Below are positions 1 through 64,000 of a DNA stretch of 64,000 nucleotides, piece by piece. How positions within the stretch are numbered: the stretch's first letter is position 1; each line of letters starts with the position of its first letter. The notes under the pieces were generated by a model. That model saw nothing but the letters and a program-made list of their open reading frames with translations, ran no database searches and was not told where the DNA came from. The DNA is from Pseudolysobacter antarcticus (GTDB lineage Bacteria; Pseudomonadota; Gammaproteobacteria; Xanthomonadales; Rhodanobacteraceae). The stretch covers positions 3,286,001 through 3,350,000 of the forward strand of contig NZ_CP035704.1 of assembly GCF_004168365.1 (NCBI RefSeq), read 5' to 3'. The position numbers were made by a program, and so were the translations under genes.

Positions 1-911
1 ACCTCGAGCAGCGCGGCATTGAGAAAATCGTCATCGTTGTTGCCGAGGTCGAATGTTCTGAGTCCGTTGCTGCCGAATGCGATGTTTGGCCCGGCGCTGA
101 CCGCATCGATTTTCACGACCGCGTAATCATAATTGGCGCCGTTCGCATTCGAGTGCGTTTCGCCGGCCAGAAACAAATGTCCGCTGCTGTCCAGCGCGAT
201 GCTTTCGACATTGCTGAAACTGTTCGGCGCGGTGCCGAACGTGGCCATGCCACCGATACCAAACGCTGACACCAGATTGCCGTTACCGTCGAGCTTGGCC
301 ACCGCAAAAACCGCATCGGGTGTACCGGCTTGTCCGCCGACATAAATCTGTCCGGCGCTATCCAGCAGCACCGCGAACGCGCGACTGTAATTGTGCATCG
401 GCAGGATTTTCGCACCGTTGTTGCCGAAGCTGCCGACCAGCGCGCCGCTGTCGCAACTCACTTTCCAGATGCCGAACGATTCGACCGGTTGTGGATCGAA
501 CAGGATGCTGCTGCCGACGATGATCATATTGCCGCTGCCATCCAGCGCGGCGGCATTGGCCGTGTCGAAATCGGTAGTGTCGATCGTGGCAATGCCGCCG
601 TGACCGAAACTGGTGACACGATTGCCGTTGGCATCGAGCTTGATGATCTTGATCGCGGTATTGCCCTGCGAACTGCCGGCCGCGGCGGTCGAACAGAAAC
701 CGATCGTGTACAAACTGCCTTGCAGATCGCGCAGCAGTTTCACCGACATCAAGGTCGAGCTGGACAAGGCGCAACCGATATCCTCGGTGAGCATCCCGTC
801 GCCGGAAAAACTTGGATCGAGATCGCCCGGCAACGCGGCGCGGACGATATTCGCCGCCGCAAGACAGAGCAGCAGAAAAAAGAATCGCAAGGCGTTCTGA
901 AATATAAACAT
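1..911 (-). CDS. Delta-60 repeat (beta-propeller-like) exported protein, 3' end beyond window
   Basis: The frame is open from an ATG at 911 down to the window edge, giving 303 residues with no stop, so the C-terminus is missing. It starts with a hydrophobic signal-like segment (FFLLLCLAAANIVRA). After it come repeated units of the type KLDANGNRVTSFGHGGIATI and KLDGNGNLVSAFGIGGMATF, separated by segments such as AAALDGSGNMIIVG. This is the pattern of the delta-60 repeat family, short units thought to fold as beta-propeller blades in secreted proteins. No enzymatic motif is visible. It diverges from the HerA-like gene, with about 170 bases between the starts. The family call is firm; the role (surface or secreted adhesin-like) is unknown. 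Confidence 0.75.
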   Translation of the reverse strand, partial: MFIFQNALRFFFLLLCLAAANIVRAALPGDLDPSFSGDGMLTEDIGCALSSSTLMSVKLLRDLQGSLYTIGFCSTAAAGSSQGNTAIKIIKLDANGNRVTSFGHGGIATIDTTDFDTANAAALDGSGNMIIVGSSILFDPQPVESFGIWKVSCDSGALVGSFGNNGAKILPMHNYSRAFAVLLDSAGQIYVGGQAGTPDAVFAVAKLDGNGNLVSAFGIGGMATFGTAPNSFSNVESIALDSSGHLFLAGETHSNANGANYDYAVVKIDAVSAGPNIAFGSNGLRTFDLGNNDDDFLNAALLE

Positions 912-1083
912 GTGCGACCTCGTGCCGGATGTGGTTTTCCGTTATTGCGAAAAACAGCGGCGAGAAGTCTCATCGGCGCGCGGCTTCGCTCGATACCGAC
1001 GTGCGCAACGCGTATGCGACCACGACACCCGCTACAATCGGCACCGGCACCGCACTTTCGCGGCATCGCATGAGGTCGATCGC

Positions 1084-2580
1084 GTGAACGATATTCTGCT
1101 CGGTAAAATTCTGCCCTTGTCCGGCACTTCGGAAATTTTTCTGCAAGCGCGTTACGCCAACCGGCATGGCCTGATCGCTGGCGCCACCGGCACCGGAAAA
1201 TCGGTGTCGCTCACCGTGATGGCGGAAGGGTTTTCGCGGCTCGGCGTGCCGGTCTTCCTGGCCGATGTGAAAGGCGATCTGGCCGGCTTGAGCCAGGCCG
1301 GTGTGGTCGGCGACAAGCTCAAGGCGCGCCTCGATACGCTTGGCATCAGCAATTACACACCTGCGGCCAGCCCGGTGGTGTTCTGGGATATTTACGGCAA
1401 ACTCGGCCATCCGGTGCGTACCACGGTTTCGGAAATGGGGCCGGCGTTGTTCGCGCGCCTGCTCGATCTCAACGACGTGCAATCCGGCGTGCTCGAAATC
1501 GTGTTCAAACTCGCCGACGATCACGGTTGGCTGCTGCTCGATCTGAAAGACTTGCGCGCACTGTTGACGTTTGTGGTCGACAACGCCGCCGATATTTCCA
1601 AGACCATCGGCCTCGTCAATGCGTCTTCCGTCGGCGCCATCCAACGCGCGCTGCTGTCACTGGAACAAGCTGGTGGCGATATGTTTTTCGGCGAGCCCGC
1701 GCTCGATCTGGCCGACTTCATGCGCCAGGACATGAGCGGTCGCGGTATCGTCAATATTCTCGCCGCCGATCAACTCATCCTCAAGCCGAAACTGTATTCC
1801 ACATTCCTGCTGTGGATGCTGTCGGAGCTGTTCGAGAAATTGCCCGAGATGGGCGATCTGGACATTCCGAAAATGGTGTTCTTTTTCGACGAGGCGCATC
1901 TGTTGTTCGACGATGCCAGCGCGGCATTGCAGCAGCGCGTCGAGCAAGTCGTGCGTCTGATTCGCTCGAAAGGCGTCGGTGTGTATTTCTGTTCGCAGAA
2001 TCCCGACGACGTGCCGCAGGTGATTCTCGGCCAGATGGGCAATCGTGTGCAGCATGCATTGCGCGCATTCACACCGCGCGATCAGAAAGCCGTCAGGAGC
2101 GCGGCCGAAACATTTGCGCCGAATCCGAAAATCGATGTCGCGGCGGCGATCACTCAGCTTGGAGTCGGCGAAGCGCTCGTATCGACGCTGCAAGAAGGCG
2201 GCGTGCCGATGCCGGTCGAGCGCGCGCTGATCGTGGCGCCGAGTTGTCGCATCGGCGCGATCAGCGATGCCGAGCGCAATATCATCCGTTCGCGCTCGCC
2301 AGTCGGCACGAAATACGACACCGCGATCGATCGCGAATCGGCGTTCGAAATGCTGAGCCAGCGCGCGCAATCCATGCCTGCGACGGCACCGGCGTCGCAG
2401 GGTTCGACAGCGGCGCCGGCGGCAAACGCGGGCTCAAGCTGGACCAACGGCATTCGCGATGCGTTGCTCGGCACCGGCCGGCGTCAGGGCATGCTCGAAG
2501 CGTTCGCCAAATCCGCCGCGCGCAATGCCGGTGGGCAGATCATTCGCGGCGTGCTCGGCTCGCTGCTGGGCAAACGCTGA
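1084..2580 (+). CDS. HerA/YjgR-type ATPase (DUF853 family)
   Basis: This is a 498-residue P-loop ATPase of the HerA/FtsK superfamily. Walker A is GATGTGKS (residues 33-40). A Walker B strand [12 protein letters not shown] lies near residue 263, followed by an arginine-rich segment ([20 protein letters not shown]). The C-terminus ends in a low-complexity Ala/Ser linker and a Gly-rich tail ([16 protein letters not shown]), typical of the DUF853/YjgR branch. I chose GTG at 1084 because ILLGKILPL starts the family homology there and GAGG lies upstream; the frame is open back to 910 but that extension looks non-coding. HerA proteins drive DNA translocation, but the function of the YjgR branch is poorly defined. 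greB follows 4 bases after the stop, so the two are probably co-transcribed. Confidence 0.85.
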
Positions 2581-2584
2581 GCCG

Positions 2585-3091
2585 GTGAGCCGCTGGCGTC
2601 CACCGGTTGCAGCGAGCGCGGCGTACATCACGCCGCAAGGTTTTCAAACGCTGAAAACCGAGCTCGAGTATTTGTGGCGCAAGTTGCGTCCCGAAGTCGT
2701 GGCGGCACTCAGCGCCGCCGCGGCCGAAGGCGATCGTTCGGAAAACGCCGAATATATCTATCGCAAAAAACAGCTCGGCGAAATCGACCGGCGCGTGCGT
2801 TATCTGAGCAAGCGCCTGGACGTTCTGAAAATCGTCGAGCAACGCCCGACTGATCCTTCGGCGATTTTTTTCGGCGCGTGGTTCGAACTCGAAGACAACG
2901 ACGGCCGTTTGTATCGATATCGTATCGTCGGCCCAGATGAAACCGACGCGCAACTCGGCTGGATCAGTCTGGATTCGCCGATCGCTCGCGCCGCGCTGAA
3001 GAAACGCGTGGACGACGAATTCGAGGCCGAACTGCCTGCAGGCCGCGTCAGTTACGCGGTGCTTTCAGTGAGCTACGACGCGCCGATTTGA
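2585..3091 (+). CDS. greB: Transcription elongation factor GreB
   Basis: This is a 168-residue GreA/GreB-family factor that enters the secondary channel of RNA polymerase and stimulates cleavage of backtracked transcripts. The N-terminal coiled coil carries the signature [16 protein letters not shown] and [20 protein letters not shown], with the acidic tip in the GDRSENAEY segment. The C-terminal FKBP-like domain follows ([33 protein letters not shown]-like). The paired R-R-V-R-Y-L-S-K segment and the tryptophan in [11 protein letters not shown] favour GreB over GreA. The start is GTG at 2585, four bases after the HerA-like stop, which suggests translational coupling. The 15 or so residues before AYITPQGF exceed the usual GreB N-terminus, so a later start cannot be excluded. 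Confidence 0.92.
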
Positions 3092-3255
3092 TCGCCGCAA
3101 CAAACGTAAATCCTCACCTGAATTTCACCACCGGTCGACAAATAACACGATCGGAGTCGCAGCGCATGAGCAAAACACCTACCGGATCACGGAACAGGGA
3201 TCGACGCTACCTATAATCGTGCCCGTGACGTTTCGATGACAGGGGATGTTTGGTC

Positions 3256-4425
3256 GTGATGCGCGAGGTCAGTAATTCGTTCAGACGGCTAATTGCCCGG
3301 CTCCGGGTGATTAGCCGGATGTCAGTGCCGCGCAACTTGCGCGATCAGTATTACCATCAGCAGGAGCAGCGTCTTGTCGCGCTCGCTCGGCTGTTCTTTT
3401 TGCTCACGCCGATCGTCTACCTGATGTTCAGTTTCTGGGACTTCATCGTCCAGCCTGACGTCGCCCAACGCGCCTTGTATACGCGCCTGATCGGCGTGGT
3501 TCCGATGGCGATCATCGCCGGACTATCGCAGCAAAAAAATGCGCCCGGTTACCTGCGCGAATTGACTTTGATCTTCATCGTCTGCGCGATTTCCGCGCTG
3601 GCGGCGGTCACCTCGTTATCGGTCGGCGGCATCATTTGGTCGCTACCGGTGTTCACGATGTTTCCGATTCTAGTCGGCGCGTTTTCGCCACGTCGCTGGC
3701 ACCTGCTGGTGTGTGTCGTATCGTGCCTGATCATTCCGTTGTCCGGCCTGTTCTTGCGCGACGTCGACCGCATCGTCTGGATCCACTACATCCTGTATCT
3801 GGTCATCGCCACCGTGTTCACCTTGATCCTGCAATTCAGTGCGGAAAAATCGCGGCGCGCGCAATTCATGCTGGAAATCCAGCTCAAGCAGGATGCGCAT
3901 ACCGATACGCTGACCGGCATGCTGACGCGCCGGCGTTTCTACGAGCTCGCGCGGCCGTTGCTGGAAAAAGCCGCGAGTCGCAAAGTGCCGGTATCGATCC
4001 TGTTTGCCGATCTCGATCACTTCAAGTTGATCAACGATCGCCTCGGCCATGAAGCCGGCGATCTGGTATTGCACGATACCGCCGACGCCTTGCGCATGAT
4101 GATGGGGCCGGAAGATCTGCTCGGGCGTTTTGGCGGCGAAGAGTTTGTCGCGCTACTCCCCGGCGTCGGCGCGGAAGATGCAAAACGCGTTGCCGCACGC
4201 ATGCTGGTCGCGGTCAGCGGACGCCAGGCGCTGGGCACGCCGCTATCGATCAGCATTGGCGTGAGCACGGTCGGCGCGGGTGAATCATTGAAAAACGTAT
4301 TGAGCCGCGCGGACGCAGCGTTGCTCGAAGCCAAGCGACTGGGTCGCGGACGTTACAGCGTCGCTGCTCCGACCCTCGACACAGTACCGACACTCGAATC
4401 GGTGGCGCGTTTCGGCACAACTTAA
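3256..4425 (+). CDS. Membrane-bound diguanylate cyclase (GGDEF domain)
   Basis: About 389 residues. The N-terminal half holds roughly six hydrophobic helices (for example LARLFFLLTPIVYLMFSFW and IHYILYLVIATVFTLILQF). A C-terminal GGDEF domain follows, with DTLTGMLTRRRF at its start, the metal-binding FADLDHFKLIND strand and the active-site RFGGEEF. It should make cyclic di-GMP from two GTP. The inhibitory I-site, normally RxxD five residues before GGEEF, reads GPED here, so product inhibition is probably lost. GTG at 3256 is placed best relative to AGGGGA at 3241-3246; TTG 3250 and ATG 3259 are alternatives. The sensor part is a generic membrane domain with no recognisable ligand site. It converges on the DUF3025 gene with only 16 bases between stops. 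Confidence 0.88.
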   Translation: MMREVSNSFRRLIARLRVISRMSVPRNLRDQYYHQQEQRLVALARLFFLLTPIVYLMFSFWDFIVQPDVAQRALYTRLIGVVPMAIIAGLSQQKNAPGYLRELTLIFIVCAISALAAVTSLSVGGIIWSLPVFTMFPILVGAFSPRRWHLLVCVVSCLIIPLSGLFLRDVDRIVWIHYILYLVIATVFTLILQFSAEKSRRAQFMLEIQLKQDAHTDTLTGMLTRRRFYELARPLLEKAASRKVPVSILFADLDHFKLINDRLGHEAGDLVLHDTADALRMMMGPEDLLGRFGGEEFVALLPGVGAEDAKRVAARMLVAVSGRQALGTPLSISIGVSTVGAGESLKNVLSRADAALLEAKRLGRGRYSVAAPTLDTVPTLESVARFGTT

Positions 4426-4441
4426 ACCGCTGACGCAGCGA

Positions 4442-5302
4442 TCAGATTCGCGTCGGCGGCGGATAAATCCGGCCATCGCGCAACGGGCGAAAACACGGCG
4501 CGTCGCGATAAAAATCCGCGTGGTTATTGTCGGCGTGCCAACCCTGAATACCCGACAACGGCAGCGGTCGCAGCTCTTGCGGATCGTTTAATAATTCGCC
4601 GCGTTCAATGCCTTGCGCAATCGTCGCAATCGCGGCATTGGCATCAAGCCGATGCAAACCAGCCACACCAAATCCGTCGCGATTTTTTGCATCGATCATC
4701 ACCGCGAGCGCCTTGCCGAGTAGCAACAAGCCCGGACTCAACGCGTGTTCCAGTAGTGCATGACCGAACACGACCACATGAATATTCTTGCCCCAGGCGG
4801 CACGGTTTTGCCAAAACAAACCCTGCCAATCGTGTGCATCCCAGATCGCCAGCAGCGCGGGATCATTGAGCACAACAATCACACCGCCCTCGTCGAAATG
4901 CGTCAGCGCGCATTGCGCACGACTGCGTTGTTTGGCGCCAACACACGCGATTTCCTGCACTTGACGCTGGTTCAATACGCGCTTCAGCGCGGGATGACGC
5001 AGCCAGATCATCGCGTTCAGCAGATCGTGCCAATTCTGTTCGCGCGTGGCGATACGGCCGAACTCGGCGATCCGCTTTTCGTAATGCAAACCGTCCGCCA
5101 GCAATGCCGGCGTCTGCGCGACAAAACTCAATGCTGGTGCATGAGTTTGTGCTTGCGCAGCAAGTTCGGCATTCAGCGCGGCGACGCTCGGCCATTGCGC
5201 GCCGCGCAACCAGTCGCGATCAGCATCGAAGCCATCGAACACCGGCTGCGCAAAAGTTTCCGCCGCGATGACCTCACGACTCGGTGCAATGTAACGAGCC
5301 AT
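4442..5302 (-). CDS. DUF3025 family protein
   Basis: A 286-residue cytoplasmic protein without signal peptide or membrane segment. The family-typical central segment is NWHDLLNAMIWLRHPALKRV followed by LNQRQVQEI. Later come DEGGVIVV and HALLEHALSPG, and the C-terminus has PLSGIQGWHADN. These conserved blocks match what I know of DUF3025, a proteobacterial family of unknown biochemical role. It lies 47 bases downstream of rimO on the same strand, so it is probably the second gene of a rimO transcript. I cannot assign a reaction; the conserved His/Asp/Asn residues could be catalytic but nothing identifies a substrate. Confidence 0.75.
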   Translation of the reverse strand: MARYIAPSREVIAAETFAQPVFDGFDADRDWLRGAQWPSVAALNAELAAQAQTHAPALSFVAQTPALLADGLHYEKRIAEFGRIATREQNWHDLLNAMIWLRHPALKRVLNQRQVQEIACVGAKQRSRAQCALTHFDEGGVIVVLNDPALLAIWDAHDWQGLFWQNRAAWGKNIHVVVFGHALLEHALSPGLLLLGKALAVMIDAKNRDGFGVAGLHRLDANAAIATIAQGIERGELLNDPQELRPLPLSGIQGWHADNNHADFYRDAPCFRPLRDGRIYPPPTRI

Positions 5303-5349
5303 GCCGCGCCCGCCTCAACCGCGAAAATTTTCCGCAGCTGCGATCGCGG

Positions 5350-6681
5350 TCACATCAATACTCGCGGTGCCAAGGTGCCGAACAGATCGTAGTCGTCGGC
5401 GCTATCGATATTCACGTCGACGAACTGACCGGGCTTGAGTTTGCCGCCGTCGGCAATGACGACATGACCATCAATTTCCGGCGCATCGGCAGTCGAACGA
5501 CCGATCGCGCCGTCCGCGTTGATCTCATCGATCAGCACGCGCTGCAGACTACCTATCTTGTATTGCAGGCGTTCGGCGCTGATCTCTGCCTGGGTTTCCA
5601 TAAAACGTTCGTAGCGCTCGAGCTTGACGGCATCGGGCACGGAATCCGGCAAATCATTCGCGCGCGCACCGGTAACTGGCGAAAACTGGAAACAGCCGAC
5701 GCGATCGAGTTGTGCCTCGCGCAGGAAATCCAGCAGCTCCTCGAATTCCGCTTCGGTCTCGCCTGGAAAACCGACGATAAACGTGCTGCGTATCGTCAGG
5801 TCCGGACACACCGCACGCCAGCCACGAATGCGTTCGAGATTTTTTTCGCCGTGCGCCGGGCGTTTCATGAGCTTGAGGATGCGCGGATTCGCATGCTGAA
5901 ACGGAATATCCAGATACGGCAGGATTTTCCCCGCCGCCATCAACGGCATCACTTCATCCACATGCGGATATGGATACACATAATGCAGCCGCACCCAGAC
6001 ATCGAGCTCGCTCAAACCCTGGCACAGCTCGGTCATGCGCGTGCGATATTGCTTGCCGCGCCATTCGCGTTCGGCGTAACGCATGTCCACGCCATAGGCG
6101 CTGGTGTCCTGCGAAATCACGAGTAATTCCTTGACGCCGCCCTTGACCAGTTTCTCGGCCTCGATCAGCACCTGGTCGACCGGTCGACTGACCAGATCGC
6201 CGCGCATCGAGGGGATGATGCAGAACGTGCAACGGTGATTACAGCCTTCGGAAATTTTCAAATACGCATAATGTTTCGGCGTGAGTTTGATACCAGCCGG
6301 CGGCGCGAGATCAAGAAACGGATCGTGTTTCGGCGGCAGCTGCGCATGCACCGCACGCATCACGCTGGCGTAATCGGCAGGACCGGAAATCGACAGCACC
6401 GCGGGGAATTTTTCGCGGATCATGTCGGCGCGCGCACCGAGACAGCCGGTGACCACGACCTTGCCGTTTTCAGCCATCGCCTCGCCGATCGCATCGAGCG
6501 ATTCTTCCACCGCCGAATCGATGAAACCGCAGGTGTTCACGACCACGACGTCGGCCGAGTTGTAAGTCGGCACGATCTCGTAACCCTCCACGCGCAACTG
6601 CGTGAGAATGCGTTCGGAATCCACCAACGCCTTGGGGCAACCGAGGCTGACAAAACCGACTTTGGGCTGGGCAAACGACAT
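5350..6681 (-). CDS. rimO: Ribosomal protein S12 methylthiotransferase RimO
   Basis: A 443-residue radical-SAM methylthiotransferase, the usual RimO length. The N-terminal UPF0004 domain holds the auxiliary-cluster cysteines C15 ([12 protein letters not shown]), C51 (NTCGFIDSA) and C80 (VTGCLGAR). The radical-SAM motif is C147-xxx-C151-xx-C154 in [17 protein letters not shown]. The C-terminal TRAM domain follows (QRVLIDEI to HVVIADGG and GQFVDVNI). [12 protein letters not shown] separates RimO from MiaB. It adds a methylthio group to an aspartate of ribosomal protein S12 using two Fe-S clusters and SAM. The start ATG at 6681 fits the family N-terminus ([11 protein letters not shown]). DUF3025 follows in the same direction. 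Confidence 0.96.
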
Positions 6682-6841
6682 GCGTGGCTCGATCTAGCGA
6701 AATGAGCGCGCCATTATAGGCGCACGGGTGCGCAGCGTCGAACTCCCGGCCCGCAGAATCGGCGCAAAGTCACACAACGCGATTGACTTCCCGCGCCCAC
6801 CGCTTACGCTGCAGGCCAGTTCATAAGCCAAGGAATCCAGC

Positions 6842-7507
6842 ATGGGTCAACATCTGCAACTCAATACCAGCGGCATGCAATGCATCGGCGCGTATCGAGC
6901 CGACCCGGTCGGCACAGCGAAGGGCGGCATCGTCGTGATCCAGGAACTTTTCGGCGTCAACGCGCATATCCGCAGCGTGGTCGATCGCTTCGCTGCGCAC
7001 GGTTATGTCGCGATTGCGCCAGCGTTGTTCGATCGCATCGAAACCGGCGTCGAGCTCGGTTACGACGAAGCCGGCATGCAAAAAGGCAAGACGCTGGCGA
7101 CCGAACTCGGTATGGATCGGCCGCTCGAAGACATCGCCGCCGCCGCCGAGGCGATCGAATCAGCCGGGCATATCGGTGTCGTCGGGTATTGCTGGGGCGG
7201 CAGCGTGGCCTATCTTGCCGCTGCGCGCATTGGCCTACCCGCGGTGAGTTATTACGGCTCGCGCACCACCGCGTTTCTCGACGAAAAACCGACTGCGCCG
7301 TTGATGTTTCATTTCGGCGAGCGCGATCACAGCATCTCGGCCGAAGCGATTGCAAAACATCGCGCGGCGTTGCCGAACGCGGCTATCTACGTCTATCCCG
7401 CCGATCACGGTTTCAACTGCGATGCGCGCAGCGCCTACGATGCACCAAGCGCGGCACTCGCGTTGCAGCGCACGCTGGCATTTTTCGACGAGCAACTCGC
7501 TGACTGA
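6842..7507 (+). CDS. Dienelactone hydrolase family protein
   Basis: A 221-residue alpha/beta hydrolase of the dienelactone hydrolase family. The nucleophile is Cys117 in GYCWGGS, with Asp162 (ERDHSIS) and His189 (ADHGFNCD) completing the triad. Glu35 in QELFG is the residue that activates the cysteine in this family. The start ATG at 6842 has AAGGAA a few bases upstream. In degradation pathways these enzymes open dienelactones. Here there is no catechol pathway nearby, so the substrate is unknown and a general esterase or carboxymethylenebutenolidase-like role is the most that can be said. The gene is followed closely by a HIT protein and the 5-oxoproline cassette. Confidence 0.88.
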   Translation: MGQHLQLNTSGMQCIGAYRADPVGTAKGGIVVIQELFGVNAHIRSVVDRFAAHGYVAIAPALFDRIETGVELGYDEAGMQKGKTLATELGMDRPLEDIAAAAEAIESAGHIGVVGYCWGGSVAYLAAARIGLPAVSYYGSRTTAFLDEKPTAPLMFHFGERDHSISAEAIAKHRAALPNAAIYVYPADHGFNCDARSAYDAPSAALALQRTLAFFDEQLAD

Positions 7508-7517
7508 AAATACACAT

Positions 7518-7952
7518 ATGCAATCGACGATCGATAATCCTCGTTTCGTACTCGACCCGCGTCTGGCTGCGGATACGCACGTGCTCGGCGATTTCGCGCT
7601 GAGTCGGGTGTTGCTCATGAACGATGCGCGATTCCCGTGGCTGATCCTCGTGCCGCGCCAGCCACGATTACGCGAACTCGGCGATCTGGCCGCGGCGGAT
7701 CGGCACATCCTGCTCGATGAACTCGCGCACACGAGCGAGGCGCTGCAAAAACTGCATGCGCCGCACAAGCTCAATATCGCCGCACTCGGCAATGTGGTCG
7801 AGCAGTTGCATGTGCATGTGATCGCACGGCAAACCGATGATGCCGCGTGGCCGCGCCCGGTCTGGGGCGTCGGCAGCGCGCTCGCTTATGCCGACGCTGC
7901 GCGCGATGAATATATCGCTGCCTTGCGCGCAGCACTGAATCTGCACACATGA
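7518..7952 (+). CDS. HIT domain (histidine triad) protein
   Basis: A 144-residue HIT-superfamily protein, likely a nucleotide hydrolase or transferase acting on a nucleotide phosphoanhydride or ester. The triad region reads [16 protein letters not shown], where Q-L-H-V-H-V replaces the first histidine of the classical HxHxH motif, as in a common bacterial subgroup. Upstream the N-terminus shows [19 protein letters not shown], also typical. The ATG at 7518 is 10 bases after the stop of the hydrolase gene, so these two are probably co-transcribed. An in-frame extension to 7350 lies inside the hydrolase gene and is discarded. The substrate cannot be predicted. Confidence 0.85.
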
Positions 7953-7968
7953 TTCCGCGCGCCTGAAC

Positions 7969-8718
7969 ATGCCGGGATCGCAGCAATACACCGACTCAAA
8001 TGCGCCGTCGCTCGAAGCGCTCGGCGACAGCGCCTTGATTGTGCGATTTGGCGATCGTCTCGACGCGCGGATCAATGCGCAAGTGCATCGCGCGGCGGCG
8101 CTGCTGGCCGCGGCAAACCTCGCCGGCGTGCGCGAAATCGTGCCGGCGTATGCGAGTCTGACCGTGCACTACGATCCTGCGTTTTTTTCGCATGATGATT
8201 CTGCGCAGATCGATGTTTCGCCGTTTGCGCGAATCGGCGAACGCCTGCTCGTTTTGCTGCACGACTCTCGCGATGAAATTTTGCAGACCACACGCTTGAT
8301 CGAAATCCCGGTTTGCTACGGCGCGGAATTCGGCCCCGATCTGGCCGACGTCGCCGCTCACGCGGGCTTGTCCGAAGCGGAAGTCGTCGCGTTGCACAGC
8401 ACATCAACTTACCGCGTGGCGATGCTCGGTTTTGCGCCGGGTTTCCCGTACCTGTTCGGATTGAACGAAAGTTTGCATCTGCCGCGTCGCGCCACGCCGC
8501 GCACGCGCGTGCCCGCCGGAAGCGTTGCGATCGGCGGTCAGCAGACCGGCATTTATCCCGGCGAATTGCCTGGCGGTTGGCATCTGATCGGGCGCACACC
8601 ATTACATCTGTTCGATGCAGCTCGCGCCTCGCCCGCATTGCTCGCGCCTGCTGATGAGGTGCGCTTTATCGCCATCGACGCCGATGAATTCGCGCATCTG
8701 CAAACGAGCGCCACATGA
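7969..8718 (+). CDS. pxpB: 5-oxoprolinase subunit PxpB (KipI-like)
   Basis: A 249-residue protein with the KipI/AHS1 fold. The conserved block [17 protein letters not shown] is followed by [19 protein letters not shown] and the [18 protein letters not shown] motif, all diagnostic for PxpB. With PxpA and PxpC it forms the ATP-dependent 5-oxoprolinase that converts 5-oxo-L-proline to L-glutamate. The stop overlaps the ATG of pxpC by four bases (ATGA), which indicates coupled translation of equimolar subunits. In Bacillus the homologue KipI inhibits the sporulation kinase KinA, but no such kinase is in this window. The start ATG at 7969 is 16 bases after the HIT gene. Confidence 0.95.
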
Positions 8719-9710
8719 GCATCGAAGTGCTCAAGCCGGGCTTGCTGAGCACGCTGCAGGACGGCGGTCGCCACGGCTCGCAACATCTTGGCGTGGGTTG
8801 CGCTGGCGCGATGGATGCGAATGCATTGCGCCTCGCGAATTATCTGGTCGGAAATCAGGCCAATGCCGTGGCGCTGGAAATCACCTTGCAAGGCCCGCGT
8901 CTGCGTTTTGAAACGCCCGCACTGATCGCGCTGACCGGTGCAAATATCGAGGCATCGGTCGATCAATCTCCCGTGCCGCTGTGGCGACCGATCGTGCTGC
9001 GCGCGGGCAGCGAACTCGTGCTCGGTGGCATGCACAGCGGCGCGCGCAGTTATCTCGCTGTAGCCGGCGGTTTCGATGTGGCAAGCGTGCTCGGCAGCGG
9101 CAGCGCCGATATCAATGCGGCGCTGGGTTCGCGTTCTTTGCAAGTTGGCACACGCCTAGACTGCAAACCGCAGCATCGCGATCGCTACCAGCGATTGTGG
9201 AGCACGCTCGACGCAGGCGCGGAAAAATATCGCGCGGCATCGTGGTGGATCGATCCGGCGCCGTGGTTCGATGCCGATCCGAATATCGTCGTTCACACCC
9301 TGCGTGGCGCACATTTCGCGCAGCTCGATATCGAATCGCAGCGTGCTTTTTTTGCTTACGAGTTTCGCATCGGCAGCGAATCGAATCGCGTTGGTTATCG
9401 CTTGCAAGGTCCGAACCTGCAACTCGCCGCGCCGCTGGAATTGATCTCGGAAGGTCTCAGCATCGGCACCGTGCAACTGCCGCCATCGGGTAATGCGATC
9501 GTGCTGATGGCCGAGCATCCGACCACCGGCGGTTATCCGCGCATCGGCCACGTGGCGAGCGCCGATCTCGCGAAACTCGCACAGGCGCGGCCCGGCCAGA
9601 CGCTGCGTTTTGTCGAGATCGATCTGACCGAGGCGCAAAAGAGTTATCTTGCGCAGCAAATGGAAATCGAACGTCTGCGACTGGCGATTGCCGATCGCCT
9701 GCACGATTGA
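8715..9710 (+). CDS. pxpC: 5-oxoprolinase subunit PxpC (KipA-like)
   Basis: A 331-residue carboxyltransferase-fold protein (AHS2/biotin-dependent carboxyltransferase family). It opens with [19 protein letters not shown], the characteristic N-terminus. The blocks [29 protein letters not shown] and [16 protein letters not shown] follow, the last being the most conserved part of the family. It partners with PxpB and PxpA in ATP-dependent hydrolysis of 5-oxoproline to glutamate. The start overlaps pxpB by four bases, and pxpA starts 30 bases downstream. An older annotation style calls such genes urea carboxylase-related or allophanate hydrolase-like, but the presence of pxpA makes the oxoprolinase reading much stronger. 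Confidence 0.95.
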
Positions 9711-9740
9711 GCGACTGACAAAAACCCAAGGAGTACGCGC

Positions 9741-10517
9741 ATGCGCAAACCCCGCATCGACCTGAATTGCGACATGGGCGAATCCTACGGCGCGTGGCAG
9801 ATGGGCCAGGATGCGCAGGTGCTGCGGCATGTCACGTCGGCGAATATTGCCTGTGGCATGCACGCCGGCGATCCGCTGACGATGCAGCGCACCGTCGCCG
9901 CAGCGGTCGCGCAGGGGGTGGCGATCGGCGCGCATCCGTCGTTGCCTGATCTGCAAGGTTTCGGTCGGCGCGTGATGGCCATCACGGCGAACGAAGCGTA
10001 TGCATTAACGCTGTATCAAATCGGCGCGCTCAGCGCTTTTGCACATGCCGCGGCTAGTCGCTTGCACCACGTCAAACCGCACGGCGCGCTATACAACATG
10101 GCCGCGCGCGATACGACTTTGGCGCAGGCGATTGCGCAGGCCGTGCGTGATGCCGATGCGGCGCTGATCCTGGTCGGCCTGGCCGGTAGCGCATTGCCGG
10201 CGGCGGGTGCTGCGCTTGGTCTCAAGGTCGGACACGAGGCATTTGCCGATCGTCGTTACGAGGCTGATACATCACTCACACCACGTGGCGAAAAAGATGC
10301 CGTGATTCATGATATCGATGTGGCGATTGCGCAGGCGTTGAGCATCGTCACTCAAGCAAACGTGACCACGCGCGACGGCAAAATTCTGTCGCTGCAAGCC
10401 GATACGATTTGTGTGCATGGCGACCGTGCCGATGCTGCGATGTTTGCTGAACGCCTGCGCGCCGCGCTCGATCAGGCCGGTATCGGGGTACGCACACTCG
10501 ACGGAGCGGGCGCATGA
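9741..10517 (+). CDS. pxpA: 5-oxoprolinase subunit PxpA (LamB/YcsF family)
   Basis: A 258-residue LamB/YcsF-family protein. It begins RIDLNCDMGESYG, the family hallmark, and continues with SANIACGMHAGDPLTM, IGAHPSLPDLQGFGRR and HVKPHGALYN. EAFADRRYEADTSLTPRG is another conserved block. The histidines and aspartates in these motifs line the active site of this metal-dependent-deacetylase-like fold. AAGGAG lies about 7 bases before ATG 9741. The reaction is 5-oxo-L-proline + ATP + water to L-glutamate + ADP + phosphate. The stop codon overlaps the next gene (DUF969) by four bases, tying enzyme and putative transporter into one transcript. Confidence 0.96.
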   Translation: MRKPRIDLNCDMGESYGAWQMGQDAQVLRHVTSANIACGMHAGDPLTMQRTVAAAVAQGVAIGAHPSLPDLQGFGRRVMAITANEAYALTLYQIGALSAFAHAAASRLHHVKPHGALYNMAARDTTLAQAIAQAVRDADAALILVGLAGSALPAAGAALGLKVGHEAFADRRYEADTSLTPRGEKDAVIHDIDVAIAQALSIVTQANVTTRDGKILSLQADTICVHGDRADAAMFAERLRAALDQAGIGVRTLDGAGA

Positions 10518-11242
10518 ACTACTGGCCCTTGCTCGGCGTTGCCGTTGTCATCATCGGTTTTGTGCTGCGCCTGAATCCGGTGCTGGTGGTGGTTGGCGCC
10601 GGATTGGTCAGCGGTTTTGCCGCACACATCGCGCTGCCGGAATTGCTCACCTTGTTCGGAAAATCCTTTGTCGCGAATCGCGGCCTGCTGCTGATCGCAT
10701 TGACCTTGCCGGTGATCGGCGTGCTCGAGCGCGCCGGATTGAAGGAACACGCGCATGCCTGGATCGCGGGCTTTCGAAGCTTGAGCCTGAGCCGATTTCT
10801 GATCGCGTATCTCGCGGTGCGGCAGATCTTCAGCATGTTCGGCCTGACCCAGATCGCCGGTCACGCGCAGACCGTGCGCCCGCTGGTCGCACCGATGGCC
10901 GAAGCCGCCGCCGAACGTTCGGTCGGTGAGCTTTCCGACGACGAACAGCAACAGATCCGCGCGCTCGCTGCAGCCACCGACAATATCGGCCTATTCTTCG
11001 GCGAGGACGTATTCATCGCGCTCGGCGCCGTACTGTTGATCCAGGGCTTTTTTGCGGCCAACCAGATCGTGCTGGAGCCGCTGGATATCGCGATCTGGGC
11101 GGCGCCGACCGCGCTCGCGGCATTCGTGCTGCAGGCCTTGCGTCTGCAATTCTACGAACGCGGATTGCGCCGAAAACATCAGGCCGACAACGCGATTTCG
11201 GCGACCGAAAATGCCACTGTGAAAATCGATGCTGCGCATTGA
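10514..11242 (+). CDS. DUF969 membrane protein, putative 5-oxoproline permease component
   Basis: A 242-residue membrane protein with about six hydrophobic helices, including LLGVAVVIIGFVLRLNPVLV and LLLIALTLPVIGVLERAGLK. The segment YLAVRQIFSMFGLTQIAGHAQTVRPL is strongly conserved in DUF969. A further block is NIGLFFGEDVFIALGAVLLI. DUF969 and DUF979 genes typically occur together beside pxp genes, so they are thought to form a permease. Here the start overlaps pxpA by four bases and the end overlaps DUF979 by 14 bases. Transport of 5-oxoproline or a related compound is inferred from context only. Confidence 0.85.
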   Translation: MNYWPLLGVAVVIIGFVLRLNPVLVVVGAGLVSGFAAHIALPELLTLFGKSFVANRGLLLIALTLPVIGVLERAGLKEHAHAWIAGFRSLSLSRFLIAYLAVRQIFSMFGLTQIAGHAQTVRPLVAPMAEAAAERSVGELSDDEQQQIRALAAATDNIGLFFGEDVFIALGAVLLIQGFFAANQIVLEPLDIAIWAAPTALAAFVLQALRLQFYERGLRRKHQADNAISATENATVKIDAAH

Positions 11243-12218
11243 ATTCATCTACTGGATCGCCGGCCTGCTGTTTGCCGCTGCGGCGTGGCGCAAGTGGCGC
11301 AGCAACGAACCGCGCTGTGTGCTCGGTGCATTATTCTGGAGCATCATCGCGATCGCTTTTTTTGCCGGTGACAGTATCGAATCGGCATTAAAAGCCGGCA
11401 TCGTCTGGCCGGCACAAGCGATGGGCGGCGGCGTGATCCTGCTTGCCGCAATCGCTGGCAGCGGCGGTTTGCGCCGCAGCGCCGAGACGGATAAAAATGC
11501 CGACGTGAGCGAGCAGCGTAGCGAGTCCGCAAAAATACTCGGCAACCGTTTGTTCGTGCCGGCCTTGCTGATTCCGCTGCTGACCTTATTGCTGGTGTTG
11601 TTCGGCCAAACATTGCGCTGGGGCGATTGGGCGCTGTTCGATGCGCGACAATTCACGTTGCTGGCGTTGGGCATCGCGTGTCTGATCGCACTCGCGGTTG
11701 GCCTGCGAATGACGCGTTCGCCCGCAAGCACCGCATTGACCGAAGGCACGCGCCTGCTCGATCTGCTCGGCTGGGCGGCGGTGTTGCCGATGGTGCTGGC
11801 GAGCCTTGGCGGCGTGTTTATCGCGGCGGGTGTCGGCGACAATATCGCTGCCTTGGTCGCGTATGTCGTGCCGGTGGATATGCGCCTCGCCTGCGTGCTT
11901 GCGTACGCGCTTGGCATGGTGTTTTTCACGCTGGTGATGGGCAATGCGTTCGCCGCGTTTCCGGTGATGACCGCGGGCATCGGCCTGCCGCTGCTGGTAC
12001 TGCAACATCACGCCAGTCCGGCGATCATCGGCGCGCTCGGCATGCTGTGCGGTTATTGCGGCACCCTGCTCACGCCGATGGCGGCGAACTACAACGTGGT
12101 GCCGGCGGTGCTGCTGGAATTGAAGGATCGCAACGGCGTGATTCTCGCGCAAGTTCCCACCGCGTTGTCGCTGCTGCTGGTCAATATCATCCTGATGTAT
12201 CTGCTGGCTTTCCGATGA
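11229..12218 (+). CDS. DUF979 membrane protein, putative 5-oxoproline permease component
   Basis: A 329-residue polytopic membrane protein with eight or nine predicted hydrophobic helices. The C-terminal half is the conserved part: GVFIAAGVGDNIAALVAYVV, GNAFAAFPVMTAGIGLPLLV and GYCGTLLTPMAANYNVVPA. The last motif, with the G-T-L-x-T-P-M-A-A-N segment, resembles re-entrant loops of ion-coupled carboxylate transporters, an inference rather than a family fact. It follows DUF969 with a 14-base overlap and precedes pcp with a four-base overlap. A two-protein permease with DUF969 that feeds the PxpABC enzyme is the most economical reading. Confidence 0.85.
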   Translation: MLRIEFIYWIAGLLFAAAAWRKWRSNEPRCVLGALFWSIIAIAFFAGDSIESALKAGIVWPAQAMGGGVILLAAIAGSGGLRRSAETDKNADVSEQRSESAKILGNRLFVPALLIPLLTLLLVLFGQTLRWGDWALFDARQFTLLALGIACLIALAVGLRMTRSPASTALTEGTRLLDLLGWAAVLPMVLASLGGVFIAAGVGDNIAALVAYVVPVDMRLACVLAYALGMVFFTLVMGNAFAAFPVMTAGIGLPLLVLQHHASPAIIGALGMLCGYCGTLLTPMAANYNVVPAVLLELKDRNGVILAQVPTALSLLLVNIILMYLLAFR

Positions 12219-12871
12219 AAAAGCCGCGCATCGCGCTTATTACCGGCTTCGCGCCTTTCGCCGACGATGCGCTTAATCCCTCAGCGGAAATCGCGCGCAA
12301 ACTGCACGGTGAAATTATTGATGGCATGCGTATCGTCGGCGCGGTGCTGCCGACCGAATTCGCACGCGCGCCGAGCTCGCTCGAAACGTTGATCGAACAG
12401 CATCATCCGGCGCTTTTGGTAGCGCTCGGGCTGGCTGGCGGTCGCAGCGAAATCTCGCTGGAAAGAGTCGCGATCAATCTGATCGATGCGCGCATCGCTG
12501 ACAATGCGGGTGCGCAACCGATCGACGAAGCGGTGATCGCGGATGCGCCGACCGCGTATTTTTCCAGCCTGCCGCTGAAAGCGCTGCTGCTGCATTTGCG
12601 CGGACTCGACATCCCAGTTGCTATCTCGTACAGCGCCGGCACCTTCGTTTGCAATCAGGTGTTTTTCGGTCTCGCGCATTTGCTGGCAACGCGTTATCCA
12701 GCGGTGATCGGCGGTTTTGTGCATGTACCGTATCTGCCGCAGCAAGCGCTGCTGCACAACGACGCTGCGAGCATGGCGCTGGATATGCAGATTGCCGCGA
12801 TTCGCGCGATCGTCGAAACCGCATTGAAACCAAACATCGCGCGCATTATCAGCGGCGGCGCCACACACTAA
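12215..12871 (+). CDS. pcp: Pyroglutamyl-peptidase I
   Basis: A 218-residue cysteine peptidase of family C15 that removes N-terminal pyroglutamate from peptides. The catalytic triad is visible: Glu83 in RSEISLERVAIN, Cys146 in SAGTFVCNQVFF and His170 in GGFVHVPYLP. Spacing and length match characterised Pcp enzymes (about 215 residues). ATG 12215 overlaps the DUF979 stop (ATGA). This makes pcp the last gene of the pxpBCA-DUF969-DUF979 cassette: peptides give free 5-oxoproline, which PxpABC opens to glutamate. No signal peptide is present, so the enzyme is cytoplasmic and would act on imported peptides or on protein turnover products. Confidence 0.95.
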   Translation: MKKPRIALITGFAPFADDALNPSAEIARKLHGEIIDGMRIVGAVLPTEFARAPSSLETLIEQHHPALLVALGLAGGRSEISLERVAINLIDARIADNAGAQPIDEAVIADAPTAYFSSLPLKALLLHLRGLDIPVAISYSAGTFVCNQVFFGLAHLLATRYPAVIGGFVHVPYLPQQALLHNDAASMALDMQIAAIRAIVETALKPNIARIISGGATH

Positions 12872-12887
12872 TCTGTCGCGCCGATCG

Positions 12888-12900
12888 AATTCAAAAGCAA
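12888..12900 (+). promoter_or_regulatory. Ada-box-like site (AAT-N6-GCAA)
   Basis: AAT at 12888-12890 and GCAA at 12897-12900 are separated by six bases. This is the A-box/B-box arrangement I recall for methylated Ada binding in enterobacteria. It lies about 90 bases before the ada start and 17 bases after the pcp stop. A 13-base degenerate pattern can occur by chance, so only its position supports it. If real, ada and the following oxygenase gene are self-induced by alkylation damage. Confidence 0.4.
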
Positions 12901-12989
12901 GAGACGGAGTGTGACGATATTTGCCTCGGCCTAAAGTGGCACCTTGGAAAACGGGCAAACGCTGCCACGTTGATAGAGGAGCAAGGTCC

Positions 12990-14135
12990 ATGAATTCTGT
13001 GCTGATCGAAACGCGTGTGATGAAATCCGATATGGCGAAGTCCAATCAGAACAAATTCGATCCGATTGAAAGTGCTTCGGCTGTCTCGACATTTCGCAGC
13101 GATGACGAGCGTTGGACGGCGGTAGTCGAACGCGATTCCGCCGCCGAGGGTCTGTTCTTTTATTCGGTGCGCACGACCGGGGTGTATTGCCGTCCATCGT
13201 GTGCGGCGCGTTTACCAAGACGCGAAAACGTGCGCTTTCATGCGAGTTGCGCGGCGGCAGAAACTGCCGGTTTTCGCGCCTGCAAACGTTGCCGTCCGAA
13301 TGAAGCCGCGCTCGCTGAGCGCCAGGCCGCCGCGGTCACGCAAGCATGTCGGCTGATCGAAACCGCAGCAGAAATGCCCGCACTCGATACACTCGCGACT
13401 GCCGTCGGCATGAGTCGTTTTCATTTCCACCGCGTGTTCAAAAGCTTCACCGGACTCACGCCTAAAACCTATGCAGTAGCGCATCGCAGCGATCGTATCC
13501 GCGAACAACTCGCACGCAACAGCAAGGTCACCGATGCGATTTACGACGCCGGCTATAACTCGAGCGGGCGCTTTTACGCGACCTCGGCGAAAGTGCTCGG
13601 CATGACCCCGCGCGACTTCCGCGCCGGTGGCGATGGTGCCTCGATCCGCTTCGCCGCAGGTGAATGTTCATTGGGTTCGATCCTCGTGGCGGCGAGTGAA
13701 AAAGGCATCTGCGCGATCCTGCTCGGTGATGATCCCGGCATCCTCGTGCATGATCTGCAAGACCGTTTTGCGCAAGCCACGTTGCTCGGCGGCGATGCCG
13801 AGTTCGAGCAATGGATGGCCAAGGTGGTGGGTTTTGTCGACGCACCGCAATTGGGTTTGGACTTGCCGCTGGATGTGCGCGGCACGGCGTTTCAGCAGCG
13901 CGTGTGGCAAGCACTGGGCGAAATCCCGATCGGCTCGACTGCCAGTTATGCGCAGATCGCAAAACGCATCGGCTCGCCCAAGGCGGTGCGCGCGGTCGCG
14001 CAGGCATGTGCCGCCAATCGGCTCGCCGTGGCGATTCCGTGTCATCGTGTGGTGCGCAACGACGGTGCGTTATCCGGCTATCGTTGGGGCGTGGAACGCA
14101 AGCGCGCGTTGCTCGAATACGAGGCCGCCTTGTGA
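12990..14135 (+). CDS. ada: Ada: methylphosphotriester/O6-methylguanine repair protein and AraC-type activator
   Basis: A 381-residue full-length Ada. The N-terminal zinc domain has the four cysteines C67, C71 (YCRPSCAAR) and C98, C101 (ACKRCRP), which accept a methyl group from DNA phosphotriesters. A central AraC-type helix-turn-helix follows (FHFHRVFKSFTGLTPKTYA and GRFYATSAKVLGMTPRDFR). The C-terminal alkyltransferase domain has IPCHRV with acceptor Cys351. ATG 12990 is chosen because AGAGGAG sits about 8 bases upstream. The first 35 residues before the zinc domain are longer than in E. coli Ada. The next gene overlaps by four bases, and an Ada-box-like site lies about 90 bases upstream. 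Confidence 0.96.
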   Translation: MNSVLIETRVMKSDMAKSNQNKFDPIESASAVSTFRSDDERWTAVVERDSAAEGLFFYSVRTTGVYCRPSCAARLPRRENVRFHASCAAAETAGFRACKRCRPNEAALAERQAAAVTQACRLIETAAEMPALDTLATAVGMSRFHFHRVFKSFTGLTPKTYAVAHRSDRIREQLARNSKVTDAIYDAGYNSSGRFYATSAKVLGMTPRDFRAGGDGASIRFAAGECSLGSILVAASEKGICAILLGDDPGILVHDLQDRFAQATLLGGDAEFEQWMAKVVGFVDAPQLGLDLPLDVRGTAFQQRVWQALGEIPIGSTASYAQIAKRIGSPKAVRAVAQACAANRLAVAIPCHRVVRNDGALSGYRWGVERKRALLEYEAAL

Positions 14136-14863
14136 GTGCGATCACGATGTGCGAACTACCAATCGCGCAGCGACTGGCGGCATTGGATTGGCAAAAAATT
14201 GTCGGCAGTCTGGCCTTATGCGGTTACGCCGTCATCGAAAATATTCTCGACGAAAACGATTGCCGCGCATTGACGCAAAGTTATTCGCTGCAGGAAATAT
14301 TTCGCAACCGTGTCGTCATGGAAAGATATGGCTACGGGCGTGGCGAGTACAAATATTTTGCTTACCCGTTGCCGGAAATCGTCGCTACTTTGCGCAGCGG
14401 TTTGTATGCGCCGCTGGCGCATATTGCGAACCTGTGGAACGAGGCCATGGACATTGATGTGCGCTTCCCGCAGGAACACGAGACCTTCCTCGCGCGTTGC
14501 CATGATGCCGGACAGAACAAGCCGACGCCGTTGCTGTTGCAGTACAAACAAGGCGACTACAACTGCCTGCATCAGGATCTGTATGGCGAACACGTATTTC
14601 CGCTGCAGGCAGCGTTTCTGCTCTCGCAACCCGGCCAGGATTTCAGCGGCGGCGAATTCGTGCTGACCGAACAACGACCGCGCATGCAGTCCCGTGCCGA
14701 AGTCGTGCCATTGCGACGCAGTGATGGCGTGATCTTCGCCGTGCATCATCGCCCCGTGCAAGGCACACGCGGCAACTATCGGGTCAACATGCGCCACGGC
14801 GTGAGCCGACTCCATAGCGGACATCGACATACGCTGGGCGTTATTTTTCATGATGCGCGATAG
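14132..14863 (+). CDS. 2OG-Fe(II) oxygenase (COG3826 type), alkylation-response partner
   Basis: A 243-residue protein with a double-stranded beta-helix oxygenase signature. Metal ligands are likely H147 and D149 (HQDLYGEHVFPLQ) and a distal histidine at H222 (MRHGVS). The strand TLGVIFHDAR after a Gly-x-Arg segment (SGHRHTLG) fits the 2-oxoglutarate end. FSGGEFVLTEQRPRMQSRA is strongly conserved in this uncharacterised family, which commonly sits beside ada. GTG 14132 overlaps the ada stop (GTGA), so the genes are coupled; ATG 14147 is an alternative start. Context suggests oxidative demethylation of alkylated nucleic acid or protein, analogous to AlkB, but sequence similarity to AlkB is weak and the substrate is unknown. 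Confidence 0.82.
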   Translation: MSAITMCELPIAQRLAALDWQKIVGSLALCGYAVIENILDENDCRALTQSYSLQEIFRNRVVMERYGYGRGEYKYFAYPLPEIVATLRSGLYAPLAHIANLWNEAMDIDVRFPQEHETFLARCHDAGQNKPTPLLLQYKQGDYNCLHQDLYGEHVFPLQAAFLLSQPGQDFSGGEFVLTEQRPRMQSRAEVVPLRRSDGVIFAVHHRPVQGTRGNYRVNMRHGVSRLHSGHRHTLGVIFHDAR

Positions 14864-14918
14864 TCGTATGACTTGGTCCAGTTGAACCAAGCGGAACATT
14901 GACCGCTGAGCGTCACAA

Positions 14919-15821
14919 TCAATCCGCCTGCGCAATAAACTCGCGCATATGCTCGATGAAAGCGCGCACTTTTGCGGATGGCTGGCGCTCGGGATAGACC
15001 GCGAAGATGCCGCCGTCGGGCAGGCGATGGCGCGGCAATAAAACCACGAGTCGACCGGCACGCACGTCGCCTTGCACCAGATAATCGGGCAACACCGACA
15101 TTCCAGCTCCGGCCAGGACAAACGCATGTACGCTCAGGGCGCTGTTCGCCTGCACACCGGATTGCACACGCACACTGCGCTGTTTGCCGTCGGGCGCACT
15201 GAACGTCCAGCGCAGCGGCGAGCGCAACACGCTGAGTTCGATCCAGCGCTGCCGCGGCAAATCGTCGAGACGCTTCGGCGTGCCGTGTTCGGCGAGATAT
15301 GCGGGTGATGCAACCAGACATTGACGGAACGACGTCAGGCGCACTGCGCGCAGACCCGAATCACGCAACCAGCCAACGCGTATCGACAAATCAAAGTGCT
15401 CGGCGATCAGATCGGTGACACGATCGGTCGCCACCAGATCGACCTTGAGCTGCGGATAGCGTCGCAGAAAAGAAGTTAGCGCCGGGGCTACCACGGCAGC
15501 GCCATAATCACCGGCGGCAGTGATGCGCAATAGCCCGGACGGTATCGCCGACTGCACACCCACGCGGGCGATCGCTGCGTGTGCCTGTTCGAGAATATGC
15601 ACGCTGTCGGCATGGAATTGTGCGCCTGCGGAAGTCAGCGCCATGCGGCGCGTGCTGCGCACCAGCAACGATGCGCCCAGCTCCTTTTCCAGCGCGGCCA
15701 AATGCTGGCTGACTCGTGACTTGGTGGTATCGAGACGCTGCGCCGCGGCGGTGAATGATCCTGCATCCACCAGTGCGACGAAGACTGCGAGCCGATTCAG
15801 ATTGACGTCTTGATTTGCCAT
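14919..15821 (-). CDS. LysR-family transcriptional regulator
   Basis: A regulator of about 300 residues. The winged-helix domain occupies residues 1-65 (LNRLAVFVALVDAGSFTAAA and TTKSRVSQHLAALEKELGA). The effector-binding domain follows, with GLLRITAAGDYGAAVVAPAL at its start and SVLPDYLVQGDVRAGRLVVLL near the end, typical of the CrgA/DmlR-type clade. Start ATG 15821 gives MANQDVNLNRLAVF; ATG 15833 would add four residues. It is divergent from the MBL-fold gene whose ATG is 110 bases away, the usual arrangement of a LysR regulator and its target. The inducer is unknown. Confidence 0.9.
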   Translation of the reverse strand: MANQDVNLNRLAVFVALVDAGSFTAAAQRLDTTKSRVSQHLAALEKELGASLLVRSTRRMALTSAGAQFHADSVHILEQAHAAIARVGVQSAIPSGLLRITAAGDYGAAVVAPALTSFLRRYPQLKVDLVATDRVTDLIAEHFDLSIRVGWLRDSGLRAVRLTSFRQCLVASPAYLAEHGTPKRLDDLPRQRWIELSVLRSPLRWTFSAPDGKQRSVRVQSGVQANSALSVHAFVLAGAGMSVLPDYLVQGDVRAGRLVVLLPRHRLPDGGIFAVYPERQPSAKVRAFIEHMREFIAQAD

Positions 15822-15930
15822 GATGAATTTCATTGTTCACAAAAACGCGACATTAAATTCTAGTCCTTGCTATTTATCCAATCAATCCATCGGCGCATGC
15901 TGGACTCACTCACACCAATGGAGACAGCTC

Positions 15931-16818
15931 ATGGCAACAAGAACAAAACTCGCGCAGTTGTTTGGCGGCATGCTGATGTTTGGCACTGCGATGCTGGCGC
16001 AGGCTGCAGAAACCAAGCTGACGCTGGACGTTTACAACCCCGGCGACAGGGCGATCTTCCAGGTATCCTCGACGCTCGTTGCAGGCGCACACGATGCGGT
16101 ATTGATCGATGCTCAATTCGCCAAGGCGGACGCCAGGGCACTGGTCGATAAAATTCGTGCCTCCGGCAAAAACCTGACCACGGTCTATATCAGTCACGGC
16201 GATCCGGATTTCTATTTCGGCCTCGATACAATTCATGCGGCTTTTCCGCAGGCAAAGATCCTCGCCACGCCGCAGACGATCGCGCATATCAAGGCCAGCG
16301 GAACCGCGAAGCTCGCTTACTGGGGACCGATTCTCGGCGCCAATGCGCCGCAACAGATCATCGTGCCCGAACCCGTGCATGGCGACAGCATCGAACTGGA
16401 AGGCCGCAAACTCGCGATCATCGGACTGGATGGTGCGACGCCGGACCGCACGTTTGTATGGATCGCTCCGCTCAAGGCAGTAGTGGGCGGCATCCCGGTA
16501 TTTGCCGGCGAATATGTATGGATGGCGGATACGCAAACGCCGCAATCGCACACAGAATGGCTGGCTACCCTTGCGCACATCGAAAAGCTCAGTCCTAGCG
16601 TGGTCGTACCCGGACATTTCGCGGCGGGTGCGGCACAGACCATCGAGGCCGTGTATTTCACGCGCGATTACATCAAGGCTTACGACGCGGAAACCGCGAC
16701 CGCGAAAGATTCCGCCGCATTGATCGCAGCGATGCAGAAACGTTACCCGGCACTGCGCGGACAAGCCTCGCTTGAACTGAGCGCCAAGGTCAGCAAGGGC
16801 GAAATGCAATGGCCCTGA
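15931..16818 (+). CDS. Exported MBL-fold hydrolase-like protein with altered metal motif
   Basis: A 295-residue protein with a clear signal peptide (cleavage likely after AQA at residue 25). The fold is metallo-beta-lactamase-like: AGAHDAVLIDAQFAKADARA, then TTVYISHGDPDFYFGLDTI and VVVPGHFAAGA. The usual HxHxDH motif is degenerate: SHGDPDFYFG keeps His89 and one Asp, but the second His is Asp and the last His is Phe. Either the metal site is reorganised or catalysis is lost; a known MBL subgroup shares the HGDPDFYFG form. The gene is monocistronic, divergent from the LysR regulator. The start ATG 15931 gives the signal peptide directly; earlier in-frame codons lie in the promoter region. Confidence 0.82.
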   Translation: MATRTKLAQLFGGMLMFGTAMLAQAAETKLTLDVYNPGDRAIFQVSSTLVAGAHDAVLIDAQFAKADARALVDKIRASGKNLTTVYISHGDPDFYFGLDTIHAAFPQAKILATPQTIAHIKASGTAKLAYWGPILGANAPQQIIVPEPVHGDSIELEGRKLAIIGLDGATPDRTFVWIAPLKAVVGGIPVFAGEYVWMADTQTPQSHTEWLATLAHIEKLSPSVVVPGHFAAGAAQTIEAVYFTRDYIKAYDAETATAKDSAALIAAMQKRYPALRGQASLELSAKVSKGEMQWP

Positions 16819-17181
16819 GCGGTTGACTGCGGTATCGGCGATTGTGCCGGGTTGGCACTGACCACGCTGCAAGCCGATTGCGATGACGTAATCGGCTTGC
16901 GCTGCTTTCACGCATCTGTGTCTTCCCGATGACGCCCCGTCTTTTTCGGTAGTCGCAACCAGCACGCGAAGTGGCATGAATCGCACGACGCAAAGCTTGC
17001 ATTTCTAGACGATAGGTTTTGATCCAGCCGAAATCGTTTTTATGGCACGGTGTCGATGGCTGATCGGACGAGCGTGAATAGCTTCAAGCAGGCGTTGAAT
17101 CAGTACGCATCAAAATTTGCCCCTGACACTTTTTTCGCAAGCCATGTATCGTGCGGCGATGATGAATCGGTTACGACGCAC
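16819..17181. other. Intergenic region between MBL-fold gene and TrmY-like gene
   Basis: This 363-base stretch holds the MBL gene's candidate terminator hairpin at 16869-16900. It also holds an in-frame but non-conserved extension of the TrmY-like gene from GTG 17050 or ATG 17056. I see no RNA gene. No convincing ribosome binding site was found before 17050, 17056 or 17182, so the TrmY start rests on family homology. Confidence 0.5.
16869..16900 (+). terminator. Perfect 11-bp hairpin after MBL-fold gene
   Basis: GCAAGCCGATT (16869-16879) pairs perfectly with AATCGGCTTGC (16890-16900) around a ten-base loop, 50 bases after the stop of the MBL-fold gene. The downstream sequence GCTGCTTTCAC has only a short T tract, so intrinsic termination would be weak. 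It may act as a 3'-end stabiliser instead. Confidence 0.45.
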
Positions 17182-17775
17182 ATGCGAACTTTTGTACTGA
17201 GAGCACGCGCGGCCCCCACGGACAGCCTGAAGCTGCTGGCATCCGTTGGCAAAGACGCGCACACCGAAATTCTGGCGCACACGTTGATGAACGCGATCTT
17301 CGTCGCCCAATCACATCGCGCCAAGGTTGTGGTCTATCTGGTGCTGGAAAGCACCCCGGATTATTCGCGCACGATCCGATTTGATATCGACGCCATGCAT
17401 GAGATCAGCGGCTTCAACGAACAGGCGCTGCTCGGCAAGATCGCCAAGGCGCTGGATACATCCAAAGGCATGGGCAAGGATGAAATCCGACCGGTGGAAT
17501 CCGGTGTTACGGTGCGCACCGTGAGCTTCGAGCGGCTGGTGCAGGAGCTGGCCGAAGATCATCAGTTGTTTGTGATGGACAGGAAAGGCACATCGATTCG
17601 TGAGCAGGTGTTTCAAGGCAATCCGTGCTTCCTGCTGACCGATCATATTCCGATGCCGAAAAAGACTTTCCACAGCCTCGAACGCCTCGGTGCGAGGAAA
17701 ATCACGCTGGGATCGACCATGCTGTTTGCGTCGCAATGTGTTGTGTTGATCCATCACGAACTGGATCAGCGCTAG
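17182..17775 (+). CDS. trmY: TrmY-like pseudouridine N1-methyltransferase (DUF358 family)
   Basis: The 197 residues from ATG 17182 match the TrmY/DUF358 SPOUT methyltransferase pattern. It starts MRTFVLRARAAPTDS, continues with HRAKVVVYLVLESTPDYSRT, and ends with GNPCFLLTDHIPMPKKTFHS and ITLGSTMLFASQCVVLIHHE. The last part forms the knotted SAM-binding site. In archaea TrmY methylates N1 of pseudouridine 54 in the tRNA T-loop. Bacterial homologues, which I recall mainly from Vibrio- and Shewanella-type genomes, are called putative pseudouridine methyltransferases, and their substrate is not settled. The frame stays open back to 17050, but the family N-terminus begins at 17182. The gene stands alone between the MBL gene and a small exported protein gene. 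Confidence 0.85.
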   Translation: MRTFVLRARAAPTDSLKLLASVGKDAHTEILAHTLMNAIFVAQSHRAKVVVYLVLESTPDYSRTIRFDIDAMHEISGFNEQALLGKIAKALDTSKGMGKDEIRPVESGVTVRTVSFERLVQELAEDHQLFVMDRKGTSIREQVFQGNPCFLLTDHIPMPKKTFHSLERLGARKITLGSTMLFASQCVVLIHHELDQR

Positions 17776-17898
17776 CGGAAAGCGGTAAGTTGCAATTTTT
17801 TGCTTTGGCGGATTTCACCATTACAATTGCGCTTTAGCCACCTGCGCCGCATGAGGACACGGCGTAATCTGGGCACCGTCGATAGGCTAACGGGTGTG

Positions 17899-18402
17899 AT
17901 GATGAACGCGAAAACAAATTTGATCTGGGTCTGCAACCACGCATTGAAGCTGCTGAGCGCAGCTGCACTGGCGATCGTCGTGGCGGGCTTGTTGGGGTTT
18001 GCGGCGCAGTCGAAATCATTGGCCGCGCTGAATACCGGTCAGTCGCAAACGGCACCGCCATATGCGCTGGAATGGCAGCTCGGCGATCGCCGCCTGCGTT
18101 ATTTCGAAACCAGCAAAACCGGCGCGGCGGAGTGGTCCTTTGATGCGTTCGCATGTCGCCATGACGATGTATCGACTTTGGCGCCGGGACGCTGGCGCGT
18201 AATCGCACAACCGCACGCTGCGGGTCGCGATGCGCAAGTCAGTCTGGCACCGCTCGATGCTGGCGATGCAAATGCCCTTCCCCATCCGCGCGCGCTTATT
18301 GCTTGCGGTGAACGCGGCACGCCCGATGCGGTAGCGATCCCGGCGCACACACTTTCTTGGCTGGCCGCGCGCAGCGGCGGAGTGGTTTATGTACGGCAAT
18401 AA
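17899..18402 (+). CDS. Hypothetical single-pass membrane/exported protein
   Basis: A 167-residue protein I do not recognise. One hydrophobic segment (LLSAAALAIVVAGLLGFAA) near residues 17-36 follows a short basic N-terminus, so it is an anchor or uncleaved signal. The rest is soluble, with LEWQLGDRRLRYFETSKTG and a final SGGVVYVRQ, and two cysteines (FACRHDD, IACGERG) that could form a disulfide in the periplasm. ATG 17899 is chosen; GTG 17896 and ATG 17902 are equally possible. Its last 14 bases overlap the GlxA-type regulator gene, which implies co-transcription. Confidence 0.6.
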   Translation: MMNAKTNLIWVCNHALKLLSAAALAIVVAGLLGFAAQSKSLAALNTGQSQTAPPYALEWQLGDRRLRYFETSKTGAAEWSFDAFACRHDDVSTLAPGRWRVIAQPHAAGRDAQVSLAPLDAGDANALPHPRALIACGERGTPDAVAIPAHTLSWLAARSGGVVYVRQ

Positions 18403-19444
18403 CCATGTCGCTGAAACGACTCCGCATTCAACCGCGGCGGCAGCGAATACAGCAAGCACGACGCGCATCGGCGCGCTCGTATTCGAGGATTGCATGGCGT
18501 CGTCGGTAACGGAATCGCTGGATATTTTTCGTGTTGCCAACAAGCTCACTCACTTGCGCCGCCCGGGCGATGCGCCGCCGTATTCGGTAGTCGCCACCAG
18601 CAGCAAAGGCGGCATGATTCGCGCGGCACACGGCGTGCATTTCGAGACCGTGCGGTTCGACCCTGCGGCATTCGACGTGCTGATCGTGCCGGGGCTTGGA
18701 ATGCAATACAGCGGGCCATCGCAGCAGAACTTTCAGCGACTCCACGCGGAGATCGATCTGCTGCGTATCGCCGCAAACGCGCAAGTGCGTCTTGCCGCGG
18801 GCTGCACTGGCACCTTTCTGCTGGCCGAAGCCGGCGTGTTGGACGGGCTTAGCGCAACCACCAGTTGGTGGCTGGCGGCGGCGTTCCGCCATCAATATCC
18901 GAACGTGAATTTGTCTGCCGACGACATTGTGGTCGATTCGGGCGCAGTGATGACGGCCGGGGCGGCAACGTGTTTTGTGCAGATGTGCCTGGCGCTGATC
19001 GCACAGAGCGCGGGCAAGGATATGGCCGATAATATCGGTCGGCTGATGGTGGTTGATCAGAGCCGTCATAGCCAGGCGCCGTATATCAATCGTGTCCTCG
19101 AACAAAAACCGCGACATGCTTTCAGCGAGAGCGCCGAACTTTATTTGCAGCGCAATCTGCATCAGCCGATCAGCGTGGTCGCGCTCGCCGAACATTGCAA
19201 AGTGAGTGAGCGCACTTTGCTGCGTCGGTTCCACGAAAGTTTCGGCGCAACGCCGCTGGAGTTCGTGCAGAAATTACGCGTCGAGCGCGCCAAGGCGTTA
19301 TTGGAGCAGACCAAGCTGACGTTCGATGAAGTGGTCGAGCGCTGCGGTTATCAGGATATCAGCAGCTTTCGTCGCCTGTTCAAGAATGTCACGAGCATAA
19401 CTCCGAACAGCTATCGCGAGCGGTTTCGCGCGCGCGGGCGCTGA
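18389..19444 (+). CDS. GlxA-type AraC-family transcriptional regulator (DJ-1/PfpI domain)
   Basis: A 351-residue regulator. Residues about 28-200 form a DJ-1/PfpI-like domain (IGALVFEDCMASSVTESLDI, VLIVPGLGMQYSG, RLAAGCTGTFLLAEAGVLDG with the nucleophile-elbow cysteine). A C-terminal AraC helix-turn-helix pair follows (ISVVALAEHCKVSERTLLRR and VERCGYQDISSFRRLFK). The layout is that of GlxA and related activators, which often control quaternary-amine or amino-acid catabolism. Here no catabolic operon adjoins, so the target is unknown. The start ATG 18389 lies inside the preceding hypothetical gene (14-base overlap). Downstream lies a convergent minus-strand gene. Confidence 0.9.
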   Translation: MYGNNHVAETTPHSTAAAANTASTTRIGALVFEDCMASSVTESLDIFRVANKLTHLRRPGDAPPYSVVATSSKGGMIRAAHGVHFETVRFDPAAFDVLIVPGLGMQYSGPSQQNFQRLHAEIDLLRIAANAQVRLAAGCTGTFLLAEAGVLDGLSATTSWWLAAAFRHQYPNVNLSADDIVVDSGAVMTAGAATCFVQMCLALIAQSAGKDMADNIGRLMVVDQSRHSQAPYINRVLEQKPRHAFSESAELYLQRNLHQPISVVALAEHCKVSERTLLRRFHESFGATPLEFVQKLRVERAKALLEQTKLTFDEVVERCGYQDISSFRRLFKNVTSITPNSYRERFRARGR

Positions 19445-19506
19445 GATTTTTCTCGCCGCGCTGAGTTAGTGATGGCGTTGGGCAGCCAAGTCCGATCACG
19501 GACGAA

Positions 19507-20190
19507 TCACTGGCAGTCGTCTTTTTCCGATGCCAGTTCGTTGATCGTGAGTTCGACTTCGCCGAATCGCGCATACGCAATCGCCGCCTGCATGCCGTCG
19601 GTGGCGTAATAAAATCCGCCCTTGGTGGGCGCATCGACCTTGTCGCGCGCGGCACCCTTGAACGCGGAATTCTTGTCATCGGCGACGCTGGCCAACGCAA
19701 AATGCTGCACGTTCTTGAGCTTGACACAGCTCACCAGACGCGTGGCCTGCAACGGGCGAATATCGAGCGCGAGTTTGTCGACCTTGACCGTGTCGCGCGG
19801 TTTTTCGGCATCGTCGAGCACATACACGATCGGCTTCAGCACGGATTTGGATTTGCCACTGCCTTGGGTGATGGTTTCGATACGCAACGCGGCGAATGGT
19901 AGCGGACGCAGCAGATCGATACGACGGTAATGACTCTTGCCCTCGGAAAAATCCATCGCAGGCGAAGTATCACGCACACCAAACCGATACGGCACGCCCT
20001 TGCTCAACGCAATCGGCGCGATCGCCTCGGGCGCATCCTTGGGCGGTGGCGGAGCTTCGTCCGCGGATTTTTTGTCGCCCACAAACGGCAGCTTGTCGAC
20101 CAGCCAGCCGAGCGGATTCTGCGCGGAAGCCGTTGTCGACAACATCAAGACGGCAATAATAAAAAATGAATTACGCAAAAAAGCAGGCAT
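19507..20190 (-). CDS. Hypothetical exported protein (MalM-like layout)
   Basis: A 227-residue protein with a signal peptide (MPAFLRNSFFIIAVLMLSTT, cleavage near ASA). It has an Ala/Pro/Lys-rich linker (KKSADEAPPPPKDAPEA), then a beta-rich domain with RIDLLRPLPFAALRIETITQ, LKPIVYVLDDAEKPRDTV and LTINELASEKD. The layout, with a segment that fixes a pair of extended strands after a charged linker, recalls MalM-type periplasmic proteins, but this is weak. ATG 20190 is used; ATG 20247 is an alternative with no better ribosome site. It is the last gene of a minus-strand run that starts at apbC. No function can be assigned. Confidence 0.6.
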   Translation of the reverse strand: MPAFLRNSFFIIAVLMLSTTASAQNPLGWLVDKLPFVGDKKSADEAPPPPKDAPEAIAPIALSKGVPYRFGVRDTSPAMDFSEGKSHYRRIDLLRPLPFAALRIETITQGSGKSKSVLKPIVYVLDDAEKPRDTVKVDKLALDIRPLQATRLVSCVKLKNVQHFALASVADDKNSAFKGAARDKVDAPTKGGFYYATDGMQAAIAYARFGEVELTINELASEKDDCQ

Positions 20191-20245
20191 CGACGCAGAA
20201 GTTTTCAAGAGGTTTTGCTGTGACCGCAGCAAAACCATAAAGTGC

Positions 20246-20276
20246 AATGCTGGCGGCTCGAAAAGCTGCCAGCATT
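20246..20276 (-). terminator. Hairpin after small exported protein gene
   Basis: AATGCTGGC pairs with GCCAGCATT (nine bases) around an inner arm, immediately after the stop of the 120-residue exported protein gene at 20281. The minus-strand sequence downstream (GCACTTTATGG) has only a short T run, so it may be a weak terminator or an attenuator between this gene and the next. Confidence 0.5.
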
Positions 20277-20280
20277 GGCA

Positions 20281-20643
20281 TCAGGAAGAGGATGCGGGCG
20301 CAGCAGCGGGCGCGATCGGGGTAGGATCAACCAGCGGCTTCAGATCACCGCTCTCGTCCGATAAAGCCTCGATCTTTAGGTGATCGCCCATTTCCTTGAT
20401 CAGATGTTTCTGCATGTCGGTCGCGTTGCTCGCACGCTTCAGCACCACCGCGGTGATGTGTTTGCGTTCCTGCAAATCGGCCAGATACGCCAACAACTGA
20501 TTCTTCGGCATCTTCTGCCGTTCGATCGTGAACTGGCCGTCTTTTTCCGGCGTGACGAAAGCGCGCTCGTCACTCGCGAACGCTGCAGTCGCGGACAAAA
20601 TGCCGAGTGCACTCAGCGTGATTAGCAAAAAACGTTTGATCAT
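20281..20643 (-). CDS. Small exported protein, ExbD-like fold suspected
   Basis: A 120-residue protein with a signal peptide (MIKRFLLITLSALGILSATA, cleavage after AFA). GAGGAGA stands before ATG 20643. The mature part reads EKDGQFTIERQKMPKNQLLA, then VVLKRASNATDMQKHLIKE, and ends in an Ala/Pro/Ser tail. It aligns by eye with the lipoprotein encoded just upstream (the -KDGQF-, -L-YL--L-- and -TAVVLK- blocks), so these are tandem paralogues. The strand-helix-strand plan, with VVLK before a helix, resembles the periplasmic domain of ExbD/TolR, but the membrane helix and its Asp are absent. Function unknown. Confidence 0.65.
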   Translation of the reverse strand: MIKRFLLITLSALGILSATAAFASDERAFVTPEKDGQFTIERQKMPKNQLLAYLADLQERKHITAVVLKRASNATDMQKHLIKEMGDHLKIEALSDESGDLKPLVDPTPIAPAAAPASSS

Positions 20644-20678
20644 GGTGTTCTCCTCGGATTGCGTGCTGATGGCATGGA

Positions 20679-21083
20679 CTACTCTACGGCGCGAGCGCGA
20701 ACTTCCGAAACCTTGCCATCACCATCGGCGTCGATGAATGCACGGAATTTGAACTGATAGCCGATCTTCGCCAGCTCGTTGATATGCGTGCCCTTGATCT
20801 TGTACTTTTCGCCGGGCTTGAGCAGCACCGTCTTGACAACCTTGTGCTGTTCTTCCAGATAACGAAGGTGACTGCGTAGGTCTTCGGAGGCCAAGGTGGC
20901 GCCGTCCAGATCGAACTGACCATCCTTGTCCGCGTGCAGCACCAGATCATAGCTCTGCGGAATATCGGTGGTCTTCAGCAGCTCATCGCCCTTGTCGCGA
21001 CGCCCGAGACAGGCGGCGAGCACACCGCATAATAAAAATACCGCGATCGAGCGCAATACGAAGGAATATTTTGGCAATTGCAT
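20679..21083 (-). CDS. Lipoprotein, paralogue of downstream exported protein
   Basis: A 134-residue protein with a lipoprotein signal (FLLCGVLAACLG, lipobox LAAC). The mature part shows LVLHADKDGQFDLDGATLAS, SHLRYLEEQHKVVKTVLLKP and an Asp-rich DADGDGKVSE that could bind calcium like a partial EF-hand loop. The DKDGQF block and strand order match the 120-residue protein at 20281-20643. Both probably face the periplasm. They lie in tandem 35 bases apart, likely one transcript. An ExbD/TolR-like periplasmic fold is my inference; no partner energy-transducing genes are in the window. Confidence 0.65.
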   Translation of the reverse strand: MQLPKYSFVLRSIAVFLLCGVLAACLGRRDKGDELLKTTDIPQSYDLVLHADKDGQFDLDGATLASEDLRSHLRYLEEQHKVVKTVLLKPGEKYKIKGTHINELAKIGYQFKFRAFIDADGDGKVSEVRARAVE

Positions 21084-21148
21084 TCAGGTATCTCCAATCA
21101 AAAGTCGATGCGAATCTTACATCGCGTGGTGAATTATTTAGTGAAATT

Positions 21149-21718
21149 CTAGGCGCGCGGCAGTGTCACGCCACGTTGCCCCATATATTTGCCGCCGCGA
21201 TCCTTGTAGCTGGTCTCGCACTCCTCGTCGGATTCCAGAAACAGCATCTGCGCGACGCCTTCATGCGCAAAAATACGCGCCGGCAGCGGTGTGGTATTGG
21301 AAAATTCCAGCGTGACGTGGCCTTCCCATTCCGGTTCCAGCGGCGTGACGTTGACGATGATACCGCAGCGCGCATATGTCGATTTGCCGAGGCAGATCGT
21401 CAGCACCTTGCGCGGAATGCGGAAATATTCGACCGTGCGCGCGAGCGCAAACGAGTTCGGCGGGATGATGCATTCGTTGGATTGCACATCAACAAAACTG
21501 CGCGAATCGAAATTCTTCGGATCAACGATGGTCGAGTTGATGTTGGTGAATATCTTGAACTCGTCGGCGCAACGCACGTCGTAGCCATAGCTCGATGTGC
21601 CATACGAAATGATGCGTCCGCCGCCCGCGTTCTGGCGCACCTGCGCCGGCTCGAACGGCTCGATCATGCCGTGCTGCTGGGCCATTTCGCGAATCCAACG
21701 ATCTGATTTTATCGACAT
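21149..21718 (-). CDS. dcd: dCTP deaminase
   Basis: A 189-residue trimeric dUTPase-fold enzyme that converts dCTP to dUTP plus ammonia, feeding dTMP synthesis. It opens [20 protein letters not shown], followed by [20 protein letters not shown] and the nucleotide-binding [20 protein letters not shown]. The catalytic glutamate is in [18 protein letters not shown]-type context (segment 21285-21302 on the minus strand). Length and spacing are standard for the monofunctional proteobacterial Dcd. It lies 72 bases downstream of apbC and 65 bases upstream of the small lipoprotein gene, all on the minus strand. Confidence 0.97.
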
Positions 21719-21790
21719 GCCTGAATCTCGATTTGGTGAGCGTAGTGCAACGACGTCGACAACAAATCCAGCGACATCGTGTACTGCATC

Positions 21791-22882
21791 TCAGGTATTT
21801 TGAATGACAATATTCGGAAATTGAATCGACTTGTTGCGTGCGTTAAGCGAGAGCCGTGCCGCGGTATTCCGCGCGATCGATCGATACGCCGCGGCAATGT
21901 TCGAATCGGGTGCCGCCGCCATCGTCGGCGTACCGCTATCGGCTTGCTCGCGAATGCGGATATCCAGCGGCAACGAACCCAGCATCGGCACATGATATTG
22001 CGCTGCCATTGCCGCGCCGCCGCCGGCACCGAAAATGTGTTCCTCGTGGCCGCACTGACTGCAGATATGCGTGCTCATGTTCTCGACGATGCCGAGCACA
22101 GGTACTTCGACTTTCTCGAACATGCGCAAACCCTTGCGCGCGTCGAGCAATGCAATGTCTTGCGGTGTGGTCACGATCACCGCGCCACTCACCGGCACAC
22201 GCTGGCACAGCGTCAATTGAATATCGCCGGTGCCGGGCGGCAGATCGATCACCAGATAATCCAGCTCGACCCACTGCGTATCGTTGAGCAACTGCTGCAA
22301 TGCCTGCGTCACCATCGGCCCACGCCAGATCATCGGTGTGTCTTCCTCGATCAGGAAACCGATCGACATCACCTGCAGGCCGTGATTGCGTTTCGGCTCG
22401 ATCAGGCGACCGTCTTTTGAATCCGGCTTGCCGCTCAGGCCGAGCATGCGCGGCACGCTCGGGCCATAAATATCCGCATCGAGAACACCGACGTTTGCGC
22501 CTTCCGCCTGCAGCGCGAGCGCGAGATTTACCGCGGTGGTGGATTTGCCGACACCGCCCTTGCCCGACGCCACGGCGATGATGTTCTTGACGTTCGGCAG
22601 CGGCGTCAGATCTTTCTGCACCTTGTGCGCAAATACGCGGCACGCCACGCTGACCGTGGCCGCGCTGATCGCCGGATCGGCCAGCAAGGTGGCTTGAATC
22701 TGCGCGGCAAGCGTGTCCTTCCAGGTGGCTGCCGGATAACCGAGCAGGATATCCACCGTGACCTTGTCGCTATCGACACCTACGCCACGTACCGCGCCAC
22801 TGGCGAGCAAACTCTGCTCGGTATGCGGATCGATCACGGTATCAAGCAATTGTCTGACTTTTTCCTGTGAAACTGAACTCAT
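21791..22882 (-). CDS. apbC: Iron-sulfur cluster carrier protein ApbC (Mrp family)
   Basis: A 363-residue Mrp/NBP35-type P-loop ATPase. An N-terminal MIP18-like domain (residues 1-90, VRQLLDTVIDPHTEQSLLAS) precedes the deviant Walker A ASGKGGVGKSTTAVNLA. Further motifs are VGVLDADIYGPSVPRMLG, VIDLPPGTGDIQLTLCQRVP and the cluster-binding pair CSQC in STHICSQCGHEEHIFG. It binds and transfers a [4Fe-4S] cluster to target enzymes. As in enteric bacteria, where mrp and metG are neighbours in divergent orientation, metG lies on the other side here, but two lipoprotein genes intervene. dcd is downstream. Confidence 0.95.
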   Translation of the reverse strand: MSSVSQEKVRQLLDTVIDPHTEQSLLASGAVRGVGVDSDKVTVDILLGYPAATWKDTLAAQIQATLLADPAISAATVSVACRVFAHKVQKDLTPLPNVKNIIAVASGKGGVGKSTTAVNLALALQAEGANVGVLDADIYGPSVPRMLGLSGKPDSKDGRLIEPKRNHGLQVMSIGFLIEEDTPMIWRGPMVTQALQQLLNDTQWVELDYLVIDLPPGTGDIQLTLCQRVPVSGAVIVTTPQDIALLDARKGLRMFEKVEVPVLGIVENMSTHICSQCGHEEHIFGAGGGAAMAAQYHVPMLGSLPLDIRIREQADSGTPTMAAAPDSNIAAAYRSIARNTAARLSLNARNKSIQFPNIVIQNT

Positions 22883-23113
22883 GGGGTGTGACTCTGGACA
22901 GCGTCGTCGCCAAGCGCGAGGGCGCGATTGTAGCGGACAGACCCGCCGCAGACACGCGCCAGCGCAAACATTCTGCCGCGCCGTATCGATTAACTGCGCC
23001 TGACTCGCTCGACCTTGCTGCGTTCGTATTCGCTGCCGCGGGGCGTTAAACTGAAAGCGCGTGCGTACTTAAGCGCGAGAATGAACTTGTTTGCCCTACC
23101 ACGGAGATTATCC
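22883..23113. promoter_or_regulatory. Divergent promoter region apbC / lipoprotein 1
   Basis: This 231-base gap separates the apbC start from the first four-Cys lipoprotein start. CACGGAG precedes the lipoprotein ATG at 23114 and fits a ribosome binding site. I see no clear -10/-35 pair or operator, and no RNA gene. Confidence 0.4.
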
Positions 23114-23536
23114 ATGAATCGCATAACCCGATCGCTCATTCCGTTTGCCCTGATCCTCGCCCTCGGCGCGTGTCAGAAAGAGGCACCGCCCCCGGCAGCT
23201 CAACCCGCTGCGGTGAAGCCAGTCGCGCCAACTCCGCCGCCTACCGTCACGCCTGCAGCTGCACCCATGGTCGCTGCCGACGCGCCGATTCCGGTCGTGC
23301 AGAATATCGGTGTGCCAGAGTGCGACGACTATCTACGCAAATACGAAACCTGCATCAGCAGCAAGGTGCCAGACGCGGCGCGCGCTGCGTTCAACCAAGG
23401 CCTCGAACAGACGCGTAACGCGTGGCGTGCTGCGGCGGCCTCCCCGTCGGGCAAGTCCGCATTGGTAACCGCATGCATGCAGGCACAGGCCGCCACCAAG
23501 ACGGCGATGACCCAGTACGGCTGTACCGATTTGTAA
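23114..23536 (+). CDS. Small four-Cys lipoprotein 1
   Basis: A 140-residue lipoprotein: the signal is IPFALILALGACQK with lipobox Cys20. A proline/alanine-rich linker of about 50 residues follows. A compact C-terminal domain has ECDDYLRKYETCISSKVPDA, TACMQAQAATK and a final QYGCTDL. Four cysteines in that domain match those of the next gene's product, so they are tandem paralogues; two disulfides in the periplasm are likely. I do not recognise a named family and cannot give a function. ATG 23114 is supported by GGAG about 7 bases upstream. A hairpin at 23590-23622 follows. Confidence 0.7.
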   Translation: MNRITRSLIPFALILALGACQKEAPPPAAQPAAVKPVAPTPPPTVTPAAAPMVAADAPIPVVQNIGVPECDDYLRKYETCISSKVPDAARAAFNQGLEQTRNAWRAAAASPSGKSALVTACMQAQAATKTAMTQYGCTDL

Positions 23537-23589
23537 GATACGTAAAAACTCAGACCGTGTTTCATGCGGCCTGATCTTGCTTGATCCAG

Positions 23590-23622
23590 CAACGCCAGCT
23601 CGGTAGACACGGGCTGGCGTTG
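23590..23622 (+). terminator. Hairpin between the two lipoprotein genes
   Basis: CAACGCCAGC (23590-23599) and GCTGGCGTTG (23613-23622) form a perfect ten-base stem with a 13-base loop, 54 bases after the stop of lipoprotein 1 and 63 bases before the start of lipoprotein 2. There is no T tract, so partial termination or mRNA stabilisation is more likely than a strong terminator. Confidence 0.5.
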
Positions 23623-23685
23623 TTGCATCGATGGTCGCAAATCGGGCATTCTGATTTGCTGCGCCCACCTCTGGAATTGAAAGCA

Positions 23686-24090
23686 ATGAGACTCGTTTCT
23701 CGTATCCCTGTACTGCTTATGCTGTTTGTTGTATTGGTCGGATGTCAGGATAAAAAAGCACCGTCTGCAAAAGCGGCAGATGCGCCGACAGCAGCAGCGG
23801 CCAATGCAGCGACACCCGCCCCAACCATCGCATCGACACCGCTCAACGGCGATGGAAAGGTCGGCGTGCGCGAGTGCGATGCGTATCTCACGCTGTATCG
23901 CACCTGCATCGAAACCAAGGTTCCGGCGAGTGATCAACCGCGTTATCGCGAGGCCTACATGCAAGGGCTCACCGCGCTGCAAAAAGCCGCGAACGGCATG
24001 GGCAACACCGCAAAGCTGGCCGAGAGCTGCGGCATGGCACGCGAGGCGGCCAAGAGTGCGCTAGCGAAATTCGGCTGCGATGAGTTTTGA
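23686..24090 (+). CDS. Small four-Cys lipoprotein 2
   Basis: A 134-residue lipoprotein with signal PVLLMLFVVLVGCQDK (lipobox Cys20). An Ala/Pro linker precedes the domain ECDAYLTLYRTCIETKVPAS, SCGMAREAAKSALAKFGCDE. Conserved with the upstream paralogue are ECD-YL--Y-TCI--KVP, an -A-SC/TAC- cysteine, and a closing YGC/FGC. The KVP-containing helix, followed by a long polar helix, suggests a small helical bundle held by two disulfides. No binding partner is evident. Its neighbour downstream is metG after about 210 bases. Duplicated small lipoproteins of this type look lineage-specific, but I cannot verify that here. Confidence 0.7.
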   Translation: MRLVSRIPVLLMLFVVLVGCQDKKAPSAKAADAPTAAAANAATPAPTIASTPLNGDGKVGVRECDAYLTLYRTCIETKVPASDQPRYREAYMQGLTALQKAANGMGNTAKLAESCGMAREAAKSALAKFGCDEF

Positions 24091-24300
24091 GTTTTTTCGA
24101 AATCTAGTGATGACGGGAAGAAGATCAGGAGCTATCGCGAAAACGCGATGATCCAGCGATCGGGTTGCGCGAATCCGCTACCGCCCTATATCTAGATTCC
24201 GCGCAGCACAGCTGGCGCGACGCCCCAAACCCTACGCATGCAGCCATCACGCTATGGCATGCGATAATCACCCCATCGATAATCAACGGATCCCAGCGGA

Positions 24301-26439
24301 ATGACTCACGCTCGCCAGCTTCTTGTCACCAGTGCCCTGCCTTATGCGAATGGCCCGCTGCATATCGGCCATCTGCTCGGCTATATCCAAGCGGATATCT
24401 GGGTGCGAGCGCGACGCATGGCCGGCGACACTGTGCATTTTGTCTGTGCCGATGATGCGCATGGCACCGCGATCATGCTGGCGGCGGAAAAAGCCGGCAT
24501 CACGCCCGAGGAATTCATCAAGGATATTCAGGCCGGTCACGAAAAAGATTTCGCGGCATTCCATGTCGATTTCGATTTTTATCACACCACACATTCGCCG
24601 GAAAACCAGGAACTGGCCGGACACATTTTCACGCGCCTGCGCGACACCGGAAAAATCGCGCGGCGCGAAGTGCGCCAGCTGTACGATCCGATCAAGGAAA
24701 TGTTCCTGCCGGACCGCTACATCAAGGGCGAATGTCCGGTCTGCGCGACGCCGGATCAATACGGCGACAATTGCGAAAATTGCGGCGCCACGTATTCACC
24801 GACCGACCTGAAAAATCCGCGCTCGGTGGTTTCCGGCGCGACGCCGGAGTTGCGCGATTCGGAGCATTATTTTTTCAGGGTCGGCGAGTTTGCGCAGTTC
24901 CTGCGCGAGTGGTTGGCCGGCGATGTCGCGCATCCTTCGGTCAAGGCAAAACTCAAGGAGTGGCTGGATTCCGAAGGTGGTGTGCGTGACTGGGACATCT
25001 CACGCGATGCGCCGTATTTCGGCTTTCCAATTCCGGATGCGCCCGGCAAGTTTTTCTATGTCTGGCTGGACGCGCCGGTTGGCTATCTCGCGAGTTTCAA
25101 GAAATATTGCGCGAGCGAAAAAGGCCGCGCCAACGGACTGACGCCGGCGTCGTTCCATCAGTTTTTGCGGCCCGACGATCCGGACTTTCTCGCCGAGAGC
25201 AAGCTGCATCATTTCATCGGCAAGGACATCGTGAACTTTCACGGCCTGTTTTGGCCGGCGATGTTGCAAGGCGCGGGTTACCGCGAGCCGACCGCGCTGC
25301 ACGTCAACGGTTATCTCACCGTCAACGGCGCGAAAATGTCGAAGTCGCGCGGCACGTTTATCCAGGCGCGCACGTATCTTGATGCGGGTTTGAACGCGGA
25401 GTATTTGCGTTATTACTTTGCGACGATGCTTGGCGCCGCACCCACTGATATCGATCTCGATTTGAAAGCCTTCGAAGATCGCGTCAATTCGCATCTGGTA
25501 GGCAAATTCGTGAATATCGCAAGTCGCTGCGCGGGATTTATCGAAAAGCATTTCGATGGCCGACTGGCCGCAGAAATCGATGCGGACTTGCACGCGCACT
25601 ACGAGTTTGCGAGAAATCGATTGGAGCAAATTTCATCGCACAAACGCTACTACGAGGAAGGCGACTTCGCCCAGATCGCGCGTGATGTGATGAATGAGGC
25701 CGACTATATCAACGGACTCATCGCCGGGTGGCAACCGTGGAAGCTCGCCAAAGATCCGGCGCAGCACAAGCTGCTGCATCAGGTCTGCACATTGGCGATC
25801 AATTTTTTCCGCCTGTTGACGATTTATCTCAAACCCATCATCCCGGCAACGGCGACGCACATCGAAACGTTTCTCGGCGAAAAACTTGATTATTTCCTGC
25901 AGGCCGAGACCCTGTTGTTAGGCAAGCAAATCCAACCATTTCAGTCGCTGATCACACGCATCGACTCCAAGAATATCGAAGCCATGATCGAAGCCTCGAA
26001 AGATTCCCTCGCCGTCGAAAAACCGGCGGCGAATACCGCGCCGGCAAAGAAACCCGCTGCCGCGAAAACCGCGACTAACGCATCGCCCGTCGTGCAATCG
26101 CCACCCGCGATCATCGCGATGGATGATTTCGCCAAACTCGATCTGCGTATCGGCAAGGTGCTCGTCTGCGAATTCGTCGAAGGTTCGGACAAGCTGCTGC
26201 GCTTTCAACTCGATGCCGGCGATCTTGGCCAGCGCCAGATTTTTTCCGGCATTCGCGCCGCGTATGCTGAGCCGGAAAAACTGGTCGGACGCAACGTGGT
26301 TTTCATCGCCAATCTCACGCCGCGCAAGATGCGTTTTGGTGTTTCCGAAGGCATGATTCTCTCGGCGGGCGGCAGCGACGGTACGTTGTTCCTGCTCGAT
26401 GCGGATGCTGGCGCGTTGCCCGGCATGACGGTCAAATAA
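24301..26439 (+). CDS. metG: Methionyl-tRNA synthetase
   Basis: A 712-residue class I synthetase that charges tRNA-Met and initiator tRNA. HIGH is at residues 21-24 in PLHIGHLLGYI and KMSKS in GAKMSKSRGTF. A zinc knuckle of the two-CxxC type is visible (ECPVCATPDQYGDNCENCGA). The anticodon-binding helical domain follows. An Ala/Lys/Pro linker leads to the C-terminal tRNA-binding/dimerisation domain (MDDFAKLDLRIGKVLVCEFV and LTPRKMRFGVSEGMILSAGG). The start ATG 24301 aligns with the family N-terminus (RQLLVTSALPYANG). rnfB starts 21 bases after its stop, so metG-rnfB-nth probably form one transcript. Confidence 0.97.
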   Translation: MTHARQLLVTSALPYANGPLHIGHLLGYIQADIWVRARRMAGDTVHFVCADDAHGTAIMLAAEKAGITPEEFIKDIQAGHEKDFAAFHVDFDFYHTTHSPENQELAGHIFTRLRDTGKIARREVRQLYDPIKEMFLPDRYIKGECPVCATPDQYGDNCENCGATYSPTDLKNPRSVVSGATPELRDSEHYFFRVGEFAQFLREWLAGDVAHPSVKAKLKEWLDSEGGVRDWDISRDAPYFGFPIPDAPGKFFYVWLDAPVGYLASFKKYCASEKGRANGLTPASFHQFLRPDDPDFLAESKLHHFIGKDIVNFHGLFWPAMLQGAGYREPTALHVNGYLTVNGAKMSKSRGTFIQARTYLDAGLNAEYLRYYFATMLGAAPTDIDLDLKAFEDRVNSHLVGKFVNIASRCAGFIEKHFDGRLAAEIDADLHAHYEFARNRLEQISSHKRYYEEGDFAQIARDVMNEADYINGLIAGWQPWKLAKDPAQHKLLHQVCTLAINFFRLLTIYLKPIIPATATHIETFLGEKLDYFLQAETLLLGKQIQPFQSLITRIDSKNIEAMIEASKDSLAVEKPAANTAPAKKPAAAKTATNASPVVQSPPAIIAMDDFAKLDLRIGKVLVCEFVEGSDKLLRFQLDAGDLGQRQIFSGIRAAYAEPEKLVGRNVVFIANLTPRKMRFGVSEGMILSAGGSDGTLFLLDADAGALPGMTVK

Positions 26440-26460
26440 TCGGCCGTCGATACGCAGATC

Positions 26461-27105
26461 ATGCTCGCTTCCGCTGATCGCATCGCCGATCAAATCGACG
26501 ACCTGCTGCCACAAACGCAGTGTGGACAATGCGGTTTTGCAGGATGCCGTCCGTACGCCGACGCGATCGCCGCGAACGTTGCCGAGATCAACCAGTGTCC
26601 GCCCGGCGGCATGGCGGGTGTGCGTGCACTGGCCGCACTGCTCGGGCGCGAGGTCATCGCGCTGAACCCAGCCAACGGCATCGAAAAACCGCGCGCAGTC
26701 GCGTTGATCGATGAAGACGTCTGCATCGGCTGCACCAAGTGCATTCAGGCCTGCCCGGTGGACGCGATCATCGGCGCGGCGAAACTCATGCACACGATCC
26801 TGATCGATGAATGCACCGGCTGCGAACTGTGCATTCCGCCCTGCCCGGTGGATTGCATCACGATGCCGCCGCGACCCGATCTGCCGTTGCGTCCGCTGCA
26901 CGCGCGAGCACGATTTCAAGCGCGCAATGTGCGGCTTGAACGGAATGCATCGGAACATCTGGCCGGCATCGAAGCGCGCAAGGCGGTGCTGAAAAAACCC
27001 GAGGTCACGCAAGCCAGCGTGCTCGCCGCGATTGCGCGCGGACGCGCGAAAAAAGCGGCGTTGCAAATCGATACGGCGAGCGACGGCAGCAAGAACGAAT
27101 CATGA
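26461..27105 (+). CDS. rnfB: RnfB-like ferredoxin subunit without membrane anchor
   Basis: A 214-residue iron-sulfur protein. The 4Fe-4S motif of RnfB is [20 protein letters not shown], with a later INQCPPGG. Two bacterial ferredoxin 4Fe-4S motifs follow ([16 protein letters not shown] and [16 protein letters not shown]). In RnfB/RsxB an N-terminal transmembrane helix precedes the first motif; here the protein begins directly with [19 protein letters not shown], so it should be soluble. The remaining rnf genes (A, C, D, G, E) are not in this window. The pairing with nth is conserved in related bacteria and in the rsx-nth region of E. coli. Its electron partner is unknown; a soluble electron carrier for the Nth cluster or another enzyme is a possibility, not evidence. 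Confidence 0.85.
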
Positions 27106-27190
27106 GCTCAGCCGTATCGCTTCCGCCAAACCGGCGCGCCTCGAATCTATCGAGCTGCATCGCCTTGCTACTTCGCCACGGCGCGCTGCG

Positions 27191-27847
27191 ATGAACCGCG
27201 CCAAACGCAGCGAGATTTTCCGCCGGTTGCGCGAGCTCAATCCGCATCCGACCACCGAGTTGATTTACATCTCGCCGTTCGAGTTGCTGATCGCGGTGAT
27301 GTTGTCGGCGCAATCCACCGATGTCGGCGTCAACAAGGCGACGCGCAAGTTGTATCCGGTGGCGAATACGCCGGAAAAAATTCTCGCGCTGGGTGAGGTC
27401 GGTTTGAAGCGCTACATCGCCACGATCGGCTTGTATAACGCCAAGGCGAAAAACGTGATCGCCACGTGTCGTATCCTGATCGAGCAACATGCCAGTGAAG
27501 TGCCGCATTCACGCGAGGCGCTCGAAGCGTTGCCCGGTGTCGGGCGCAAAACCGCCAACGTCGTGCTCAATACGGCGTTCGGCGAACCGACCATTGCCGT
27601 TGATACGCATATTTTCCGCGTCGCCAATCGCACCGGTATCGCGCCCGGAAAAACCGTCAACGCGGTCGAGACCGGCCTGGAAAAACACGTGCCGACCGAG
27701 TTCAAGCAGGACGCGCATCACTGGCTGATTTTGCACGGGCGTTATGTGTGCAAGGCGCGCAAGCCGGATTGCCCGCAATGCGTGATCCGTGACCTGTGCG
27801 AATACCGAATGAAGACGCCCGGCAAGCCAGCGGCGCATTCCGAATAA
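27191..27847 (+). CDS. nth: Endonuclease III
   Basis: A 218-residue base-excision glycosylase/AP lyase for oxidised pyrimidines. The helix-hairpin-helix is LEALPGVGRKTANVVLN, with catalytic Lys in GRKTAN and Asp in VDTHIFRVANR. The C-terminal cluster motif C-x6-C-xx-C-x5-C is present (CKARKPDCPQCVIRDLC), which binds a 4Fe-4S cluster. ATG 27191 is used because MNRAKRSEIFRRLRELNP is the family start; the frame extends upstream to 27032 inside rnfB but that part is not conserved. nth follows rnfB with an 85-base gap and is the last gene of the metG-rnfB-nth run. Confidence 0.97.
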   Translation: MNRAKRSEIFRRLRELNPHPTTELIYISPFELLIAVMLSAQSTDVGVNKATRKLYPVANTPEKILALGEVGLKRYIATIGLYNAKAKNVIATCRILIEQHASEVPHSREALEALPGVGRKTANVVLNTAFGEPTIAVDTHIFRVANRTGIAPGKTVNAVETGLEKHVPTEFKQDAHHWLILHGRYVCKARKPDCPQCVIRDLCEYRMKTPGKPAAHSE

Positions 27848-27884
27848 AAATCGGCCACAGACAGGCACGTCTGCCGCATTGGAC

Positions 27885-27916
27885 TTTAGTCGAAAAGCAT
27901 TCGTTCTTCGACCAAA
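27885..27916. promoter_or_regulatory. Inverted repeat before DcaP-like porin gene
   Basis: TTTAGTCGAA (27885-27894) and TTCGACCAAA (27907-27916) are inverted repeats with one mismatch in ten bases and a 12-base spacer. The half-site centres are about 22 bases apart, two helical turns, as expected for a dimeric repressor or activator. The site ends 72 bases before the porin ATG. No regulator gene adjoins, so the binding protein is unknown; an RNA hairpin is the alternative. Confidence 0.4.
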
Positions 27917-27988
27917 GGCGAATGGCTAGCCCCGGCAGCACAGCGCACGCTGTCATGGAACTGTCACACACACCGGGGAGGGTGCATC

Positions 27989-29413
27989 ATGCAAATGAAA
28001 ACGCAACAGGCGCTACGTCGCAGCGCATTGGTTTTAGCCGTGGTAGCGGCATTGGTCGGCCCACAACTGGCGCTCGCCGATGATGCTCATGAAAAAGCAC
28101 TCGAAGCACGCGTCGCCGAACTGGAACGCATCGTCAACCAGCTCGCCGTGCAGCAGAAAACAGCACCAGCAGCGGCATCTGCGCCACGCACAGCACAAGA
28201 CACATCCGGCATCACCAAAAAGCACGCCGAAGCCGTTCCATCGCCGTACGTGTTGGCCGCCGAAGCACCGAATCAGAAACCGGTTCAGGACACCACGATC
28301 ACGCCGGGCTCGAATCCGAATACCACGTTCCATTTCGGCGGATTCATCAAGGCAGATTTTCTCGAATCGCGTACCAGCGGCGGCCAACTGGTCGACGGCG
28401 CGGTTTCACGTGATTTGTATCTGCCGAGTCAAATCCCGGTCGGTGCGGCGCATGGTTCACATACCGATTTCGATGCGCATGCAAAGTTCTCGCGCATCAA
28501 CTTCGGCGTCGACAGCATTACCGATGCCGGTGATCGTGTCGGTGCGTTTGTCGAATACGATTTCTTCGGTACCGCGCTCGGCACTCAGGTCGCCACCAAC
28601 ACTTACGGCGCAACCTTGCGCCATGCGTTTGTCTACTGGAACAACTGGTTGGCCGGCCAGACCTGGTCGAACTTCATGGATACCAGCGCGCTGCCCGAAG
28701 CGGTGGATTTCATCGGCCCGACCGATGGCGTGATCTTCGTACGCCAGAACCAGTTGCGCTACACCGATGGCGGTTTCTCGGCGTCATTGGAAAATCACGA
28801 CACTACCTTGGTGCCATACAAGGGCGGCACGGCGATCAATACCGATCGCGGCGCGATGCCTGACCTCACTGCACGTTACAACTGGAAAGGTTCGTGGGGC
28901 ACGTTCGGCGTTGCCGGCTTGTTGCGTGACCTGACCCTCGATATACCCGCAGCCGGAACTGTGCCCGCACGCAATAACAGCAAGATTGCCGGTGCACTTA
29001 CCGCTGGCGGCAAATGGATCCTCGGGTCGAGCGATGACTTGCGTTATCAGTTGACCAGCGGGTCCAGCATCGGTCGTTACATCGGCCTAGGCGTGGCCAA
29101 CGACGGAGTGCTTGATGTCAATGGCAATGTCGACAATATCAGCGGTGTTGCCGGTTATGTCGCATGGCGCCACGTGTTCAGCAAGGAATGGCGCACCAAC
29201 GTGATGTATGCCGCGAATCACTTCGACAACGATCTGGCCTTGACTGGCGGTGCCGTGACGAAATCGACCGAAAGCATCCGCGCCAATATCTTCTATTCAC
29301 CAATCGCCAAACTCGATCTCGGTGCGGAGTTGATGTGTGGCCGGCGCAAGCTCGAAAACGGTCTCGACGGCGATCTGAATCGCCTGCAGTTCAGCGTCAA
29401 GTATTCGTTCTGA
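27989..29413 (+). CDS. DcaP-like trimeric outer-membrane porin
   Basis: A 474-residue exported protein. The signal peptide runs to about residue 30 (ALVLAVVAALVGPQLALA|DD). A short coiled coil follows (ALEARVAELERIVNQLAVQQ), typical of DcaP-type porins whose N-terminus forms a periplasmic coiled coil. The barrel begins with FHFGGFIKADFLESRTSGG and shows the alternating strand pattern, for example FSRINFGVDSITDAGDRVGA and GATLRHAFVYWNNWLAGQTW, and ends with ...NRLQFSVKYSF whose terminal Phe is the outer-membrane signature. A strong ribosome site (GGGGAGGG) precedes ATG 27989. Transcription ends at a clear terminator (29489-29525). DcaP proteins transport dicarboxylates; the substrate here is unproven. 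Confidence 0.9.
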   Translation: MQMKTQQALRRSALVLAVVAALVGPQLALADDAHEKALEARVAELERIVNQLAVQQKTAPAAASAPRTAQDTSGITKKHAEAVPSPYVLAAEAPNQKPVQDTTITPGSNPNTTFHFGGFIKADFLESRTSGGQLVDGAVSRDLYLPSQIPVGAAHGSHTDFDAHAKFSRINFGVDSITDAGDRVGAFVEYDFFGTALGTQVATNTYGATLRHAFVYWNNWLAGQTWSNFMDTSALPEAVDFIGPTDGVIFVRQNQLRYTDGGFSASLENHDTTLVPYKGGTAINTDRGAMPDLTARYNWKGSWGTFGVAGLLRDLTLDIPAAGTVPARNNSKIAGALTAGGKWILGSSDDLRYQLTSGSSIGRYIGLGVANDGVLDVNGNVDNISGVAGYVAWRHVFSKEWRTNVMYAANHFDNDLALTGGAVTKSTESIRANIFYSPIAKLDLGAELMCGRRKLENGLDGDLNRLQFSVKYSF

Positions 29414-29488
29414 GAAAAGTTTTACGCCGAGACAGCGAGTCCCGCGTGGACTCGCCGCCTCTGGCTCGCGATCTCCAGCGTGTCATTG

Positions 29489-29525
29489 ACCAGGCTTCCG
29501 TGCTACCGGACGCCTGGTTTTTTTT
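29489..29525 (+). terminator. Rho-independent terminator of DcaP-like porin gene
   Basis: ACCAGGCTTCCG (29489-29500) pairs with CGGACGCCTGGT (29507-29518), with one mismatch and a six-base loop, and is followed by eight T residues (29518-29525). It lies 75 bases after the porin stop and is preceded by a smaller hairpin (29435-29455). This is the strongest intrinsic terminator I found in the window. Confidence 0.9.
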
Positions 29526-29574
29526 CGCATTTATTTGAGGAGTCGGCGCCACTTGCATCACGCGGCATACCGCC

Positions 29575-30135
29575 CTACTCCGCGGCATCTGCCACTGGCT
29601 GCACCTCCGCAGCCGTCGCTGTCGGAAACGGCACGACCGCCCAGACCTCGTTCGGTTCACCGTTGCCCCAGCCGTCCCACGCCGCAACCACGCTACCGGG
29701 GTTATACGGCCCGTTGCCAAGAATGTTGAGGTTACGATCACTGTTCAACGCAGGACGGATGGCCAATCCAGCCGTATAACCGCGCGTTGGATCGGTGATG
29801 AAATTCTTGATGAATCCCCACATGCCGGGAGAAGTGTCGGCGCGAACGATGGTCCAACGTTCATCGTCAGCATAGCTTTGCGTATTGCTCATATCGCCCG
29901 GACGAAGCGATAACGATCCATCGGCGGACGCAACGAGCTTCGCTGCGTAATCGGTGTGCCACAAAGCCACACTGCCATCGCCGAGATCAAATAACGTCCA
30001 GCTGAGCCAGCCAAGACTAGGGTCGTCGTAGAAATTGTCGACGATGATCGTTGCGTTATCATAGACATTCACGCTGAGGCAAAGCGGCGTACTACCGCCC
30101 GCAGGTGACAAGATACAAACCGATTGACCACTCAT
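29575..30135 (-). CDS. Beta-trefoil (ricin-type lectin-like) small protein
   Basis: A 186-residue protein without a clear signal peptide. GGAGG stands before ATG 30135 on the minus strand, which fixes the start. The sequence shows repeats of hydrophobic strands with GDGSVALWHTDYAAKL, DERWTIVRADTSPGMWGFIK and NILGNGPYNPGSVVAAWDGW ending in NEVWAVVPF. The G-x-x-V-x-x-W-x-x-W-G-N-x-E-P-N-x-x-W pattern is what a ricin-type beta-trefoil lectin shows. The family assignment is by pattern only. It diverges from the NTF2-like gene across a 354-base gap and lies tail-to-tail with the porin terminator. Carbohydrate binding is a possible role, not shown. Confidence 0.6.
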   Translation of the reverse strand: MSGQSVCILSPAGGSTPLCLSVNVYDNATIIVDNFYDDPSLGWLSWTLFDLGDGSVALWHTDYAAKLVASADGSLSLRPGDMSNTQSYADDERWTIVRADTSPGMWGFIKNFITDPTRGYTAGLAIRPALNSDRNLNILGNGPYNPGSVVAAWDGWGNGEPNEVWAVVPFPTATAAEVQPVADAAE

Positions 30136-30489
30136 GTGAAACCTCCAGATGACATATCGGAAAAGGCGATCGGCATTCGCTGAATTCACGTGCGATTGCA
30201 GATTGCGCTCATGCCAGAGACAAATAAGTATCGTCCCTTGATTTTCTCTATCGTTTTTATCGCAAGCGAACTGTCATCGCCAAAAATTCTGCGTGCGCCG
30301 ATGATGGGCAACCGTACGCGAGCGACGTGGTTAAAAAACACACGCGATCAGAGACGAATCTCATCCGCTCACGAGTACAAAAACGGCTGGCGCACGTTTG
30401 TACAGCGATATTTCTACGACATGACTTTCCACACTTCTGCGGCTGTTATATGGGCGCGACGCTGCGCCGACCTGCCGTTGGAGAATCCC
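30136..30489. other. Divergent intergenic region, beta-trefoil gene / NTF2-like gene
   Basis: This 354-base stretch separates two divergent starts, so it must hold both promoters. Locally AT-rich patches (TCTATCGTTTTTATCGC and GTGGTTAAAAAACACACG) are candidates for promoter cores, but I cannot place -35/-10 hexamers with confidence. The frame on the plus strand is open throughout from 30190, yet it lacks coding character, so I do not extend the NTF2-like gene. No RNA gene seen. Confidence 0.45.
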
Positions 30490-31266
30490 ATGAATTCTGA
30501 AATTTCATCGCCGCAACAATGTGCCTTTTTTTTCGCTGTCGTTATCGCAGTTTCTTTGGCCGGCGCGCCAGTCGCGGTTTTCGCGACCGCTGCCGCTGCC
30601 GACGCAGCGTCGCTGCAGCGCGTGACCCAGGAAATGGCCGACGCAGTGGCACCGGGGAACACCGCGGTATGGGATCGCTACACCGACCCGGGACTCACCT
30701 ACGTCAGCGAGGATAATGAAGTGAAAAACAAGACGCAGTTGCTGGCCGACCTCAAGCCGCTACCTAAGGGATTTTCCGGCAACATCAAGATCGAGGAATT
30801 CAAGCTGGTACCTTTTGACGGCTTCGCGGTATCAACCTACATCATGAATGAAAGCGAGAATGCCGAAGGCCACGCACTTCACGCGCGATATCGCGCCACC
30901 GACACATGGCGCAAGACTGCGGCTGGCTGGAAACTGGTCGCGTCACAGGTGCTGGCGATTCCGAAAGATCCGCCGCAGGGAGTCTTGTCCGCCGCAGAAC
31001 TCGACCAATATACCGGCGTGTACGAGCTGAGTGCGCAGACGCATGTCGGCATTCGTCGTGATGGCGATCATCTGATTGCCGAACGCGATGGCCGACCGGC
31101 GCAGATGTTGCAAGCGGAAATTCGAGATGTCTTTTTCACGCCGGGTCGCCCGCGTATTCGTCGCGTCTTTTTGCATGACACAGCCGGTAAAATTACGGGT
31201 TTCGCCGACCGTCGCGAAGGTGAAGACTTGGTCTGGCAGCGCAAAGGCGATCTCGCCAGCGGCTGA
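30490..31266 (+). CDS. Exported NTF2-like (DUF4440) protein with C-terminal beta domain
   Basis: A 258-residue protein with a signal peptide (FFFAVVIAVSLAGAPVAVFA, cleavage near ATAAAA). The first domain (residues about 40-155) has the NTF2-like DUF4440 pattern: VTQEMADAVAPGNTAVWDRY, LTYVSEDNEVKNKTQLLADL and ARYRATDTWRKTAAGWKLVA. The last ~100 residues form a second domain (LDQYTGVYELSAQTHVGIRR to GKITGFADRREGEDLVWQRK) of the kind that follows peptidases or sugar enzymes as a beta-barrel-like domain, often called DUF3471-like. ATG 30490 is used; the longer frame reaches 30190. No catalytic residues are evident. It may bind a small ligand or act in a stress response. The ECF sigma factor gene follows 242 bases later. 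Confidence 0.68.
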   Translation: MNSEISSPQQCAFFFAVVIAVSLAGAPVAVFATAAAADAASLQRVTQEMADAVAPGNTAVWDRYTDPGLTYVSEDNEVKNKTQLLADLKPLPKGFSGNIKIEEFKLVPFDGFAVSTYIMNESENAEGHALHARYRATDTWRKTAAGWKLVASQVLAIPKDPPQGVLSAAELDQYTGVYELSAQTHVGIRRDGDHLIAERDGRPAQMLQAEIRDVFFTPGRPRIRRVFLHDTAGKITGFADRREGEDLVWQRKGDLASG

Positions 31267-31508
31267 ATTTTGCAACGCCCATTTGCGTACGAAAGGTTTA
31301 TGCTCCCTCCACTTTCTCATTCTTGCTACAGGATCATTCGGGCAAAGCTCCGGCGATCACAAGATTTTACGTTCCGCGACGAACAGCACTGCATCACGCA
31401 ACTTGACCGCGTCGCTAGCAATGCTATGTTCACCTCAATGCGGTCGCGCACTCGACACGATCGAAATGGGGAAACGCGCTGAACACTGAGCAAATCAAAA
31501 ACCCGGCG

Positions 31509-32054
31509 TTGACCGAGTTGTTGCAATCGTGGCAGCACGGTGACGGGCAGGCGTTTGCATCGCTGTTCGATCGCGTTTATGCGCAGCTCAAGCAGATTGC
31601 CGCGCAACGCCTGCGCGAAGTCGGCGGCAACGCAACGCTGGCACCGACCGAGCTGCTGCACGAAGCGGTGCTGCGTGTGGTCGATGCGCCGATGGACTGG
31701 AAAAACCGCGCGCATTTTTTTGCCACGATGTCGCTGCTGATTCGCTCCACCCTGGTCGATCATGTGCGTGCTAGCTCGGCGCAGAAGCGCGGCGGCAATG
31801 CGGTGCGCGTAACCCTGACGCGCGCCGACATCGGTGAAGAATCGATCGTCGCCGATATCCTGTCGCTAGATCAGGCACTGATCAAACTCGAAGCGCTCGA
31901 TGCGCGCAGCAGCGAAGTGCTGCACCTCACCTACTTCGCCGGTCTTGACCGTTTCCAGATCGTCGATGTGCTGCAGGTATCACTATCCACGGTAGATCGC
32001 GAACTGCGTTTTGCGCGCGCGTGGCTGAGCAAAGAACTTGATATGGCCGTATAA
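31509..32054 (+). CDS. ECF-type RNA polymerase sigma factor
   Basis: About 181 residues. Region 2 starts near QHGDGQAFASLFDRVYAQLK and shows the -LLHEAVLRVV- and AHFFATMSLLIRSTLVDHVR segments; region 4 contains EVLHLTYFAGLDRFQIVDVL and LSTVDRELRFARAWLSKEL. This is the subgroup often paired with Ser/Thr kinases in proteobacteria. No ATG is in frame. TTG 31509 is the first in-frame conventional start, but GGGGA at 31467-31471 is well placed for CTG 31479 (LNTEQIKN), so the start is uncertain. It is convergent with the Ser/Thr kinase gene (120 bases between stops). No anti-sigma gene is visible. Confidence 0.82.
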   Translation: MTELLQSWQHGDGQAFASLFDRVYAQLKQIAAQRLREVGGNATLAPTELLHEAVLRVVDAPMDWKNRAHFFATMSLLIRSTLVDHVRASSAQKRGGNAVRVTLTRADIGEESIVADILSLDQALIKLEALDARSSEVLHLTYFAGLDRFQIVDVLQVSLSTVDRELRFARAWLSKELDMAV

Positions 32055-32174
32055 ACGGCCAATACGAAAACGTCGAGAAATCCACACTACTTTGCAGATT
32101 GCGTGGCGCGCACTAGTCAACCGCCAAAACGACTTTCACGCACGGAGCGTGCTGTCAGGTGCACTCGCACGGCA

Positions 32175-34616
32175 TTATTTCAGCGCTTCGATTTTCGCAA
32201 TATCTTCCAATACCTGCGGATGGGTATCGCTGCCGAATACCTTGCGATCAATAATCAACGCGTGTTGCCACGAACTGCGTGCCGCTTCGTTCTGTTTCAG
32301 TGCAGTCAAAGCAAAGGCGCGGGTGCGGTGCAACTCAGCGAGATCCGGGTGATCAGCGCCGACAACCTTGACCAGCCGCGGCTCGATTTCCTGTAATCGC
32401 TGCAGCGCTGCTGTTGTCGCGCCGCTGGCCACTTCGAAGTTTGCGTAGTTCAACCCATAGGCCAGGGTGATGAGATTGTCGTCGCCATAAGCCGTCCGCG
32501 CACTGTCCAACGCCAGCCGGTAATACGGCTCGCTTTCCTTGAGCTTGCCTTGCTGGCGCAGCGCGCTGCCGAGCAGCGAGGCGAAATTGATGCTCTTGTA
32601 GCTGTTCGGACCAAAGTGGTTCTTCGAGATCGGATACAACTCGCGCAACAATATCACCGCATCGGCAAATCGCTGTTGCCGCAAATAGAGTATGGCGAGA
32701 CTGTTTTGCACGCTCATGCTCTTGCTGTGCTCCTTGCCGTAAGCATCGTTGTAACGCTGCACAAGGGTTTTGAAAATTTCCTCCGCCGCGGGGAAATCAT
32801 GCAATTCGGTGCGCGCGATGGCCAGGTTCTGCAGATTGCTCAGCGTGACCGGATCGTTCCTGCCGAGCAGCAGTTCCAGCCGTGGTTGCAATGCGGCACT
32901 TTGCGCGGCGGCTTTCGTGTAGTCGCCATTTTCGCCCCACTGGAATGCCATCGATCCCTCCGCCTCCAGCGTGTCGCGATCATCCGTACCAAAGGCGGCA
33001 AGACGCTCCTTGTAAATATCCACATACTCGACGATCGCCTTTTCGCCCTCGCGATTGCCACCGTGTGCATCGGCAATTTTCTCGCGCAAGACCAGGCGCT
33101 CGCGAACGCTATCGTGCGGCATCAGCAGCAGCGCCGCTTGCAGGTTTTTGAGGGCCTTGTCGTATTCGCCGAGCTGGTAATAGGTATTGCCGATCACACC
33201 GTCAATATGGCTCAGCACCAGCGGTTCGCTCGCCAGTTCGGTTTGTGCCTTGATAGCAGCCTGGTCGAGGATCTCATGCAGCAAGGTCTTGTCGAGATCG
33301 TGCGCCCGATCAGGATCGACCGCGCTCAGTACTGTGCCGAGAAAATCCGCAGTACGCGTGGCGCGTGCGGCGGCAACTTCAGCGCGACTGCGCTGCATGC
33401 GGACATCCTGCAAACTTAGCGCCGTACTCAGCAAGCCGCCGAGCAGCGCCACCACCGCGGCCATACCCAGTGCCAGCACCAGCGCATTGCGACGCAGATA
33501 ACAGCGCAGGCGATACTGCCAATTCGCGCCCATTGCGACGACCGGCAGATTATCCAGATAGCGCCGCAAATCATCAGCAAAAGCGCTCGCGCTGATATAG
33601 CGCTGCGCCGGATCTTCGGCGGTCGCGCGTTGCACGATGGCCGATAGCGCGGCAGGGATATCGGAGCGTGGCGACAACGCGGCAACATCGGGTAAATCCA
33701 CACCAGTGGCCGTTGCGCGCAAGTGCGTCGCATCGATTGCCGCAGCCTTCGGCGCGCGTGCGAGCAGATCCTGCAACACGCGGCCCAAGCCATAAATATC
33801 GGTCGCCGTTGACAACGCCGCCCCCGCGCGTTGCTCGGGGCTGGCATAACCCGGCGTGTAGGCTTTGCTAGCTTCCGCGCCGACGGCGTTTTGCGTATCC
33901 GCCGTCATGCCGCCCTGCAGATAATTCGCGATGCCGAAATCCAGCAACAGCGGACGGCCCTCGGCATTCACCAGAATATTGCCGGGCTTGAGATCGCAAT
34001 GCACGATCAGCCGCTGATGTGCAAAACTCAAGCCGTCACTGACCCCGATCATGAGTCGGATGATCGCGGCAATCGATAACTTGTGCTTGCGGCAATATTG
34101 ATCGAGCGGCTGGCCTTCGACATATTCCAGCACCAGATACGGCTGGCCCAGCGGCGTCGCGCCACCATCCAGCAAGCGCGCGATATTCGGATGCGCCAAG
34201 GTCGCCAGAATCTGTCGCTCCTGCGCCAGATGTTCCAGCGCGGCGCGGCTTGGAATTCCACGCAAGACCTTGATCGCAGCGATCTGCTCAAAGTGTCCAT
34301 CGTTGCGTTGTGCGCGGAACACCGAGCCCATGCCACCGTGACCAAGTTCACCGACGAGAGTCCACACCCCGAGGCGGTCGCCGACGTTCAATTCATCGCC
34401 TGCTGCCCGCGCCAATGCCTGCAACACCGGCTGCGCGAATCGGGCCGGATCGCTCGCGGTCTGATCGAGCAAAGCTTGCACTTCGGCGATCACGAGCGGG
34501 GCATCGGTCAGTGCATGCAACCGCTCGCTGCGCGCAGGTTCGACGAGATCGCAAACCTCGGTAAACAACGCCTTCACCTGCGCAAATTGCTCGTGCTGCA
34601 TACGTCCCCCGATCAT
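32175..34616 (-). CDS. Ser/Thr protein kinase with TPR domain
   Basis: An 813-residue membrane protein. The kinase domain covers residues about 80-360: Gly-rich loop VGELGHGGMGSVF, the ATP-binding Lys116 (IAAIKVLRG), catalytic loop HCDLKPGN (206-213) and DFG (226-228). The Arg before the catalytic Asp, normally HRD, is Cys, so activation-loop control is probably different. A single transmembrane helix follows (LVLALGMAAVVALLGGLLST), and then TPR-type repeats to the end, such as GEYDKALKNLQAALLLMPHD and SLAILYLRQQRFADAVILLR. ATG 34616 is used; ATG 34601 is a close alternative. It is convergent with the ECF sigma factor, and the two may be one regulatory unit. Substrates are unknown. Confidence 0.92.
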   Translation of the reverse strand: MIGGRMQHEQFAQVKALFTEVCDLVEPARSERLHALTDAPLVIAEVQALLDQTASDPARFAQPVLQALARAAGDELNVGDRLGVWTLVGELGHGGMGSVFRAQRNDGHFEQIAAIKVLRGIPSRAALEHLAQERQILATLAHPNIARLLDGGATPLGQPYLVLEYVEGQPLDQYCRKHKLSIAAIIRLMIGVSDGLSFAHQRLIVHCDLKPGNILVNAEGRPLLLDFGIANYLQGGMTADTQNAVGAEASKAYTPGYASPEQRAGAALSTATDIYGLGRVLQDLLARAPKAAAIDATHLRATATGVDLPDVAALSPRSDIPAALSAIVQRATAEDPAQRYISASAFADDLRRYLDNLPVVAMGANWQYRLRCYLRRNALVLALGMAAVVALLGGLLSTALSLQDVRMQRSRAEVAAARATRTADFLGTVLSAVDPDRAHDLDKTLLHEILDQAAIKAQTELASEPLVLSHIDGVIGNTYYQLGEYDKALKNLQAALLLMPHDSVRERLVLREKIADAHGGNREGEKAIVEYVDIYKERLAAFGTDDRDTLEAEGSMAFQWGENGDYTKAAAQSAALQPRLELLLGRNDPVTLSNLQNLAIARTELHDFPAAEEIFKTLVQRYNDAYGKEHSKSMSVQNSLAILYLRQQRFADAVILLRELYPISKNHFGPNSYKSINFASLLGSALRQQGKLKESEPYYRLALDSARTAYGDDNLITLAYGLNYANFEVASGATTAALQRLQEIEPRLVKVVGADHPDLAELHRTRAFALTALKQNEAARSSWQHALIIDRKVFGSDTHPQVLEDIAKIEALK

Positions 34617-34814
34617 GATGCTTCAGTGTGCACGATCGCGCCATCGGTCGTACATATACACGAGACGCTTGATGGCTTCTGCACGATGCCGATTCAACTA
34701 TTTTTTTGGCAGCCGTGACAGTTCGTCCACGGAAAAAACGAAAGCTGGAATGGGGCCCGGCGTTGGGTTCGTTTCCGTTGCGAGGCTGGCCATTTCCGCA
34801 ACGGTTTCGACTAA

Positions 34815-34831
34815 GAGCCTGTTCAAAGTCT
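34815..34831 (+). repeat. Left inverted repeat of IS element
   Basis: GAGCCTGTTCAAAGTCT, matching the right end in 16 of 17 bases as a reverse complement. TAA precedes it and also follows the right end, which supports this exact boundary. Confidence 0.85.
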
Positions 34832-34865
34832 CAATCTATGAGACCGGCGTGCTGATACTGGCGGA

Positions 34866-35195
34866 ATGAGATCAACCTATCCGAGTGACATCAGTCGCGC
34901 CCAGTTTGAGCAAATTCATCCTTTGCTGGAAAGCACACGCAAGAAGACCAGCCCGCGTCGGGTGGATCTGTACGAGGTATTTTGCGCGGTCCGCTACCTC
35001 CTCAAAAGCGGCTGCCAGTGGCGCATGCTGCCCACGGAGTTTCCGAAATGGCGAACGGTACATTCGTACTTTTCGATCTGGAGCGAGCCTGACGAGAACG
35101 GCATCAGCCTGCTGGAGCGGGCGTTAAAAAAATCAGGTGGGCGCGGTGCGTATCAAGCAGGGGCGCAACGCCATGACGAGCTTCTTGATCGTTGA
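34866..35195 (+). CDS. IS5-type transposase, N-terminal frame (OrfA)
   Basis: A 109-residue frame with the N-terminal DUF4096-like transposase domain: ISRAQFEQIHPLLESTRKKT, VFCAVRYLLKSGCQWRMLPT and WRTVHSYFSIWSEPDENG. It has no DDE residues of its own. At LLERALKK the mRNA runs through A7 (35126-35132), where a +1 shift, or loss of one A by transcriptional slippage, joins it to the second frame. Beyond the A7 run this frame reads out of register until the stop at 35195. Such fusions are known for the IS427 group of the IS5 family. Confidence 0.85.
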   Translation: MRSTYPSDISRAQFEQIHPLLESTRKKTSPRRVDLYEVFCAVRYLLKSGCQWRMLPTEFPKWRTVHSYFSIWSEPDENGISLLERALKKSGGRGAYQAGAQRHDELLDR

Positions 35196-35655
35196 TGCAC
35201 AAAGCGTAAAGAACACCGACACGGCGACGCATAAGGGCTACGATGCCGGCAAGAAGGTCTCGGGGATCAAGCGGCATATTGCCGTGGATACGCAGGGACT
35301 GCCTCACGCTATTGCGGTGACTACAGCGGAAGTCACCGATCGCAAGGGCGCCTTGCAGGCGATGGATCGATGTCAGGCAAACCTACATCGGGTACAAAGT
35401 GTCCTAGCGGATGGCGGCTACGTCGGCCAGCCCTTTGCCGAAGCGGTCCAAGGCGCCATCGGTGCCACCGTGCAGATCGCCCAACGCAATGAATTGCATA
35501 CCTTCGCCGTTATCCCGAAGCGGTGGGTGGTCGAGCGCTCCTTCGCCTGGTTGGAGAAATGCCGACGACTCTGGAAGAACTGCGAGCGCAAGCTCAATAC
35601 CAGCCTCCAGTTCATTCACCTTGCCTTCCTCACGCTACTGCTCAAAAGACTTTGA
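35137..35655 (+). CDS. IS5-type transposase, C-terminal catalytic frame (OrfB)
   Basis: A 172-residue frame with the DDE catalytic domain: FLIVDAQSVKNTDTATHKGY with the first Asp, SVLADGGYVGQPFAEAV with the second, and KRWVVERSFAWLEKCRRLWK with the Glu. It would be translated by frameshift at the A7 run at 35126-35132 to give ...ALKKNQVGAVRIKQGRN..., or from an internal start at GTG 35137. The DDE residues, and the Lys/Arg-rich helix after the Glu, appear intact, so the enzyme may be active. The stop at 35655 falls within the right inverted repeat. Confidence 0.85.
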   Translation: MGAVRIKQGRNAMTSFLIVDAQSVKNTDTATHKGYDAGKKVSGIKRHIAVDTQGLPHAIAVTTAEVTDRKGALQAMDRCQANLHRVQSVLADGGYVGQPFAEAVQGAIGATVQIAQRNELHTFAVIPKRWVVERSFAWLEKCRRLWKNCERKLNTSLQFIHLAFLTLLLKRL

Positions 35656-35663
35656 ACAGGTTC
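35647..35663 (-). repeat. Right inverted repeat of IS element
   Basis: Reads AGACTTTGAACAGGTTC on the plus strand; its reverse complement matches the left end in 16 of 17 bases. The last codons of the transposase overlap it. TAA follows it (35664-35666), matching the left flank. Confidence 0.85.
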
Positions 35664-35823
35664 TAAGCGACAACGGCAATCCCCAGCGCGCGCTGCTGAG
35701 CTCTGGCTTGGCTCGACGCATATCCGCCGAAAAATAATTCCGCCAGCTGACAGTTTGCCTGCGAAAAAAACGTAAGGAGGAATAGAGGCCGATTTTTTGG
35801 CTCGATCAAGCGAGGGGAAATCA

Positions 35824-38800
35824 ATGAACATCATCCACTTTTTGCGTGGCGTACCGCGTCGGTTCGCAGCGTTCGTATTCGGCATCTGCGCGACCCTGCC
35901 TGCATTTGCCGACAGCAGCACGCTGACGATTTCTGCGGCTAGCGTGCATGTCGACAACGCACCGACCACACTTTATTTTCCGATCACTCGCAGTGGCGAT
36001 ATCAGCTACGACACGGTGCTGAATTATCACACCGTGGATGGCAGCGCGATGGCCGGCATCGACTACACCGCGAATACCGGCTCAGTGAGTTTGCTGTCCG
36101 GATCGAGCAGCGCCAGCATTCCGGTGACGATTACGCCAAGCGCACCGACCAGCGCCTCAAACAGTTTCAAGATGTTGTTGGACAGCACGATCAATCTGAT
36201 CGCACCAGGATTTGCGGCGCATGTGGAAACCTCGCTCGGTTTCGATGTCTACGCGCTCTCCACTGCCGATCTGAATGGCGATGGCAAGCCCGATCTGGCC
36301 ATCGTCAGCTACGGCAGCGACAAGGTCTCGTTCCTGCTCAACACTACGCCTGCCGGTGCGGCCACGCCGAGCTTCGGCGCAGTGCAGAGCATCAATGCCG
36401 GCTGCGCGCCGCAATCCATCATCACCGCCGATATCAATGGCGACGGCAAACCCGATGTCGTGTTCGCCTGCCCGTTCGACAATAAAGTCACGCTGCTCAT
36501 GAACACGACCGCGACCGGTGCTTCCACAACCTCTTTCGCCACGCAGGTTTTCACCGTGGCCGGACCATCATCGCTCAAGGCAACCGACCTCAACGGCGAC
36601 AATAAACTCGATCTGATCGTGACCGACACCAACAACTATCAGGTGGTGGTGATGCTCAACAGCACGACGGTCGACGCAAGCAGCGCGAGCTTCTTCGGCA
36701 CGCAGGCGTTCGCCACGGGAATGGTTCCGGACGCGATCACTAGCACCGATATCAATGGCGATGGCAAGCCGGATCTGGTGGTCAGCAATCGCTTGTCGAA
36801 TTCGCTGTCGGTACTACTCAACACCACTGCCAACGGTGCGGCCACGGCATCGTTCGCCGCGCAACAGGTGTTCGCTACCGGGACAAATCCGGTCTGGGTC
36901 AGCGCCATCGATATCAATGGCGACGGCAAGCCAGATCTCGCGGTAGCCAACTACGGCTCATCGACTTTTTCGATCCTGCTCAACACCACGACCACGGGCG
37001 CCGCCATACCGAGCTTTGCGCCGCAGCAGATATTCCCGACGGGTTCGCACCCGACCTCGATCGTCAGCGCGGATGTCAACAGCGATGGCAAAACCGATCT
37101 GCTGGTCACCAACTCCTTCGACAACACACTTTCGGTATTTTCCAATTACACCGCTATCGGCAGCAGCACGGCAGGCTTCACCATAAACCTATATGCCACG
37201 GGATTTTCGCCGCAAAGTGGCTTTGCGATCGACCTGAACGCGGATGGCCGGCTCGACCTGCTGACCGTCAACGCCAGCGGTGGCGATGTGTCGGTGCTGA
37301 TGAATACCACGGTGCCACCCGCACTCAGCTTCGCATCGATGCAGAACCTCGGCACTGGCGGCTATACCAACGGCGTGACCAGCGCCGATATCAACGGCGA
37401 CGGCAAACTCGACCTGATCGAGGTTGATCGCAGCGACAACACGGTATCGGTATTTATCAACACCACACCGGCCGGCAGCGCTACGACCAGCTATGCGCCG
37501 CGCCGCACCTTCGCCACCAGCAGTTTGCCGTGGGCAGTCGCAGTTGCCGATTTGAATGGCGACGGCAAGCCTGACATCGCGGTGGCGAATTTCTTTGGCT
37601 CCTCCGTTTCGGTGCTGACTAATCAGACCGCGACCGGCGCGACCACGGCCAGCTTCTCCGCTCAAGCCACGTTCAATACCGGCTCGTCGCCGATCTCGAT
37701 CGCCATTACCGACATCAATGGCGATGGCAAGCTCGATATTCTGGTCGCGGACGCCGGCGCTAATGATGTCGCCGTGCTGCGCAATACCACGACCACCGGC
37801 GCGGCAACACCATCGTTCGCCGCTTACCTGAGCTTGCCCGCCGGTGGTGCGCCGAGCGCAGTGGCGAGTGCCGATCTGAATGGCGATGGCAAGTCCGACA
37901 TCGTGGTCACCAACAAGGATGACGGCACGGTTTCGGTGTTCCAGAATACGACCACCGTGGCCACCACGCCGACATTCGCCGCGCAGCAAATCCTCAGCGT
38001 CGGTAGCCAGCCGTACAGCGTCGCGATCGCTGACTTCAACGGCGATGGCAAACGCGACGTGGTCGTGGCGAATTACGCATCCAGCACGGTTTCGATTCTG
38101 CTCAATACCACCACAGCGCCGGGCGCCACAGTGAGTCTTGCCGCACAGCAAACTTTCGATGGCGGCAACCCGTATGCAGTGACCACGGCGGATATCAATG
38201 GCGATGGCAAACCCGACGTGATCGTCGCGGTACCGGGCAACAGCACAGCAGCCGTGCTGTTGAATACCAGCGCTTCAGGCACACTCAATTTCGCCAGCCC
38301 GATGTATCTCTCAATCGGCGGCTCGCCCACCGCAATTGCCACCACCGACGCCAATAGCGATGGCCGCGTCGATATCGTCAGTACGAACGGCGGCAGCAAC
38401 TCGCTGTCGATCCTGCTCAATTCGCAAATCCTGACGAATCTCGCCGGCAGTCCGGCGACCGGCACGATCGTGCACGATCTCATCGTCACACCATCTGCCG
38501 GGGAAAACGGCAGCATCAGTCAATCAAGTCCACAAACTGTCGCCTACGGAACGAGCACGAGTTTCACGGTCACGCCGCTGCCCAACTACGTCGCGACTGT
38601 CGTGGGCACCTGCGGCGGCACACTCCTTGGCACCACCTACACAACCGCAGCGATCACCGCCAATTGCACCGTGATCGCAAGCTTCGCGGCAGTCACGCAC
38701 ATCGTCATGCCAAGCGCAGATGCACATGGCAGCATCAGCCCGAATATGGCGCAGAACATCGATCACGGTTCGACAACCATGTTCACGATCATGCCGGATA

Positions 38801-39162
38801 CTGGCTACAGCGCCAGCGTCAGTGGAACCTGTGGCGGCACGCTTGTCGACGCGACGTATACGACAAACGCGATCACGACCGATTGCTCTGTCGTCGCCAG
38901 CTTCACACTCAAAAGCTACCTCGTCACACCGAGTGTCGGTGATTACGGCAGCATCAGTCCGGACACACCACAAAATATCGACTACGGCGCAACCACCAGT
39001 TTCATGGTGACACCCAATGCCGGATTTATCGTGATCGTCGGTGGCACCTGCGGCGGCACCTTGGTCGATTCGACATACACCACCAATACGATTACGGCGA
39101 ATTGCACGGTGGCTGTGACATTCTCGGATCGCATTTTTGCGGACGGATTCGAGCAGCCGTGA
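35824..39162 (+). CDS. Large secreted Calx-beta/FG-GAP repeat protein with IFADGFEQP tail
   Basis: A 1112-residue exported protein, with GAGGGGAAATCA before ATG 35824. After the signal peptide (FGICATLPAFA|DS) comes a Calx-beta-like domain (about 30-115, YHTVDGSAMAGIDYTANTGS). Then I count 14 FG-GAP/VCBS units with the calcium-type loop D-x-N-x-D-G-x-x-D (for example TADLNGDGKPDLAIVSYG). Three InlB-type C-terminal repeats follow, each with CGGTL...TYTT...C.V. It ends with DRIFADGFEQP, a tail of the (F/R)xDGF(E/D) kind I associate with secreted proteins of this order. No enzymatic motif is present. Adhesion or matrix binding is the likely role. It lies just downstream of the IS element, so its expression could be altered by insertion. 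Confidence 0.86.
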   Translation: MNIIHFLRGVPRRFAAFVFGICATLPAFADSSTLTISAASVHVDNAPTTLYFPITRSGDISYDTVLNYHTVDGSAMAGIDYTANTGSVSLLSGSSSASIPVTITPSAPTSASNSFKMLLDSTINLIAPGFAAHVETSLGFDVYALSTADLNGDGKPDLAIVSYGSDKVSFLLNTTPAGAATPSFGAVQSINAGCAPQSIITADINGDGKPDVVFACPFDNKVTLLMNTTATGASTTSFATQVFTVAGPSSLKATDLNGDNKLDLIVTDTNNYQVVVMLNSTTVDASSASFFGTQAFATGMVPDAITSTDINGDGKPDLVVSNRLSNSLSVLLNTTANGAATASFAAQQVFATGTNPVWVSAIDINGDGKPDLAVANYGSSTFSILLNTTTTGAAIPSFAPQQIFPTGSHPTSIVSADVNSDGKTDLLVTNSFDNTLSVFSNYTAIGSSTAGFTINLYATGFSPQSGFAIDLNADGRLDLLTVNASGGDVSVLMNTTVPPALSFASMQNLGTGGYTNGVTSADINGDGKLDLIEVDRSDNTVSVFINTTPAGSATTSYAPRRTFATSSLPWAVAVADLNGDGKPDIAVANFFGSSVSVLTNQTATGATTASFSAQATFNTGSSPISIAITDINGDGKLDILVADAGANDVAVLRNTTTTGAATPSFAAYLSLPAGGAPSAVASADLNGDGKSDIVVTNKDDGTVSVFQNTTTVATTPTFAAQQILSVGSQPYSVAIADFNGDGKRDVVVANYASSTVSILLNTTTAPGATVSLAAQQTFDGGNPYAVTTADINGDGKPDVIVAVPGNSTAAVLLNTSASGTLNFASPMYLSIGGSPTAIATTDANSDGRVDIVSTNGGSNSLSILLNSQILTNLAGSPATGTIVHDLIVTPSAGENGSISQSSPQTVAYGTSTSFTVTPLPNYVATVVGTCGGTLLGTTYTTAAITANCTVIASFAAVTHIVMPSADAHGSISPNMAQNIDHGSTTMFTIMPDTGYSASVSGTCGGTLVDATYTTNAITTDCSVVASFTLKSYLVTPSVGDYGSISPDTPQNIDYGATTSFMVTPNAGFIVIVGGTCGGTLVDSTYTTNTITANCTVAVTFSDRIFADGFEQP
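39133..39162 (+). other. C-terminal IFADGFEQP tail of the FG-GAP protein
   Basis: The last nine codons read I-F-A-D-G-F-E-Q-P followed by TGA. Similar short tails (hydrophobic, Asp-Gly-Phe-Glu/Asp) appear at the end of secreted proteins in Rhodanobacteraceae-type genomes as I remember them. Whether it is a sorting or surface-display signal is not established. Confidence 0.5.
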
Positions 39163-39271
39163 TCGATATCCGTCACGTAAACTGGAGCATGTGATTCGTC
39201 GCGACGGATCAAGGCCGAGACTGTCTCGTGCGCAGCGCGTACCATCAGCGGATGCGAACAGAACTGAATTG

Positions 39272-39297
39272 ACTGCAGCGTGACGATACGCTGCAGT
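39272..39297 (+). promoter_or_regulatory. Perfect hairpin in the leader of the DUF1275 gene
   Basis: ACTGCAGCGT (39272-39281) and ACGCTGCAGT (39288-39297) form a perfect ten-base stem with a six-base loop. It ends 31 bases before the DUF1275 ATG and about 110 bases after the FG-GAP stop. It has no T tract, so it could be a leader structure, an operator, or the 3' end of the FG-GAP transcript. Confidence 0.4.
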
Positions 39298-39328
39298 TCG
39301 CAACCACCATTGGCGCGGATACCAGCCG

Positions 39329-40090
39329 ATGCCGATTGATTACGCGCGGCGATTGACCGGATCACAGCGCAGTGTCCGCGCCAATCGGCATCTCGGTGTG
39401 GCGCTCGCGTTTGTCGCCGGCGCGATCAATGCCGGCGGATTTCTCGCGGTCAAACAGTACACCTCGCACATGACCGGGATCCTGTCGGCGATGACTGACG
39501 ATCTCGCGCTCGGCGCCTATGATTTTGCGCTGGCCGGCGCGGGCGCGTTGTTGTCTTTCCTTGTCGGCGCGGCAACGTCAGCGGTAATGGTCAACTATGC
39601 GCGCCGGCATCAATTGCAAGGCGAATATGCGTTTCCGCTGCTGCTCGAAGCCTTTTTATTGCTCGGTTTCGGTGTGCTCGGCGCGCGCCTTTCGGCGATC
39701 AACGGCTTGTTCGTTCCAGTCACGGTGATGTTGTTGTGTTTCATCATGGGATTGCAGAACGCGGTGATTACCAAAGTCTCGGCGATGGAAATCCGCACCA
39801 CGCATGTCACCGGCATGATCACCGACATCGGCATCGAACTCGGCAAACTTTTTTACTGGAACGGCAAGGGTTCGGCACAGCAACCGAGGGTGCTTGCGAA
39901 CCGCGATCGCCTCGATTTTCTGAGCTTGATGGTGTCCGCGTTTTTTCTCGGCGGCATCACCGGCGCGTTCGGATTTCGCTATCTCGGTTATCTGTCGACC
40001 GTGCCACTCGCACTGATCCTGATTGCGCTCGCTGTCGTGCCTGCGGTTGACGATGTCGTGCGGCTATTTAATCGTCGGAAATACGACTAA
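39329..40090 (+). CDS. YoaK/DUF1275 family membrane protein
   Basis: A 253-residue polytopic protein with about six hydrophobic helices. The N-terminus has FVAGAINAGGFLAVKQYTSH and the conserved MTGILSAMTDDLALG. Further blocks are FIMGLQNAVITKVSAMEIRT and THVTGMITDIGIELGK. All are hallmarks of DUF1275 (YoaK), a widespread inner-membrane family without a known substrate. ATG 39329 is used; I see no strong ribosome site, and a hairpin lies 31 bases before it. It lies alone between the FG-GAP gene and the convergent porin 1 gene. Confidence 0.85.
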   Translation: MPIDYARRLTGSQRSVRANRHLGVALAFVAGAINAGGFLAVKQYTSHMTGILSAMTDDLALGAYDFALAGAGALLSFLVGAATSAVMVNYARRHQLQGEYAFPLLLEAFLLLGFGVLGARLSAINGLFVPVTVMLLCFIMGLQNAVITKVSAMEIRTTHVTGMITDIGIELGKLFYWNGKGSAQQPRVLANRDRLDFLSLMVSAFFLGGITGAFGFRYLGYLSTVPLALILIALAVVPAVDDVVRLFNRRKYD

Positions 40091-40189
40091 GCACTTCATT
40101 GCACATCAAGCATCTTTCGGCTCGATGTCGCTGACATCGCCGTAGCCGCTCGACACGATTTGCCAATGCTGATTCGGCTAATGCGAGCG

Positions 40190-41572
40190 CTAGAACTTGA
40201 AGCGAAATCCGATCATCGGATCGGCCGTCGAGGTATTCAAGAAGCCTGACGCCAAACCATCCGCCACACGCGAAAACATCACGCCTGCATACGCGTCAAA
40301 ACGCTTGGCAAAACGGTAATCCAGCGCGACGGAATACGCCTCGAGCGTGCCGCTGCAGGTGCCGGCGCTGGTGTTGGAACAGTGCACCTTGCCGTAGCTG
40401 TTTTGATCGTAATGATAGATCGCGCCGGTGATGTCGATATCCTTGGTCATCGCGTATTTCAGGCCGCCCCACGAAATCTGCAGCACCTTCGGATTCGGAA
40501 ACGCGCTGTTGTTGATCACGCTCAAGTAATAGCCGCCGAGCCCGTTGAACGGCTCGGTAATCGGCAGCGACGGGTTCTGATATTTGATGTGGTTGTAGCC
40601 GGCGAAAGCCTTGAGCGGGCCGAGGATATAACTCGCGCCCAGCGTGTACGAGGTGTTGTCGGAAATTGTCGCGGCCAGCGAGTCGATCGGCAGAATCGTC
40701 ACTTGCGCCGCACTCAACGAGGCTGCGGCAATCGCATCTTTCTTGCGCGCATACACACCGTCGAGCGAGAAGCCGGCGTATTCAAAACCGAGATCCGTCT
40801 GCAACGCCTCACCCGGGCTGCTATCGGTTTTGCCGAACTGGTACATCACGCCGCCGTGAAACATTTCGTTCTTGTAGAAATATTTCACCGAGTTGTCGAG
40901 CCGCGTATTTTCGGTGTCGCCACCACCGGCGCATACGCCCGACAAGCCGATCGGCGAAAACGCATACGAACCCGAAAACGCATCGTACTTGAGGATGTTT
41001 TCGAGCAGCAGCGTGTTCTGTCGGCCGAAGGTTATCGTGCCGAAATCACGCGAGCTCAGCCCCGCATAAATCTGGCCGTTGAAGACCTGCCCGGCGCGTG
41101 CGCTATCGCCCGCGGAAGTCTGCCGATCAAGCGCCACGCCATTGTTGTGGGTCAGTGATTTGAGTGCATCGGCGAGATTGCCCGATTGCGGATCGAAGCC
41201 GATTTCGCTGTTGAATACCGCGGACAATCCTTCGCTGATCGGCTCGACTCCCTTGAGTCCGATTTTCGACTGGCTCAAGCCGTTCGGCGCTACCGAGGTA
41301 ATCGACTTGTTGCTGTTCTTCGAGATCAGATATTCGAGCCCTACAAACCAATCCTGGCTCAATGGCGTGCCGTGGGTCTGGTACGCCACGCCGATGTCGA
41401 ACACGCCATACAGCGTGATGCCGTTCCAGGTCAGACTTTCGTCCTCGGCGGCGTGTGCCGCCGTCACGCAATTTGCGGCGCAGAACAACGCGCTGATCAG
41501 TGTTGTCGTACGAAACTTTTTTGCGTAGCGCGAATGAATCCGCAGCGACGATGCTTGCTTGAAAGTGCTCAT
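40190..41572 (-). CDS. General porin 1 (Gram-negative porin family)
   Basis: A 460-residue porin. A long basic signal peptide ends near VTAAHA|AE. The barrel starts DESLTWNGITLYGVFDIGVA, then SKIGLKGVEPISEGLSAVFN and DFGTITFGRQNTLLLENILK, and ends ADPMIGFRFKF with the C-terminal aromatic residue. It is closely similar, block by block, to porin 2 at 53969-55357 (for example YQTHGTPLSQDWFVGLEYLI against the equivalent block there). A C-x-x-C-like pair GVCAGGGDTENT and HCSNTSAGTCSG lies in extracellular-loop segments. GGGGGAAAGC before ATG 41572 is a good ribosome site. A perfect inverted repeat (41665-41689) is about 90 bases upstream. Confidence 0.9.
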   Translation of the reverse strand: MSTFKQASSLRIHSRYAKKFRTTTLISALFCAANCVTAAHAAEDESLTWNGITLYGVFDIGVAYQTHGTPLSQDWFVGLEYLISKNSNKSITSVAPNGLSQSKIGLKGVEPISEGLSAVFNSEIGFDPQSGNLADALKSLTHNNGVALDRQTSAGDSARAGQVFNGQIYAGLSSRDFGTITFGRQNTLLLENILKYDAFSGSYAFSPIGLSGVCAGGGDTENTRLDNSVKYFYKNEMFHGGVMYQFGKTDSSPGEALQTDLGFEYAGFSLDGVYARKKDAIAAASLSAAQVTILPIDSLAATISDNTSYTLGASYILGPLKAFAGYNHIKYQNPSLPITEPFNGLGGYYLSVINNSAFPNPKVLQISWGGLKYAMTKDIDITGAIYHYDQNSYGKVHCSNTSAGTCSGTLEAYSVALDYRFAKRFDAYAGVMFSRVADGLASGFLNTSTADPMIGFRFKF

Positions 41573-41664
41573 GCTTTCCCCCGGAGTTTTTCACGTCGCA
41601 GCGAATTGCGGATCGATCGACGACGACGGCAACGCACGGATTCACTGGACTGCAGGGCGGAGTA

Positions 41665-41689
41665 TGACCATTCGCTTTCGATATGGTCA
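41665..41689. promoter_or_regulatory. Perfect inverted repeat upstream of porin 1
   Basis: TGACCAT (41665-41671) and ATGGTCA (41683-41689) are exact inverted repeats separated by 11 bases. The site lies 93 bases before the porin ATG on the minus strand and 100 bases after the stop of the sensor kinase gene. It is a candidate operator; no regulator is identified. Confidence 0.4.
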
Positions 41690-41789
41690 AGCGGATATAA
41701 CGCTGTAAAATTATTAAGGGAAATCAAGCATCAGAAGTGCTCAGCACCGCACAGACGCGGAGAGAATGCTGCACGCGGTTTGCCCGAAA

Positions 41790-43166
41790 TCAGACCACCA
41801 CCACACGCGGCCAACACAGCAGCGAAACGCGCAAGCCGTGTTCGGCATCGTCGAACTCCAACGTGAAACCGTGCAGGCGCACGATTGCCGAAACCAGGCT
41901 CAAACCCAACCCCGAGCCGGGTAGCTGCCGACTGTTTTCGCTGCGATAAAACCGCTGCAAGACCGCATCGCGTTCATTCGCGGCGATGCCGGGGCCGGAG
42001 TCGGTAATCTCGATTTTCGCACCCCCATCCGCTTGCAGGAGCCGCATCTCGATACGGCCATCGCTTGGTGTGAATTTGATCGCGTTATCGATCAGGTTGC
42101 TGAGTGCCTCGAACAAAAGCTCGGCGTCGCCAAGCACGTTTGCCACCGCCTCGCATGCCAGCGTCAGCGCGATGTTTTTTTCCTCGGCGAGTGGTTCGTA
42201 CAGATCACGGATCTGGCGTAATACCGATTCGAGTTCGATTTGCGTGAATGCTGCGCGGCGATGCCGATCTTCAATTTCCGCGATGCGTTGCAACGCACGA
42301 AAACGAGCAAGCAAGGCATCGGTTTCGGCAATCGCTTGCTCCAACATCGGGCGATGTTCGTCGGTCAGGTCGGTGCGTTGCTCGGCGCGATACAGCAGCG
42401 CACGCAGACGGGTCAGTGGCGTGCGCAAATCGTGCGCGATATTGTCGCCGACGCCTTGCGCCTCGGCCATCAATTGCTCGATCTGATCAAGCATTGTATT
42501 GACGATGCCGGCGAGCATGTCGAGCTCGTCGCCACGCTGCGCCAGCGGCAGGCGATTTTTGATGTTGCCGGCGATGATGGTTTGCGCGGTCTGGCGAATT
42601 TGCGCGATACGGCGCAGCGGTCCGACGCTCAGCGCCAGTCCGCCAAGCAGGGTCAGCAGGATGGTGGCAATCGCACCCCAGACGAAGGCGCGAAAAACGA
42701 TACGACGAAATTCATCGAGCTGCGCGACATCGCGACCGATCACCAGCAACTGGCCACCGGCGACACGAATCGCCAACGCCCGCACCTCGGACGACGTATC
42801 GTATTTCACGCCCGAATCGCGTCCGCTGATATGGTGGATTTCGCCGTCTTCGGGCAAGTCTCGTGGTGGCGACTCCAGATTGCCAGCACGCCACGCGCCA
42901 TCCGCGGCGAACAATCCGTACAGAAAAATATGGCGCTCGTCGTTGGCAACGCTGGCCGTGACTTTGGCCGCGAGTTGCGCCTCGCCGCTGCGCCGGAAAT
43001 TTTCCGACTCCACGCGCAGAATCTGATCGACCTGGCGCGTCATGTAGCCGGCGGTTTGCCAATAGGTGATGCCGAGCAACACAATCACCCACACCACGAA
43101 CAACGCGCCGAAAATCGCGGTCAGGCGGAAGGCGCTGGTGCGCCAGCGGTCAGCCAGCGTCGCCAA
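41790..43166 (-). CDS. Sensor histidine kinase (EnvZ/OmpR-type partner)
   Basis: A 458-residue membrane sensor. It has two transmembrane helices (FRLTAIFGALFVVWVIVLLG and AFVWGAIATILLTLLGGLAL) around a periplasmic domain of about 125 residues, then HAMP, and the H-box DNIAHDLRTPLTRLR. The ATPase domain has N-box NLIDNAIKFTPSDG, G1 ITDSGPGIAANERDAVLQRF and G2 SGLGLSLVSAIVRLHG. It autophosphorylates and passes phosphate to the regulator at 43150-43830, with which it overlaps by 17 bases. The pair diverges from the RND pump genes, so it probably senses the pump substrate or envelope stress. The periplasmic domain has no recognisable family. Confidence 0.9.
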   Translation of the reverse strand: MATLADRWRTSAFRLTAIFGALFVVWVIVLLGITYWQTAGYMTRQVDQILRVESENFRRSGEAQLAAKVTASVANDERHIFLYGLFAADGAWRAGNLESPPRDLPEDGEIHHISGRDSGVKYDTSSEVRALAIRVAGGQLLVIGRDVAQLDEFRRIVFRAFVWGAIATILLTLLGGLALSVGPLRRIAQIRQTAQTIIAGNIKNRLPLAQRGDELDMLAGIVNTMLDQIEQLMAEAQGVGDNIAHDLRTPLTRLRALLYRAEQRTDLTDEHRPMLEQAIAETDALLARFRALQRIAEIEDRHRRAAFTQIELESVLRQIRDLYEPLAEEKNIALTLACEAVANVLGDAELLFEALSNLIDNAIKFTPSDGRIEMRLLQADGGAKIEITDSGPGIAANERDAVLQRFYRSENSRQLPGSGLGLSLVSAIVRLHGFTLEFDDAEHGLRVSLLCWPRVVVV

Positions 43167-43830
43167 GAACGTAGCCCACGCCGCGCACGGTTTCGATCAG
43201 AGGAATGTTGCCCGGCCCATCGACCTTGCGCCGCAAGCGCGCGATGTGCACGTCGATCAGATTGGTGCCGGGATCGAAGTGATAACCCCAGACTTCCTCG
43301 AAGATCATGGTGCGCGTGAGAACCTGCCCCGAGTTGCGCAACATGAATTCGAGCAGGCGATATTCCGCCGGCGACAATCGCAATTCGCGCGTGCCGCGGC
43401 GCACGCTGCGCGTGAGCAGATCGATTTCAAGAGTGTCGAAACGCAGCATGGTTTCTCGCGCAGTGACACGATGACGCCGCAATAATACTTCGAGCCTTGC
43501 GGCCATTTCTTCGGACGCAAACGGTTTGGTCATGTAATCGTCACCGCCGGCGCGCAGGCCGCGCACTCTTTCGTCGACATCGCTGAGTGCACTGATCATG
43601 AGCACCGGCGTATTGATGCCGCCGCTGCGCATTTTCCTGATGATCTCCAGCCCATCAAGCTCCGGCAACATGCGATCCAGCGTCATCACATCGTAGGCAT
43701 CGGTCATCGCCTTGCTCAAGCCATCGCGCCCGTTGCTCGCCCATTCGACCTCGAAGCCGTGATTGCTGAGCTCGGCGATGATTTCCTGCGCCGTGGTTTC
43801 GTCGTCTTCGATGGTCAGGACTTTGGTCAT
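43150..43830 (-). CDS. OmpR-family response regulator
   Basis: A 226-residue two-domain regulator. The receiver has the acidic pair in VLTIEDDETTAQEI, the phosphoacceptor Asp in YDVMTLDRMLPELDGL, and Thr/Lys sites in VLMISALSDVDERV and DDYMTKPFASEE. The C-terminal winged helix shows LRLSPAEYRLLEFMLRNSGQ, FEEVWGYHFDPGTNLIDVHI and PLIETVRGVGYVLG. The kinase gene follows with a 17-base overlap. The regulator start is 208 bases from the RND permease start in divergent orientation, the classical layout for a regulator of an efflux operon such as those for metals or toxic compounds. Confidence 0.93.
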   Translation of the reverse strand: MTKVLTIEDDETTAQEIIAELSNHGFEVEWASNGRDGLSKAMTDAYDVMTLDRMLPELDGLEIIRKMRSGGINTPVLMISALSDVDERVRGLRAGGDDYMTKPFASEEMAARLEVLLRRHRVTARETMLRFDTLEIDLLTRSVRRGTRELRLSPAEYRLLEFMLRNSGQVLTRTMIFEEVWGYHFDPGTNLIDVHIARLRRKVDGPGNIPLIETVRGVGYVLGDAG

Positions 43831-44038
43831 TTCTCGATTCGGCCAATATCGAATGTCGTGATCTGGGGCTTACTTCATTGCACCGAACGAACATGGCGGC
43901 GCCAGAGATACAGCTTACCCAACCATCACCACATGTAACGTGAATCTTTGTTCATGCAGACCCTTGTCGGCAGTCGTGAGCGGTATGGTACGCACCATCG
44001 AATAACGGGTTCGCCGATCACGTCGGCCAGGTGACTGC
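43831..44038. promoter_or_regulatory. Divergent region response regulator / RND operon
   Basis: Both promoters must lie in these 208 bases. A small palindrome ATGGT-ACGC-ACCAT at 43985-43998 stands 41 bases before the RND ATG and is a possible regulator site. I could not identify -35/-10 hexamers with confidence. Confidence 0.35.
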
Positions 44039-47000
44039 ATGTTGTGGATCGTACGCATTGCGCTGGACAAGCCCTACACGTTCGTCGTGCTTGCCTTGCT
44101 GATTTTGATCATCGGACCGTTGTCGATCCTGCGCACGCCGGTCGATATTTTTCCGAACATCAAGATGCCCGTGGTCAGCGTGGTCTGGACTTACAACGGC
44201 CTGCCTGCCAATGACGTTTCGGATCGCATCATCACCTACTTCGAACGTCAGATGACCACGGCGGTCAACGATATCGAGCACATCGAATCGCAATCGTTGC
44301 CGGGCGTTGGCGTGATCAAGGTCTTTTTCCAGCCCAGCGTCAATATCAACGCCGCGCTGGCGCAGGTAACGGCAATTGCGCAAACCGTGCTGAAGCGTTT
44401 GCCGCCCGGCATCACGCCACCGCAGATATTGAGTTACAACGCATCGAGCGTGCCGATCCTGCAGCTTGCATTGTCGAGCAACAAACTTTCCGATCAACAA
44501 CTTTATGATCTGTCCAACAACTTCATCCGCCCGCAACTCGCGCAGGTCGAAGGTGCAGCGATTCCATCACCTTACGGCGGCAAGGCGCGTCAGGTGCAGA
44601 TCGATCTCGATCCCGAGGCATTGCGCGCGCACGGCCTGTCGCCGCTCGATGTCACTACCGCGATTGCGGCACAGAACCTGATCCTGCCGAGCGGCACGGA
44701 AAAAATCGGCCGTTTCGAATACAACGTCAAACTCAATTCCAGTCCGCACGATCTGGACGATCTCAACAACCTGCCGATCAAGTCAGTGGACGGCACCACA
44801 ATCTACATTCGCGATGTAGCGCATGTACGCGACGGTTATTCGCCGCAGACCAATATGGTGCGTGTCGACGGCAAGCATTCGGTACTGACGACGATCCAGA
44901 AAAACGGCAATGCCTCGACGCTCGACATCATCAGTCACGTCAAGAAATTGCTACCGACGATCCAGGCCGGGGCGCCGCCCGAACTCGATATGAAGGCGAT
45001 CAACGATCAGTCGGTGTTCGTCAAAAATTCAGTCGCCGGCGTGATCCGCGAGGGCGTGATCGCCGCCGCATTGACCGCGTTGATGATCTTGCTGTTTCTC
45101 GGTAGCTGGCGCTCGACCTTAATCATCACGGTATCGATTCCGTTGGCGATCCTCGCCTCGATCATCACGCTGTCGGCGCTCGGCGAAACCATCAATATCA
45201 TGACGCTCGGCGGGCTTGCGCTCGCGGTCGGCATCCTCGTCGACGATGCCACGGTGACGATCGAAAACATCAACTGGCATCTGGAACAAGGCAAAGATGT
45301 GGTCAGCGCGATCATGGACGGCGCGGCGCAGATCGTCGGGCCGGCGCTGATTTCGCTGTTGTGCATCTGCATCGTGTTCGTGCCGATGTTTTTCCTCAAC
45401 GGCGTCGCGCGTTTCCTGTTCGTGCCGATGGCCGAGGCCGTGGTGTTCGCGATGATTGCGTCATTCGTGCTGTCGCGCACCCTGGTGCCGACCATGGCGA
45501 AATATCTGTTGCATGAACATTCGCTCGCGCATCCGCATGCGTCGGGTCATCTCGAATACGTGATGGACGATCACGGTGCGCATTCGGTCACGCTACATTC
45601 GCGCAATCCGTTCGCTCGCTTCCAGCAAGGTTTCGAAAAACGCGTCGCCAGCGTGCGCGCCACCTACCGCGATCTGCTGCAACTAGCACTCGCGCGGCGA
45701 GGCATGTTTGTGCTCGGTTTTCTCGCCGTCGTCGCGGCATCGTTCCTGCTCGCGCCATGGCTCGGCGAGAATTTTTTCCCGACCATCGATGCCGGCCAGA
45801 TCAAGCTGCATGTGCGTGCGCAAACCGGTACGCGCATCGAAGAAACCGCGCGCCTTTGCGACGAGATTGAACAGAAAATCCGCGGCATCATTCCGCCATC
45901 CGATCTTGGCGGCGTGATCGACAATATCGGCCTGCCGGTCAGCGGCATCAATATTTCGTATAGCAACTCTGCACCAATCGGTCCGGCCGATGCCGACATC
46001 CTGATTTCGTTGAAGCCCGACCACGCGCCGACCGAAGAATACCTGCACGACTTGCGCGAAACCCTGCCGTCGGCGTTTCCAGGAACGAGTTTCGCTTTCC
46101 TGCCGGCGGATATCGTCAGCCAGATTCTCAACTTCGGCCTGCCCGCGCCCATCGATGTGCAGGTGATCGGTTTCAAGCGCGACGAAAACCGGGCGTATGC
46201 CGCGAAAATTCTCGATCGCATCAATCATATTCCGGGCATCGCCGATGTGCGCATCCAGCAGGTGTTCAACCAGCCGGTGCTTAACGTGAATGTTGATCGC
46301 ACGCGTTCGGAAGAACTCGGTCTGACCCAGCGCGATGTGGCGACGAGTTTGCTCGTGAGTTTGTCCGGCAGTTACCAGACCGCGCCGACGCAGTGGGTGA
46401 ATCCGAAGAATCACGTCTCGTATCCGCTGGTCGCGCAGACGCCGCAATATCGCATCAGCAGCCTGAGCGATCTGCAGAATATTCCAGTCACCGGAGCAGC
46501 ATCGAGCAAGCCGCAAATCCTCGGTGCGCTCGGTAATGTCACGCGCGGCATGAGCGAAGGCGTGGTATCGCACTACGACGTGCAACCGGTCATCGATATT
46601 TTCGGTGCGGTGCAAGGCCGCGATCTCGGCGCGGTGGCGCGCGATATCCAGGCAATCCTCGACGATACGCAAAAAGACGTACCAAAAGGCTCGACCGTGG
46701 CGCTGCGCGGCCAAGTCGAAACCATGAATGCATCATTCGATGGATTGTTCTACGGCCTGATCGGCGCGATCGTTTTGATCTACTTGCTGATCGTGGTGAA
46801 TTTTCAATCGTGGCTGGATCCGTTCGTCATCATCACCGCGCTGCCTGCCGCGCTGGCCGGTATCGTCTGGATGCTGTTCATCACCCACACCACCTTGAGC
46901 GTGCCAGCGCTGACCGGCGCGATCATGTGCATGGGCGTGGCGACCGCGAACAGCATCCTCATCGTGAGTTTTGCGCGCGAACGCATGACGCACGGATCGG

Positions 47001-47287
47001 ACGCCACCACCGCCGCGATCGAAGCCGGCTTCACACGTTTTCGCCCGGTGCTGATGACCGCGCTGGCGATGATCATCGGCATGTTGCCGATGGCGCTAGG
47101 CCTCGGCGAAGGTGGCGAGCAGAACGCGCCGCTCGGTCGTGCGGTGATCGGCGGATTGCTGTTCGCGACCTGCGCCACCTTGTTTTTTGTCCCGGCGATT
47201 TTCAGCATCGTGCATACGCGCGGCGTGAAGCGCGAGTCCGATCCATCCTCGAGTCCCGTGATGGGACAGACCAGTTTTGCGGAGTAA
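44039..47287 (+). CDS. RND efflux permease (HAE-type)
   Basis: A 1082-residue 12-helix permease: MLWIVRIALDKPYTFVVLAL is the first helix and FPNIKMPVVSVVWTYNGLPA the start of the porter domain. Helix 4 has the proton-relay pair Asp-Asp in GLALAVGILVDDATVTIENI, which marks the drug/organic-solute class rather than the heavy-metal class. Later segments are FVPMFFLNGVARFLFVPMAE and PALTGAIMCMGVATANSILI. It pumps substrates from the periplasm or inner membrane using the proton gradient. The order permease-adaptor-outer membrane factor differs from the common adaptor-first order. The adaptor starts 6 bases after its stop. ATG 44039 is the only sensible start. Confidence 0.93.
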   Translation: MLWIVRIALDKPYTFVVLALLILIIGPLSILRTPVDIFPNIKMPVVSVVWTYNGLPANDVSDRIITYFERQMTTAVNDIEHIESQSLPGVGVIKVFFQPSVNINAALAQVTAIAQTVLKRLPPGITPPQILSYNASSVPILQLALSSNKLSDQQLYDLSNNFIRPQLAQVEGAAIPSPYGGKARQVQIDLDPEALRAHGLSPLDVTTAIAAQNLILPSGTEKIGRFEYNVKLNSSPHDLDDLNNLPIKSVDGTTIYIRDVAHVRDGYSPQTNMVRVDGKHSVLTTIQKNGNASTLDIISHVKKLLPTIQAGAPPELDMKAINDQSVFVKNSVAGVIREGVIAAALTALMILLFLGSWRSTLIITVSIPLAILASIITLSALGETINIMTLGGLALAVGILVDDATVTIENINWHLEQGKDVVSAIMDGAAQIVGPALISLLCICIVFVPMFFLNGVARFLFVPMAEAVVFAMIASFVLSRTLVPTMAKYLLHEHSLAHPHASGHLEYVMDDHGAHSVTLHSRNPFARFQQGFEKRVASVRATYRDLLQLALARRGMFVLGFLAVVAASFLLAPWLGENFFPTIDAGQIKLHVRAQTGTRIEETARLCDEIEQKIRGIIPPSDLGGVIDNIGLPVSGINISYSNSAPIGPADADILISLKPDHAPTEEYLHDLRETLPSAFPGTSFAFLPADIVSQILNFGLPAPIDVQVIGFKRDENRAYAAKILDRINHIPGIADVRIQQVFNQPVLNVNVDRTRSEELGLTQRDVATSLLVSLSGSYQTAPTQWVNPKNHVSYPLVAQTPQYRISSLSDLQNIPVTGAASSKPQILGALGNVTRGMSEGVVSHYDVQPVIDIFGAVQGRDLGAVARDIQAILDDTQKDVPKGSTVALRGQVETMNASFDGLFYGLIGAIVLIYLLIVVNFQSWLDPFVIITALPAALAGIVWMLFITHTTLSVPALTGAIMCMGVATANSILIVSFARERMTHGSDATTAAIEAGFTRFRPVLMTALAMIIGMLPMALGLGEGGEQNAPLGRAVIGGLLFATCATLFFVPAIFSIVHTRGVKRESDPSSSPVMGQTSFAE

Positions 47288-47293
47288 AACGTC

Positions 47294-48460
47294 ATGTCGT
47301 CCCATCATCGCATTTCATCCAGGCAACTGCATTTATCCGGCGTGATCGCGCTGGTGATCGCCATCGCGGTCGCCGCGTTTGGCATCTACTCGCGCGTGCA
47401 TGGCGAAGTCGCGCTGAAACACTGGACCGACGAACGCGCGATCAGAACGGTCACGCTGATCGAGCCGGGCAAAAATAGCGCGGAGCAAGCATTGATCCTG
47501 CCCGGCAACGTGCAGGCGTTTGTCGATGCGCCGATCTACGCGCGCGCCACCGGCTACCTGAAACGCTGGTATGTCGATATCGGCACGCCGGTAAAAGCCG
47601 GGCAATTATTGGCCGAACTCGAAACGCCCGAGATCGATCAACAGCTGCGCCAGGCCGAAGCCGATCTGGCTACCGCACAGGCGAATGCAAAGCTCGCCAA
47701 CATCACCGCGCAGCGCTGGCAGAACATGCTCAGTGCCGATTCCGTCAGCAAGCAGGAGTCGGATGAAAAATCCGGCAACGCCGATGCGCGCAAGGCAGGC
47801 GTTGCGGCCGCGCAAGCGAACGTCGCACGACTGCGCGAGCTTGAATCGTTCAAGCGCATCGTGGCACCGTTCGACGGCATACTCACTGCGCGCAACACCG
47901 ATGTCGGCGCACTGATCGATGCTGGCAACGGCAAGGGCGCCGAGCTGTTTCGTGTCGCCGATATTTCGCGGCTGCGCATCTACGTCAACGTGCCGCAGAG
48001 CTTCGCTGGCGCGATCAAACCGGGCATGTTGGCCGAGGTGCATTTGCCCGGGCGCAGCGGCAACGGCGTCGCGGCAAAAGTGGTGAATACCGCGCAGGCA
48101 ATCAATCCTTCCACGCGCAGTTTGCTGGTCGAATTGCAGGCCGACAATAGCAACGGTCAGCTGCTGGCGGGTTCCTACGCCGAAGTACATTTTTCACTGC
48201 CGGCACAGGCCGGGGTGATGCGTTTGCCATCGAGTGCGCTGCTGTTTCGCGAGCAAGGCATGCAGGTCGGTACTCTCGGTACGGATAACAAAGTACAACT
48301 CAAGCAGATCGAGATCGGTCGCGATTTTGGTACCGAAGTGGAAGTGCTGAACGGACTCGATGCCGATGCGCGCGTGATCGACAATCCGTCGGATTCGTTG
48401 TCGCAAAACGAGACCGTGAAAATCGCTCAAACCACTACGCCGACGGTAGCCAATCAATGA
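47294..48460 (+). CDS. RND periplasmic adaptor (membrane fusion protein)
   Basis: A 388-residue adaptor with one N-terminal membrane helix (LHLSGVIALVIAIAVAAFGI). The lipoyl/hairpin segment is VDAPIYARATGYLKRWYVDI, then the coiled-coil hairpin LRQAEADLATAQANAKLANI and KAGVAAAQANVARLRELESF. The beta-barrel and membrane-proximal parts follow (FDGILTARNTDVGALIDAGN, VMRLPSSALLFREQGMQVGT). It links the permease to the outer-membrane factor. It starts 6 bases after the permease, and its stop overlaps the outer-membrane factor gene by four bases, so the three proteins are translated from one mRNA. Confidence 0.93.
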   Translation: MSSHHRISSRQLHLSGVIALVIAIAVAAFGIYSRVHGEVALKHWTDERAIRTVTLIEPGKNSAEQALILPGNVQAFVDAPIYARATGYLKRWYVDIGTPVKAGQLLAELETPEIDQQLRQAEADLATAQANAKLANITAQRWQNMLSADSVSKQESDEKSGNADARKAGVAAAQANVARLRELESFKRIVAPFDGILTARNTDVGALIDAGNGKGAELFRVADISRLRIYVNVPQSFAGAIKPGMLAEVHLPGRSGNGVAAKVVNTAQAINPSTRSLLVELQADNSNGQLLAGSYAEVHFSLPAQAGVMRLPSSALLFREQGMQVGTLGTDNKVQLKQIEIGRDFGTEVEVLNGLDADARVIDNPSDSLSQNETVKIAQTTTPTVANQ

Positions 48461-49920
48461 AACGCACGGCGGCATTTGCACTGATATCGACGCTCGCGGG
48501 GTGTTCGTTCGCGCCGACTTACAAGACGCCTGTGGTCGAAATACCAAGTGCATTCAAGGAAGCGCAGGAATGGCAGACAGCCACACCTGCAGACCAGATA
48601 AAACGAGGTGAATGGTGGCTCGCATATGGCGACAAACTGCTGGATGAACTCGAAGCGAAAGTCGACATTGCCAATCCGAATCTTGCCGCCGCCGCAGATC
48701 GCTACGCGCAAGCGCGCACGCTGGTGACGCAGGCGCAAGCGGCGCGTTTGCCGCTGGTCAATGCCGGTGCTTTATCGACCAACAACCGTCAGTCGGATCA
48801 TCGCCCGCTGCGCTCCAGCTCGCAGCCGGACGAATACGGCAACAACGATATCGGCATGCAGATCAGCTACGAGCTCGACCTATGGGGGCGCGTGCGCAAT
48901 CAGGTTGCGGTGAACGAGGCGAATGCGCAGGCGAGCGCCGCCGATCTCGAATCGGTAAGGCTCAGTCTGCATGCCGAACTCGCCACCGACTACATCGCGT
49001 TGCGCGGTTTTGATGCCGAGCACAAATTGTTGCTGGACACACTCGATGCGTATGCGCGCGCGCTCAAGGTCACGGCGAATCGGCATTCCGGCGGCATCGG
49101 CTCCGGCCTCGACGAGGCGCGCGCGCAAACTCAGCTCGACAACGCCAAGGCGCAGATCAGCGATGTCGCCACGCGCCGCGCATTGCTTGAACACGCCATC
49201 GCTAGCTTGACGGGTATGCCGGCGTCGGAGTTCTCGATTTCGCTGCAGCCGGATATTTTGCAGTTGCCGATCATCCCGACCGGATTGCCATCCACGCTGC
49301 TGCAACGTCGCCCCGACATTGCCGCAGCGGAGCGCCGCACCGCGGCTTCGAATCAGCAAATCGGCATCGCGCGTGCGGCATTTTTTCCAAGCATCACGCT
49401 CAACGCGCAAGGCGGTTATCAGAACACTGGCGGCAATACCTGGCTCAGCGCGCCGAACACCTACTGGTCACTCGGCCCGGGTTTATTGCTGAATCTTTTC
49501 GATGGTGGTCGACGGCGCGCCGAGGTCGAACGCGCGCGTCTGGCGCTCGACGAATCGAGCCAGCGCTATCGCGCCGAAGTGCTGAATGCGTTCCAGCAGG
49601 TTGAGGATAATCTGGCATTGCTGGACTTGCTGGCGAAGGAAAGCAGCGATGAAAACGCGGCAACGGTTTCTGCCACGCACACGCTCGATCTGGCGCAGAA
49701 TCGCTACGACAACGGAGCAGTGAGTTATCTTGAAGTCATCGAAAGCCAGACGGCGGCGCTGCAAGCACAACGCACGGCGCTGAGCATCCGCACGCGGCAG
49801 TTACAATCCAGCGTCGGCTTGATCAAAGCCATTGGCGGCGGCTGGAGCAGCGATCTGCTGGGTGAGTCGAATGCCTCCAAAACCGCACAAACCATGACGC
49901 CCGCTCATGTCACGAATTGA
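48457..49920 (+). CDS. RND outer-membrane factor lipoprotein (NodT family)
   Basis: A 487-residue TolC-like channel. The lipobox is LISTLAGC with lipidated Cys16. The N-terminal segment FAPTYKTPVVEIPSAF is typical of NodT-family factors. Helical blocks include ANPNLAAAADRYAQARTLVT, LAQNRYDNGAVSYLEVIESQ and ALQAQRTALSIRTRQLQSSV, with the paired beta-strand segments between (YELDLWGRVRNQV). It completes the tripartite pump. ATG 48457 overlaps the adaptor stop by four bases. A BON-domain lipoprotein gene starts 19 bases after its stop. Confidence 0.93.
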   Translation: MKRTAAFALISTLAGCSFAPTYKTPVVEIPSAFKEAQEWQTATPADQIKRGEWWLAYGDKLLDELEAKVDIANPNLAAAADRYAQARTLVTQAQAARLPLVNAGALSTNNRQSDHRPLRSSSQPDEYGNNDIGMQISYELDLWGRVRNQVAVNEANAQASAADLESVRLSLHAELATDYIALRGFDAEHKLLLDTLDAYARALKVTANRHSGGIGSGLDEARAQTQLDNAKAQISDVATRRALLEHAIASLTGMPASEFSISLQPDILQLPIIPTGLPSTLLQRRPDIAAAERRTAASNQQIGIARAAFFPSITLNAQGGYQNTGGNTWLSAPNTYWSLGPGLLLNLFDGGRRRAEVERARLALDESSQRYRAEVLNAFQQVEDNLALLDLLAKESSDENAATVSATHTLDLAQNRYDNGAVSYLEVIESQTAALQAQRTALSIRTRQLQSSVGLIKAIGGGWSSDLLGESNASKTAQTMTPAHVTN

Positions 49921-49939
49921 TTTTCCGAGCGAGCCAGAA

Positions 49940-50278
49940 ATGCCAGCGAACGCGTCCTCGCGTTGGCATGCAGCTTTTTTTGTCGGCCTGATTTTTCTGG
50001 CGATCACGTTGTCCGCGTGCTCGATCTACAAGAAATGCGGATTGAATGGCTGTGCTGGCGATGCCGGAATCACCGCTGCCGTGCAGAAAGAATTCGACGA
50101 GCGATCGGAGCTGAAACCGCCGAACAGAATCAGTATCCAGACACTGGATCACGTGGTCTATTTGAGCGGTTTGGTCGACACCGAATTCGAACGCAACATC
50201 GCCGAATCGGTTGCACACGACGTGCCTGGTGTCGTGCGCGTAGTCAATTCGATCGCAGTGCTCGGCACCGTTTATTGA
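49940..50278 (+). CDS. BON-domain lipoprotein
   Basis: A 112-residue lipoprotein: the signal FFVGLIFLAITLSAC gives a lipidated Cys27. A second cysteine-rich stretch (CGLNGCAGDAG) follows. The rest is one BON domain (AAVQKEFDERSELKPPNRIS, LDHVVYLSGLVDTEFERNIA, VPGVVRVVNSIAVLGTVY). BON domains bind membranes or scaffold envelope proteins. ATG 49940 gives the cleanest lipoprotein signal; ATG 49907 would extend it by 11 residues and overlap the outer-membrane factor gene. It is likely the last gene of the efflux operon; convergent transcription from the barrel gene follows 24 bases later. A role beside an RND pump is unusual. Confidence 0.78.
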   Translation: MPANASSRWHAAFFVGLIFLAITLSACSIYKKCGLNGCAGDAGITAAVQKEFDERSELKPPNRISIQTLDHVVYLSGLVDTEFERNIAESVAHDVPGVVRVVNSIAVLGTVY

Positions 50279-50302
50279 GTATCGCCCAGACTGGCAGCAT
50301 CA

Positions 50303-51505
50303 CTAATATTTGTACTCCAGCGACAGCCACGCTTTACGTTCGCCGACCAGATAACCGTCGCTACGATAGTCGGCGTAATCGAGTTCAGCGCTGAGTTGTT
50401 TGCTGAGGCTGTAGGTCAGTGCTGCATTGGTTTCGGAACCGTAATGGCGGCTACCACGTTCGGCGTAAAAGTCATGCCAGAGCACCGACCAGCCGAAGAC
50501 TTTGCTGAACTGGCCGAACGCGCCGATATAGCGGTCGTCGAGTCCTGTCGCGGGTGTGTTCTTGAACTCGCTGGCCCAGCCGTTGAAGCCGTGATTGGAA
50601 CCGTACGGCGATGAAAATCCGACCTTGCCGTTACTACCCAGAACTTCATTACCGAGCTTGGCGTTGATCGTATCAACGCCGAAACTCGCCTCGATAAGAT
50701 GATAATCGGCGATGTAATGCAGCGGGTTGTTGCGCCAGCTATTTTGCTGCGCAAACTCCGCCGCCCAGACCAGCTTGTAGTCGGAAAACGCTTGTTTTCC
50801 GGACCAGCGCAAGCCCGCGGTTCGCCATGAATATTTGGCTTGGGTGTCATTTTCGACAAGGTAGTCGTAGGCGCTGAGTTTGCCGATCGGCAGCACCTGA
50901 TCGACATGCAGCAGGTTCGCTTTCAAATCCCATTCGCGCTGCAGCGGATCGGGATAATCATGACCGACGCTGCGCAACGCCTTGTCGAGATAGATGTATT
51001 GCAAGGTCGTGCCGGATTGAAGTTTCCAGCTCGTGGACAAGGCATCGAACGATTGCGGCGTCTGTCGCCACAAGCCCGAGGTGAAAAAACGCTGGTTGTC
51101 GAGATTGATGTACTGGCGACCGATCCGCGCGGCGATCGTGCCATCGTCATAACCAACCCAGGCGGCACTGACCTGCTTGGATGGCGGATCGGATTCCGAC
51201 GGAAACTGGGTCTTGCCATTGGCCGTATCGTTGTAGCGCGAACCGAACAACGCGACTGTGTCGCTGCCTTCGATATCCGCCGCCCAGTTCTGTGCAAACA
51301 CCCAGCGATAGCCCAACAAGATGCGCAAGGTGTTGGCATTGGCAGTACGCGAGAATGCGGCGTTGTCGATGTTGGCGTAGCGATAACGCAGGTCGACGAT
51401 CGGCGTGCTGACATCGACAGCGGTATCCGCGTACACAGCCGGCGCACTGCCCGCTAACAAAGCCAAACCGATCCACCACAACCACGATCGTCTATTTCGT
51501 CGCAT
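50303..51505 (-). CDS. Alginate-export-like outer-membrane beta-barrel
   Basis: A 400-residue exported protein with signal LALLAGSAPAVYA|DT. A beta-barrel pattern covers the rest: VDLRYRYANIDNAAF, GYRWVFAQNWAADIEGSD, ARIGRQYINLDNQRFFTSGL (a strongly conserved RQ-x-I-x-LDNQRFF segment seen in alginate-export/porin relatives), and ends LSLEYKY. It belongs to the AlgE-like/OprD-type family as I read it. No polysaccharide genes adjoin, so export of alginate is not indicated and the name reflects the family only. GGGGAAG before ATG 51505 supports the start. It is convergent with the BON gene. Confidence 0.78.
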   Translation of the reverse strand: MRRNRRSWLWWIGLALLAGSAPAVYADTAVDVSTPIVDLRYRYANIDNAAFSRTANANTLRILLGYRWVFAQNWAADIEGSDTVALFGSRYNDTANGKTQFPSESDPPSKQVSAAWVGYDDGTIAARIGRQYINLDNQRFFTSGLWRQTPQSFDALSTSWKLQSGTTLQYIYLDKALRSVGHDYPDPLQREWDLKANLLHVDQVLPIGKLSAYDYLVENDTQAKYSWRTAGLRWSGKQAFSDYKLVWAAEFAQQNSWRNNPLHYIADYHLIEASFGVDTINAKLGNEVLGSNGKVGFSSPYGSNHGFNGWASEFKNTPATGLDDRYIGAFGQFSKVFGWSVLWHDFYAERGSRHYGSETNAALTYSLSKQLSAELDYADYRSDGYLVGERKAWLSLEYKY

Positions 51506-51714
51506 TATTTCTTCCCCATTTTAAACAAAACATGTGCGCGACGCTGACAACCGATCAAACGCAACGATGAATCGATCCTACAAGCGCCGCGGATGCGCGA
51601 TAACTGAAAAATCGGCATGAGCTTATGGCGTGTGCGCAATAGCATCACGACGGACAAGCAAACTGCACTGCCGAAACTTGTATTTGATCGTGCGGATTCA
51701 GCTGCGCATTTCGA

Positions 51715-52620
51715 TCACTTGGCTGCGGCAGCGGCGTGCTCGATACAGAAATCGAGAAAGCGTGTCATACCCTTGGACGGGATTTTCTTGCGGTGTCGGA
51801 TCAGATAAAAGTGCCGGAGGATCGGCGGAATGCTGCTCGCGAGCACGACCAGCTTTTTCGTCTTGATCAGATCCTCGACCACGCAGAGCGAAAGGCAGCT
51901 GATTCCCAAACCTTCCGCGACCGCACGCTTGATCGCTTCCGAATCGCCGAAATTGATGCCGCTGGTCAGCGCATGCAGATGCGGCAGCAGCGCGTGTTCG
52001 ACCGCCTCGCGCGTGCCCGATCCGGGCTCGCGCAGCAGCCACTCCGCCGCTCGCAACGAGGCGAGCGGAACCTTGCGTCCGGCAAACGCAGTAGCCAGCG
52101 CATGCCGCGGCGCGGCGACTATCACCATGCGATCGGTGATCCACGGTAGCGTCACCAATTCAGCCTCGTGAACCGGGCCTTCGACAAGACCGAGATCGAG
52201 TTTGAAATCAGCGACCGCCGCGGCAATCTGTCGCGTATTGGCGATCTCGATGCCGATCTGACTCGCGGTGTTGCGTCGGCGATATTCCGCGATCAGCCGC
52301 GGCAACAGATAGTTGCCGATCGTCGTGCTCGCGCCGATCCGCAGTGCGCCGGCGAAACTGGATGCGCCGAATTGAAGCTCGATTTCGTTCGCGCCGTCCA
52401 GCGTGGCTTTTGCCCGCGGCAACAATTGCCGCCCGACCTCGTTGATCGCTAGGCGCTTGCCGATGCGATCGAACAATCGTGTCTGCAGGATATTTTCGAG
52501 TTCGTTCAACGCCGCGCTCGTCGCCGATTGCGACAACGCAACACGATCCGCCGCCGCTGCGGTGCTGCCGCATTCGGCAACCGTGACGAAGATATGCAAC
52601 TGGCGCAGGGTCAGGCGCAT
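51715..52620 (-). CDS. LysR-family regulator, YeiE-like
   Basis: A 301-residue LysR regulator: LTLRQLHIFVTVAECGSTAA and SQSATSAALNELENILQTRL form the winged helix. The effector domain reads GALRIGASTTIGNYLLPRLI, EWLLREPGSGTREAVEHALL and FGDSEAIKRAVAEGLGISCL, which match the CysB-like/YeiE subgroup. It is divergent from a YeiH-type transporter gene with 52 bases between. In E. coli yeiE and yeiH have the same arrangement, so YeiE-like control of the transporter is expected. A TTATCGA inverted repeat lies in the intergenic space. The inducer may be a sulfur compound such as sulfite; not shown here. Confidence 0.9.
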   Translation of the reverse strand: MRLTLRQLHIFVTVAECGSTAAAADRVALSQSATSAALNELENILQTRLFDRIGKRLAINEVGRQLLPRAKATLDGANEIELQFGASSFAGALRIGASTTIGNYLLPRLIAEYRRRNTASQIGIEIANTRQIAAAVADFKLDLGLVEGPVHEAELVTLPWITDRMVIVAAPRHALATAFAGRKVPLASLRAAEWLLREPGSGTREAVEHALLPHLHALTSGINFGDSEAIKRAVAEGLGISCLSLCVVEDLIKTKKLVVLASSIPPILRHFYLIRHRKKIPSKGMTRFLDFCIEHAAAAAK

Positions 52621-52691
52621 TTATCGACCGGTTTCATCACTCGATAATACCTGAATAATTTGTTTTTCTTGTATGCATGAATTTTCGATAA
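52621..52691. promoter_or_regulatory. TTATCGA inverted repeats between LysR and YeiH-type genes
   Basis: TTATCGA (52621-52627) and TCGATAA (52641-52647) form a perfect inverted repeat with a 13-base spacer immediately upstream of the LysR start. A third copy, TCGATAA, is at 52685-52691 and overlaps the ATG at 52691. Three occurrences of one heptamer in 71 bases suggest a LysR-type operator that could also block transporter translation or initiation. Confidence 0.5.
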
Positions 52692-53830
52692 TGCCTTCAC
52701 CAGATGACTTGAAGGCAGATCTCGTGATATCCGCATTGATACTTCCCCGCCTAGAACTCCGCAAATTTCAGCGCGGATTTTCCTTGCTGCCAGGGTTGAT
52801 ACTCAGCATCGTGCTTGCGATTGCCGCGATCTCGCTCGGCAAAGCGCACCTGCTGCAAACCCATGGCATCAGCGCTCTGACACTCGCGATCGTGCTCGGC
52901 ATGCTGATCGGCAATACGTTTTATCCGGCCATCGCGAGCGATGCCGATGCCGGCGTGATATTTGCCAAGCAACGCCTGCTGCGTCTCGGCATCATCCTGT
53001 ATGGTTTCCGGCTGGCCTTTCAGGACATTGCGCGTGTCGGCATCGTTGGTGTGGCGATCGATGTGCTCGTGCTCGGCAGCACCTTCGGCTTGGCTTGGCT
53101 GCTCGGCGTAAAAGTATTCAAGCTCGATCGCACCACCGCGCTACTGATCGGCGCCGGCAGTTCGATTTGCGGTGCCGCCGCGGTCATGGCAACCGAACCG
53201 GTGGTGCGCGGGCGCGCGGATCAGGTGACGGTCGCGGTATCAACCGTGGTGGTGTTCGGCACGCTTGCGATCTTCATCTACCCCGCGCTGTATCAACTCA
53301 ATCAGACGTGGCATTTTTTGTCGGCCGGTCCGACCGTATTCGGCGTGTATGTCGGCTCGACCGTGCATGAAGTGGCGCAGGTCGTGGCGGCGGCGCGCTC
53401 GATCAGCGAGGAAACAGCCAATACCGCGGTCATCGCAAAAATGGTGCGCGTAATGATGCTCGCGCCATTCCTCGTGATTCTGTCTGCGTGGCTGGCGCGA
53501 TCAAGGCAGCGCAATACGCTCGCACAGACCGACCAAGCTGATGCAAAAGCCGCAAATCGCGGCGTCGTGATTCCATGGTTCGCACTGATCTTCGTGCTCG
53601 TGGCCGGCTTCAATTCGCTCGCGTTGCTGCCTGCCAGCGTCGTGGCGACCGTGACCGATATCGATACGTTTCTGCTCACGATGGCGATGGCCGCGCTTGG
53701 CCTGACCACACATCTTTCGGCGATCCGCCGTGCCGGAATCAAACCGCTGTTGCTCGGCGCTCTGCTGTTTTTCTGGCTGATAGTCGGCGGTGCGCTGATC
53801 AATCTTTGCGTGCAAGCGGCATTGCGCTGA
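52673..53830 (+). CDS. YeiH-family putative sulfate exporter 1
   Basis: A 385-residue polytopic protein of the YeiH/Cons_hypoth698 family, with about ten hydrophobic helices. Conserved blocks are GISALTLAIVLGMLIGNTFY, FAKQRLLRLGIILYGFRLAF, LLIGAGSSICGAAAVMATEP and GSTVHEVAQVVAAARSISEE. The GSSICGAAAVMA motif is the family core. YeiH-type proteins are annotated as putative sulfate exporters, but the substrate is not firmly established. ATG 52673 or 52691 are possible starts; the latter sits on the third TCGATAA copy. No ribosome site is evident. A LysR gene diverges. A bidirectional terminator follows at 53888-53919. Confidence 0.88.
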   Translation: MHEFSIMPSPDDLKADLVISALILPRLELRKFQRGFSLLPGLILSIVLAIAAISLGKAHLLQTHGISALTLAIVLGMLIGNTFYPAIASDADAGVIFAKQRLLRLGIILYGFRLAFQDIARVGIVGVAIDVLVLGSTFGLAWLLGVKVFKLDRTTALLIGAGSSICGAAAVMATEPVVRGRADQVTVAVSTVVVFGTLAIFIYPALYQLNQTWHFLSAGPTVFGVYVGSTVHEVAQVVAAARSISEETANTAVIAKMVRVMMLAPFLVILSAWLARSRQRNTLAQTDQADAKAANRGVVIPWFALIFVLVAGFNSLALLPASVVATVTDIDTFLLTMAMAALGLTTHLSAIRRAGIKPLLLGALLFFWLIVGGALINLCVQAALR

Positions 53831-53887
53831 AGCTCGGCGATTGCATCGCGATTTCCATTTAGTCCATCACGAATTTACCAGCACAAA

Positions 53888-53919
53888 AAAAGCCGGAGAA
53901 CCTGCGCTCTCCGACTTTT
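53888..53919. terminator. Bidirectional terminator between YeiH-type gene and porin 2
   Basis: AAAGCCGGAGA and TCTCCGACTTT form a stem with one mismatch around the loop ACCTGCGC, flanked by an A tract before and a T-rich stretch (TTTTATTTT) after. It can therefore terminate both the plus-strand transporter transcript and the minus-strand porin transcript. Confidence 0.8.
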
Positions 53920-53968
53920 ATTTTCATCAATGCAGCGCAATCCGCACTGCATCGAACGAGCGTGTGAC

Positions 53969-55357
53969 TTAGAAGTTGAAGCGACCACCAATGGTTGGAT
54001 CGATCGTGGATGTGTGCAAGTAACCCGACGCCAGACCATCCGATACCTTCGAGAACATCGCACCGGCATATACGTCGAAACGCTTGGTGAACTTGTAGTC
54101 TGCAACCAGCGAGAACGCATTCAGACTGCCGCTACACGATCCAGCGCGCGTATCGGAGCAGTTGGTTTTGACCAATGGATTACCGGTCACACCCTGATAG
54201 CTGTTCTGATCGTAGTGGTAATACGCGCCCGTCAAATCCAGCGCATCGCTGATTTTGTACTTCGCACCGATCCACGAAACTTCCAGAACTTTGTGGATTG
54301 CATAGGCGTTGTTGTTCACAACACTGAATTCGTAACCACCGAGGCCGTTGAAGCCAGCGACCAGCGGATCGGACGGATTTTTGTAGGTGATGTGCTCGTA
54401 GCCGCCGGAAATCTTGAACGGACCGGTGGTGTAGTTGGCGGCAAGCGTAAAGGCGGTGTTGTCGGAAATCGTCGCGGCGAGCGAGTCATGCGGCAAAGTG
54501 GCGAACTGTGCTGCACTCAGCGGAGACGCGCCAATCGCGCCATTCTTTTTGCTATACAGGCCATCGACCGAGAAACCGGCATAGTCGCCACCGATATCGA
54601 ACTGCGTGGTGCTGCCGCCCTGGCCGCCGGTGTCACCGAACTGATACAAGCCAGACACACGAACCGGACCGTTGCTGTAAATGTATTTGATCGAACGATC
54701 CAGACGCGTATTTTCGGTATCACCGCCGCCGGCAGTCGCACCGGAATAACCGATCACCGAGAACGCATACGAACCGCCCTGCGGATCGTATTTGCCGATC
54801 GCATCAGTCAGCAGACCGGTCTGGCGACCGAGCGTGACGGTACCAAAATCCTTCGAGCTCAGGCCGGCATAAGCCGCGCCGTTGAAGATCTGACCAGCGC
54901 GGCCGCCATCGGCGTTGGTGCTCTGGTTATTCAGCGCGCGACCGTTGTTGTTGACGAGCGATTGCAGCGCGTCGGAGATTTTTCCGGACTGCGGGTTGAA
55001 GCCGGTTTCGACCTTGAACACGACCGACAAACCGTCGGCAATCTGTTCGGTACCCTTCAGGCCGACCTTCGACTGGCTCATCGCGTTCGGCGCAATCGAG
55101 GTGATCGACTTGTTGCTGTTCTTCGAAATCAGGTAACCCAGGCCGGTGTAGAAATCGTCGCTGAGCGGCGTGCCGTGGGTCTGGTAAGCCACGCCGATAT
55201 CGACGGTGCCGTAAAGGGTGACGCCGTTCCAGGTCAGGCTGCTATCGTCGGCTGCTTGTGCGGCACCCGCGGTAGCGGCGCTGGCGATCATCGCGGCGAG
55301 CAAGGTTTTCTTGATGGTGCGGCTGGATAACAGCGGTTGTTTCTGGCAGTGGCTCAT
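53969..55357 (-). CDS. General porin 2 (paralogue of porin 1)
   Basis: A 462-residue porin, signal peptide KTLLAAMIASAATAGAAQA|AD. The barrel shows DDSSLTWNGVTLYGTVDIGV, SQSKVGLKGTEQIADGLSVV and DFGTVTLGRQTGLLTDAIGK, and ends TIDPTIGGRFNF. Identity with porin 1 runs through the whole barrel: the YQTHGTPLS, LISKNSNKSIT, GGGDTENTRLD and C-x-x-x-x-x-GSCSGSL segments are shared, so the two arose by duplication. ATG 55357 is preceded by GGGGAAAACC; an upstream extension to 55516 is excluded because it lacks signal character. It is convergent with the YeiH-type transporter and divergent from tilS. Confidence 0.92.
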   Translation of the reverse strand: MSHCQKQPLLSSRTIKKTLLAAMIASAATAGAAQAADDSSLTWNGVTLYGTVDIGVAYQTHGTPLSDDFYTGLGYLISKNSNKSITSIAPNAMSQSKVGLKGTEQIADGLSVVFKVETGFNPQSGKISDALQSLVNNNGRALNNQSTNADGGRAGQIFNGAAYAGLSSKDFGTVTLGRQTGLLTDAIGKYDPQGGSYAFSVIGYSGATAGGGDTENTRLDRSIKYIYSNGPVRVSGLYQFGDTGGQGGSTTQFDIGGDYAGFSVDGLYSKKNGAIGASPLSAAQFATLPHDSLAATISDNTAFTLAANYTTGPFKISGGYEHITYKNPSDPLVAGFNGLGGYEFSVVNNNAYAIHKVLEVSWIGAKYKISDALDLTGAYYHYDQNSYQGVTGNPLVKTNCSDTRAGSCSGSLNAFSLVADYKFTKRFDVYAGAMFSKVSDGLASGYLHTSTIDPTIGGRFNF

Positions 55358-55682
55358 GGTTTTCCCCGTCGAATTGGCTAACAAAAACGCGTCTCGGCCT
55401 TGCCACGACGAGCGAATGTCGCGGCGCACAGGTCGCTCAGGCCGAAGATGGTATGAACTGATTATTACAATCACCTTACAGTGCGCCGAAAACGGTGAAT
55501 TTTCGCGCTGTAACAAATTGGTAAAGCAGCGGCGCGCTTGATCCAGGCTTGTGTCAATCGCACTGCGTGATGTCGGTGCGCGTCATATCCTTGGCGCGGA
55601 TTGCCGCCTTCATGCGCACTTTCATGAAGAAGAATTTCCATCGAAACGTGCTGATTGCAGTCGTCTCTGGCACGATCCGCAC
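55358..55682. other. Divergent intergenic region porin 2 / tilS
   Basis: This 325-base stretch holds both promoters. An inverted repeat (55476-55513) lies about 120 bases before the porin start. The plus-strand frame is open from 55551 but is not a real part of tilS, whose family start is at 55683. I see no RNA gene. Confidence 0.45.
55476..55513. promoter_or_regulatory. Inverted repeat upstream of porin 2
   Basis: TTACAGTGCG (55476-55485) and CGCGCTGTAA (55504-55513) are inverted repeats with one mismatch and an 18-base spacer, 119 bases before the porin 2 ATG. The sequence differs from the repeat before porin 1, so the two porins may answer to different regulators. Confidence 0.35.
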
Positions 55683-57005
55683 ATGAATGAAAACAAGCTG
55701 ATCGCGATCCTGAAACAAGCGCTGGCCGATGCGCCGGGTCATGCCATCGTGGTTGCGCTGAGCGGCGGGCTCGATTCCAGCGTTTTGCTGCACGCGCTCG
55801 CGAACTTGCCCGAAGCGTGCGCGCGCGGCCTGCGCACGGTGCATGTCGATCACGGTCTGCATGCGGATAGTTCGTGCTGGGTGGAGCATTGTCGCGCGCT
55901 CGCGCAATCACTATTGGTGCCGTTCGAGTCAGTCGCGGTTGCAGTGACACGGACCAATGGCGACGGCCTCGAAGCCGCCGCACGCGGCGCGCGCTACGCC
56001 GCACTCGCGCACCAACTCGGTGATGGCGAACTGCTCGCCGTCGCGCAGCATCGCGATGATCAAAGCGAAACCGTGTTGCTCAAACTTATGCGCGGTGCCG
56101 GCCCGGAAGGTCTCGGTGGCATGCGCCCGTTGCGGCCGTTTGCGCGCGGTCAACTTTGGCGACCACTGCTATCGTTGCCGCGCTCTGCGCTGAAAAATTA
56201 CGCCGACACACACGCCATCAACTGGCTGGATGATCCGAGCAATGCCGACGAAACGCTGAGCCGCAACTTCGTCCGCCGCCAGATTCTGCCGCGGCTACGC
56301 CAGCACTGGCGCGAATGCGATACCGCACTGAGCCATACCGCGCAATGGAATCGCAGCGCGGCGGATTTCATCCTCGATCACGCGCGGCGTGCGCTCGCAA
56401 AACTGCGAGGCCTCGATCCGACCACCTTGCGCTGGGCCGAGTGGCTGGACTTGCCGGAGGCGCTGCGCGATCCGGTGCTGCGTTTGTGGTTGCGCGATCT
56501 GCGCTTGGCCGAACCGACTCACGCGCAGGCGCTGGAATTGCAGCGACAACTGCGCGAGGCCGCCGCGCAAAGTCTGCCGTGTGTGCGCTGGAACGGTGTC
56601 GAGATGCGCCGTTATCGCGACCTGCTGTACGCGATGCCGCCGCTGCAGGTTCCGCACGAAGAGTGGCACACCGACTGGTGCGGCGAACGTTTGCGATTGC
56701 CCGCGCATTGCGGTGAGCTGACCTTGGAAAATATTGCGCATAACGCGACAGAGTTGCCGATCTTGCTCGTGCGTTTTCGGCGCGGTGGCGAATCGCTCAA
56801 GCCAGTCGGCAACACGCATACCCGCGAACTGCGGCTGCTGTTTCAGGAGTCCGGCATCACGCCGTGGCAGCGCGGACGCATTCCTCTCGTGTATCACGGC
56901 AAGGTCTTGCTCGCCGTCGGCGATCTGTGGATCAGCGACGCGGGTGCGGAATTTTTTGCCGCGCATCAGCGCCGATTGGTCTGGCAAGTAGCGGATTTTG
57001 CGTGA
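55683..57005 (+). CDS. tilS: tRNA(Ile)-lysidine synthase
   Basis: A 440-residue PP-loop ATPase that adds lysine to cytidine 34 of tRNA-Ile2 so it reads AUA. The PP-loop is VVALSGGLDSSVLLHAL, and the family block HRDDQSETVLLKLMRGAG follows. The middle has the TilS substrate-binding domain (SRNFVRRQILPRLRQHWREC), and the C-terminal domain ends with PWQRGRIPLVYHGKVLLAVG, both characteristic. ATG 55683 aligns with the family N-terminus (NKLIAILKQALADAPGH). xseB starts 75 bases after its stop. The gene is essential in most bacteria with a CAU tRNA-Ile. Confidence 0.95.
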   Translation: MNENKLIAILKQALADAPGHAIVVALSGGLDSSVLLHALANLPEACARGLRTVHVDHGLHADSSCWVEHCRALAQSLLVPFESVAVAVTRTNGDGLEAAARGARYAALAHQLGDGELLAVAQHRDDQSETVLLKLMRGAGPEGLGGMRPLRPFARGQLWRPLLSLPRSALKNYADTHAINWLDDPSNADETLSRNFVRRQILPRLRQHWRECDTALSHTAQWNRSAADFILDHARRALAKLRGLDPTTLRWAEWLDLPEALRDPVLRLWLRDLRLAEPTHAQALELQRQLREAAAQSLPCVRWNGVEMRRYRDLLYAMPPLQVPHEEWHTDWCGERLRLPAHCGELTLENIAHNATELPILLVRFRRGGESLKPVGNTHTRELRLLFQESGITPWQRGRIPLVYHGKVLLAVGDLWISDAGAEFFAAHQRRLVWQVADFA

Positions 57006-57080
57006 GGGTCAACGTAAAAAATGATCGCTGCGCGTTGATTCTGATTGACCGCACCGCGTACACGCGTTAATTTTCGCGGC

Positions 57081-57335
57081 ATGCCTAAAGCCGCCGCCGC
57101 ACAACCTAATCAGATCGCCGAATTCGAGCACTCGCTGGACGAGCTTGAACAACTTGTCGGACGCATGGAACAAGGCGATCTGAGCCTGGATGATTCGCTC
57201 AAGGCTTTCGAGCGTGGCATCGGCCTGTATCGCAATTGCCAGAGCGCACTCGAGCAAGCCGAGCTGCGTGTGAAACTGCTGCTCGATCCCGCCGCCCCCG
57301 AAACCGCGCAGCCTTTTGAACCCGACACGCCCTGA
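57081..57335 (+). CDS. xseB: Exodeoxyribonuclease VII small subunit
   Basis: An 84-residue helical protein: [40 protein letters not shown] and [11 protein letters not shown] are the conserved blocks of XseB. It binds the large XseA subunit to form exonuclease VII, which degrades single-stranded DNA. xseA is not in this window. Its last 20 bases overlap the ispA start (TTG 57316), the same xseB-ispA pairing as in E. coli. ATG 57081 is used; a frame back to 57045 adds non-conserved residues. Confidence 0.95.
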
Positions 57336-58218
57336 TCTCACGCCGGAGTTGTTGCGCCTGAGCGCGCAAGCCGACGCCGTACTCGCGCGTCTGCTACCGG
57401 CCGACACCCAACCACCCGAAGCGCTGCACCGCGCGATGCGTTATGCGTTGCTCGGCGGCGGCAAACGGTTGCGCCCGCTGCTGGTGTATGCCGCCGGTTT
57501 AGCGCTCGGCGGCAGCCTCGAAAAACTCGATGCCGCAGCAGCCGCGGTGGAAATCATCCACGCCTATTCACTCGTGCACGATGATCTGCCGGCAATGGAT
57601 GATGATGATTTGCGGCGTGGTCGACCGACCTGCCATATCGCGTTCGGCGAGGCCACCGCGATTCTCGCCGGCGATGCGTTGCAGGCGCTGGCCTTCGAAG
57701 TTCTCGCACACGATGCGAGCGGACACGAGCCGCTTGCGCATATCGAGATGCTGCGAATTCTGGCCGCGGCGTGCGGCTCGCATGGCATGGCCGGCGGACA
57801 GGCGTTTGATCTCGAAGCGGTCGGCAAAAAACTCTCGCTCGAACAACTCGAGCGCATGCACACGCACAAGACCGGCGCGCTGATTCGCGCCTCGGTGCAA
57901 CTCGGCGCACTCGCCGCTGGCAATCGTGATGAGGCCGTGCGCGCTGCACTCGAACTTTACGGTTATTGCATCGGCCTCGCATTCCAGATTCGCGATGATA
58001 TTCTCGATGTCGAAGGCGATACCGCTATCATCGGCAAACGCCAGGGCGCCGATCAAGCACGCGACAAACCGACCTACCCGGCCCTGCTAGGCCTCGACGA
58101 ATCGCGCCTGCGTTTGCAGCAACTCACCGACCAGGCGCTCGCCGCGATCGCACCGCTCGGCGAGGCCGGAAAACATCTGCACGATCTCGCGCGATTTGTC
58201 GCAGATCGACAATCGTAA
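57316..58218 (+). CDS. ispA: Farnesyl diphosphate synthase
   Basis: A 300-residue trans-prenyltransferase. The first aspartate-rich motif is [18 protein letters not shown], the second [16 protein letters not shown], and the allylic pocket and [14 protein letters not shown] segments match IspA. It condenses DMAPP and two IPP to farnesyl diphosphate for quinones and undecaprenol. The start is TTG at 57316, within xseB by 20 bases; no later ATG keeps the N-terminal helix, so this rare start is probably real. The 20-base overlap implies coupled translation. Next is crcB after 24 bases. Confidence 0.95.
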
Positions 58219-58242
58219 AGCGCCGTACTCGACGGAAACGAT

Positions 58243-58629
58243 ATGGGATTTCTCGCATTTTTTGCGGTAGCAACCGGCGGCGCCATCGGCACGTTGCTGC
58301 GATGGTTGCTCGCAATCCTGCTCAATCCGTTATTGCCGAACCTGCCGCTCGGCACCTTGGCGGTGAACTTGATCGGCGGTTTGATCATTGGCATCGCGCT
58401 CGGATATTTCACGCAATTTCCGTCACTGCCATCCGAGTTGCGGTTGTTCGTGATCACCGGATTTTGCGGCGGCCTGACGACGTTCTCGGCGTTCTCGGGC
58501 GAAACAGTTTTACTGTTGATGCGTCAGCAATACGGCTGGGCCGCCGCGGTGATTTCGACGCATTTGATCGGATCGCTGAGCATGACTTTTCTCGGTTTCA
58601 TGCTCGTGAAATTCTTGGTCAAGGCGTAG
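58243..58629 (+). CDS. crcB: Fluoride channel CrcB (Fluc)
   Basis: A 128-residue four-helix protein. Signature segments are ATGGAIGTLLRWLLAIL, GTLAVNLIGGLIIGIALGY and VITGFCGGLTTFSAFSGETV, which are the pore and central-sodium-site regions of Fluc channels. It exports fluoride as a dual-topology dimer. I looked for a fluoride riboswitch upstream but the 24-base gap to ispA leaves no room, so the gene is presumably expressed from the ispA transcript. ATG 58243 is the family start. Confidence 0.95.
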   Translation: MGFLAFFAVATGGAIGTLLRWLLAILLNPLLPNLPLGTLAVNLIGGLIIGIALGYFTQFPSLPSELRLFVITGFCGGLTTFSAFSGETVLLLMRQQYGWAAAVISTHLIGSLSMTFLGFMLVKFLVKA

Positions 58630-58668
58630 AACGTCGAGAAACGAATAATCTCGATCCGGCTTTTCGAG

Positions 58669-58890
58669 TTACCTGCCGGCCGCATCGCGGAGGGAGAATT
58701 GCAGACACGAACTCTGCGCCGAAAGATAGCGCTGATGCAGCGCGCATAATCCATCTTGCGCGCGCACCGAGCTGAAGCCCGAACCCATGATGCGCAGGCC
58801 GGGGATATTCGCTTCTAGATGCTGCGAGTGATTCTGGAAATGCGAACAGTCGGCGCATGCGGCGATTCGCGGCGATACACTCGTCGTCAT
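58669..58890 (-). CDS. Small Cys-rich conserved protein
   Basis: A 73-residue soluble protein: IAACADCSHFQNHSQHLEAN, IPGLRIMGSGFSSVRAQDGL and CALHQRYLSAQSSCLQF. The C-x-x-C, later C-x-x-H and C spacing looks like a metal or Fe-S site, and the SVRAQDGLCxxHQRYLSA block resembles a small conserved family I have seen in proteobacteria but cannot name. ATG 58890 is used; the frame is open to 58920 but the extension overlaps the next gene. No strong ribosome site. It sits just downstream of the second YeiH-family gene on the same strand (26 bases), so the two may be co-transcribed. Confidence 0.6.
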   Translation of the reverse strand: MTTSVSPRIAACADCSHFQNHSQHLEANIPGLRIMGSGFSSVRAQDGLCALHQRYLSAQSSCLQFSLRDAAGR

Positions 58891-58916
58891 ATTATTCACT
58901 GCAGAATGCGCCCAAC

Positions 58917-60323
58917 TCACGGTGCCGGATTTCCGAGCTTCGTCCAGAAATCCGCGAACACGATCGCCGACAAAATGTAGCCGAGCAGCAGATTGACCGC
59001 CACACCGATCGTGAAGGCGTAGAACGGTTTTGCCCCGGCGCGCGCGAGGTCACGCAAACGCGTGCTGAGCCCGATGCTCAGAAAACAAAACGTGAACGCC
59101 CACGTACGCAAGCCGACCAGCGGGCCGACCAGATCCAGCGTGAGCGCTTTTTTGTATTGATCGTAGCTGTAGCCTTTTGCGATCAGTGTGATGATCAGTG
59201 ACGCTATAAAAAAGCCGAGCACGAACTTCGGAAAACGTCGCCACACTTCACCGCCGTTCACGCCGGAACGTACACCGGTCGATTCCCAACGTGTCGTAGC
59301 GATGATCGAGAGAATCAGCGCCCACACGCCGATCCAGACATCGCGCCCGATCACTTTCATGAGGGTGAATGCCTGCACGGCTGCTTCCGGCGTGCCGGCG
59401 ATACCGGGCTGTCCGGCGTAACCGCCGTACGTTTGCGCGGCGGCAAAACCGGCGGCATCGGCGAACTCCGACGTGCCGATCCACGCACCCGCAACACCGG
59501 TGGAAAGACCGAGCTGTTTCGATACCAGCGGCAATACAAAAATCATCACGATCGCCCAGAAAATCACCAAGGTGATGGCGATCGGTGCGTCTTCTTTTTT
59601 CGCGCCGACCGCTCCGGCAATCGCGATCGCGCCGGATACGCCGCAGATCGCGCCGCCCGCGCCGAGTGTGGCTGCGAGGCGACGATCCAGACCGAACTTT
59701 ACCGCCGCAAAAAAGATCACGCCGAACGTCACTAGCGAGACGATCGCCGCCTGCGCAATCGCGACCGGGCCGGCCCAGAGAATCAGCGTGAACGGCAATC
59801 CCGCGCCGAGCAGGACGATGCCGGTCTTGACATAAAACTCGACGCGCAAGCCGGTGACAAACCAGTCCGGCAGTCGCACCGTGTTCGCGATCAGCAGACC
59901 GAGCAGCAACGCCACCAGCGGTGGCTCCAGGTTGTAGCGCGAGGCCTGATCCCACGCACCGAGCGTGTAGATCAAGGCCGAGATCACAAACACGATGGCG
60001 AACGCCGGCACGAATTCGGCAAGGCGCAAGCCGAGTGATTTCACGCCGAAACCGAACAACGCGACCCACAGGATCAGCAGCGCGAAATAACGTGCGGCGT
60101 TGGCACCGAGTTGCGCGAACGCCTCGTTCAAGGTCGACCATTTCTGTGGCGTGACCGCGATCCATTTCAGACTCTCGCCCGACTCGAACGCAATCGCCGC
60201 GGCAATCACGAGACCTAGACCGATCCAGATCGCCCACCAGTCTTCCTTGGCGAAAAGCACGCGCCAGCCACGCTCGGCGGCGAGCGGAATCGCACTGGAA
60301 TCGGATGAACGGATATTGGACAT
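58917..60323 (-). CDS. YeiH-family putative sulfate exporter 2 (long form)
   Basis: A 468-residue polytopic protein of the YeiH/Cons_hypoth698 family, about 80 residues longer than the copy at 52673-53830, mainly at the N-terminal end where two extra hydrophobic segments lie (WAIWIGLGLVIAAAIAFESG and YFALLILWVALFGFGVKSLG). The core motif is AATLGAGGAICGVSGAIAIA (GGAICGVSGAIAIA replaces GSSICGAAAVMA). EFADAAGFAAAQTYGGYAGQ and FLSIGLSTRLRDLARAG follow. ATG 60323 gives the natural start. A small Cys protein gene follows. Two family members of different architecture in one window suggest different substrates. Confidence 0.88.
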   Translation of the reverse strand: MSNIRSSDSSAIPLAAERGWRVLFAKEDWWAIWIGLGLVIAAAIAFESGESLKWIAVTPQKWSTLNEAFAQLGANAARYFALLILWVALFGFGVKSLGLRLAEFVPAFAIVFVISALIYTLGAWDQASRYNLEPPLVALLLGLLIANTVRLPDWFVTGLRVEFYVKTGIVLLGAGLPFTLILWAGPVAIAQAAIVSLVTFGVIFFAAVKFGLDRRLAATLGAGGAICGVSGAIAIAGAVGAKKEDAPIAITLVIFWAIVMIFVLPLVSKQLGLSTGVAGAWIGTSEFADAAGFAAAQTYGGYAGQPGIAGTPEAAVQAFTLMKVIGRDVWIGVWALILSIIATTRWESTGVRSGVNGGEVWRRFPKFVLGFFIASLIITLIAKGYSYDQYKKALTLDLVGPLVGLRTWAFTFCFLSIGLSTRLRDLARAGAKPFYAFTIGVAVNLLLGYILSAIVFADFWTKLGNPAP

Positions 60324-60467
60324 TGGGAACCCCTGTTGCTGAAAAATGCCGGCGCAGACTATCGCCCGACGATCAGGCGACTATCGAATACAGCACTATC
60401 TCGCATCGTCCCGCGCTGCAGAAGTAACTTGCGGGAATATGCAAATTTCTGCCGAGTGTGAGGTGGA

Positions 60468-61634
60468 TCACGTCACTGCGGTTTTGGCGATCTGCTCACG
60501 CCTAGGTCGTGCGAATAGGGTTTCGCGCAAGCGCAGGAAAGGCCGCTCAACTGCGTAATGCAGCAAGGCCGCGACGAGCAACGATGCTGCGGCATAGACG
60601 GCGAATGCGAGCAATGTTTGATCCTGCAGCGAAGTACCGAACGTGTTCTCGATGAGTTTGTACACGGCCTTGTGCGTGAGATACAGACTATACGAAACCA
60701 TCGCCAGCCAGCCCGCGCCGGGCATACGAATCCTGCCGAGCCAGCCCTGCGTATCCGCGCCCGCCGCGACCAGCAACATCAAACCGAACGACAGCAGCGG
60801 ATAACCGATCACTGTTGCCAACAAACCGGATCGATCCTGAAAAACGATGATCGATGTGGCGACCACGACGATGCCGAACAGCAGCAGCGCATTCGCGTTT
60901 TGTTGCGCGCGCTGCCACCAGATCGGTCGGTAGATTTTGATCGTCGCCAGCACCACGCCCGCGAGCAAACCGTCGAGCCGCATATACGTCGGATAATAAA
61001 TATCCTCGACGAAATGCTGCCCAAAACGACCATCATCGAGATCACGCAACGGCGCGAGTTCATGCACCCAGACATATCCGCGAAGCAGCATGCCGGCAGC
61101 CACCAGACCGATGCACACGATCACGACTTTTCTCAATGACGGACGCCGCGTCAGCCACCATGCCAGCCACGGAAACACGAGGTAAAAATGTTCCTCGACG
61201 CACAGCGACCACACATGCGAAAACGCCTTGTTATGCTGATAGTCGATCAGGAAATTGACCGTGAAAGTGACGAACTGCCAGGTCGGCTGGATGCCCGGCG
61301 CTTCGCGAAATGCCGGCCAACAGAAGTACAGCGCCAACACCACAAAAAACGCGGGCAATACACGAAAAGCACGACGCAGATAAAAATCCGCAAGCGCCAG
61401 CGGCTGACCGCGACTCAGCGGTTTCAGCAACTGCGATCCGATCAGATATCCGCTGAGCACGAAGAACAGATCGACGCCCATCCAGCCGGAATTTTCGAGC
61501 ACCGAAAAATGTTCGCCGAGCCCGCCGATGATGTAGGAATGGAACAGCATCACCCAGACAATCGCGACGGCGCGCAGCAGATCGAGGCCGGGTAGACGAT
61601 GTGCGGATTTCTCCGTGATGGATTCGGTTTTCAT
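60468..61634 (-). CDS. OafA/YrhL-type membrane acyltransferase
   Basis: A 388-residue integral-membrane acyltransferase 3 family protein with about ten helices. The catalytic histidine region is LDLLRAVAIVWVMLFHSYII, followed by MGVDLFFVLSGYLIGSQLL, LPAFFVVLALYFCWPAF and SLCVEEHFYLVFPWLAWWL. Such enzymes transfer acyl groups onto lipopolysaccharide, O-antigen, peptidoglycan or secreted glycans. ATG 61634 has AGGA just upstream; a frame to 61676 adds residues with no ribosome site. It is 48 bases downstream of the winged-helix regulator on the same strand, so they may share a transcript. The glycan substrate is unknown. Confidence 0.9.
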   Translation of the reverse strand: MKTESITEKSAHRLPGLDLLRAVAIVWVMLFHSYIIGGLGEHFSVLENSGWMGVDLFFVLSGYLIGSQLLKPLSRGQPLALADFYLRRAFRVLPAFFVVLALYFCWPAFREAPGIQPTWQFVTFTVNFLIDYQHNKAFSHVWSLCVEEHFYLVFPWLAWWLTRRPSLRKVVIVCIGLVAAGMLLRGYVWVHELAPLRDLDDGRFGQHFVEDIYYPTYMRLDGLLAGVVLATIKIYRPIWWQRAQQNANALLLFGIVVVATSIIVFQDRSGLLATVIGYPLLSFGLMLLVAAGADTQGWLGRIRMPGAGWLAMVSYSLYLTHKAVYKLIENTFGTSLQDQTLLAFAVYAAASLLVAALLHYAVERPFLRLRETLFARPRREQIAKTAVT

Positions 61635-61682
61635 GCTTCCTGGTCTGCCAAGGTCGTTGTGTAGTTGTTCGCACACGCAGGA

Positions 61683-63668
61683 TCAAGCGCAGCGCGCACC
61701 ATCGCCATCCGGCTTGCACTGCGGTGGCCAACCGTAACTGCGCCAGTAGTCGATGATGTGCTTGCGGCGCAGAAAATCCTGGAAAGCGGGGTGTTGGCGC
61801 AAGGCCGAGAACTCTGGAATCCACAGCAGAAAACCAAACGGCGAAGTGTGCAGCGTCGATATTCTCTCGAGCATGGCGATCTGCGTCGCACTATCGGCAT
61901 TCGGTTGCAGCAGGCGCGCAAAGTGATCGCGTCCCGTGACGCGTTCGGAACTCTCGAGTTTTGCCTGTGCCTGCGGCCAGCGCGTGGGATCGATCAAGGC
62001 GTCGATCACGGCGATATTGGCATCACGATAAGGACTGCTTGCCGGCGTGCTCAGCGCAAACTCGCGCGCAGCGGCAAAGTCATGGCGCCAGACGGCATTG
62101 AACATGCGCGCCGAAACCAGCAGCGGCGTTATATCGGCGCGCAGCTCGGCGGTCGCATCCAGCGATTGTCTAGCCTCGTCATGCCGACCGAGCATGTCGA
62201 GGAAAAATCCGCGCAGGTAATTCGATTCAAAATTCAATGGATCGGAGATCAAGCCGATTTCGACCTGATGCAGCGCTTGCTCGCCGTAGCCCAGATCCGC
62301 GAGGCGGGCGGCGTAGATCGCGCGCAAGATCGAATCGGTCGGATCGAGATTGAGGATGCGCCGGTATTCTTCCATGCAACGCGGCCAGTCGGTGGCGCGC
62401 CAGGCCAATGAAGCCAATGCGACGTGCGCATCGATCTGATCGGGGTCCAGCTCAAGCGCGCGCGCCGCTTCGCTTGCCGCCTCGGCGCGAACAGCATCGG
62501 TCACCGATGTTGCGCGCAGATCCTGCACCAGCGCACGCGCCAGCAAACCATGCGCGCGTGCATAACTCGGCGCGCGCGCAACCAGCGCATGTAGCTTATC
62601 GACCAATTCCGGATGTTCCGGCATATTGTTCGGCTCCCACAATTTGCGGCGCAGCTCAAGGTAATCGCGGAACCATTGCGGTTCGGCACCCGCATCGGTC
62701 ACAGCATTGGCAAGGCCGAGCTTCAGTGTCATTGCTTGCGCGACGGCTTGCGCGATTTCGCGCTGGATCGAAAACACATCGGCAAACTTGCGATCAAAAT
62801 CCTGCGCCCACGCGGTTCGACCGCCGGGGATTTCGATCAGGCGCAAATCGATACGCAACTGATCGCCGGATTGACGCAAGCTGCCTTCGAGCGCGTGCGT
62901 AACGTGCAGCCGCTCGCTCAATTGATTGAGGTCGAACTTGTCTTCCTGCGCACGCGCCGCCGAGGTGCGCGAGATCAAATGCAGGCCTTCGATATGCGCG
63001 AGTCGAGTGATCAGTTCCTCGCTGAGTCCTTCGGCGAGTGCCGCATCGCCCGGCGTATTGCCGACCGGATGCAGCGGCAGTACCACCAGCACCGGCGCAG
63101 TATTCGTCGCCACCGGCACTGCGTGACGCAGGGTGAAATACGTGATGATTGCGGCGACCACCAACAGCGCGAAAATGCCAAGCGAGCGAGTCGCCCGAGT
63201 GCGCGTTGGCGATAAGACATGCTCGACCACGGAATCGGTTACAGCAACAGCCGCGGGTGGAGTAACGCCGGTATTTGTCGCAGCTGAAACGACGATGGCC
63301 TGCACCGATGGCAGCGATAAATCGTCTGCAACCAGCGATGGTTTGATCGTCGCGTCGAAGCGATAACCGACGCCATGCAGTGTGTGCAGATACTGATGGG
63401 CGTTGGCGCTTTCACCGAGCGCCTGGCGGATCAACGTAATGACGCGATTGAGCACGCCCGGGGTGATATGACGATGGCCCCACACCGCATCGAGAATTTC
63501 ATCGCGGCCGAATGCGCGCCCCGGATGATTGGCGAGCAGGCATAGCACGGCAAATGCCTTCGGTTCGAGTGGAGTTTCGACACCATCGACAAACAGGCGC
63601 CGTCCTGCAACGTCGATTTCGACCGCATCGAAAACGATCGAACCTGTTGCCGCCGCACTTCCCGTCAT
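61683..63668 (-). CDS. CadC-like winged-helix membrane regulator with TPR domain
   Basis: A 661-residue regulator. Residues about 10-105 form an OmpR/CadC-type winged helix (LEPKAFAVLCLLANHPGRAF, DEILDAVWGHRHITPGVLNR, LHTLHGVGYRFDA). One transmembrane helix follows (SLGIFALLVVAAIITYFTLR). The periplasmic part first has the TolB-like/adenylate-cyclase-type segment PVLVVLPLHPVGNTPGDAAL to AWAQDFDRKFADVFSIQREI, then TPR-like helices (ARALELDPDQIDAHVALASL, YRRILNLDPTDSILRAIYAA). This layout is common for regulators without a kinase partner. ATG 63668 is used. The gene diverges from an exported protein gene at 63890, and 11-base direct repeats in the gap are candidate operators. An acyltransferase gene follows. 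Confidence 0.88.
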   Translation of the reverse strand: MTGSAAATGSIVFDAVEIDVAGRRLFVDGVETPLEPKAFAVLCLLANHPGRAFGRDEILDAVWGHRHITPGVLNRVITLIRQALGESANAHQYLHTLHGVGYRFDATIKPSLVADDLSLPSVQAIVVSAATNTGVTPPAAVAVTDSVVEHVLSPTRTRATRSLGIFALLVVAAIITYFTLRHAVPVATNTAPVLVVLPLHPVGNTPGDAALAEGLSEELITRLAHIEGLHLISRTSAARAQEDKFDLNQLSERLHVTHALEGSLRQSGDQLRIDLRLIEIPGGRTAWAQDFDRKFADVFSIQREIAQAVAQAMTLKLGLANAVTDAGAEPQWFRDYLELRRKLWEPNNMPEHPELVDKLHALVARAPSYARAHGLLARALVQDLRATSVTDAVRAEAASEAARALELDPDQIDAHVALASLAWRATDWPRCMEEYRRILNLDPTDSILRAIYAARLADLGYGEQALHQVEIGLISDPLNFESNYLRGFFLDMLGRHDEARQSLDATAELRADITPLLVSARMFNAVWRHDFAAAREFALSTPASSPYRDANIAVIDALIDPTRWPQAQAKLESSERVTGRDHFARLLQPNADSATQIAMLERISTLHTSPFGFLLWIPEFSALRQHPAFQDFLRRKHIIDYWRSYGWPPQCKPDGDGARCA

Positions 63669-63748
63669 ACCCGCTCCGTTTCAGCAAAATTGACGACCGA
63701 ATGAAAATTATTCATCGGATCAATGTGTTGTGCATTCAAAAAGACCGC

Positions 63749-63770
63749 CCTAAGCATTTCCTAAGGTTTT
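63749..63770. promoter_or_regulatory. 11-base direct repeats between CadC-like regulator and divergent gene
   Basis: CCTAAGCATTT (63749-63759) and CCTAAGGTTTT (63760-63770) are adjacent direct repeats with nine of eleven identical positions. An 11-base period places both on one DNA face, as winged-helix regulators of the OmpR/CadC type prefer. The pair lies 81 bases from the regulator start and 120 bases from the divergent gene's start. Confidence 0.5.
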
Positions 63771-63889
63771 CCCGGCGTTAACCAATGGACTTCCCCGCCA
63801 TCGCATCAAGCATGCAATCGGATGAAGCGCGAATCTCTCTCCACCGACGCAATGCCGCGCCGATGCACCAAACCCAACGGAGATTTACC

Positions 63890-64000
63890 ATGAATATTGT
63901 ACGCCTCAGCCTCACCGTCCTGACTCTCGCTGCCGCCAATATCTGTGCCGCGCAGGACACCGCCCACACTGCACTGAATTCGATCACCGTATCTGACAAC
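63890..64000 (+). CDS. Exported protein, N-terminal fragment cut by window edge
   Basis: ATG 63890 starts 37 codons that run to the end of the window. CGGAG lies 7 bases before it. The residues are a signal peptide, NIVRLSLTVLTLAAANICAA, with cleavage predicted after CAA, then QDTAHTALNSITVSDN. The rest is outside the window, so no family can be named. It is divergent from the CadC-like regulator, a common layout for a regulator and its target gene, so regulation by that protein is plausible. Confidence 0.75.
   Translation, partial: MNIVRLSLTVLTLAAANICAAQDTAHTALNSITVSDN

Follow-up and report, generated by a model that had tools for sequence, protein, structure and literature searches.

In the 64,000-nucleotide stretch of Pseudolysobacter antarcticus DNA analysed here (the window), six adjoining genes on the + strand, pxpB-pxpC-pxpA-DUF969-DUF979-pcp, probably constitute a salvage unit for 5-oxoproline (pyroglutamate), a compound that forms spontaneously from glutamine and glutamate. 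DUF969 and DUF979 would build a single secondary carrier, each contributing one half of an ion-transporter-superfamily fold, that imports free 5-oxoproline into the cell. Pyroglutamyl peptidase (Pcp) would liberate further 5-oxoproline intracellularly from pyroglutamyl peptides entering by another route, and PxpABC would yield glutamate by ATP-dependent ring opening, a step published for PxpABC elsewhere. The cluster would thus be a clean example of a widespread pyroglutamate salvage route. The 5-oxoproline-permease idea, the gene cluster and the proposed transporter are already in print.

Gene order and strand are read from open reading frames and profile matches. All three subunits of the 5-oxoprolinase are encoded: subunit B by pxpB (7969..8718; 249 residues; PF02682 256 bits; TIGR00370 218.6 bits, cut-off 145.55), subunit C by pxpC (8715..9710; 331 residues; PF02626 283.4 bits; TIGR00724 over cut-off) and subunit A by pxpA (9741..10517; 258 residues; PF03746 326.7 bits; NF003814 over cut-off). 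With the narrower model NF045499, PxpC scores 247.3 bits, under the cut-off of 500. The putative carrier halves follow as adjoining genes, DUF969 (10514..11242; 242 residues; PF06149 272.3 bits, the only match to this family in a profile search of the genome) and DUF979 (11229..12218; 329 residues; PF06166 354.7 bits), both over the Pfam cut-offs. The last gene is pcp, encoding pyroglutamyl peptidase I (12215..12871; 218 residues; PF01470 231.8 bits; TIGR00504 over cut-off). From pxpB to pcp the junctions measure −4, +30, −4, −14 and −4 bases; four of the five overlap, the exception being the gap between pxpC and pxpA, which bears out the head-to-tail arrangement with mostly overlapping junctions of 4-14 bases described in the first-pass annotation. 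That annotation did not include two + strand genes immediately upstream, a dienelactone-hydrolase-family gene (6842..7507; PF01738 133.4 bits) and a HIT-family gene (7518..7952; PF01230 55.7 bits), separated from each other by 10 bases and from pxpB by 16. The dienelactone-hydrolase-family gene may be where the run begins; relatives of the two are present in 17 and 18 of 118 related loci, respectively. Between 6600 and 13200, neither promoter-like patterns (2, against 2.0 in shuffled sequence) nor terminator-like patterns (5, against 8.1) occur in excess.

Solved relatives of Pcp match the window's protein with E values down to 2.9e-57. Its translation contains the stretches SLERVAIN (from residue 81), GTFVCNQ (from 142) and GFVHVPY (from 167), in which the active-site Glu, Cys and His of pyroglutamyl peptidase I lie. 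Counts of Pcp across genomes leave out weak C15 matches (E above 1e-30), which concerns 21 of 41 genomes, none of them with DUF979. The genes for the peptide-to-glutamate route proposed earlier are in place, but the route needs a separate peptide importer; POT-family matches occur at four places in the organism's own genome.

The AlphaFold model of DUF979 (mean pLDDT 87.1) has a carrier-like fold. Its best structural match is Pho90 (Z 10.4, rmsd 2.8, 144 residues), and 18 of the top 20 matches are entries that we take to be members of the ion transporter superfamily (Pho90, INDY, NaS1, NaDC3, AtDiT1, YdaH and TRAP parts), a fold group that contains carriers of small anions. The Z scores of 6.1-10.4 are below 13, the tool's figure for helical proteins; the matches span mainly residues 181-329, and the unrelated entry 9a59 ranks sixth (Z 8.7). 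On the basis of the model, DUF979 appears to resemble this superfamily. Searching solved structures with the sequences of DUF969 and DUF979 yielded a single unconvincing match for either (E 0.88 and 0.95, respectively), and a comparison of the two profiles, built on thin alignments, detected no similarity. The available text of PMC11467057 predicts that DUF979 supplies one half of a carrier of the ion transporter superfamily, DUF969 being its partner, and reports the similarity between the two as structural only; the pairing of halves proposed here would follow that prediction. The carrier proposal, contained in the accessible parts of PMC11467057 and PMC12795558, makes the earlier description of the two as membrane proteins without known function outdated. 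In the available portions of the literature on pyroglutamate export, pyroglutamyl peptidase with transporters, pcp clusters and cheese bacteria, no functional report on DUF969/DUF979 appears beyond those cited here.

We compared gene neighbourhoods and the co-occurrence of DUF969/DUF979 with pxp and pcp genes, as the first-pass annotation had suggested, and the links recur. In 117 of 118 related loci, no more than 300 bases separate DUF969 from DUF979: 26/26 in sampled Pseudomonadota, 79/80 in the named loci and 12/12 in Bacillota. The one exception, L101, is a contig whose start falls within the cassette. In 49 of the 80 named loci, which represent the best 80 among 590 confirmed ones and are therefore biased towards near relatives, pxp genes and pcp recur beside the pair. 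The cassette arrangement is not due to chance. DUF979 is present in 27 of 249 Pseudomonadota genomes, and its association with PxpA alone is modest (16/27 against 78/222 in the other genomes, p 0.02). Counts of DUF979 disregard sub-cut-off matches in G117 and G351 as well as additional weak ones in G124 and G180. When a second type of enzyme is included, 26 of the 27 are covered, 16 by PxpA and 10 by a hydantoinase A/B fusion protein of full length. This fused enzyme occurs in 10 of the 11 PxpA-less genomes with DUF979, compared with 15 of 70 control genomes that have neither DUF979 nor PxpA (Fisher p 1.5e-5, relatedness ignored, with a query taken from G239, one of the 10 positives, and with the lowest-numbered genomes as controls instead of a random draw). 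Matches split in two on a single contig were treated as full-length (G183 among the positives, G051 and G071 among the controls); in G257 the match is in two pieces on two contigs. No 5-oxoprolinase-type gene lies nearby in 19 of the best 80 of 590 loci, and for the 15 of these with long flanks all 15 genomes have one elsewhere.

In the three fused chains scanned, all from related loci outside the window, hydantoinase A and B domains are joined in a single polypeptide about 1200 residues long. Judged by architecture only, they would be 5-oxoprolinase-type enzymes; their closest solved relative is N-methylhydantoinase, and NCBIfam models match them below cut-off only. The fused enzyme is unrelated to PxpA.

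Directly 5' of DUF969, three Pseudomonas loci (L146, L149 and L152) carry a gene for an OpdO-like pyroglutamate porin. Together with the fused 5-oxoprolinase-type enzyme beside the pair, this porin points to free 5-oxoproline as the substrate. The published carrier proposal gains support from two unrelated types of ring-opening enzyme and a pyroglutamate-type porin next to the pair. It is hardly credible that DUF969/DUF979 is a membrane complex with some other job, tied to 5-oxoproline genes by operon drift only: in L142, L165 and L175, among the best 80 of 590, no partner lies directly beside the pair, but across loci both 5-oxoprolinase types, Pcp and the outer-membrane porin recur next to it. 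Import of pyroglutamyl peptides for Pcp to cut is also very unlikely. Pcp is the steadiest partner of the pair in Bacillota, as such a role would have it, but DUF979 occurs without either Pcp or DUF2891 in five of the named genomes, four from Pseudomonas and one from Paenibacillus, the OpdO-like porin is encoded in three of these Pseudomonas loci, the DUF979 model falls in a fold group generally known for small-anion carriers, and the organism has POT peptide carriers of its own. The permease suggested in the first-pass annotation, for 5-oxoproline or pyroglutamyl peptides, thus keeps its first substrate, which is supported though not new, and loses its second.

Pairs without pxp genes, which that annotation had named as speaking against a 5-oxoproline permease, are indeed frequent: 11/27 Pseudomonadota and 7/13 Bacillota genomes with DUF979 lack PxpA. 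Another 5-oxoprolinase-type enzyme is present in 10 of the former 11, but the fused enzyme is found in 0 of the latter 7, and in these Bacillota inward transport for food is left unexplained. Pcp is present in 12 of the 13 Bacillota genomes and adjoins DUF979 in 11 of 12 fetched loci. The 7 Bacillota genomes and G011, a genome from the window's class with DUF969-DUF979-pcp and neither enzyme, count against the salvage reading. Our survey raises the question of carrier direction where no 5-oxoprolinase was found. An outward or two-way carrier, venting 5-oxoproline made by Pcp where no 5-oxoprolinase exists, is possible but not probable; in the host it could balance uptake and loss. It would fit the Bacillota pattern, G011 and the locus L194, in a genome without either 5-oxoprolinase, where pcp is followed by a GGACT-family gene whose product, a gamma-glutamyl cyclotransferase-family protein, may also contribute. 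The OpdO-like porins beside DUF969 and a growth defect in Campylobacter (see below) point inward instead, and the PxpA-less Bacillota may have another ring-opening enzyme. Import of free 5-oxoproline is the direction that we favour for the host.

A further point against the salvage reading comes from L198 and L201, two Bacillota loci in genomes with PxpA: each has, in addition, an Nramp-family gene sharing about 39% identity with the one that adjoins pxpABC in L087. The available text reports relatives of the L087 kind as 5-oxoproline importers, and DUF969/DUF979 would then be redundant in L198 and L201. However, the product of the L087 gene is accepted by a metal-transporter model, too. For Bacillus subtilis 168, deletion of ycsG is reported to abolish the use of 5-oxoproline as nitrogen source.

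The slot 3' of DUF979 holds pcp or, elsewhere, DUF2891, and almost never both (0 of the best 80 of 590 loci). On a tree of 119 rows, in which one genome is counted twice (L040 and L168), two switches suffice to explain the exclusion, overwhelming though the bare counts look. Caulobacter vibrioides, which served as a control genome, has matches to both DUF969 and DUF2891. DUF2891 may stand in for Pcp. It is a solved six-hairpin barrel whose fold matches are Cj0554 itself (Z 43.1), for the most part six-hairpin enzymes that act on sugars (Z up to 15.9) and some complement chains; no peptidase is among the matches listed, and the accessible literature on DUF2891 gives no function. We tentatively suggest, as a doubtful proposal, that DUF2891 is a second, unrelated 5-oxoproline-supplying enzyme, for example one that frees it from compounds of the pyroglutamyl or gamma-glutamyl type, and that it replaces Pcp behind the carrier, and that the carrier works outward in Bacillota with Pcp and no 5-oxoprolinase. 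DUF2891 thereby gains a testable substrate class, the most useful lead of the survey.

Niehaus and co-workers are said to have found pcp, too, in pxpABC clusters with DUF969/DUF979. Such clusters, with the same proposed role, are attributed to Niehaus et al. 2017 in the available text of PMC11467057 and PMC6904757; compared with the pxpABC-pcp-DUF969/DUF979 clusters, genes and role are the same and nothing essential differs, while the window's copy has the two additional upstream genes and, judged from the closest relatives of its DUF979, belongs to a Lysobacterales genome. According to the accessible part of PMC12795558, cj0552-cj0554 of Campylobacter jejuni is a three-gene operon without pxp, DUF969-DUF979-DUF2891, which shares the transporter pair with the window and has DUF2891 where the window has pcp. 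Its mutant could not use 5-oxoproline, losing growth on it as nitrogen source in a preliminary experiment; DUF2891 was deleted as well, so this is no proof for the carrier alone. In Corynebacterium glutamicum, as described in the available text of PMC13274462, pxpTABC likewise encodes a carrier together with PxpABC as a single operon serving the use of 5-oxoproline, but that carrier is a single Nramp/APC-type protein of a family other than DUF969/DUF979. The likeness to the ion transporter superfamily (INDY, Pho90, TRAP membrane parts) lies in the predicted fold of the DUF979 model; known members hold both repeats in a single chain, as stated in the accessible part of PMC11467057, whereas here the two halves would be divided between two genes.

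The window carries pxpB, pxpC and pxpA (5-oxoprolinase PxpABC), DUF969, DUF979 and pcp (pyroglutamyl peptidase I) as a run of six genes on the same strand at 7969-12871, as the first-pass annotation had described, and all six score above their family cut-offs. In cassette order, the junctions measure -4, +30, -4, -14 and -4 bases. DUF969, DUF979, PxpA and Pcp each have one match in the organism's own genome, while a genome search for DUF2891 gave none; the closest DUF979 proteins come from Tahibacter, Dokdonella and further Lysobacterales. The most likely reading is a cassette that would import 5-oxoproline, release more of it from peptides and convert it to glutamate.

Ahead of pxpB lie genes of the dienelactone-hydrolase and HIT families (6842-7952; gaps of 10 and 16 bases), which were absent from the earlier gene list. 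Relatives occur in 17 and 18, respectively, of 118 related loci, and the two genes keep company with the cassette in many Lysobacterales, the order to which we take the genus-named loci with such relatives to belong. An Ada-type DNA repair regulator (12990-14135) starts 118 bases past pcp. We do not count it as a cassette member because only one of the 118 loci (L154) has a relative, and there it is distant from the pair. In five sampled genomes (L046, L049, L052, L054 and L057), a related small protein is encoded near the cassette; the two copies scanned, from L052 and L057, are MarR-like winged-helix proteins and candidate regulators.

The structure of the window's DUF979 was predicted with 40 relatives in the alignment (mean pLDDT 87.1, pTM 0.79; residues 286-296 below 50). 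Among solved structures it matches Pho90 (Z 10.4) and a bacterial dicarboxylate symporter (Z 9.8), followed by NaS1, TRAP membrane parts, INDY proteins, YdaH and others. Eighteen of the top 20 matches are, as we assign them, ion-transporter-superfamily proteins, although all Z-scores are below 13 and the sixth rank is an unrelated entry. The best matches span mainly residues 181-329, a region containing two strongly conserved motifs, GNxFAAFP and TPxAAN.

DUF979 exceeds the cut-off in 27 of 249 genomes drawn evenly from the Pseudomonadota. PxpA is present in 16 of these 27 versus 78 of the other 222 (Fisher p 0.02, relatedness ignored). Ten of the 11 DUF979 genomes lacking PxpA encode a fused hydantoinase A/B roughly 1200 residues long and at least 51% identical to a query taken from one of those ten (G239). 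As a control, the lowest-numbered 70 of 144 genomes with neither DUF979 nor PxpA gave 15 with the fused enzyme at 48% or more (Fisher p 1.5e-5 for 10/11 versus 15/70, relatedness ignored). Its gene stands directly ahead of DUF969 in five sampled loci, three of which were domain-scanned. This putative enzyme is called 5-oxoprolinase-type from its fused architecture only; the nearest solved relative is N-methylhydantoinase and the next, at half the score, is 6yra, labelled 5-oxoprolinase. The exception, G011, has DUF969-DUF979-pcp with neither enzyme. Named genomes were also scanned, and of the 80 best loci, 49 combine the pair with pxp genes and pcp, and 19 lack a local 5-oxoprolinase-type gene; for the 15 of these with long flanks, such an enzyme is encoded elsewhere in every genome (nine PxpA, six fused).

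According to the first-pass annotation, frequent pairs in genomes without pxp genes would refute a 5-oxoproline permease, and such pairs are found in the Bacillota. Six of the 13 DUF979 genomes (of 249 sampled from this phylum, that of Paenibacillus phytorum) have PxpA, and none of the other seven has the fused enzyme. Pcp is present in 12 of the 13 and adjoins DUF979 in 11 of 12 fetched loci; DUF2891 is found in none of the 13. Since Pcp, the constant partner, produces 5-oxoproline, this substrate is not refuted, and the pattern may fit either direction of transport. Behind pcp in one genome with neither 5-oxoprolinase found lies a GGACT-family (gamma-glutamyl cyclotransferase-like) gene (L194:5899-6294), which has no relative in the other loci searched. 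An Nramp-family gene occurs near the pair in L198 and L201, both from genomes with PxpA.

The slot behind DUF979 usually holds either pcp or DUF2891. Each is near DUF979 in 13 of 26 sampled loci, with both only in L046 and neither only in L052. Genome-wide, strong Pcp matches occur in 14 of the 27 DUF979 genomes, DUF2891 in 15, both in two and neither in none; the other 222 genomes include six with strong Pcp and 12 with DUF2891. The best 80 named loci have pcp in 55, DUF2891 in 14, both in none and neither in 11, and a search of eight named genomes of the DUF2891 type found no Pcp. However, five named genomes (four Pseudomonas and Paenibacillus G249) have the pair with neither protein. The alternation is real, but few events underlie it: on a tree of 119 DUF979 proteins, pcp and DUF2891 require at least two switches. 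These correspond to one deep group of the tree, mainly Alphaproteobacteria together with Paraburkholderia and Glaciimonas, and one nested group with Herbaspirillum.

DUF2891 also lies beside 5-oxoprolinase-type genes in two of 12 sampled genomes that lack DUF979. In L094 (3162-7945), its gene overlaps a fused hydantoinase A/B gene by 4 bases; in L087 (6746-11523), DUF2891 and an Nramp-family gene are followed consecutively by pxpA-pxpB-pxpC. BLAST found no cassette gene near DUF2891 in the remaining ten. Judged by eye, the inspected cassette copies have no signal peptide, and several lone copies and that of L087 begin with one, lipoprotein-like in L087. The predicted DUF2891 model (mean pLDDT 88.7) matches the solved structure of Cj0554 (Z 43.1) and sugar-active six-hairpin enzymes (Z up to 15.9).

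In three Pseudomonas loci (L146, L149 and L152), an OprD-family porin gene lies immediately ahead of DUF969. The best solved match of the L146 and L152 porins is the pyroglutamate porin OpdO (592.5 and 611.2 bits), which leads the next different porin by 78 and 90 bits; the L149 porin is 85% identical to that of L146. Because the loci are closely related, they count as one event. This arrangement supports uptake of free 5-oxoproline. By its locus numbers, P. aeruginosa OpdO neighbours pxp-type genes and an MFS carrier (PMC6327441).

The overall role of the cassette is already established in outline. Useful additions of this analysis are the replacement of PxpABC by the fused enzyme, a candidate substitute for Pcp (DUF2891), the Bacillota pairs without any 5-oxoprolinase found and the OpdO-like porin. 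The central proposal of the first-pass annotation, a DUF969/DUF979 permease, is backed by published work and is not new, because both a carrier proposal and a Campylobacter mutant exist. Preliminary data describe a Campylobacter jejuni cj0552-cj0554 mutant that lost growth on 5-oxoproline as nitrogen source (PMC12795558); this mutant also lacks DUF2891, which limits what it says about the carrier. A metabolic model includes DUF969/DUF979 as pyroglutamate carrier (PMC6904757), and Niehaus et al. 2017, as cited in PMC11467057, found the pair in operons with 5-oxoproline genes and suggested a transport role. The citing paper describes DUF979 as a single-repeat member of the ion transporter superfamily, predicted to pair with DUF969 in Clostridioides difficile with an ipTM around 0.9 (PMC11467057).
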